Of a DNA stretch of 26,400 nucleotides, positions 1 to 26,400 are shown piece by piece. Positions within the stretch are counted from its first letter, which is position 1, and each line of letters opens with the position of its first letter. This DNA is from a virus: positions 1 through 26,400 of the IMG/VR virus record IMGVR_UViG_3300010400_000049; one strand, written 5' to 3'. The notes under the pieces were generated by a model. The model ran no database searches. It had not been told where the DNA came from and saw only the letters and a program-made list of their open reading frames with translations. The position numbers and the translations under genes were made by a program.

Positions 1-305
1 ACGTCGTTGATGGCGTAGTCTGCCGCCACATTCCAGCCATGCGGCGTACGGCCATTTCGGCGCCATGGATGCCCGCATGCGCAGTGCATCACTTCGTGCA
101 CAAACACAGCGACCAATTGCTCGTTGCTCAGCGTCGCTGTGAAGGCTGGACTAAATGCGATCGTCTGTCCGTCCGTCCATGCCGTTGGACAGGTCGGATC
201 TTCGCGCAGCGTGAGCCTTAGCGCGAGCACACCGAAGAAAGGATTATCGAGTAGCAACGTGCTACGCGCAATCTGTAGACGTTTGAGTGTTGGTGTAGTG
301 GCCAT
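1..305 (-). CDS. Putative HExxH metallopeptidase (DUF2201/VWA-like), partial
   Basis: Reading leftward from an ATG at 305, the frame stays open for 101 codons to the window edge, so the C-terminus is missing. Residues 70-74 are HEVMH, a zinc metallopeptidase HExxH motif, followed by CACGHPWRR and, near residue 91, WNVAADYAIN. This arrangement is typical of the N-terminal putative metallopeptidase domain (DUF2201) that usually precedes a VWA-like domain in proteins partnered with MoxR-type AAA+ ATPases. The start lies 1 nt past the stop of the DUF3150-like gene, with a GGAG about 9 nt upstream, so it is the promoter-distal gene of the leftward operon. Seen: HExxH motif and gene order. Family knowledge: pairing with MoxR ATPases. 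Inferred: the missing part holds the VWA-like domain. Cellular target unknown. Confidence 0.8.
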   Translation of the reverse strand, partial: MATTPTLKRLQIARSTLLLDNPFFGVLALRLTLREDPTCPTAWTDGQTIAFSPAFTATLSNEQLVAVFVHEVMHCACGHPWRRNGRTPHGWNVAADYAIND

Positions 306-306
306 G

Positions 307-1176
307 TTATACCGCTCCGTACAGTCCGCGCATCTGGTCGTAAATCTCCATTGCCTTGTTCGCTGTCGTCTGTCGTGCGCCTTTTGATTCGCGGAGCGTC
401 TCTGGCGAGAACGATGCTAGCTCGCGTTCCACGCGAACGCGCATGCTCTCAAGATCAGGATCGTTCGTGACGTTGAGATTGCGCAGCGATGCACAGACGG
501 CCCGCGCGTTGTTGATCAGGCTGTCCCTGAAGATTGCTTCAGGATCCGACAGACGCTCCGCGATATGCGCGACGCAATCGTGCAATCGGTTCCACGCGTC
601 ATTCATCGCTAAACGCGTCGCTGACTCCACGCGATCGGTAATCGACCGTTCAATGATACTGATCTGGTCGGTCGCAAGTTCAACGCGGATATCGCCGCTT
701 GCGGGAACTGGCGAGTACTGGACGTCGATCCCGAAGCGTTTACGCACGTCTTGCGTGGACGGATAATCTTCAGCCTTGAACAGCCCGTTCAGCTTGATCT
801 GTGCCGCATTCCGCAAGATGGGGTACATGTTCACGAACGTATCGAGCGCATCATCGAAGGCCGATCGTTGCTTGCGCATCCAATCGGTATACGTGTTGTA
901 GTTGGCCGTTGGCAATAGTCTCCATCCTTCGTCCGACCATGCGAGCGTATGCCCGTAGTGCGCGACGCGAATGGACGATGCCAACGAGATCAGCTCTTTG
1001 TACGCTTTAGCGTCGCCCGGCAGTAGCATCTTGTTATAGCGGCCGGCGTCGCTGGACGCGTTGTGCTCAGCGTTCACTTTGGACGTCACAGCGCGATCGT
1101 ACTTGCGCGCTGTCCATGTTGAGATACTGAGATTGACGAGCAAGGCGCGAGAGTGAATCGATGTATCTGCGGTCAT
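307..1176 (-). CDS. DUF3150-like phage protein of the AAA+/metallopeptidase operon
   Basis: 289 residues, ATG start preceded by AGGAGA about 8 nt upstream. The N-terminus (ALLVNLSISTWTARKYDR, about residues 12-29), a central NYNTYTDWM segment and AERLSDPEAIFRDSLINN (about residues 208-225) resemble a phage family I recall as DUF3150, which recurs next to a MoxR/CobS-like AAA+ ATPase and a CobT/VWA-like metallopeptidase. The protein looks largely alpha-helical and charged, with no membrane segment or catalytic motif. It lies between the ATPase (24 nt upstream) and the metallopeptidase (1 nt downstream), so a role as adaptor or substrate of that pair is likely, but this is inference from context. 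The DUF name is from memory and should be checked by profile search. Confidence 0.8.
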   Translation of the reverse strand: MTADTSIHSRALLVNLSISTWTARKYDRAVTSKVNAEHNASSDAGRYNKMLLPGDAKAYKELISLASSIRVAHYGHTLAWSDEGWRLLPTANYNTYTDWMRKQRSAFDDALDTFVNMYPILRNAAQIKLNGLFKAEDYPSTQDVRKRFGIDVQYSPVPASGDIRVELATDQISIIERSITDRVESATRLAMNDAWNRLHDCVAHIAERLSDPEAIFRDSLINNARAVCASLRNLNVTNDPDLESMRVRVERELASFSPETLRESKGARQTTANKAMEIYDQMRGLYGAV

Positions 1177-1200
1177 TGGTCTAATCTCCTGAAAACGTGT

Positions 1201-2220
1201 TTATGAAATGAGCGTTGACAGTTCACCAACGGCCAAGCGCACATAGGCCGTTGTCTGCGTCACTTCCGGGTGGCGTCGCTGTGCATCGCGGATCGTGAGA
1301 ATTCCGAATTCCCCGTACCCGGCCGATACCATGCGTTCCACGTACCGTGCGACGCGCGTGAAGTTCTGCGGAGTGGAACGATGCGCAAGCGCTGTTGCAA
1401 CGGCGTACAAAGCTGACGTCTTGTCAGGTACGGGCGCGTGGTCGGGATCGATGAGGATCTGATCAACGGACGGCAGCGACGCGTACAGCGACAGGAAACC
1501 TAACAGGTTCGTGGCCGCGCCTTCACCAACGGCACCAGCGAACGCCGCATGTCGTACGCTCTCTGGTAAATCCAGCGACATGAGTTTGGCGACATGCGAC
1601 CACGTACGCGGGCTCGGGGAGTTGGTCAGATCCGCTGTTGCCTCAAACTTGCTGAGCTGATCTGGCTCAAAGCGGAGGTAGGCGATCAATGCTGGCGGGA
1701 TGTCATGATCGATCGCCCATGAGCACCAATCATCGATACTCGGCTCCAACTCCACGATCGTGCCGAAGCGGCTCTTGACTGGCTCCAAGATGCCAGAGAC
1801 GCCGGCCCGATCGGATCGTCGGTTCGTTGCTGCCACGAAGACGATGTGCTGTGCGCCGTCTCCCAACGTCGCGTTGTGGCCGCGCGTGGAGTCAAGGAGA
1901 GGCATACAGCCCGACTGAACAGCCGGCGAAGCCTGTCCCAAATCATCAAGGAACCACACCGTACGACGTGTTGCCGCGCGTGCGCGTTCAAGATCGCCGA
2001 AAGGCAGGAACGTGGCGCGCCCGTCCACAATCCACGGCATGCCTTTGATGTCCGTTGGATCCGCGACGGCCGGGTGACTCACGATCACATCGGCGTCAGC
2101 CGCTTGCGCCGATTGGTTCACGATATCGGATTTACCGATACCGGGCGCGCCTTTGATCAGTGTGTGGATACGCGCGCCGATCGTCTGTGAGAGAAGCGTT
2201 GTCAGTTCAGTCGGTTTCAT
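1201..2220 (-). CDS. MoxR-type AAA+ ATPase
   Basis: 339 residues with a full AAA+ core: Walker A GAPGIGKS (residues 24-31), Walker B VWFLDD (88-93), sensor-1 ATN (131-133), a KSRF arginine-finger segment (149-152) and SPSPRTW (201-207) where MoxR/CobS-like ATPases carry the sensor-2 region. The line VADPTDIKGMP near residue 52 is typical of MoxR-type ATPases. Such proteins form hexameric rings that remodel partner proteins, usually with a VWA-domain protein encoded alongside; here the partner candidate is the HExxH protein two genes downstream. The ATG overlaps the end of the 55-aa gene by 14 nt, with a good AGAGGTGA Shine-Dalgarno inside that gene. Phage versions are often annotated as cobaltochelatase CobS. 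No cobalamin genes are present here, so that name would be misleading. Confidence 0.92.
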   Translation of the reverse strand: MKPTELTTLLSQTIGARIHTLIKGAPGIGKSDIVNQSAQAADADVIVSHPAVADPTDIKGMPWIVDGRATFLPFGDLERARAATRRTVWFLDDLGQASPAVQSGCMPLLDSTRGHNATLGDGAQHIVFVAATNRRSDRAGVSGILEPVKSRFGTIVELEPSIDDWCSWAIDHDIPPALIAYLRFEPDQLSKFEATADLTNSPSPRTWSHVAKLMSLDLPESVRHAAFAGAVGEGAATNLLGFLSLYASLPSVDQILIDPDHAPVPDKTSALYAVATALAHRSTPQNFTRVARYVERMVSAGYGEFGILTIRDAQRRHPEVTQTTAYVRLAVGELSTLIS

Positions 2221-2374
2221 TGTTCACCTCTGAATCGCTGTCTGGGTTTCCGCCAATCTCGAAGTACGCCGATGTGCTGTAGGCGCGGATCGTTAATCCG
2301 TCGTCTTCTATGTACACGTTCTCTCCGTACGGCAATGTGTCGAGCCAGCGTTTCAGTTCGCTTGCGTTAATCAT
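2207..2374 (-). CDS. Small acidic protein, 55 aa, unknown function
   Basis: A 55-codon ORF starting MINASELKRWLDTLPYGENV and ending in an acidic tail rich in Asp, Ser, Glu and Asn. Its ATG overlaps the stop of the upstream 98-aa gene by 4 nt (ATGA), and its end overlaps the AAA+ ATPase start by 14 nt, so it bridges the two genes by tight translational coupling. Coding is supported by position, strand, overlaps and an amphipathic N-terminus. No family is recognised. It could be an accessory factor of the ATPase, but the sequence shows no motif to test this. Confidence 0.65.
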   Translation of the reverse strand: MINASELKRWLDTLPYGENVYIEDDGLTIRAYSTSAYFEIGGNPDSDSEVNNETD

Positions 2375-2667
2375 TCGGCACCTACTTTCATGCTGAGCCT
2401 GTTAACGATCCGTCGTACCTCTGCCTCTCCGATCCGCTTCTCGATACGTCTACGCGTCGCTTGCCACTTGCGTAACAACGTCGCTGCGCGTTTCACGCGT
2501 GTACCTGCTCTGCGTTCGTGCGCAATCGCCTTGAGCAGATCCGCTTCCAAGCGTTCGGCCTTGCGCTGAGCCTTGTCCGCTTCGCTGAGCATCGCGAGAC
2601 GCTCTCCGTTGACGCGATAGAACGCGTCATGTCGTTCGTTCAGTGAATCGCGTTCGGCTTGCGTCAT
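2371..2667 (-). CDS. Coiled-coil protein, 98 aa, unknown function
   Basis: 98 residues, highly charged and helical with heptad-like spacing from about residue 8 to 75 (ERLAMLSEADKAQRKAERLE and following), rich in Arg, Lys, Glu and Ala. No membrane segment or Cys motif. It is the first full-size gene after the leftward promoter. Its ATG overlaps the stop of the 10-codon leader ORF (ATGA), and its own stop overlaps the next start (ATGA). I do not recognise the family. The composition suits an oligomerising or nucleic-acid-associated adaptor, which is inference only. Confidence 0.65.
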   Translation of the reverse strand: MTQAERDSLNERHDAFYRVNGERLAMLSEADKAQRKAERLEADLLKAIAHERRAGTRVKRAATLLRKWQATRRRIEKRIGEAEVRRIVNRLSMKVGAE

Positions 2668-2696
2668 ACGCCACCCCAGACAATGTTCGTTTTCAT
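2664..2696 (-). CDS. Possible 10-residue leader peptide
   Basis: ATG at 2696 opens a frame encoding MKTNIVWGGV and stops at 2664-2666. It has the strongest Shine-Dalgarno site in the operon (AAGGGGAG, 5 nt spacer), while the downstream 98-aa ORF has no separate site at usual spacing. The leader stop and the next ATG overlap as ATGA. Either it is a translated leader feeding ribosomes into the operon or a chance ORF. No attenuator hairpin is seen after it. Confidence 0.4.
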   Translation of the reverse strand: MKTNIVWGGV

Positions 2697-2738
2697 CTCA
2701 GCTCCCCTTTCGTGACGCGGTAATCGCGGCACAATCAA

Positions 2739-2767
2739 ATGATAGGCACGTCTAGGTGTGCTGTCAA
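2739..2767 (-). promoter_or_regulatory. Sigma70-type promoter of the leftward operon
   Basis: On the minus strand the sequence reads TTGACA (plus-strand 2762-2767), a 17-bp spacer, then TATCAT (2739-2744). The -35 box is a perfect consensus, the -10 box matches 4 of 6 positions and the spacing is ideal. The expected transcription start near 2732 gives a leader of roughly 35 nt before the 10-codon ORF. The spacer is filled by a 16-bp palindrome-like element, suggesting repressor control. Confidence 0.75.
2746..2761. promoter_or_regulatory. Candidate operator, copy 1, in promoter spacer
   Basis: On the minus strand GCACACCTAGACGTGC is an imperfect palindrome (GCAC, central CTAG, GTGC; 12 of 16 positions symmetric). 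It sits exactly between the -35 and -10 boxes, so a bound protein would block RNA polymerase. A related element lies in opposite orientation about 95 bp away. The binding protein is not known; the divergent HTH protein is a candidate. Confidence 0.45.
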
Positions 2768-3068
2768 ATAGAAAAGACACGTACGCGTGATTTTTTCTGA
2801 ATGGCAAAAGATAGGCGAAAACTGACCGCCCTTACACGAACGCGCACCTAGACATACCTGACTGGCTGAAACGAAAACGCGTCGCTCCTACGCCAATCTG
2901 ACGCGTTCTAAGGCCTATCGATATTTCTGTGAACCTTACGACCTTTTTACTTGTCTTTCCAAAATGAGACACTTTCAGGCTCTTTGGCGTATCGCAAAGC
3001 GCAACAGTATGCGAGCAATGCAGGCGTGAATCGTCTACACGTCAAATGGTAAACTTTGGTCGTTGGAA
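2768..3068. other. Divergent intergenic control region
   Basis: This 301-bp stretch separates the leftward operon promoter from the rightward HTH gene. It contains the second operator-like element, one copy of TAGGCGAAA (2812-2820) and GACACTTTC (2968-2976); both words recur beyond 3513. It is more AT-rich than the coding DNA, with several T and A runs. A rightward promoter for the HTH gene is expected, but no pair of boxes at correct spacing scored well by eye. No gene is seen. Confidence 0.5.
2842..2857. promoter_or_regulatory. Candidate operator, copy 2
   Basis: GCGCACCTAGACATAC matches the minus-strand sequence of the element in the promoter spacer at 13 of 16 positions, including an unbroken CACCTAGAC. 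The two copies are inverted relative to each other with centres about 96 bp apart, which would allow cooperative binding or looping. No promoter could be assigned to this copy. Confidence 0.35.
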
Positions 3069-3512
3069 ATGAACACTTTGAACAGTCAAAAGACCAAGAC
3101 GTTCGAGCATGGCTCGCGACGCGCCTATCAGTACGGCCGTTGTCGCTGTCGCGACTGTCGTGCGGCCAACGCGTTGTACATGGCCGGCCTGAGAGGCAGA
3201 AAGGCGAGAGGCGCGCCGATCGTTGGTACGTACGTCAGCAGCGTAGAGACGCGTAGACAGCTTGGTTTGCTGCGCCGCGAGTACGACAGCCTAGCGTCGC
3301 TTGCTCAGCGCTTAGGTCTCAGTCAGCGCTTGCGCGTTGGACGTCGCGTACGCCTATTCACCGCACAACGCGTGCGGGAGCTATACGAACGGGACATCTT
3401 GAGTGGCTTGCCAAGCGCTGTCAGCTACGTGCCTCTCTGCCGTCCCGCGCGAACACTCCAGACGGTGAGCCTAGACGCGCGTAGACGTATCGCTGAGCGC
3501 ACATCAAGTTAA
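3069..3512 (+). CDS. Cys-motif/HTH DNA-binding protein, candidate regulator
   Basis: 147 residues from ATG 3069; a TTG two codons upstream is an alternative start. Residues 14-33 hold HGSRRAYQYGRCRCRDCRAA, matching a module common in phage and actinobacterial small proteins (HGT...YGCRCDxCRxAN), here with Cys25, Cys27 and Cys30, probably metal-binding or structural. In that family the module precedes a helix-turn-helix. Here residues about 57-108 (SSVETRRQLGLLRREYDS, then AQRLGLSQRL) look like the same HTH with a 'wing' RRVRLFTAQRV. The protein is very Arg-rich. It is divergent from the leftward operon and close to the operator pair, suggesting a regulator. Recognition is by motif memory; its role is inference. 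Confidence 0.7.
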   Translation: MNTLNSQKTKTFEHGSRRAYQYGRCRCRDCRAANALYMAGLRGRKARGAPIVGTYVSSVETRRQLGLLRREYDSLASLAQRLGLSQRLRVGRRVRLFTAQRVRELYERDILSGLPSAVSYVPLCRPARTLQTVSLDARRRIAERTSS

Positions 3513-3579
3513 CGTAATCTCCATTTATCAGACACGAATGGAAAGCGTAGGCCTTACCGCTCAACGAGTTAGCGTCAGA

Positions 3580-3605
3580 CTTTCGCCCCTACGCATAGGC
3601 GAAAG
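3580..3605. repeat. Perfect 8-bp inverted repeat
   Basis: CTTTCGCC at 3580-3587 and GGCGAAAG at 3598-3605 are exact reverse complements around a 10-nt loop. The right arm is part of a TAGGCGAAA word repeated 13 bp further right and also found at 2812-2820. There is no T-run after it, so it is not an intrinsic terminator. It resembles a protein-binding or origin-type element. Confidence 0.6.
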
Positions 3606-3723
3606 ATGTAGGCGAAACCGCGCGCTCGACACTTTCGCTGGGAGCCTATTACGTGGGCGTAGACGTCACGGAAACACAGACCACCCTCCGCCGAGAGGCG
3701 TGGGCCGAAAGACGCCGACACCC

Positions 3724-3813
3724 CTACGCCTGTCTGTGCCTCCTTCAATTTTTAGCGGCAATTCGCGTAGGCCTAGACGGCTACACCTGTCCGTGCTGAC
3801 TCCTAAAATTTTT
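3724..3813. repeat. Imperfect direct repeat with AT-rich ends
   Basis: Unit 1 (3724-3753) reads CTACGCCTGTCTGTG followed by CTCC and ends in AATTTTT. Unit 2 (3781-3813) reads CTACACCTGTCCGTG followed by CTCC and ends in AAATTTTT. The second unit is followed by CTCAAAATTTTGG, so an AAAATTTT(T)GA inverted repeat also forms. Units are about 57 bp apart. Confidence 0.5.
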
Positions 3814-3901
3814 GACCCCTCAAAATTTTGGCGCACGGCGCGTTTGGCTACACGGTGAAAACTGCCGGGGCGTACGTATTAACGATCAGGTCGGCACGGC
3901 T

Positions 3902-4039
3902 GTGAACGACGTCATTGCCGTAGTTTTCATTGTGGCAACGGTTCTCGCCGCCTTTTTTTTGGGGGGGGGCTGGACGACGCGCGGCAGCGACAACGAGACG
4001 TTGCGCCAATCGGGCCGGCGCTCATGGAAGGACGACTGA
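3902..4039 (+). CDS. Small single-span membrane protein, 45 aa
   Basis: I chose the GTG at 3902 over longer in-frame starts because it directly precedes the hydrophobic stretch NDVIAVVFIVATVLAAFFLG (residues 2-21) and has a purine-rich CAGG upstream. The short tail is polar and basic. The stop overlaps the next start (TGATG). A T8G9 homopolymer block at 3953-3969 encodes the end of the membrane segment (Phe-Phe-Leu-Gly-Gly-Gly). A -1 slip there enters the next gene's frame without a stop. The family is not recognised. An indel error at the tract would change the C-terminus. Confidence 0.5.
   Translation: MNDVIAVVFIVATVLAAFFLGGGWTTRGSDNETLRQSGRRSWKDD
3953..3969 (+). repeat. T8G9 homopolymer tract inside a coding region
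   Basis: Eight T followed directly by nine G, the longest homopolymer pair noticed in the window. It contains a T-TTT-TTG slippery heptamer in some registers. It could be a frameshift site, a phase-variable tract or a sequencing/assembly artefact. Confidence 0.85.
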
Positions 4040-4206
4040 TGCCACGCGACATTCACGTGTTGCCGATGGGCGATCTTCGCGATCACGCAGAGACGCGCGA
4101 CTGCTGGTGCTGTCCGATGGTTGAGCGAGAAGAAGACGCCGAGGCCGTGGTAATTCACGCCAGCGCAGACGGGCGGGAACCGATTGAACGGCACGGTGTG
4201 AACTGA
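4039..4206 (+). CDS. Conserved small phage protein, 55 aa
   Basis: ATG 4039 overlaps the preceding stop (TGATG) and has AAGGA 7 nt upstream, better than the ATG at 4024. The sequence carries HVLPMGDLRDH, CWCCP (residues 22-26) and VVIHASADGRE (about 41-51). This pattern is familiar from small phage proteins encoded just before terminase genes, with the layout HV.P..DLR.H...CWC.P...VV.H.S.DGRE. Molecular function is unknown; the Cys cluster may bind metal. Its stop overlaps the terminase small subunit start (TGATG), placing it in the packaging operon. Confidence 0.75.
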   Translation: MPRDIHVLPMGDLRDHAETRDCWCCPMVEREEDAEAVVIHASADGREPIERHGVN

Positions 4207-4703
4207 TGCCACGCGGCGGCTTTCGACCGAACAGCGGTCCCGCGAAGGGCACGAAATACAAGCCGACGATCGAGAAGGAGCGCGCTCGCGAAGCGCTGCG
4301 GACGATCGTGCTGCGGGAAATGGATGCGCTGGTGCAAGCGCAGATCGCCAACGCGAAAGGCGTGTCCCACTTCTTTCTGCGTGATCCGAAGAGCGGCCAG
4401 TTCATGCGGATCGAGGATCCCCAGAAGATCGAGGCCGCGCTGAACAGCGGCGACGAGGGCAGCTACTACTGGATCTTCACGAAGGATCCCTCGATTCAGG
4501 CCTTCACCGATCTGATGAACCGGGCGCTCGATAAGCCGAAGGAACAAGATCAGGAGATCCACGTCAGCGGCGAGATCGATCTGATCGCGACGAAGCTCGT
4601 GGACGCGCGGAAGCGCAGAGCCAAGCGCATCATCGACGTCAAACCCGTCAGAGCAGCACTGCCGGCGGCTCAGGATCAGGATGTTCCAACCGAAGAATCC
4701 TGA
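4206..4703 (+). CDS. Terminase small subunit (putative)
   Basis: 165 residues. The N-terminus MPRGGFRPNSGPAKGTKYKP is the Gly/Pro/Lys-rich start typical of phage small terminase subunits, followed by a helical region. The small subunit recognises phage DNA at packaging initiation and hands it to the large subunit. The gene immediately precedes and overlaps (23 nt) the large terminase gene, the usual order. The C-terminus is basic then acidic, suitable for contacting the large subunit. No HTH is obvious by eye, so the call rests on the N-terminal signature and position. Confidence 0.75.
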   Translation: MPRGGFRPNSGPAKGTKYKPTIEKERAREALRTIVLREMDALVQAQIANAKGVSHFFLRDPKSGQFMRIEDPQKIEAALNSGDEGSYYWIFTKDPSIQAFTDLMNRALDKPKEQDQEIHVSGEIDLIATKLVDARKRRAKRIIDVKPVRAALPAAQDQDVPTEES

Positions 4704-6165
4704 AGCCGATCTCGCCGAGTTCATCGGCCACTACTACGACGATCCGCTCGGCTTCGTGCTGGATTGCTTCCCGTGGGGCGAGCCGGGACCGCTGAGGGAC
4801 TTCAACGGTCCTGACGTCTGGCAGCACGAGTATCTGACGTGGCTTGGCGAAGAGGTGAAGGCGCGAGCCTTCGACGGCTTCACGGCCGTTGATCCGATCA
4901 GGGCAGCGGTCAGCTCTGGTCACGGCATCGGCAAGAGCACCATGCAGGCGTGGCTGGTCTGCTGGATCATGTCCACGCGCCCGTACTGCCGTGGCACCAT
5001 CACTGCCAACACCAATACGCAGCTCGACACGAAGGCATGGGCGGCGGTCATCCGCTGGTCGAAGCTCTGTATTACGGCGCCGTGGTTCGAGATCAACACG
5101 CAGCGGATGTACCGCAAGGGACATCGCGAATCGTGGTTCTGCGCGCCTCAGAGCTGTAAGGAAGAAAACTCGGAGGCCTTCGCCGGCCAGCACGCGGCTG
5201 AATCGACGTCGTTCTACATCTTTGACGAAGCCTCAGCCATCCCGGAAGCCATCTATCAGGTGGCCGAAGGCGGCGTGACGGACGGGGAACCGATGTGGTT
5301 CCTCTTCGGCAACCCGACGCGCAATACCGGCAGCTTTCATCAGGCCGTCTTCGGATCGCAACAGCATCGATGGAAGGGCTACACCATCGACTCGCGCGAT
5401 TCCAGATTCACCAACAAAAAGCAGATCCGGCAGTGGATTGAGGACTACGGCGAAGATTCAGACTTCGTGCGCGTCCGCGTCAAGGGGCTGGCGCCGTCTG
5501 CGGGAGACGCGCAGTTCATCGATTCCATGCGTGTGTATGCCGCACAGAAGCGCAACGTGGCGCCGCTCGATGACGAGCCGCTCGTAGCGGGCGTGGACGT
5601 GTCTGGCGGCGGCTCGGCGTGGACGGTCTGCTGGTTCAGGAAAGGGCAGGACGCGCGCAGTATCCCGCCGATTCGCCTGACCGGCCAGGAGACGCGCGAT
5701 CGGAGCCGAGTGGTCGCGGTGCTCGCTGAAGCGCTGCGGACGCACCCGGTCGCCGCCATGTTCATTGACTCCGCATTCGGATCGCCGATTGCCGAACGAC
5801 TCCATTCGCTCGGCTTCGACAAGGTGCACGAGATCAACTTCGGCGGCGACTCGCCGAACCGGCATCAGGCCAATCAACGCGCGTACCAGTGGAACCGGAT
5901 GAAGGACTGGCTTCCCACAGGAGCTATCCCGGTCGATCAGCGACTAGAAGGCGATCTGACAGGGCCGGGGTTTCACCTGAACAAGCGCGATCAGCTCGTC
6001 TTAGAAGCCAAGGATTCGATGATCGATCGCGGCTTGGCGTCTCCTGACGATGGCGACGCGCTCTCGCTGACCTTCGCGCAGCCTGTGGCGCCGCCGAAGA
6101 AGCCGTCTGTCGCGATCGAGGCGATTGCGAGCTTGATTCAGAACTTTAGCTGGATGAGTGGCTAG
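4681..6165 (+). CDS. Terminase large subunit
   Basis: 494 residues, close to the P22 large terminase (about 499). The ATPase domain shows Walker A SSGHGIGKST (residues 78-87), Walker B FYIFDEAS (178-185) and the coupling motif LFGNPTRNTGSF (208-219). The C-terminal RNase H-like nuclease shows GVDVSGGG (Asp306), FIDSAFG (Asp363) and DDGDALSL (456-463), giving the expected acidic triad. The protein pumps DNA into the prohead and cuts the concatemer. All key residues are present, so it looks active. The ATG overlaps the small subunit gene. Confidence 0.97.
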   Translation: MFQPKNPEADLAEFIGHYYDDPLGFVLDCFPWGEPGPLRDFNGPDVWQHEYLTWLGEEVKARAFDGFTAVDPIRAAVSSGHGIGKSTMQAWLVCWIMSTRPYCRGTITANTNTQLDTKAWAAVIRWSKLCITAPWFEINTQRMYRKGHRESWFCAPQSCKEENSEAFAGQHAAESTSFYIFDEASAIPEAIYQVAEGGVTDGEPMWFLFGNPTRNTGSFHQAVFGSQQHRWKGYTIDSRDSRFTNKKQIRQWIEDYGEDSDFVRVRVKGLAPSAGDAQFIDSMRVYAAQKRNVAPLDDEPLVAGVDVSGGGSAWTVCWFRKGQDARSIPPIRLTGQETRDRSRVVAVLAEALRTHPVAAMFIDSAFGSPIAERLHSLGFDKVHEINFGGDSPNRHQANQRAYQWNRMKDWLPTGAIPVDQRLEGDLTGPGFHLNKRDQLVLEAKDSMIDRGLASPDDGDALSLTFAQPVAPPKKPSVAIEAIASLIQNFSWMSG

Positions 6166-6184
6166 ATTTGAAAGGACGGATCGC

Positions 6185-6538
6185 GTGCGAGACGATAAAT
6201 CAGTGAGAGGCACAGCCGCAAAGCGCGAAGCGCGCGAATTGCGTCGCGCAATGGGCGTCGAAGCCCTTCAGGTGATCAGCGATCACGAAGACGCGATTGC
6301 GAAGCTCGCCGCCGGCCTGCGATCGCTAAGCAACAGAACCGTTTCGCTCGAAGCGGCCATGAAATCGCGCGAGCTGGTATCTGACAATCACGCGCAGACG
6401 CTCGTTGACATTTCTCACCGCTGCCAGGAGCGATGGGATGTGTCGGCCGATACGCACAGGCGCGCATTCGTTGCCATCTCTGGCCTGCGCGATCGTGGAT
6501 TCTTAGGCCGACTGAAGTGGTTACTGACGGGCCGATGA
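6185..6538 (+). CDS. Hypothetical protein, 117 aa
   Basis: The likely start is GTG 6185, preceded by AAAGGACGG at 6171-6179; the same motif precedes the scaffold gene. An upstream ATG at 6158 in the terminase end is less likely. The protein is helical, Arg/Glu/Ala-rich, with a probable coiled coil around residues 35-65, and ends RGFLGRLKWLLTGR, an amphipathic, possibly membrane-touching tail. The stop overlaps the next start (ATGA). Similar small coiled-coil proteins with a C-terminal hydrophobic helix occur in packaging operons, but I cannot name a family. Confidence 0.65.
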   Translation: MRDDKSVRGTAAKREARELRRAMGVEALQVISDHEDAIAKLAAGLRSLSNRTVSLEAAMKSRELVSDNHAQTLVDISHRCQERWDVSADTHRRAFVAISGLRDRGFLGRLKWLLTGR

Positions 6539-6909
6539 CAAAGAAAGTCACCACGCGGCGGGGTGGAGCAGTGGTAGCTCGTCGGTCTCATACGCCGAAG
6601 GTCGCTGGTTCGACTCCAGCCACCGCCCCCATTCCACAGCCAACCGTCGCTGAACTGCTCGCGCAGTCGCGCCAGAAGCATCAGGAGTATCGCGACAACC
6701 TGCCGCGCATGGGACCGGGCAACCCGCGAGCCGTCAAGATCGAAGGCAACATCATCGCCGCTGCTGCCGCCATGTGGCGCGCCTGCCGGCTGCGCGTGGA
6801 AGCACATGCGCTCGATCCTGAGCAGAAAGATCCCGCGTGGCAGGACGAAGCCGTCACGCACGATCACGACGCGCTTCTCGGCTTCTACGGGCAGCAGATC
6901 AGTCGATGA
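6535..6909 (+). CDS. Hypothetical protein whose 5' end contains a tRNA gene
   Basis: ATG 6535 overlaps the preceding stop (ATGA), and the frame runs 124 codons to 6909, where the stop overlaps the portal start (ATGA). Codons about 8-33 are the tRNA itself read as protein (GGAVVARRSHTPKVAGSTPA), the familiar translated-tRNA artefact. The plausible protein begins around PTVAELLAQSRQKHQEYRDN and continues helical to the end, with FYGQQISR at the C-terminus. After the tRNA the first in-frame ATG is at 6709, which would give only 66 residues. So either the tRNA is translated as part of this protein or the start is non-canonical. The family is not recognised; position suggests a portal-associated or packaging role. 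Confidence 0.55.
   Translation: MTKKVTTRRGGAVVARRSHTPKVAGSTPATAPIPQPTVAELLAQSRQKHQEYRDNLPRMGPGNPRAVKIEGNIIAAAAAMWRACRLRVEAHALDPEQKDPAWQDEAVTHDHDALLGFYGQQISR
6557..6631 (+). tRNA. tRNA with CAT anticodon (Met, or Ile2)
   Basis: 75 nt folding as a complete cloverleaf: acceptor GGCGGGG/CACCGCC (one G-A mismatch), D arm GAGC/GCTC, anticodon stem TCGGT/GCCGA with CAT at 6589-6591, variable AGGTC, T arm GCTGG-TTCGACT-CCAGC, discriminator C and an encoded CCA (6629-6631). The body from T8 to the variable loop closely resembles initiator tRNA-fMet. However, the first base pair is formed and the GGG/CCC initiator hallmark is only partly kept, so it is probably an elongator. CAT could also be tRNA-Ile2 after lysidine modification. 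It lies inside an open frame. Confidence 0.93.
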
Positions 6910-9233
6910 ACGACGCCGAATACGAAGATCCGCGCGACGACGAAGAGATCCACGCAGAAGCGATCGAGCGCTTCGGGCTGGGGATGTCCGCGATCGAATC
7001 GCAGCTCTCGCGCGAGATCGAGGATCTGAAGTTTCAAGTACCAGAGCTGCAATGGGACGAAGCCGCGAAGGCGGCGCGCATGGGCGGCAAGATTGGCAAC
7101 CTGCCCATCCCGGCCCGTCCGATGCTCTCCATTCCGAAGCTCTCACAGCCGATCCGCCTGATTCTTAATCAGGAACGCGCGGCGCACATCGGCGTGAACA
7201 TCGCGCCCGTCAGCGAGAAGGCCGATCAGGCGACGGCGGAAATGCTTCAGGAGCACTACCGTCAGATCGAAGTCGATTCCAGAGCGCACATCGCACGCTC
7301 GTGGGCGTTTCAGCGCGCAGTGCTCTGTGGACGCGGCGCCTACCGCGTGCTGACGGAATACGATCCGTACGCGCCGTCTGGATCGAAGGATCAGCGCATC
7401 GTCATCAAGCGGCTCTTGTTTCAGGAGTCGGCCGTGCTCGATCCGTTCAGCGAAGAGCCAGACGGCAGTGATGCGGAATGGGGATTCATCTACCAGTGGA
7501 TGCCGTGGAGCCGCTATAAGCTCCAGACGCGCAATCGCAAGACGAGCGATGACCGCAATCTGAAGCTGTGGGACTTCGGCCCAGAGGAAATGAATCAGCT
7601 TGTCAGGGACAAGCCGCTCTGGGCGCAGCCGATCGCCAAAAGCAAAGACGACTATCTGGTGCTCTTGGTCGAGTACTTCTCGCGCGTCATCGATGACGAG
7701 GGCAAGTACACGATGATGTGGCGGAAGATGAACGCCGTGGAGTTTACGGACGTTCGTAAGTGGCCCGGTCGCTACGTGCCGATCGTGCCGGTCATCGGCG
7801 AGGAACTGATCCCGTTCGATGACGAGCGCCGGTATCAGGGCATCATCTATCCGAACCGGGACGCGCAGCGCTTCCATAACTTCTCTGCGTCAGCCGTCGC
7901 TGAAGTGATCGGACAAGAGCCAAAAGCCACATGGCAGATGGCGGAAGGTCAGGAAGAGGGTCACGAGCAGGAATACTTGCTCGCCAACATCCGTAACCTG
8001 CCCTATCTCCGCTATAAGCCGAAGATGGTCGATGGCGAGCTGGCGCCGCCGCCGGCACGCATCCAAGCCGACACGTCGAAGCTCTCGCTTGGCCTTCAGG
8101 CGCTCGCGATGGCGGATTCGTTCATCCACGCCGGCACGGGCGCGTATGCGCCGACGCTCGGGCAGGAGTCGAGTCAGGTCAAGAGCGGCCGTCAGGCGCT
8201 CGCGATGCAGCAGCAGCACGAGCAGGGCAATTCCAACTGGCTGGATAATCTGGCGCAGGTGGCCGTGCAGCACGAAGCCTGCATCGTGCTCGATCTGATC
8301 AACGCCATCTACGATCGGCCGGGACGCGTCGTCCGTACGCGATCGGGCGAGAACAACAAAACGAGCCGCGCGATGATCAACCAGCCCTACGTGATGCAGG
8401 GTGGACAAATGCAACGCGTGGATCCGGCGGCGCTGCCGCAGGGCGTGGCGCCCGAGAACGTCAAGCACTATCGGCTTGGCGACGACTACAAATTCGGCAT
8501 CACGGTCACGGTCGGCAAGGCCTACAAGTCGTCGCTGGAAGAGGGCACGGCAGGCCTTGGTCAGCTCTTTGAGGCCGAACCGGAGCTGTTCAAGCTCCTT
8601 GGCGACATCTGGCTCGGCTTCCAGTCGTGGCCGGGACACAAAGAAGCGCAGAAACGGATGCAGAAGATGCTTCCGCCGCAGCTTCAGGAGCAGGGCGAAG
8701 ACGCCGATCCGGCCATGCAGCTCCAACAGGCCAAAATGCAGATGCAGCAGATGCAGCAGCAACTGCAGGAGATGCAGAAGGCGCTCGAAACCGACAAGGT
8801 GAAGGCCGACGCGCAGATCGAAGTCGCCAAGATTGCCGCGTTCAAGGAAGCGCACCTGAAAGAGCTGGATAACGCCGGCAAGATCGCCGTGGCGCAGATC
8901 AACGCCGCTGCGAAGGGCGTGCAACTCGCGACGGAAGCCGAGAACGAAGCGCAGGCGCTCGGACGTCAGCACGCGTTCGATGAGCGACAGGCCGCGCTCG
9001 ATCGCCAGCACGAACAGGCACAGATTCAGGCGCAGCAGGCGCACGACGCCTCGATGGGCGCCGCCGACGCGGCGACAGCCGGCGCGGAGTCGGAGCGCGA
9101 TCGGGCGCACGAAGCGGCGATCGGCGCGCAGGGACACGCGGCGGCAATGGAACAGGGCGATCAGGCGAATCAGGCCGCGCAGGAACAGGCAGAGCAGCAG
9201 GCCGCGCTTCAGCCGCCGGCAGAGGGTGAATGA
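6906..9233 (+). CDS. Portal protein, P22-like
   Basis: 775 residues from ATG 6906, overlapping the previous stop (ATGA). The N-terminal and middle parts match P22-type portals by eye: IPARPMLSIPKLSQPIRLIL (residues about 63-82), ARSWAFQRAVLCGRGAYRV, YQGIIYPNRDAQRFHNFSAS and TSKLSLGLQALAMADSFIHA. It forms the dodecameric ring at the capsid vertex through which DNA passes. From about residue 590 the C-terminus is a long Gln/Ala/Met/Glu-rich helical coiled coil of roughly 185 residues, reminiscent of the P22 portal barrel. Its Q/M-rich start is encoded by CAG-ATG repeats. Slightly longer than P22 portal (725). Confidence 0.92.
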   Translation: MNDAEYEDPRDDEEIHAEAIERFGLGMSAIESQLSREIEDLKFQVPELQWDEAAKAARMGGKIGNLPIPARPMLSIPKLSQPIRLILNQERAAHIGVNIAPVSEKADQATAEMLQEHYRQIEVDSRAHIARSWAFQRAVLCGRGAYRVLTEYDPYAPSGSKDQRIVIKRLLFQESAVLDPFSEEPDGSDAEWGFIYQWMPWSRYKLQTRNRKTSDDRNLKLWDFGPEEMNQLVRDKPLWAQPIAKSKDDYLVLLVEYFSRVIDDEGKYTMMWRKMNAVEFTDVRKWPGRYVPIVPVIGEELIPFDDERRYQGIIYPNRDAQRFHNFSASAVAEVIGQEPKATWQMAEGQEEGHEQEYLLANIRNLPYLRYKPKMVDGELAPPPARIQADTSKLSLGLQALAMADSFIHAGTGAYAPTLGQESSQVKSGRQALAMQQQHEQGNSNWLDNLAQVAVQHEACIVLDLINAIYDRPGRVVRTRSGENNKTSRAMINQPYVMQGGQMQRVDPAALPQGVAPENVKHYRLGDDYKFGITVTVGKAYKSSLEEGTAGLGQLFEAEPELFKLLGDIWLGFQSWPGHKEAQKRMQKMLPPQLQEQGEDADPAMQLQQAKMQMQQMQQQLQEMQKALETDKVKADAQIEVAKIAAFKEAHLKELDNAGKIAVAQINAAAKGVQLATEAENEAQALGRQHAFDERQAALDRQHEQAQIQAQQAHDASMGAADAATAGAESERDRAHEAAIGAQGHAAAMEQGDQANQAAQEQAEQQAALQPPAEGE
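8730..8780 (+). repeat. CAG/ATG codon repeat in portal barrel
   Basis: A low-complexity run of CAG, ATG and CAA codons encodes alternating Gln/Met/Leu at the start of the portal C-terminal coiled coil. It is in frame and explained by protein structure. Confidence 0.7.
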
Positions 9234-9415
9234 ACGAGGTTCGCATTCACGGCCGGATCTGCGCCATGTGCGGCTTCTCGGCATCGTCGCAGGATCCTGA
9301 ACGCGCCTTGCTCTACCTGTACGAGCATTTCATGCATTCCCACAACGTCTCTGAGGCAGATTTGCCAACCTCGGAGCCGGATTCGACAATGAGGGCCGAT
9401 GCCGAAGTTCCTTGA
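9230..9415 (+). CDS. Small zinc-finger-like protein, 61 aa
   Basis: ATG overlaps the portal stop (ATGA). Residues 11-14 are CAMC and residues 33-38 HFMHSH, giving a CxxC...HxxH/HxxxxH layout with about 18 residues between pairs, compatible with a C2H2-type zinc finger. The tail is acidic. The function is unknown. Such small Cys/His proteins are frequent between phage structural genes and are usually not virion components. Confidence 0.65.
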   Translation: MNEVRIHGRICAMCGFSASSQDPERALLYLYEHFMHSHNVSEADLPTSEPDSTMRADAEVP

Positions 9416-9629
9416 AGAGAAATTGCGCGCGGAGGCCGCAGCACACGGGATGCGCGGCCGGGACGTCGCCCACTACGTCTACGGGACGATGAACAACATA
9501 GGCGCGATGCGCGGGAATAAGGAAACCGCCAAGGGTGCGCGCATGGACGCGAAGCACGCGGCGAAGAGTGGCGGAAGCCACCCGTTACGTAATCTCAGGC
9601 ATTACGCGCATCCGAAGCGATCGAAATGA
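9399..9629 (+). CDS. Conserved small phage protein, 76 aa
   Basis: Starts within the preceding gene with GAGGG just upstream. The sequence MPKFLEEKLRAEAAAHG...MNNIGAMRGNKETAKGARMDAKHA follows a pattern I have met in small phage proteins near portal/scaffold genes (MPKFLE..L...Y.....V.N.IGAMRGNKTT.KG..M..KH). It is basic and helical. No function is known. The stop overlaps the HNH gene start (ATGA). Confidence 0.65.
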   Translation: MPKFLEEKLRAEAAAHGMRGRDVAHYVYGTMNNIGAMRGNKETAKGARMDAKHAAKSGGSHPLRNLRHYAHPKRSK

Positions 9630-10069
9630 ACACGCTGTCATCGACGCTAGCTGGAAAGATTTCGCCAGAGCCGAATACGGGCTGCTGGTTGTGGACCGCA
9701 GCTATGTTTCGCGACGGCTACGGCTTGGCGTGGAAAGACGGCAAAAACAGGCTGGCGCATCGAGTTGTCTACGAGGCCATCGTCGGTCCAATTCCGCAAG
9801 GGTTGACGCTAGACCATCTCTGCCGAAACCGTGGATGCGTGAATCCGGACCATCTTGAGCCGGTGACGTTTAGAGAGAACGTGCTGCGCGGGGAAAGTAT
9901 TCCCGCGCGCCGCACTAGACAGACACATTGCGAGCGCGGCCACGAATTATCAGGATCGAATGTTCGCATCGAGGCGAGTGGTTCGCGTCGGTGCAGAGCG
10001 TGCGACAAAGAGAGGTGTCGGCGAAGATCCGCGAACGGATACAAGCCGCCATGTCGAAGGGTAGCGTAG
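9626..10069 (+). CDS. HNH homing-type endonuclease
   Basis: 147 residues. AHRVVYE (44-50) and LDHLCRNRGCVNPDHLE (62-78) form the HNH fold: His64 with Asn73 and His76 as catalytic/metal ligands, and Cys66/Cys71 as structural Cys. A second zinc site is indicated by CERGH (102-106) with CRAC (123-126). These are typical free-standing phage HNH endonucleases that cut DNA, often mobile between phages, although some act with terminase. Here the gene lies between portal-side genes and scaffold, so it is probably a homing insertion. Its ATGA overlap with the upstream gene shows it is translated with the operon. An intrinsic terminator follows. Confidence 0.9.
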   Translation: MNTLSSTLAGKISPEPNTGCWLWTAAMFRDGYGLAWKDGKNRLAHRVVYEAIVGPIPQGLTLDHLCRNRGCVNPDHLEPVTFRENVLRGESIPARRTRQTHCERGHELSGSNVRIEASGSRRCRACDKERCRRRSANGYKPPCRRVA

Positions 10070-10162
10070 AGCAGTAACGCATTTGCACGAACGCGCAAGA
10101 GTAGCTCTCTAAAGCCGTAGCCCACGGCTCGCGCGTGTCGGACAAAGGGCAGTTCAGCGAAG

Positions 10163-10213
10163 GGCCGCTGACTGATCGCGGTGAATCCGTGGCAGTCGCG
10201 GCCTTTTTCTTTT
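10163..10213 (+). terminator. Rho-independent terminator upstream of scaffold gene
   Basis: GGCCGC-T-GACTG (10163-10174) pairs with CAGTCGCGGCC (10193-10203) as an 11-bp GC-rich stem with one bulged T, followed at once by TTTTTCTTTT. The loop is 18 nt. This is a convincing intrinsic terminator at the end of the HNH gene. A smaller hairpin GCCGT/ACGGC lies near 10122. No clear promoter is seen between it and the scaffold start at 10242, so scaffold and coat expression need read-through or an unrecognised promoter. Confidence 0.75.
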
Positions 10214-10241
10214 CTGCTCTCGATTTTTCCGAAAGGACGGA

Positions 10242-11270
10242 ATGGCAACGGAAGGCATCGTTCAGGAACAAAACGACCAAGGCCAGTGGATCGACATCGC
10301 GCCGGATACGCCGATGTTCGAGCGCGCGAAGCCTGCCCCCACGTCGGACCAAGGCGACGACGCCGAAGAGGGCGTTGAAACCCCGCCGCCAGCCGCCGCG
10401 AAACCGGCTGAAGGCACAGCGGACAAACCCGCTGCGGACAGCAAAAAGGGCAAGCCGCGTCACGATCCCGAAGCACGCATCAGCCAAGCCGTTGCCCGTC
10501 AGCGCGAAGCGGAGCGCCGCGCCGAAGAGGCAGAGCGGCGTCTGCGCGAGCGCGAGTCGGCGCCGCCGAAGCCGGCCGCAGAGAAGCCGGCCGCGCAAGC
10601 CAAGCCTGAGCGATTCCCAGACTACGCGTCGTACGTCGGCGAGAACCCTGACGCGACGCTGGAAGACTGGATGGAAGCGCGCGATACGTGGCGCGACGAG
10701 CGCCGCGACGCGCAGATGCGAGCGCAGGCCGAGACGGAGCGAACCGAGACGACGTTCAAGTCTCGCGTCGAGACGTTTGGTGAGCGCTTCTCGCAGGCGG
10801 CGAAGACTGATCCCGACCTGATCGAGCGCGTGGACAAGCGTCTCCTTGGCGTGCGTCCGCTCAGCGCGTTGACCGCCGCAGACAAACAGATCATCAACAG
10901 CATTCAGGATCCGATCGAGCGCAACGAGGTGGTGTTCCGGTGTTTTCTGGCCGATCAGTGGATCGACTCAGAGCACGCCGTCGAACTGCTCGAAAAGCTC
11001 TCCGATCCTGCCGAATTTCAGCGACTCGCTGCGCTGCCACCGAACCGTGTCGTGTGGGAACTGGCGAGATCCGTCGACGGGAAGTCCGCTGCCAACCCTG
11101 CGGCATCAGCGAAGGCTTCCGAACCCATCACGAGCAAGGCTCCAGCTCCGATCGCGCCGCTTCGGAGCACGCCACATCAAGCCGAAGACGCCGAACCGGG
11201 CGACGACGCCAGCGATGACGACTGGTTGCGCTGGGAACGTGCCCGTATGGCGAAGGCGGCACGCAGGTAG
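10242..11270 (+). CDS. Scaffolding protein (putative)
   Basis: 342 residues (P22 scaffold 303), preceded by AAAGGACGG. The N-terminus is acidic and Pro/Ala-rich (about residues 25-70), followed by a charged coiled coil (ARISQAVARQREAERRAEEA, about 78-97), a second Pro/Ala linker and a helical region. The C-terminus DDDWLRWERARMAKAARR is a short helix-turn-type basic tail as in P22 scaffold, where it binds coat. The scaffold guides procapsid assembly and then leaves. The position between portal and coat fits. The call rests on composition, tail and order. Confidence 0.85.
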   Translation: MATEGIVQEQNDQGQWIDIAPDTPMFERAKPAPTSDQGDDAEEGVETPPPAAAKPAEGTADKPAADSKKGKPRHDPEARISQAVARQREAERRAEEAERRLRERESAPPKPAAEKPAAQAKPERFPDYASYVGENPDATLEDWMEARDTWRDERRDAQMRAQAETERTETTFKSRVETFGERFSQAAKTDPDLIERVDKRLLGVRPLSALTAADKQIINSIQDPIERNEVVFRCFLADQWIDSEHAVELLEKLSDPAEFQRLAALPPNRVVWELARSVDGKSAANPAASAKASEPITSKAPAPIAPLRSTPHQAEDAEPGDDASDDDWLRWERARMAKAARR

Positions 11271-11276
11271 ACGTTC

Positions 11277-12488
11277 ATGGCAAATACCATCGCGACGCCG
11301 ACGTGGACAGCACGCAAGCTGCTGCTCGTCGCGTCAAACAAGGCCCGATTCGTCGGGACCATCACGCGCAAGCTCAGTGACGACTTCGTAGTCGAGGGTA
11401 CCAAGGTCGGGGCCACGGTCAATCTTCGCCTGCCTCCGCGTTTCCAGACGCAGAAGGGCCAAGCGATTCAGGTTCAGCCGATCGTGGACACGCTGGTTCC
11501 CGTCACGATCACCGATCAGGCACAGATCGCGTGGAACTACTCGTCCTTCACCGCTACTCTCGAACTGCAGGACGTCGAGGAGCGGTGCGTGGAGCCGGCC
11601 GGAATCCAGCTCGCGAACACCTACGACGCGGACGCGCTCGCGCGTCTGTATCAGGACGTGTTCTCCGTGGAAGGCACGCCGGGAACGATTCCCAACACCA
11701 ACGCCACATATCTCAACGCGGCGGCTCGTCTGACCAACTTCGCGGCGCCGACTGGTCCGCGCAAGGCGACGATTAACGCGCTGATGCGCGCCAGCATCGC
11801 GAACGCGAACTTGGCGCTCTTCAACCCGTCGAAGGACATCTCGCAGCTCTGGAAAGAAGGGATGTTCTCGGGCGCGGCGCTCTCGTGGGACGAGTGGTAC
11901 GAAGACGTCAACGTCTTTCCGCATACCGTGGGTCCGCTCGGCGGCGCCCCGACCGTCAATGGCGCAGGCCAGACCGGATCGTCGCTGGTCACGCAGGCGT
12001 GGACCGCTGCGGCGGCGCTTCGACTCCGCAAGGGCGACGTCTTCACCGTCGCGAACGTGTTCGCGGTCAACCCGCAGAACTATCGCTCCACCACGCAGCT
12101 TCAGCAGTTCGTCGTGACGGCGGATACGTCGTCTGACGGCGCTGGCGCGGCCACGATCCCGATCTATCCGCCGATCATCACGTCGGGCGCGTTCCAGACC
12201 GTCGATTCGTCGCCGGCCAACGCGGCGGCACTGACGATCGTTGGCGCGGCCAACACCGTGACTCCGCAGGGACTCGGCTACCACCCGCAAGCGTTCGTCA
12301 TGGCGAGCGCGAACCTGATCAAGCCGACTGTGGGCGAAGCGAAGAACGTCCGCATGAAGGACATCAACCTGTCGGTGCGGTACTGGATCGCGTCCGACAT
12401 CATGACCGACCAACACCCGTCGCGTCTCGACGGCATTTACGGCTTCAAGACGGTACGGCCTGAGTTTGCCGTCCGCTTCGCGAGCTAA
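11277..12488 (+). CDS. Major capsid (coat) protein, P22 gp5-like
   Basis: 403 residues (P22 coat 430). The N-terminus TWTARKLLLVASNKARFVGT, then FVVEGTKVGATVNLRLPPRF and a VPVTITDQAQIAWNYSS segment follow the P22-type coat pattern (HK97 fold: N-arm, strand-rich P domain). The C-terminal half is Ala/Thr/Val-rich and ends RLDGIYGFKTVRPEFAVRFA, typical of P22-like coats. It is the main shell protein. It lies 6 nt after scaffold. High confidence by order and resemblance; no insertion domain was delineated. Confidence 0.93.
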   Translation: MANTIATPTWTARKLLLVASNKARFVGTITRKLSDDFVVEGTKVGATVNLRLPPRFQTQKGQAIQVQPIVDTLVPVTITDQAQIAWNYSSFTATLELQDVEERCVEPAGIQLANTYDADALARLYQDVFSVEGTPGTIPNTNATYLNAAARLTNFAAPTGPRKATINALMRASIANANLALFNPSKDISQLWKEGMFSGAALSWDEWYEDVNVFPHTVGPLGGAPTVNGAGQTGSSLVTQAWTAAAALRLRKGDVFTVANVFAVNPQNYRSTTQLQQFVVTADTSSDGAGAATIPIYPPIITSGAFQTVDSSPANAAALTIVGAANTVTPQGLGYHPQAFVMASANLIKPTVGEAKNVRMKDINLSVRYWIASDIMTDQHPSRLDGIYGFKTVRPEFAVRFAS

Positions 12489-12503
12489 GGAGCGAACACA
12501 ACA

Positions 12504-13157
12504 ATGGCAAACCTCACTACAACCTCTGCGGCCGTTGGCGTCAACGATCAGACGGTGCTGCTTGCAGCGCTGACTGGCGTCGTGGCCGGCGGCTATCTCT
12601 TCATCGACGCCGAAGTCTGCCGGGTGCTTGCGCCCGTGCCGGCGGCGGCGACAAGCCCCGTCTCTGTCCTGCGTGGACAGGAGGCGACGTTCAATCAGGC
12701 GCACGTCTCTGGCGCGCAGGTGAAAGTCGCGACGGGTCCGACCAACCTGAACTTCCCCGGCGACTTCGGTACGCCTGCGCCGGGATCGCTCGGGGCGCCT
12801 ATCCCGCCGGTTCCGGTCACGGAGCGGCGCTCGTACTCGGCGGCTGGCGCGATCACGCTGCCGTCGATCGGCAATCACATGATCGCCGAGCTGAACGGCA
12901 CGTCAGTGCTGGCCATGACTGTCGCCAATCCGTCCATCATGCAGGACGGTTCGCGGCTCGTCATCTCGGGTAACGGCAAGGCGGCGCACACGGTCACGTA
13001 CTCGGCCGGTCTGGGCAACGTCGGCGCGACTGCTGACGTGATCACGTTCAAGGCCGATCAGGGGCAGACGATCGAGCTGGTCGCCTCCGGCGGGTTCTGG
13101 CAGAACACGTCGCTCGTGGCTGGTGCGGCGACGGTCGCCGGCACCGGACTCGCGTAA
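12504..13157 (+). CDS. Capsid-associated/decoration candidate, 217 aa
   Basis: TAAGGAG lies 11 nt upstream of the ATG. The N-terminal 75 residues show a beta-rich domain of the type G..V..GGYLFIDAEVCRV...VSVLRGQEATFNQAHVSGAQV, seen in phage proteins encoded directly after P22-like coats. The C-terminal half (from about residue 110, RSYSAAGAITLPSIGNH) resembles a head-fibre/decoration beta domain. No signal or membrane segment. A hairpin follows the stop. The likely role is on the capsid exterior or in head completion; this is inferred from position. Confidence 0.65.
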   Translation: MANLTTTSAAVGVNDQTVLLAALTGVVAGGYLFIDAEVCRVLAPVPAAATSPVSVLRGQEATFNQAHVSGAQVKVATGPTNLNFPGDFGTPAPGSLGAPIPPVPVTERRSYSAAGAITLPSIGNHMIAELNGTSVLAMTVANPSIMQDGSRLVISGNGKAAHTVTYSAGLGNVGATADVITFKADQGQTIELVASGGFWQNTSLVAGAATVAGTGLA

Positions 13158-13167
13158 TCCACCCGAC

Positions 13168-13198
13168 GAGACGGTCAGTCATTCCGGCTGGCCGTCTC
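13168..13198 (+). terminator. Strong hairpin after the decoration gene, possible terminator
   Basis: GAGACGGTCAG (13168-13178) pairs along all 11 positions (one T-G wobble) with CTGGCCGTCTC (13188-13198) around a 9-nt loop. It starts 10 nt after the stop. The following TCGGTCTTTGTTTCG is only a weak U tract, so it may be a leaky terminator or mRNA-stabilising hairpin behind the abundant coat transcript. Confidence 0.5.
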
Positions 13199-13220
13199 TC
13201 GGTCTTTGTTTCGAGGTTCC

Positions 13221-13811
13221 ATGTCACAAGAGGTTCCCGATCTCGCAGAACGGCTGCGCAAGCTGCAAGAGGAATTGGATTTCCTCAAGACGCAGAAAAC
13301 GCAGGAAGAGTTTGACGAAGGCGCACGTCTTCACAACGAGAAGAATGCGCCGTGGATCAACGGTCAGTACTCGTCCATGAAGTTCCCGCCGTACGTGTTT
13401 CGCGCGTTCCCGCGAATGCTCTACAACGAGCAGTACGAAGACGCGTGTCTCCAGCTCGCTGCTGCCGCTCGCGTTCCCGGCCGAGGCGCCGAAGACTCGG
13501 AGCGTGAAGAGGCGCTCAGGGTTGCGGAGCGCGCGAAGCGTGACGCGACGTGTACCGTCGCCAACGAAGCGGAGCTGGAGCGCCGCATCGGCAGCGGTGA
13601 CTGGTATCTCTCGCCGCTGGAAGCCTACGGCGGCAAACAGAAGCGCATCGAGGCGCTCGCCACGCAGGCCGCGCACCGTGCTCACGACGACCGCAACATG
13701 GGCGAGCTGGCGAAGCAGGAAATCGAAGCGTTCGATGACGCGGCGGAAAACTTCGTGGCTGAAATCCCTGTCGCCAAGCGTGGACCGGGACGGCCGCGCA
13801 AGGAGGCGTAA
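13221..13811 (+). CDS. Hypothetical protein, 196 aa, with AT-hook-like tail
   Basis: ATG 13221 with GAGG 5 nt upstream is preferred to a TTG five codons earlier. Residues about 5-33 form a coiled coil (LAERLRKLQEELDFLK). The middle part is mixed, containing YGGKQKRIEALATQAAHRAH. The C-terminus AKRGPGRPRKEA carries the GRPRK core of an AT-hook, a DNA minor-groove motif common at tails of phage proteins near coat genes. No family name is offered. It may be a head-completion or DNA-associated protein. Strong AAGGAGG for the next gene lies in its last codons. Confidence 0.7.
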   Translation: MSQEVPDLAERLRKLQEELDFLKTQKTQEEFDEGARLHNEKNAPWINGQYSSMKFPPYVFRAFPRMLYNEQYEDACLQLAAAARVPGRGAEDSEREEALRVAERAKRDATCTVANEAELERRIGSGDWYLSPLEAYGGKQKRIEALATQAAHRAHDDRNMGELAKQEIEAFDDAAENFVAEIPVAKRGPGRPRKEA

Positions 13812-14063
13812 ATGGCGTACGTCCGCACGGCCGGCTGGAACAAGGCCGCTGTCGTCACGCCGAGTGATACGGTGGATCTGCCGGCTCCGTCTCAGGCGCT
13901 ATACGTCGGTAGCGCCGGCCTGAACATTACCGGCCTGCTAGAAGATGGCAGCTCGTTACTGCTGACGGCTATCCCGGTCGGCGCAATTATCCCGATCAAG
14001 TTCAAGCGGATCATGGCTACCGGCACAACCGCAACGGCAATCGTCAGCCTGTGGGACGTCTAG
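13812..14063 (+). CDS. Spike base protein-like, RCAP_Rcc01079 type, 83 aa
   Basis: AAGGAGG precedes the ATG. The sequence holds VTPSDTVDLP (residues 15-24), QALYVGSAGLNITG, AIPVGAIIPIKFKRIMATG and TTATAIVSLW. This closely follows the conserved layout of the small spike base protein first described in the Rhodobacter gene transfer agent (RCAP_Rcc01079 family): TPSDT.DLP..ALYVG.AG...... P.G...PI...R..ATGTTAT.IV.L. In that particle it attaches a head spike. Here the gene sits between coat-side genes and gp4, which fits a capsid spike anchor. Identification is by remembered motif pattern. Confidence 0.75.
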   Translation: MAYVRTAGWNKAAVVTPSDTVDLPAPSQALYVGSAGLNITGLLEDGSSLLLTAIPVGAIIPIKFKRIMATGTTATAIVSLWDV

Positions 14064-14804
14064 TTGACGGTCAAGGATCTGCTCACGGGCGCGCTTCAGG
14101 ATCTGCTGTTGGTCCCGGGCGGCGGGGGTGTGCCCGATACGTCTGATCTGGAGCTGGCCCGTTCGCGCCTGAACGATTACATCGATCACCTGAAGAACGA
14201 AGGCCTGACGGTCTACACCAATAGCCGGCAGACGTGGACGCTGACGGGCGCGGCCAGTTACACCATTGGCACGGGCGCGACGATCAACGTGGAGCGTCCG
14301 GTCAGTCCGAACGCTATTCTCAACATCGGCTACATCGACACGGCGCCCACGCCTGATGCGGAGGTGTTGTGCGGACCGCCGCTAACGGAACAGGAATACG
14401 AGAACATCCCGTTCAAGGCTCTGACCGCCAGCTTCCCATCCGCCTTCTATTACAACCCGACCTACTCGGCTCAGGGCTACGGCCTGATCATGCCGTTCCC
14501 GATCCCGTCAGCGTCGGGGCTGCAAGGCGTGATCTATGTGCCGTCGCCGGTCAGTGAATTTACCGCGCTGACGCAGCAGGTTATCTTGCCGCCGGGATTC
14601 AGGCGTTTCTTCCGCAATCAGTGCGTGGTTGAGATTGCCGGCGCGTTTGAGAAAGCTGACAAAGCCGCCGTCGCTCGCGCGATGGAGAACGCGAAAGAAT
14701 CCAAGGCCGCGATCAAGCGCACCAACGAAAGGCTGGTTGACGTCACGTTCGATCCCGCGCTCCTGTCGAGCGGCGGATCGAGCAATGTCTACACTGGCGA
14801 ATAG
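14064..14804 (+). CDS. Head-to-tail adaptor, P22 gp4-like tail accessory factor
   Basis: 246 residues from TTG 14064, directly after the previous stop, with GGGA about 8 nt upstream. DLLTGALQDLLLVP (residues 4-17), LELARSRLNDYIDHLKNEGL, SYTIGTGATINVERP, FPSAFYYNPTYS and VILPPGFRRFFRNQCVVEIA follow the P22 gp4-type layout. That protein binds below the portal to retain packaged DNA and builds the tail platform. It is longer than P22 gp4 (166) but typical for metagenomic relatives. Followed by gp10-like, as in P22. Confidence 0.88.
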   Translation: MTVKDLLTGALQDLLLVPGGGGVPDTSDLELARSRLNDYIDHLKNEGLTVYTNSRQTWTLTGAASYTIGTGATINVERPVSPNAILNIGYIDTAPTPDAEVLCGPPLTEQEYENIPFKALTASFPSAFYYNPTYSAQGYGLIMPFPIPSASGLQGVIYVPSPVSEFTALTQQVILPPGFRRFFRNQCVVEIAGAFEKADKAAVARAMENAKESKAAIKRTNERLVDVTFDPALLSSGGSSNVYTGE

Positions 14805-14807
14805 GCA

Positions 14808-16265
14808 ATGCCAGCGTACCCCGGTTTCGTAGGCGGCTCGTCACCCTCCCAGAGCGCTATCGCAACAAGCGAGCGGACGGTGAACTTCTTTGTCGAGAAG
14901 ATCGGCACGGAAGGGCGTCAGCACAAGCTCGCGCTCTATCCCACGCCCGGTCAGCTCGCGTGGATGACGCCTGCAAGCACCAACGGCAACATCATCGATG
15001 TCGGCGGACGCGGCGGCGTGTCCACGGGCACCAGAGCCTTTGTCGTCATCGGCGCTGGCTTCTATGAAATTTTCCAGAACGCCACGATCTTTCGACGTGG
15101 CACGGTCGCGCAGGACAGCAACGTCGCGCAGTTCGCCTATCTCGGGCCGACATCGAATCAGCTTGGCGTCGCATCTGGCGGCAACGCCTATGTGTTCAAT
15201 CTGACGACGAATTTCCTGACGAAAGTCCTGACTGGCGAGTGTAACCAGATCGGGATGCTGGATGAGTACCTGATCGCGCTGAACCAGACAACGGGCCGGT
15301 TGCGCTTGTCGAATCTGAACGACGGCAGCACATGGGATCCGACGCAGTTCGCGCTTCGGAGCGCACAGCCCGATCCGTGGGTGGCGATGGTCGTCAACGC
15401 GCCTGATATCTTCCTGATCGGTGCAAACTCTGGAGATGTCTGGTTCGATGCCGGTACGGCGCCGTTTCCGCTGGCCGCACGGCAGGGCCTCAACATCCCC
15501 TTCGGCATCATTGCTCCGTTTTCGCTGGTGAATATCGCCGGCCGGATGTTCTGGTTGAGCGGCAACAAGGAAGGCAATGGGCTGGTTGTCGCGACGGAAG
15601 GCTACGGCGTCAAGCCGGTCAGCACGACGGAGCTGGACAACGCGATTGCCGGCTACGCCCGAACAGCCACGATTACCGACGCGGAAGCGTTCGCCTTTCA
15701 GATGGTCGGCCACACGTTCTATGTCCTGCGGTTTCCAGCCGCCAATGCGACATGGCTGTACGACCTGACGACTGGCGTCTGGACGGAACTCGGTACATGG
15801 AATAGCTCGCGCGGCGATTACGATGTATGGCATCCACGATTCCATCTCGCCGCGTACGGGCTGCACATCACGGGCGAATCATCCACGGGAGCGCTCTCGC
15901 TGCTCGATGTCACCTACGGGACGGAGGCCGATGGCTCAGTCATTCGTCGCCTACGTCGCGGCCCGATCCTGATCAACGACATGAAGCGCCAGTCAATTAG
16001 TCGCTTTGAGCTGGTGCTGGAGCCGGGGATTGGCCTTCAGAGCGGACAAGGCAGCAATCCGCTGGCGATGGGCCGGTTCTCGATGGACGGCGGCAAGACA
16101 TGGGGCAACGAGCGGCTGTGCGGGACAGGGTTCATCGGCCAGTACAACCGGAAGGTCTACTGGAACCGTCACGGCTCGCCCTACATGTACGTGCCAGAGG
16201 TGACGTTCACGGATCCGATTCCGTGGCGCATCATCGACGCTCTGTACAACAACGAGGCGGCATGA
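14808..16265 (+). CDS. Tail hub/packaged DNA stabilisation protein, P22 gp10-like
   Basis: 485 residues (P22 gp10 472). Beta-rich throughout: YPGFVGGSSPSQS, SERTVNFFVEKI, then repeated propeller-like blades such as RLRLSNLNDGSTWDPTQF, AGRMFWLSGNK and WLYDLTTGVWTELGTW, with a C-terminal RQSISRFELVLEPGIG and RFSMDGGKTWGNER. This pattern is diagnostic of gp10-like proteins, which form the tail hub under the gp4 ring and anchor tailspikes. It follows gp4 by 3 nt. The needle (gp26) that follows in P22 is not recognised here. Confidence 0.9.
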   Translation: MPAYPGFVGGSSPSQSAIATSERTVNFFVEKIGTEGRQHKLALYPTPGQLAWMTPASTNGNIIDVGGRGGVSTGTRAFVVIGAGFYEIFQNATIFRRGTVAQDSNVAQFAYLGPTSNQLGVASGGNAYVFNLTTNFLTKVLTGECNQIGMLDEYLIALNQTTGRLRLSNLNDGSTWDPTQFALRSAQPDPWVAMVVNAPDIFLIGANSGDVWFDAGTAPFPLAARQGLNIPFGIIAPFSLVNIAGRMFWLSGNKEGNGLVVATEGYGVKPVSTTELDNAIAGYARTATITDAEAFAFQMVGHTFYVLRFPAANATWLYDLTTGVWTELGTWNSSRGDYDVWHPRFHLAAYGLHITGESSTGALSLLDVTYGTEADGSVIRRLRRGPILINDMKRQSISRFELVLEPGIGLQSGQGSNPLAMGRFSMDGGKTWGNERLCGTGFIGQYNRKVYWNRHGSPYMYVPEVTFTDPIPWRIIDALYNNEAA

Positions 16266-16742
16266 ATGTCACTGCCTCTCGATCCGATTCCGCAGACCGA
16301 CGACCTGATCGACGCCAACAAAAAGATGAACGAGCGTTGGTTCCGGTGGCTGTCGGCCTTCGTGAGTCGAGCGGTGCTCGGCGCACAAAAGATGGCGTCG
16401 GTCAGTCGATTGGCTCTGAGCGGATCGATTACGCCGACGACGATCTTCACGCCGACGCAGGCCGGGATCCTGTTCCGTGTGAGCTGGCATGCGGGTGTCA
16501 CGACAGCGGCCGGCGTCAGCAGTTCCGTGTCCGTGACGATCGGCTGGACGAATACGGCCGGCGTGGCGTGCAGCAAGACGTTTACGGCGTTGACGGGCAA
16601 TACGACGGCGACAGCGGACGGAGACGCGATCCCGATCGTGCCGAAGAGCGGTACGCAGGTGACGTACTCGACCACGTATGCGAGCAATCCCGCGAGCGTG
16701 ATGCAGTACGAGCTGTACGTGGCCGTCGAGGACGTGACATGA
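16266..16742 (+). CDS. Hypothetical tail-region protein, 158 aa
   Basis: Starts right after the gp10-like stop. The short N-terminal helix (DDLIDANKKMNERWFRWLSA, residues 12-31) is typical of small phage tail proteins, followed by a Thr/Ser/Ala-rich beta domain (about 50-158) with GILFRVSWHAGVTTAAGVSS. Similar layouts occur in tail needle or fibre-like proteins next to gp10, so it might fill that place. There is no coiled coil long enough for a P22-type needle. Function uncertain. The stop overlaps the next start (ATGA). Confidence 0.65.
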   Translation: MSLPLDPIPQTDDLIDANKKMNERWFRWLSAFVSRAVLGAQKMASVSRLALSGSITPTTIFTPTQAGILFRVSWHAGVTTAAGVSSSVSVTIGWTNTAGVACSKTFTALTGNTTATADGDAIPIVPKSGTQVTYSTTYASNPASVMQYELYVAVEDVT

Positions 16743-17095
16743 CGACGCGCGTACTTCCGCCGGAAGAGTATCCGCGTCTCGCTGGCACTGAAGCGGAGGG
16801 CTTGGCCGTGCCGGGATCCGCACAAGTGCTCGTAGTCGAAGACGGCGATCGGATCGCCGGCTGCTGGATCCTGATGCCGATTCTTCATGTCGAGTGTCTG
16901 TATGTCGCGCCGGAGTATCGGAAGCGCGCATCGGTCGCGCGCCGGCTCTGGATCGGGATGAAGCGTCTGGTAAGAGACGCGCACGGTAGTGCCGTGATGA
17001 CCGCCGCCGCCTCTGACGAGGTGCGCGATCTACTGGCGCACGTCAACGCGACCAAGGTACCTGGCGATCACTACGTGATGAGTTTCGAGGGATAG
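16739..17095 (+). CDS. GNAT-like N-acetyltransferase, 118 aa
   Basis: ATG 16739 overlaps the preceding stop (ATGA); longer frames upstream are shadows of the gp10-like gene. VVEDGDRIAGCWILMPILHV (residues 32-51) followed by ECLYVAPEYRKRASVARRLW (52-71) matches GNAT motifs: an RVAG-like strand, then the LxVxPExRxxxVAxxL acetyl-CoA loop. The loop deviates from the classical QxxGxG/A. Acetyltransferases of this type recur between tail and ejection genes in phages. The substrate is unknown: it could modify a host protein or a virion protein. Confidence 0.75.
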   Translation: MTTRVLPPEEYPRLAGTEAEGLAVPGSAQVLVVEDGDRIAGCWILMPILHVECLYVAPEYRKRASVARRLWIGMKRLVRDAHGSAVMTAAASDEVRDLLAHVNATKVPGDHYVMSFEG

Positions 17096-17099
17096 AGAG

Positions 17100-17852
17100 A
17101 TGCCAATCGCTGCCGCCGCAATCACCGGGGCTGCTGCCGTCTATGCGGCGCACAAGCAATCCAGCTCCAACGACAAGGCTACGAAGGCGCAAGTTGATGC
17201 CGCGAATCAGTCCGCTCAACTGCAGGGTCAGTCGAACGCGGAAGCGCTCGCCTACGAACGCGAGCAAGCCGCCGAAGACAAGCGCCGTTACGACGAAGCG
17301 CAGCAGCGCAATTACGAGCAGTACCTGCGCCGTTACAAAGCCGCACAGTCGCTTGGCAAGACGATCAACTTCGATCTGCCCGATGCGCCCGATTACTACA
17401 TGCAGGGGCGCGGCGCCAACATCAGTGGGCCGGCCGGTGGGCCAACGATCTCGGCCGTGAGAGGAAGCGGTGCGCCGAATGCGCCGAATGCGCCGGGTGG
17501 CGGCGGCATTCCGAAGTCTACCGGCAATCTGGAGCAGGATTTGGCGCTCGCGAACCAGATCGCGTACGGCGGAAAGGGCCACGTCGATCCGAATTACTGG
17601 CGGCAGGCTGGCTACGACAAAGACCCGCAGTACTTCTTTCAGAAGATGCTCGGCATGGATGCCGGCGGCAAGGATAAGCCTCTCGCTGGGCCGTATGCCG
17701 GTCAGGCCGGCGCTGCGCCTGCTGGCCCGATGGCGTCGCGTGGCGTAACGGCCTATCTCGATCCGAGACTCGGCGGCGGCGGAGCGCCATCGTCGTATGC
17801 GCCGGCAGCGGCACCAGATTTTCGTTTGCGTTCGATCTACGCGAACCTGTAA
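17100..17852 (+). CDS. Internal virion/ejection protein candidate 1
   Basis: 250 residues, preceded by GAGGGATAGAGAG. It starts with a short apolar segment (MPIAAAAITGAAAVYAA), followed by a Gln/Ala/Asn/Lys-rich helix (about residues 20-85) with SNAEALAYEREQAAEDKRRY. The second half is Gly/Pro/Ala-rich, with repeats of PNAP and GGGG. This N-terminal hydrophobic plus coiled-coil layout is typical of phage ejection proteins (P22 gp7/gp20 position). The exact function is not proven. The C-terminus FRLRSIYANL is compact. Confidence 0.65.
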   Translation: MPIAAAAITGAAAVYAAHKQSSSNDKATKAQVDAANQSAQLQGQSNAEALAYEREQAAEDKRRYDEAQQRNYEQYLRRYKAAQSLGKTINFDLPDAPDYYMQGRGANISGPAGGPTISAVRGSGAPNAPNAPGGGGIPKSTGNLEQDLALANQIAYGGKGHVDPNYWRQAGYDKDPQYFFQKMLGMDAGGKDKPLAGPYAGQAGAAPAGPMASRGVTAYLDPRLGGGGAPSSYAPAAAPDFRLRSIYANL

Positions 17853-17864
17853 CGAGGAAAGGAC

Positions 17865-18617
17865 ATGGCCCCGACGTACGACTATCTCTACACGGATCCG
17901 CAAGGCGTTCAGGTCTTCCAAGGCAGCGACGGTGGACTCTATACGTGGAGCACCGATCCTAACCAGCCGAACGGCTTCGCGTATGTGCCGTATACCGAAG
18001 GCGCGAGCGGTGGGGATGTCGGCGGCACGATCGCCAATCCCACATCGACGGCGCCGCAGCCTGATCCGACGCAGCCGGGGCCGAGTGGCGGCGGGGGAGG
18101 TGGCGGCGGCACTCCGATGCCGGGGGGCGGCGGTCCACAACCGACGTTTACGCCGCCGGGGTACACGCCGCCGCCGCCGTTCGACTACGCCGACTTCGTG
18201 GCGCCGTCTCCCGAGGAGCTGCAAAACGATCCGCAGTACCAGTACACGCTGAAGACACAGCAGGACGCGCTTCAAAAGAGCGCGGCTGCGCGCGGCATCC
18301 TGAACACGGGCGGCACGATCAACGACTTGCTGATGAACGCGAAGGACATCGCGAGCACCGGCTATCACGATCTCTGGGGGCGCAAGGCCGACGAGTACGG
18401 ACGAAACCGCCAGAACGCGGTGGACAAGTACAACATCAACTACGGGACGCAGTACGTCGATCCGTACCGCTTCAGTTACCAAGGCGCACAGGACGCCTAC
18501 AACAGCCAGATCCACAACTACGATCTGAATCGTCAGTACGGCTGGTACGGCACACTGCTGGATTTCGAGAAGGACAAGGATGCGTTCGATCGCCGCTTTA
18601 GGCTGCTGAGCGTCTAA
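17865..18617 (+). CDS. Internal virion/ejection protein candidate 2
   Basis: 250 residues, SD GAGGAAAGGAC. A beta-like N-terminus (TYDYLYTDPQGVQVFQGSDG) leads into a Pro/Gly linker (about residues 55-105). Then YADFVAPSPEELQNDPQYQY (about 108-127), AAARGILNTGGTINDL and YGRNRQNAVDKYN follow a pattern I have met in phage DNA-transfer proteins (P.Y.F....AL...AAARG.L.TGGT...L). That supports membership of the ejection cluster, where proteins leave the head ahead of DNA. The stop overlaps the next start (TAATG). Confidence 0.7.
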   Translation: MAPTYDYLYTDPQGVQVFQGSDGGLYTWSTDPNQPNGFAYVPYTEGASGGDVGGTIANPTSTAPQPDPTQPGPSGGGGGGGGTPMPGGGGPQPTFTPPGYTPPPPFDYADFVAPSPEELQNDPQYQYTLKTQQDALQKSAAARGILNTGGTINDLLMNAKDIASTGYHDLWGRKADEYGRNRQNAVDKYNINYGTQYVDPYRFSYQGAQDAYNSQIHNYDLNRQYGWYGTLLDFEKDKDAFDRRFRLLSV

Positions 18618-20248
18618 TGCCGTTCCAATTCGATCCCTACGCGGATCGCTTCTCTGGCTCTATCGCGCAGCTTCTCGCGCGGCGTGGCGACATCGGCGCG
18701 CAGCGGGAGATGGCGATCGGCAACGCTCGCGCAGGCGGCGCGTTGGCGAGCGGCAACGCGTGGGCGAACGCGATTACCGGCGTCGGTCAGAGCCTTGCGG
18801 CGCTGCCGGGGCAGATGCAGCAGCAAAAGCGTCAGGCGCTCACTGATCAGCTCATGGCTGGACGCGTCGCCGACGAGCAGCGTATGCGCGCGGGCGAGTC
18901 GCAGGTTGACACGATGATGCAGCAGGGCCAGCCGCTGCCGAATGGCGCGCAGGGTCCGGTACAGGAGAGTTATCTGGACGCGGACGGGCTGTTTGATATC
19001 CCGAAGATGACGGCCGCGCTCGGCAAGTCTGGTTTCGGGAGCAAGGCGCCGGATCTCCTGAAAGGCGCCGAAGCGATCAATGAGTCGATCCTGCGCCATC
19101 AGGATCTCGAACAGAAGCAGGCGCAAGCGCAAGCGGTAGTCATTGGTGATATGGCCGCTGGCGTCGTGAAGCTGCGGGCGATCGGGATGCCCACCGACGC
19201 GGCGATGGATTTCGTTGCGCAGCCAGTGCTCGCGACCAAGCGGATCAAGCCAGAAGAGTACGCACAGGTAAAGGCCAAGATCCTCTCGCTTCCGCCAGAT
19301 CAACAGGACGCCGCGCTCACGTCGTTCATGGATCAGGCCGCACAGATTTCCCCAACGGAAGCGAACGCGGAGGGCACCACCAGAACCGATCGCTACGGTC
19401 GTACGAAGACAACAGGCGGAAAGAAACCGCCGACGACGGCGAGTCTTGCTGCGGCTGCTGCGGCTGGCGATCCCGAAGCGGCCAAGGCTATTGCGCTCCT
19501 GCATCCCGATAAGCCGGATACGGAAGCGCAGGACAACCAGAAATGGGAAGCGATCGGCGTCAAGATGCGCCTGAAGCAACCCGTGACGCCGGAAGAGCGC
19601 GCGTTCTTCGACACGTTCGCGCAGCGGAAGACGCTCGGCGTGGACAAGTCGGCTGGCTATGCGGCCGATCGCGCCGCGAGGGCTGTTGAAGAGTCGAACA
19701 AGCGTCTCGATCGTACGCAGAACTTCGCCGAAGCACAGGCCGGCCGCAAGGAAATCAGCGACAAGGTGGAGGCGCCGTACCTGAAGGCCGTCCAGAAAGT
19801 CGAGACGCTGAAAGACATCGTGGACGCCGCACAGCACGGCAACATGAGCGCGGCAGCGGTCCAGAACCTCATGGGCGTGCTCGGCGTCGTCACCGTCGAA
19901 GGCGTGCAGCGCATCAATACAACGGAGCTGAAAGCCTTCGGCGCGCAGGGCAACCTCTTGGAGCGCATCCAAGGAAAGATCGGGCAGTTTGTCGCCGGGA
20001 AGCCGCTCGCAGCGTCTGTGCAGGCCGATCTGAAAGAGCTAGCCGACGTGCTCGGTAAAGGCTCGCGCAATCTGTACGAGACGCAGGCCAAGCAGATCAA
20101 GAAGCGCTATGGACCCGGCATGGCCGGCGAGCGTCTCCTGCCGCCGCCCGGGGCGCCGCCGGAAGGCACCGCGCGCACGATCAACGGTGTCCCGGCCGTC
20201 TGGGCTTATGACGAAGCCAACGACAAGTGGGGCTGGAAGAAGCAGTGA
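18617..20248 (+). CDS. Large internal virion/ejection protein candidate 3
   Basis: 543 residues. MPFQFDPYADRFSGSIAQLL is the start seen in a family of large phage virion proteins near DNA-transfer genes. It is Ala/Gln/Lys-rich and mostly helical with several coiled-coil stretches (for example about residues 60-90 and 345-400), plus low-complexity Ala segments near 275. The C-terminus TINGVPAVWAYDEANDKWGW is beta-like, a tail also common in these proteins. No lysozyme motif is seen. Its stop overlaps the next gene's GTG start (GTGA). Confidence 0.7.
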   Translation: MPFQFDPYADRFSGSIAQLLARRGDIGAQREMAIGNARAGGALASGNAWANAITGVGQSLAALPGQMQQQKRQALTDQLMAGRVADEQRMRAGESQVDTMMQQGQPLPNGAQGPVQESYLDADGLFDIPKMTAALGKSGFGSKAPDLLKGAEAINESILRHQDLEQKQAQAQAVVIGDMAAGVVKLRAIGMPTDAAMDFVAQPVLATKRIKPEEYAQVKAKILSLPPDQQDAALTSFMDQAAQISPTEANAEGTTRTDRYGRTKTTGGKKPPTTASLAAAAAAGDPEAAKAIALLHPDKPDTEAQDNQKWEAIGVKMRLKQPVTPEERAFFDTFAQRKTLGVDKSAGYAADRAARAVEESNKRLDRTQNFAEAQAGRKEISDKVEAPYLKAVQKVETLKDIVDAAQHGNMSAAAVQNLMGVLGVVTVEGVQRINTTELKAFGAQGNLLERIQGKIGQFVAGKPLAASVQADLKELADVLGKGSRNLYETQAKQIKKRYGPGMAGERLLPPPGAPPEGTARTINGVPAVWAYDEANDKWGWKKQ

Positions 20249-21432
20249 GCGATCAGTTCCTCTCCTACGATCCGAATGCTGGCGAGAAGCCTGAAGCGCA
20301 GACACCTGTCGATCAGGGTCATTGGGAAGATCGCGGCATCGGCGGCAAGGTGTGGCATCCACCGGCTGGCGCCGGCAGTGAGCGCACACGCGAAGACAAC
20401 AGCCTGCTCGGGATGCCGCCGGAGCTGGCCGTGGTCAGCGGCGTTGGACTGGCTCGCGCGGTCGCTGGCGCTGGCGCAGGTGCTGCCGCGAAGACGGTTG
20501 CCGCTGGTCAGGCGCTCGCTGGTCAGGCGGCGCCGTATCTCAAGTACGAGATTTACCGTCACGGCCTGATGACGATGGGGATCCCGTGGTACGTCGCGGA
20601 CGGGATCGCAGCGGTTGCTGCAGGGATGCCGAAGAGGGGCGCGGCAGCGGGAGAGGCAGCGGCCGGTGAAGCCGCAGCGGCCGAAGCGGCGCCTACGCGC
20701 GTCAAGGCCGGATCGCTGACGCCTGAGCAGATCACTGAGCGACTCAAAAACAAGGTCGGGAGCCAGATTCCGCCTGAACCGCCAGTTGAGCGTGCGCCTT
20801 TCAGGGTGAAGGAGCGCGTTCCTTCGGCACCAGTCGAAACGCCTTCCGCCGCGCCTGCGCCTGAAGCTGGTCACCCTGCCGCTGAAGCTCAGGCGGCACC
20901 GAGAGCGAAGAGTCCTCAGCAACTTCTGAACGAAGAGGCTCTGGCGAAGCGACGGGCAGCGTATCAGGCGCGGCAGGCAGCGCCCACGCCAGAATCTGCT
21001 CCAGAAGCTGCTCCTGCGGAAACGACTCAGAAGCCGAAACTGACGGGCGCTCAGGCGAAGCGGTACTTGGATCTTCGGGCGATGAATAAGACGGATGCTC
21101 AGGCGCGCGAGATTCTGGAAGCGGAGTCGAAGCTGGCGAGCGGTCTGCCGACTGACGCGGAAGTAAGAGCGGCCGTGAACGAGCGAAACGCGAGCGGGAA
21201 CTGGCCGGGTAGCGGGAAACCGCCCGCCGCAGAGCCGCCAGCAGCCACGGAGCCATCACCAGAGATTGTAACACCGGGCGAACGCAGCGTCACGCAGCTC
21301 GCCGATGAGATGAATAAGATGCGCGCTATTAAACCGGCGAGCACGTCCGCTGAATATGGCAAGTGGGAGCGCGAATACAAGGCGCTCGCGAAGGAACACA
21401 AGCTCGCGCTCGCTCGCGCGAAGGGCAAATAG
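20245..21432 (+). CDS. Internal virion protein candidate 4, Ala/Pro/Glu-rich
   Basis: 395 residues from GTG 20245, chosen because it overlaps the preceding stop (GTGA); an ATG at 20227 lies in the previous gene. An N-terminal region with DNSLLGMPPELAVVSGVG is followed by a Gly/Ala-rich apolar stretch (about residues 65-100), which may be membrane-active. The rest is Ala/Pro/Glu/Lys-rich and largely disordered, with NEEALAKRRAAYQARQAAPT and a basic tail KEHKLALARAKGK. This composition and place suggest a protein ejected with the DNA. No homologous family is recognised. Confidence 0.6.
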   Translation: MSDQFLSYDPNAGEKPEAQTPVDQGHWEDRGIGGKVWHPPAGAGSERTREDNSLLGMPPELAVVSGVGLARAVAGAGAGAAAKTVAAGQALAGQAAPYLKYEIYRHGLMTMGIPWYVADGIAAVAAGMPKRGAAAGEAAAGEAAAAEAAPTRVKAGSLTPEQITERLKNKVGSQIPPEPPVERAPFRVKERVPSAPVETPSAAPAPEAGHPAAEAQAAPRAKSPQQLLNEEALAKRRAAYQARQAAPTPESAPEAAPAETTQKPKLTGAQAKRYLDLRAMNKTDAQAREILEAESKLASGLPTDAEVRAAVNERNASGNWPGSGKPPAAEPPAATEPSPEIVTPGERSVTQLADEMNKMRAIKPASTSAEYGKWEREYKALAKEHKLALARAKGK

Positions 21433-23043
21433 ATGATGACTCGTCTCCGAACGGCCGGCCTTGCGCTGGCGATGATACTCACGACAACGACGCTCTCTCA
21501 GATGGCTACCGGCACGCTCGCGCCTGCGCCGTATCTCACCGTCTTCGATGATAACGGAGTCATCGTGCCGGGAGCGTGTATCTGGACGTACGTCGCTGGC
21601 ACCACGACGCCAGTCGCGACATACACCGACGTTGGCCTGTCTGTCGCGAATGGTAACCCCATTATTGCCGATTCTACGGGGCGGTTCGTCGCCTATCTGG
21701 CGCTGGCTCAAAGCTACAAGTTCATCTTTGAGACAGCCTGCACGCCGCCAGCGCACGGCGCGACGATCAAGACATCCGACAACATCGCGGCCGTTCCCGC
21801 GTCCAGCAACAACGTGGACGTGGTTGGCACGGCCGGCGTCACGCTCTCGGCGGGGCAGTGCGCGTACATGTCGGATGGCAGCGACGGACACACACCGGGA
21901 CAGTGGTTCAAGTGCGACTCGGGTAGCGCCTTTACCTCCACGACACCCGAAATTGGCATCCCAGTCACGGCGATTACAAGCGGAACTTCAGGACCGATTC
22001 GGATCATGGGTTCCGTGACGGGCCTGTCCTCGTTGAGCGTCGGTGTCGAGTATTTCGTGGGCGTGGCTGGCGCGTTGACAGCCGTGGTTCCGACGAATCC
22101 GAACGTCAAGCGTCATGTCGGCCATGCGGATTCCTCAACCTCGCTAGTCCTGACAGGCGATCCGCCGCCGCCGCATCGCGCACAAGCGGCCGTCAACAAT
22201 TTCCGATTGTCGGCGATCTCTGGGCAGTGCTCGACGCTGGCCGACGTGACGGCTATCACATCGATCGCGCTCACGCCATGCAACGGCGCGCGGATCACGC
22301 TCGCGGACACGCTTGGTAATATGGAGACGTGCGTCTCGGACATCAAGACGGTGGCCGTGCCGAACGTCGCCGCGCAGATGTACGACGTGTTCGCCTACGA
22401 CACGACGTTTGGCACCTGTGATGTGCAGATGGAAACGCTGGCGTGGACGAACGACACTACGCGAGCCACGGGCATCTCCAGGGGAACGATCGGGTTTATC
22501 TTCAAAACGGGCGATAGCTCGCGGCGCTATCTGGGCTCGTTCCGCACAGTGGCTGGCGCTGGTCAGACCGAAGACAGTGCCGCTAAACGACTTCTCTGGA
22601 ACTATGACAACCGTCGTCCGCGCCCCCTGTTCAAAACCGACACGACGGACAGTTGGAACTACACCACGGCCGCGTGGCGGCAGGCGAATGGCGCCGCCGC
22701 GAATCAGGTCGAGGTCGTCGTGGGCTTATCAGAGGGCGTAATGTCGCTGCAATCAGCGGCGTCGGCCGTCAACAATACGGCCGAAGCGATTGTGTTCACC
22801 GCGATCGGCGAAGACTCCACGACCACGCCACACGCGCAAAACCTTGGCAAGGTGTTCCGCATCGGCGCAGCGGCCACGACGCACGGATCGGGGTTTTCAC
22901 TATTGAACATCGTGCCTCCGATTGGGAGGCACTTCTACGCATGGCTGGAATTTGGGAACGGCGTGAATATAACGACATGGTTTGGCGATAACGGCGCGTC
23001 TGATCGTTGGACGACCGGACTGAGTGGATGGATCGAAGGATGA
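21433..23043 (+). CDS. Tail fibre/spike protein with signal-like N-terminus
   Basis: 536 residues; GAAGGG lies about 9 nt upstream. Residues 1-22 (MMTRLRTAGLALAMILTTTT) look like a Sec signal or membrane anchor. From about residue 33, PYLTVFDDNGVIVPGACIWT, VAGTTTPVATYTDVGLSVA and NPIIADSTGRFVAYL form a domain very common at the N-terminus of phage tail fibres/spikes. The rest is beta-rich, Thr/Ser/Gly/Ala-rich, with a C-terminal lectin-like feel and several Cys. An ATG at 21502 would remove the signal-like part but lacks a Shine-Dalgarno. The protein probably binds the host surface. The stop overlaps the next start. Confidence 0.82.
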   Translation: MMTRLRTAGLALAMILTTTTLSQMATGTLAPAPYLTVFDDNGVIVPGACIWTYVAGTTTPVATYTDVGLSVANGNPIIADSTGRFVAYLALAQSYKFIFETACTPPAHGATIKTSDNIAAVPASSNNVDVVGTAGVTLSAGQCAYMSDGSDGHTPGQWFKCDSGSAFTSTTPEIGIPVTAITSGTSGPIRIMGSVTGLSSLSVGVEYFVGVAGALTAVVPTNPNVKRHVGHADSSTSLVLTGDPPPPHRAQAAVNNFRLSAISGQCSTLADVTAITSIALTPCNGARITLADTLGNMETCVSDIKTVAVPNVAAQMYDVFAYDTTFGTCDVQMETLAWTNDTTRATGISRGTIGFIFKTGDSSRRYLGSFRTVAGAGQTEDSAAKRLLWNYDNRRPRPLFKTDTTDSWNYTTAAWRQANGAAANQVEVVVGLSEGVMSLQSAASAVNNTAEAIVFTAIGEDSTTTPHAQNLGKVFRIGAAATTHGSGFSLLNIVPPIGRHFYAWLEFGNGVNITTWFGDNGASDRWTTGLSGWIEG

Positions 23044-23777
23044 CGAAGCGGTTCCTGCTCGTCGCGGCGTTCGCGCTCCTCGTCTGCCGTCCGGCGAGCG
23101 CGAGTAACTACGGGCCTCCGTTCCTGCAGGTTGCAGCGTGGACGAACATTGGCGCCACGACGCGCTATCCCGCGTCAGGCACGTACGACCTCTCCGACTA
23201 CGCGTACATCGGCGGGATCATCGGCCTTGACCCTGCGGGACAGACGAGTCGTGGCGTGGTCACGTTCTTTTGGACGACGGACACGGCAGGCTCGCATATC
23301 GTGGGCGTGCAAGGGTTCCATCTCGCCTCGCAGATTGTCTCCACGAACCAGATCCGGTTGCCGAATCAGGGGCCGTACCTGTACGTCATCTATCAGCCGT
23401 TTCTTGGACCGAACCCGCTGGCGATCAATTTTTTCGGCACGAATGTCGGGAATGCGCTTCAGGAGATCCCGGGCGACACGATCCTGATCGATGAGCAGAA
23501 TCGCACGCTCGCCCCGGGCGCCACGGCCACGATCTACCCAGCGGACTATTTCGCGGGTGAGATGCGGCTGTGGTTGGCGGCGGCATCGGGCCTCGTCGTC
23601 ACGTTGTACGGGTTCGATCTGACGGATCAATGGTGGCCGCTCGATTCCACCGGTAACGGAAGTATCACGACGGTTGCGCCGATGGGGAGTTGGTTCGTCT
23701 TTCTCTATAACGCAACCGGCAGCGCAGTCACCTATTCGGTGGCGGCGACGCCGCTGCTTGCGAGCACGACTCGGTAG
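23040..23777 (+). CDS. Exported beta-rich phage protein with Sec signal peptide
   Basis: 245 residues from ATG 23040, overlapping the preceding stop (ATGA). The N-terminus MTKRFLLVAAFALLVCRPAS is a textbook signal: basic n-region, hydrophobic core and ASA at 19-21 with predicted cleavage before Ser22. The mature part is beta-rich and aromatic (FLQVAAWTNIGATTRYPASG, YLYVIYQPFLGPNP, WFVFLYNATGSAVTYSVAA). No catalytic motif is seen. It is translationally coupled to the fibre gene. It may be a periplasmic or surface protein (for example superinfection exclusion) or a virion protein with a cleaved leader. The family is unknown. Confidence 0.75.
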   Translation: MTKRFLLVAAFALLVCRPASASNYGPPFLQVAAWTNIGATTRYPASGTYDLSDYAYIGGIIGLDPAGQTSRGVVTFFWTTDTAGSHIVGVQGFHLASQIVSTNQIRLPNQGPYLYVIYQPFLGPNPLAINFFGTNVGNALQEIPGDTILIDEQNRTLAPGATATIYPADYFAGEMRLWLAAASGLVVTLYGFDLTDQWWPLDSTGNGSITTVAPMGSWFVFLYNATGSAVTYSVAATPLLASTTR

Positions 23778-23788
23778 AGGTGACATTG

Positions 23789-23956
23789 ATGCTCTCGATC
23801 ATCGTGACGCTCCTGATTGTCGGTATCTGCCTCTACGTGGTTGATCAGATCCCGATGCCGGGATCGATTAAGGCCATCATCCATGCCATCGCCTTGCTTA
23901 TGGTGTGTTTGTGGCTCCTGAGCGCGTTTGGCGTCGCGCATCTACCGCATTGCTAA
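23789..23956 (+). CDS. Small two-helix membrane protein, Thivi_2564-like
   Basis: 55 residues with AGAGGTGA 5 nt before the ATG. Two hydrophobic helices (LSIIVTLLIVGICLYVV, residues 2-18; AIIHAIALLMVCLWLLSAFG, 29-48) flank DQIPMPGSIK. This layout (two short spans around IPM...IK) recalls the small Thivi_2564-type phage membrane family. It could be a holin or lysis accessory, since it lies next to another membrane protein, but the sequence alone does not prove this. Confidence 0.75.
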   Translation: MLSIIVTLLIVGICLYVVDQIPMPGSIKAIIHAIALLMVCLWLLSAFGVAHLPHC

Positions 23957-23972
23957 TCAAGGGACCGAACCT

Positions 23973-24296
23973 ATGGGCCGCTCAGTCGCGCTGACGCTGA
24001 CCGTCTTCGCCGCCGCCATTGAACCTATCGCCGCCAGCGAACCCGACATCATGCGGTACGCCATCACGCAGGGTGGGCTGCTGCTCGTGGTGCTTGTGCT
24101 GCTCGGCTATATCCGGTGGCTCCATCAGGATCGGCTCGCGGAGAAAGATCGTCAGATCGAAGAGAAAGACGAGAAGCTCCAAGCCATGATCACGCTGGCA
24201 ACAGAGGTGAAGGTGGCGCTGGCGCGGAGCGTGGACGCGGCAGCAACGCTCGCGCGCACGGTGGAGAAGATCGAGGATCGCAAAACCCCTCGATGA
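23973..24296 (+). CDS. Membrane-anchored coiled-coil protein, holin candidate
   Basis: 107 residues from ATG 23973 (GGGA about 9 nt upstream). Residues 1-22 are weakly hydrophobic. A clear transmembrane segment GGLLLVVLVLLGYIRW lies at about residues 34-49. After it a charged coiled coil (HQDRLAEKDRQIEEKDEKLQ) and an Ala/Val helix run to the end. One membrane helix plus a cytoplasmic coiled coil is typical of BhlA/holin-like and spanin-type phage proteins, so a lysis role is plausible. The stop overlaps the next start (ATGA). Confidence 0.7.
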   Translation: MGRSVALTLTVFAAAIEPIAASEPDIMRYAITQGGLLLVVLVLLGYIRWLHQDRLAEKDRQIEEKDEKLQAMITLATEVKVALARSVDAAATLARTVEKIEDRKTPR

Positions 24297-24490
24297 TGCT
24301 CCAAGAGGATCTGGATCGATTGATCTGTCCGAAGTGTAACCAGCATAACAGCCCCAATATCGAGCCGTTGATCAGGTCAGAACCGCACGGGATTGCACGC
24401 TGCGGCGTGTGCGGCTGCGTCGGCCTTGAGTCGGCCTTTAAGCCGTGGATCTGGACGCCGCCGTACCGTGTCAATCAGCCGCGCAAGTAG
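24293..24490 (+). CDS. Small zinc-ribbon protein, 65 aa
   Basis: ATG 24293 overlaps the preceding stop (ATGA). Residues 12-15 are CPKC and residues 37-42 CGVCGC, giving a two-knuckle zinc ribbon, with a Trp/Pro-rich tail (FKPWIWTPPYRVNQPRK). No other domain is seen. Such small ribbons in phages are usually of unknown function; DNA or protein binding is possible. Confidence 0.7.
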   Translation: MMLQEDLDRLICPKCNQHNSPNIEPLIRSEPHGIARCGVCGCVGLESAFKPWIWTPPYRVNQPRK

Positions 24491-24541
24491 GCCCGTACGG
24501 CTCGGCTCTGTTCTTACGTCACATGCCGTAATGTGGACCGC

Positions 24542-24766
24542 ATGAGGCTGTGTGAATCGTGCGGCACGCCTTGCGCGATGCGTATCTGCGGCGACTGTGA
24601 GCAGGCAGCAGTCAAGCTCGCCCGATCGCTCGGCCATTGCTATCACCATCCCGATGGGCCAGTCGGCGGCTGTCAGGATTGCAAGAGCGTCATATGGGAC
24701 GTCATTCGCAAGACGTATCGCTTCACCAACCCAACATGGCTTTTCTCGAATGAAGATCACTCTTAA
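24542..24766 (+). CDS. Small Cys-rich protein, 74 aa
   Basis: ATG 24542 is used; a GTG at 24533 is possible and neither has a good Shine-Dalgarno. The Cys pattern CESCGTPCAMRICGDC (residues 4-19) and CQDC at about 48-51, with HCYHH between, suggests one or two zinc sites. It overlaps the following gene by 17 nt. Function unknown. It could be related in role to the neighbouring ribbon protein. Confidence 0.55.
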   Translation: MRLCESCGTPCAMRICGDCEQAAVKLARSLGHCYHHPDGPVGGCQDCKSVIWDVIRKTYRFTNPTWLFSNEDHS

Positions 24767-25988
24767 AGCCGCCAACGGCAAATACGTCTGCGCCGAGGAA
24801 GGCGGCGGCATCGACACGCGCAATCCAGCCACGCCGATCGCGCTCCGCGCTAATCGCGACGTTGCCGCGTCGTGGGAGACGTTCACCGCCGAATTTCTCG
24901 GTGGCCCGTGGGTCGCGCTGAAGACGTGCAACGGCTTCTACGTGACAGCCGAAGGCGGCGGCGGAAGCGTGCTCAGGACGGACGCAACAGGCATCGGTCC
25001 GTGGGAGCACCTCATGCTCTTCGGCGACACAGAGCGCGGGTTTGGCTTCAGGACGTGGGACAACGCGCACTACATCTGCGCGGAAGTCGGATCGCCCGAT
25101 CCGGTCCTCAACGCCACGCGCACGCAGCAGCAATCGTGGGAGACGTTTCAGCCGCGCATCATCAGGCCATTGCCGAACCTCAAGGATTGGAAAGGCGCGA
25201 TCGTCATCCCCGACGCGCTTCCCGGGATCCCATTCGGCGATGGCCGTCGTATCTGGACGGCGGCGTACGGCTGCTACGACCACGATTGGCGTGCCCTGAT
25301 CAGGAACGCGTATGCCCAACGTGGGTACACGCATTTCGTCTACAACTGCGCCGGCCTGCCGTACGCGGGTGACTACCCGGAGCTGGCCGACGATCCGATG
25401 CGTGTCGAGCGCGATCTGCGCGAGCTGATCGATGCCGGTCTTGTCCCGGTCGTCTGCGCGACGGATGATCGCAACCGCAACATTATTCCAGTCGCGTCCT
25501 TTCTCGCCAACGGAGCGCTCATCGACGTCTGTTTCCCGATGTGGGAGATGAACGGCGTCCTCAACAACAACACGGACGTGATGAAGGGGCTGATTCAGGC
25601 GACGCGCGCCGCCGCGCCGCACGCCGACTGCTATCTCCACTTCACGCCCGGGCACGGCTCGATCGATCAGAACGAAGCCGCCGGCTGGCACTGGTGTCAA
25701 GAGCACGGCGTCACGGGCCTGCTCGCGCAGGGGAGCAACCGCTTCCCGCCGGGAGATCCCGTCGCTGAAGGGCAGGGCTTGGAGTCAACAGCCATCCGTC
25801 TCGCCGGCCGTACGGACCTTGGAGCGCCGCCGGATTGGGCTGGACTGCATCAGCTCACCGTGAAGTTTGAATACGGTGTGTTTGACGTTTACCACGGGAA
25901 TGTGACCGAAGCTGCCCAACGCGACTACACGTCACTATTTCTTCCACATGCACCACACGTCAGCGGTTATGGCGACGGTGGCCGGTGA
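24750..25988 (+). CDS. Beta-trefoil plus glycosidase-like barrel protein
   Basis: 412 residues from ATG 24750. The N-terminal 135 residues hold three repeats, each with N(G/A)xYxxAE (residues 9-16, 61-68, 105-112) and a WE(T/H)(F/L) block (42-45, 85-88, 130-133), the hallmark of a fascin-like beta-trefoil that binds carbohydrate. After a linker, residues about 165-335 look like a TIM-barrel hydrolase-type domain: IWTAAYGCYDHDWRALIRNA, GYTHFVYNCAGLPYAGDYP, LIDAGLVPVVCATDD and FPMWEMN (Glu266 a candidate catalytic residue). This suggests binding and perhaps cutting of cell-surface glycan: depolymerase or lysin. It is not a known endolysin by motif. Confidence 0.75.
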   Translation: MKITLKAANGKYVCAEEGGGIDTRNPATPIALRANRDVAASWETFTAEFLGGPWVALKTCNGFYVTAEGGGGSVLRTDATGIGPWEHLMLFGDTERGFGFRTWDNAHYICAEVGSPDPVLNATRTQQQSWETFQPRIIRPLPNLKDWKGAIVIPDALPGIPFGDGRRIWTAAYGCYDHDWRALIRNAYAQRGYTHFVYNCAGLPYAGDYPELADDPMRVERDLRELIDAGLVPVVCATDDRNRNIIPVASFLANGALIDVCFPMWEMNGVLNNNTDVMKGLIQATRAAAPHADCYLHFTPGHGSIDQNEAAGWHWCQEHGVTGLLAQGSNRFPPGDPVAEGQGLESTAIRLAGRTDLGAPPDWAGLHQLTVKFEYGVFDVYHGNVTEAAQRDYTSLFLPHAPHVSGYGDGGR

Positions 25989-26248
25989 TTCAGCCGCCCT
26001 ACAGCGAATGCACGGGCGAGATCGTGGACCCGCCGCCAGATCCGCCAGCGCGCTCCGAGACGGTGGCTATTGGCTTCTGGCTCGCCCTGATTATCGGCCT
26101 GATGATCGTAGAGATCGTCGCGAACACCCACGGCAAGCGCACGCCGTCGCAATTTCTGAAGCGACACACCGGCAAGATCCTGAAGCTGATCGGCGTTGTT
26201 GGGTTCTTTGCGTTGGGCTGGCATCTCTTCTACGGAGGCCCGTTCTAG
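25985..26248 (+). CDS. Small membrane protein, 87 aa
   Basis: GTG 25985 overlaps the previous stop (GTGA). After a Pro-rich start (residues 10-22) come two transmembrane segments: IGFWLALIIGLMIVEIVA (about 31-48) and LKLIGVVGFFALGWHLFYGG (about 66-85), joined by a basic loop HGKRTPSQFLKRH. Small two-span proteins with such a loop are frequent in phages, often near lysis or tail genes. Function unknown. Confidence 0.7.
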   Translation: MIQPPYSECTGEIVDPPPDPPARSETVAIGFWLALIIGLMIVEIVANTHGKRTPSQFLKRHTGKILKLIGVVGFFALGWHLFYGGPF

Positions 26249-26249
26249 G

Positions 26250-26400
26250 ATGATTCTGGGCCTCATCTTTCAGGCGATCACGGCCTTCACGCCTTTCGAG
26301 CACGCCGCGCCTATCCTGCTCTTCGGTCACTTCCTCTCCTGTCCTGAGCCTGACGTAGACGATGGCTACGGCGAGCTGGAGTACGAGCACCAGACCACCG
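26250..26400 (+). CDS. Partial ORF at right edge, unknown function
   Basis: ATG 26250 directly follows the preceding stop and the frame is open for 50 codons to the window end. The product starts MILGLIFQAITAFTPFEHAA, then turns acidic (PEPDVDDGYGELEYEHQT). The apolar N-terminus may be a membrane segment. Nothing more can be said from the fragment. Confidence 0.5.
   Translation, partial: MILGLIFQAITAFTPFEHAAPILLFGHFLSCPEPDVDDGYGELEYEHQTT

Follow-up and report, generated by a model that had tools for sequence, protein, structure and literature searches.

We found that three adjacent genes at the left end of a viral contig, encoding an AAA+ ATPase, a middle protein distantly related to DUF3150, and a DUF2201 metallopeptidase, form a conserved set that recurs in many phages. 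Most likely, these genes represent a three-part remodelling machine of the MoxR/VWA type with protease capability. For the fuller proposal, that the three genes encode one such machine whose client is probably cleaved and is more likely a host or DNA-bound protein than a virion part, we consider the chances to be about even.

Organization of the leftward operon

The window, namely the whole 26.4 kb of DNA analyzed, is the complete IMG/VR contig IMGVR_UViG_3300010400_000049 of a P22-like podovirus (short-tailed), a label that the first-pass annotation had assigned from the sequence and that portal, scaffold, coat, and Hc3 matches supported. The record stops at position 1, and the left contig end truncates the final gene of a leftward operon; an exact 35-base edge probe matched no other IMG/VR contig. 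Inspection of the ORF coordinates confirmed the five minus-strand ORFs listed earlier (Table 1). Their tight coupling was also evident from overlapping ATGA junctions and from gaps, read from the sequence, of 24 bp upstream of the 289-aa gene and 1 bp upstream of the last gene. A putative leader ORF with a strong ribosome-binding site overlaps the 98-aa gene at another ATGA, and a sigma-70-like site agrees with the earlier suggestion that the operon has its own promoter.

Table 1. Features of the leftward operon in the window
Feature	Position	Strand	Basis and remarks
DUF2201 metallopeptidase, N-terminal 101 aa	1..305 (ORF 3-305)	-	Pfam PF13203 (DUF2201_N), 3e-27, 96 bits, cut-off 23; PHROG 1314, 1e-26; truncated by contig end
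Middle subunit, 289 aa, distant DUF3150 relative	307..1176	-	hhalign and BFVD match
MoxR/AAA_5-type AAA+ ATPase, 339 aa	1201..2220	-	Pfam PF07728 (AAA_5), 4e-8, 33.9 bits, cut-off 22; PHROG 1297, 2e-61
Small ORF, 55 aa, overlapping both neighbours	2207..2374	-	No relatives found
Small basic ORF, 98 aa	2371..2667	-	Relative in L014 only
Possible leader ORF, 10 codons, MKTNIVWGGV	2664..2696	-	Read from sequence; leader function inferred
Sigma-70-like promoter of the leftward operon, TTGACA-N17-TATCAT	2739..2767	-	11 of 12 consensus positions; consensus match only

The two small leading genes had been regarded as part of the system, and this did not hold. The 55-aa protein had no relative among 180 loci or in phages, and the 98-aa protein matched only the nearest relative, L014 (positions 4740-4952, phmmer E 8e-24), with no match in the other loci or in phages. 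Their absent conservation excludes them as components of the machine.

The position of the operon bears on a role in virion assembly, in which the ATPase and the VWA protein would act as chaperones in building the tail or head, with the peptidase trimming structural proteins. We regard this role as somewhat unlikely, since the operon diverges from the rightward head genes and has its own predicted promoter. Terminase genes point the other way, being the commonest recognised neighbours of the set; they adjoin it here and at no fewer than five diverse loci, so that it may instead act late or in packaging.

The AAA+ ATPase and the metallopeptidase-VWA protein

The 339-aa protein is, as judged from its motifs and profile matches, a MoxR/midasin-type AAA+ ATPase. 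It carries Walker A (GAPGIGKS), Walker B (FLDD), a sensor-1 region (N133), an arginine finger (R151), and a sensor-2-like R205 within PxPR. The Walker motifs and arginine finger reported previously were thus substantiated, and K30, D92, N133, R151, and R205 were unchanged across 37 relatives. The best solved relative in a profile search was the midasin AAA domain (5e-30). The ATPase scored 15 bits against the bpMoxR domain of MoxR-vWA ternary conflict systems (VMAP, iSTAND, FtsH, beta-propeller), below the cut-off of 27, and its alignment to PADLOC mad8 (Mad8 of the MADS defence system) covered only 27 residues around Walker A at E 0.039, too little to count as a match. No defence-associated family was matched (PADLOC best E 0.04).

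The truncated protein contains the HEVMH zinc motif noted earlier, at 84-98 on the minus strand. Its class had been described as a combination of a metallopeptidase and a VWA-like part, and all nine full-length relatives indeed contained DUF2201_N together with the VWA-like DUF2201 domain (PF13203 and PF09967). HExxH was kept in 175 of 175 relatives and the longer HExxHxxxxHxxR in 173, while the MIDAS motif DxSxS of the C-terminal VWA domain was intact in all 169 complete relatives. A predicted model of this half gave Z scores of about 11-12.5 to VWA/I domains, and Foldseek matched it to MDN1-MIDAS and NorD, so that the VWA fold of the relatives was confirmed at the level of the model; the corresponding half of the window protein is expected to lie left of position 1. 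Ten DUF2201 members compared with Pfam at E 0.01 gave no match to CobT (PF06213). The label 'HNH endonuclease', widely copied onto gp25-type proteins, is unsupported by these domains. Because the relatives combine DUF2201_N with VWA and the fold model agrees, the earlier interpretation as a machine of MoxR and a metallopeptidase-VWA protein appears to be the right one.

The middle protein is a distant relative of DUF3150

The middle protein had been called DUF3150-like, which stands for a distant relationship but not for a Pfam assignment: the window protein had no Pfam match and did not reach the curated cut-off of PF11348 (DUF3150). Within its family, which has 244 viral relatives, 14 of 48 members matched PF11348 (best 2e-7), and hhalign aligned the family with canonical DUF3150 over 265 columns (97%, E 9e-11). 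The predicted fold (pLDDT 93) resembles phage DUF3150 proteins, with a BFVD match at E 1e-20 and TM 0.85. Vinculin, ClyA, and four-helix bundles were considered as fold relatives in the PDB and rejected, as no Foldseek match fell under E 0.001. Since their Z scores near 9 are usual for helical bundles, we claim no PDB fold relation, nor do we take the missing match as a sign of a new fold. Among the PubMed Central articles searched, none names DUF3150.

Conservation of the three-gene set in viruses

For the survey of viral loci, 80 were chosen solely by the middle protein and another 80 by the metallopeptidase. Among the former, 77 had all three genes on one strand in the order ATPase-middle-metallopeptidase, and in the remaining three, which lacked the metallopeptidase, the stored contig stretch stops shortly past the middle gene. 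Across 112 loci arranged in this way, the gaps had medians of 47 bp and 1 bp; in L002, L003, and L011 the order differs and the set is still together. Substitutions relative to L014 and L015, the latter of which has the complete set, fall mainly at third codon positions. The conserved set anticipated by the first-pass annotation was therefore recovered for the three genes but not for the small genes in front of them. The DUF3150 subunit is not universal, because it is absent from phage N4 and from 34 of the 80 loci chosen by the metallopeptidase, where the ATPase is present.

An Nmad5-like gene occurred in 48 of the 80 middle-protein loci and 41 of the 80 metallopeptidase loci. A substitution of DUF3150 by the Nmad5-like protein, in the loci without DUF3150, was discarded. 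The two genes occur together in 66 loci, where the Nmad5-like one mostly lies downstream of the metallopeptidase gene, and hhalign did not align their families (probability 0.3%). The frequency of this neighbour, together with the recombination genes that adjoin the plasmid copies described below, would fit an accessory of DNA processing or modification that puts proteins onto phage DNA or takes them off it with the aid of Nmad5-like neighbours. This is unlikely in our estimation: the nearest relatives, L014-L016, lack the gene, its best Pfam match (PF18757, 1e-6) is weak, and the function of Nmad5 is itself a prediction.

A related set in conjugative plasmids

Canonical DUF3150 was found in 1172 plasmids, of which 984 are conjugative. 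In IncC and other MOBH plasmids, the gene order AAA+, DUF3150, VWA (five of the six plasmids viewed) is the same as in the phage set, and the DUF3150 subunit is homologous by the alignment given above. The VWA proteins of the three plasmids checked have HExxH (HEAAH) towards the N-terminus and DxSxS towards the C-terminus. The plasmid set differs in its longer proteins, in an AAA+ protein with a CbbQ_C tail, and in a VWA protein that is CobT-like rather than DUF2201, as assigned on chromosomal loci. Because the AAA+ and VWA proteins thus belong to different subfamilies, the parallel consists of architecture and DUF3150 homology only. As plasmids make no virion, the related set in them makes a purely virion-assembly role less favoured.

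The CbbQ_C and CobT matches of the plasmid partners, and the shared AAA+/VWA logic, recall metal insertion by CobS-CobT or NorQ-NorD, by which the set would mature a metalloenzyme. We judge this very improbable, since the phage VWA protein bears the DUF2201 zinc-protease domain and no CobT match, and no metalloenzyme target gene was noticed beside the set in the inspected loci.

Occurrence in both lytic phages and conjugative plasmids, which meet host defences on entry, would also suit a counter-defence or host-takeover protease that disassembles and cuts a host protein blocking incoming DNA, as would the patchy distribution among phages and the retention of both ATP and zinc sites. Such a protease seems quite unlikely: the searches for defence-associated families were negative, the ATPase/metallopeptidase pair belongs to the core genes of N4-like phages from many hosts, pointing to a client of a general kind, and the plasmid copies sit among recombination genes (ssb, bet/recT, or lambda-type exonuclease nearby in five of six plasmids viewed).

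Proposed mechanism

Starting from the observed domains, motif conservation, gene linkage, and DUF3150-subunit homology, we infer complex formation, an adaptor role, and cleavage from known MoxR/VWA systems. In the remodelling machine that we favour, the MoxR/midasin-type ATPase would form an ATP-driven ring and the metallopeptidase-VWA protein would partner it, its VWA/MIDAS domain docking on the ring or on the client and its HExxH domain being able to cut the client after engagement. The DUF3150-like helical protein would be a dedicated third subunit, most likely an adaptor joining client to ring. Expressed from its own leftward promoter, apart from the rightward head genes, the machine would remodel, and probably cleave, a protein client during infection. 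The nature of this client is the weakest step of the proposal; because the plasmid set adjoins single-strand-binding and recombination genes, a host protein or DNA-bound complex that the incoming DNA encounters is a likelier candidate than a virion part. More tentatively, the AAA+/DUF3150/zinc-protease-VWA set may be a general mobile-DNA accessory, common to tailed phages and conjugative plasmids, which acts on DNA that is entering or recombining and clears away or remodels a protein complex there. On that reading, the DUF3150 subunit would define a new functional class of MoxR/VWA machine.

Comparison with known systems

Precedents for a MoxR/VWA machine include NorQD (PMC13036017), RavA-ViaA, and p618/p892 of Acidianus two-tailed virus (ATV). 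The RavA-ViaA, NorQ-NorD, and CbbQ-CbbO chaperones likewise consist of a MoxR-class AAA+ ring and a VWA partner; they differ in acting on host metabolic clients, and the portions of the sources available mention neither a zinc-protease domain nor a separate DUF3150 subunit. In ATV, the MoxR ATPase p618 interacts with the VWA protein p892 and the two are linked to tail development (PMC4124505), which favours virion assembly; this is an archaeal virus, and the available part of that article reports no metallopeptidase domain or DUF3150 subunit.

Closer relatives exist among phages, and describing the set as an undescribed system was an overstatement, because the ATPase/metallopeptidase-VWA pair has already been published for N4-like and jumbo phages. 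In N4-like phages it is a core gene pair (PMC4193335, PMC7650795), and gp24/gp25 of N4 (Schitoviridae core) match the profiles of our family in the same order (ATPase 3e-72, metallopeptidase-VWA 5e-78), but N4 belongs to another phage family and has no DUF3150 gene between the two. They sit in the middle-transcript region (PMC4193335), which argues against virion assembly. For jumbo phages of group 2.2, the MoxR ATPase and metallopeptidase-vWA pair shares the same architecture and was proposed to act in virion assembly (Iyer et al. 2021; PMC7824862), where the accessible text describes two proteins without a DUF3150 subunit. The members of this pair in PA5oct and Bacillus phage G match our profiles, with other genes intervening between the two. 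N4 gp24/gp25 have been listed for more than a decade as conserved with no assigned role, a question that the third subunit and the plasmid set narrow. N4 in E. coli K-12, cyanophage MinM2, and conjugative plasmids offer tractable systems for finding a shared client. Neither the DUF3150 third subunit nor its plasmid parallel was found in the literature searched; relative to those papers, the conserved DUF3150 subunit and the parallel in conjugative plasmids are what is new here.

Organization of the leftward operon

A record check showed that the 26,400-base window is the entire IMG/VR record; its leftmost gene is therefore truncated by the contig end. ORF calls on the window placed five ORFs in 1-2667, all on the minus strand and joined by overlaps or short gaps, and a sigma-70-like promoter site lies upstream; this confirmed the leftward, tightly coupled operon with its own putative promoter described in the first-pass annotation. 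Judging from the sequence, the ten-codon ORF at the operon start is possibly a leader peptide for translational coupling. In 2744-2859, where an inverted repeat lies, CGTAGNNNTA-type motifs were commoner than in shuffles (4 vs 0.9), and the repeat and motifs are possible regulator sites. To the right of the operon, the portal (PHROG 156), scaffold, P22-type coat, and Hc3 matches mark the phage as a P22-like podovirus, as annotated.

Table. Features of the operon and its surroundings in the window
Feature	Coordinates	Strand	Remarks
Metallopeptidase P0003	3-305	-	cut by contig end
Middle protein P0001	307-1176	-	289 aa
ATPase P0002	1201-2220	-	339 aa
55-aa ORF	2207-2374	-	
98-aa ORF	2371-2667	-	
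Ten-codon ORF MKTNIVWGGV	2664-2696	-	strong ribosome-binding site; overlaps 98-aa gene start; read from sequence
Sigma-70-like promoter, TTGACA-N17-TATCAT	2767-2739	-	11/12 positions, consensus match only
18-nt inverted repeat	2744-2859		83% complementary, 80 nt apart; overlaps operon promoter
tRNA-Met (CAT)	6557-6631	+	head module, terminase to portal interval; also Rfam match

Identity of the three proteins

P0002 matched AAA_5 in Pfam and PHROG 1297, and its relatives occur in 473 phage records, many of them N4-like. In 37 relatives of this MoxR-type AAA+ ATPase, the Walker, sensor, and arginine-finger residues were invariant; of all solved structures, the profile built from these relatives hit the midasin AAA domain best (5e-30).

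The truncated P0003 matched DUF2201_N (3e-27) and was 65-69% identical over its visible part to its closest relatives, which carry the VWA half; in all nine full-length relatives examined, the VWA-like DUF2201 domain came after DUF2201_N. The structure modeled for the relative in L014, the locus nearest to the window (pLDDT 90), gave VWA/I-domain matches (Z 11-12.5), with MDN1-MIDAS and NorD listed by Foldseek. HExxH was present in 175/175 relatives (the full HExxHxxxxHxxR in 173) and DxSxS in 169/169 complete ones, indicating strong constraint on the zinc and MIDAS sites. Proteins of this family, among them N4 gp25 (L101:2165-3307), PHROG 1314, and those of many phage records, are labeled "HNH endonuclease" or "homing endonuclease" in PHROG and RefSeq, but their domains are the DUF2201 metallopeptidase and VWA; the label seems to be an annotation error that has been propagated.

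Although P0001 by itself had no Pfam match, 14/48 members of its family (244 relatives in IMG/VR) matched DUF3150 (best 2e-7), the family profile aligned with canonical bacterial and plasmid DUF3150 (97%, 9e-11 over 265 columns), and its predicted structure (pLDDT 93) resembled a phage DUF3150 protein in BFVD (E 1e-20, TM 0.85); PDB matches were uninformative. The earlier "DUF3150-like" label therefore holds in the sense of a distant relative. A 515-aa version of the middle protein, exceeding those of phages by approximately 220 residues, occurs in a Phycisphaerae MAG (L184:829-2373), where neither ATPase nor metallopeptidase was found within the short stretch around the gene.

Linkage of the three genes

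Where the middle gene was the sole basis of selection, 77/80 viral loci contained the full trio, with the same gene order and a shared strand; in the remaining three, whose stored contig stretch stops soon after the middle gene, the metallopeptidase was missing. Selection by the metallopeptidase gave all three genes in 34/80 loci, ATPase and metallopeptidase without the middle gene in 34, middle gene and metallopeptidase only in four, and metallopeptidase alone in eight, several being short contigs; the two selections overlap by a few contigs and are therefore not fully independent. Gene order differs in L002, L003, and L011, which argues for functional linkage over simple descent of a single block. 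In each of the three genes, substitutions in the nearest relatives (L014 and L015) fell preferentially at third codon positions. The two small leading genes do not belong to a conserved system by the criterion set in the first-pass annotation: among the loci and phage records, the 55-aa protein had no relative and the 98-aa protein had one, in L014.

An Nmad5-like gene (PF18757, weak match) was found in 48/80 middle-gene-selected and 41/80 metallopeptidase-selected loci and was absent from the closest relatives of the window. In many DUF3150-less loci, this family of approximately 220 aa (MATVRMS...; L114:5318-5977, L142:5295-5969, L041:7990-8679, and others) is encoded between the ATPase and metallopeptidase genes; in loci that have DUF3150, its usual place is downstream of the metallopeptidase. 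Replacement of DUF3150 by this gene was ruled out, as 66 loci hold both.

Counterparts on plasmids and in bacteria

DUF3150 (PF11348) was present in 18/297 genomes of one bacterial phylum; in the bacterial loci first inspected, it had an AAA_5/CbbQ_C ATPase on one side and, on the other, a CobT-like gene containing HExxH. PLSDB contained 1172 plasmids with a match, 984 of them conjugative. Five of six plasmids viewed had the order AAA+, DUF3150, VWA, the sixth lacking an annotated VWA gene, and five of the six carried recombination genes (ssb, bet/recT, lambda exonuclease, YqaJ) nearby. In the three plasmids checked at sequence level, the VWA proteins carried HEAAH toward the N-terminus and DxSxS toward the C-terminus.

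Possible function

MoxR-class ATPases and their VWA partners jointly remodel client proteins. In NorQD, a finger of the VWA domain inserts into the ATPase pore (PMC13036017). By this analogy, the phage ATPase and VWA protein would most likely form a remodelling machine to which the zinc site would add cleavage, with the helical DUF3150 protein as its probable adaptor. For the two-protein form, Iyer et al. (PMC7824862) proposed a role in virion assembly and structural-protein processing; ATV p618/p892 offers a viral precedent. The plasmid parallel, the early-type position of the operon in the window, and the location of N4 gp24/gp25 in a middle-transcript region make a host protein or DNA complex the somewhat more likely client. 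Counting against such a client, terminases of several unrelated families adjoin the set in L005, L014, L102, L108, and L109, and the window shows this arrangement too.

Relation to known systems

The set had been put forward as the best candidate in the window for an undescribed system. The ATPase and metallopeptidase-VWA pair is already known; the PubMed Central literature searched mentioned neither a DUF3150 third subunit nor a parallel in plasmids. Phage and plasmid sets are arranged alike and have homologous DUF3150 subunits, with ATPase and VWA proteins from different subfamilies.
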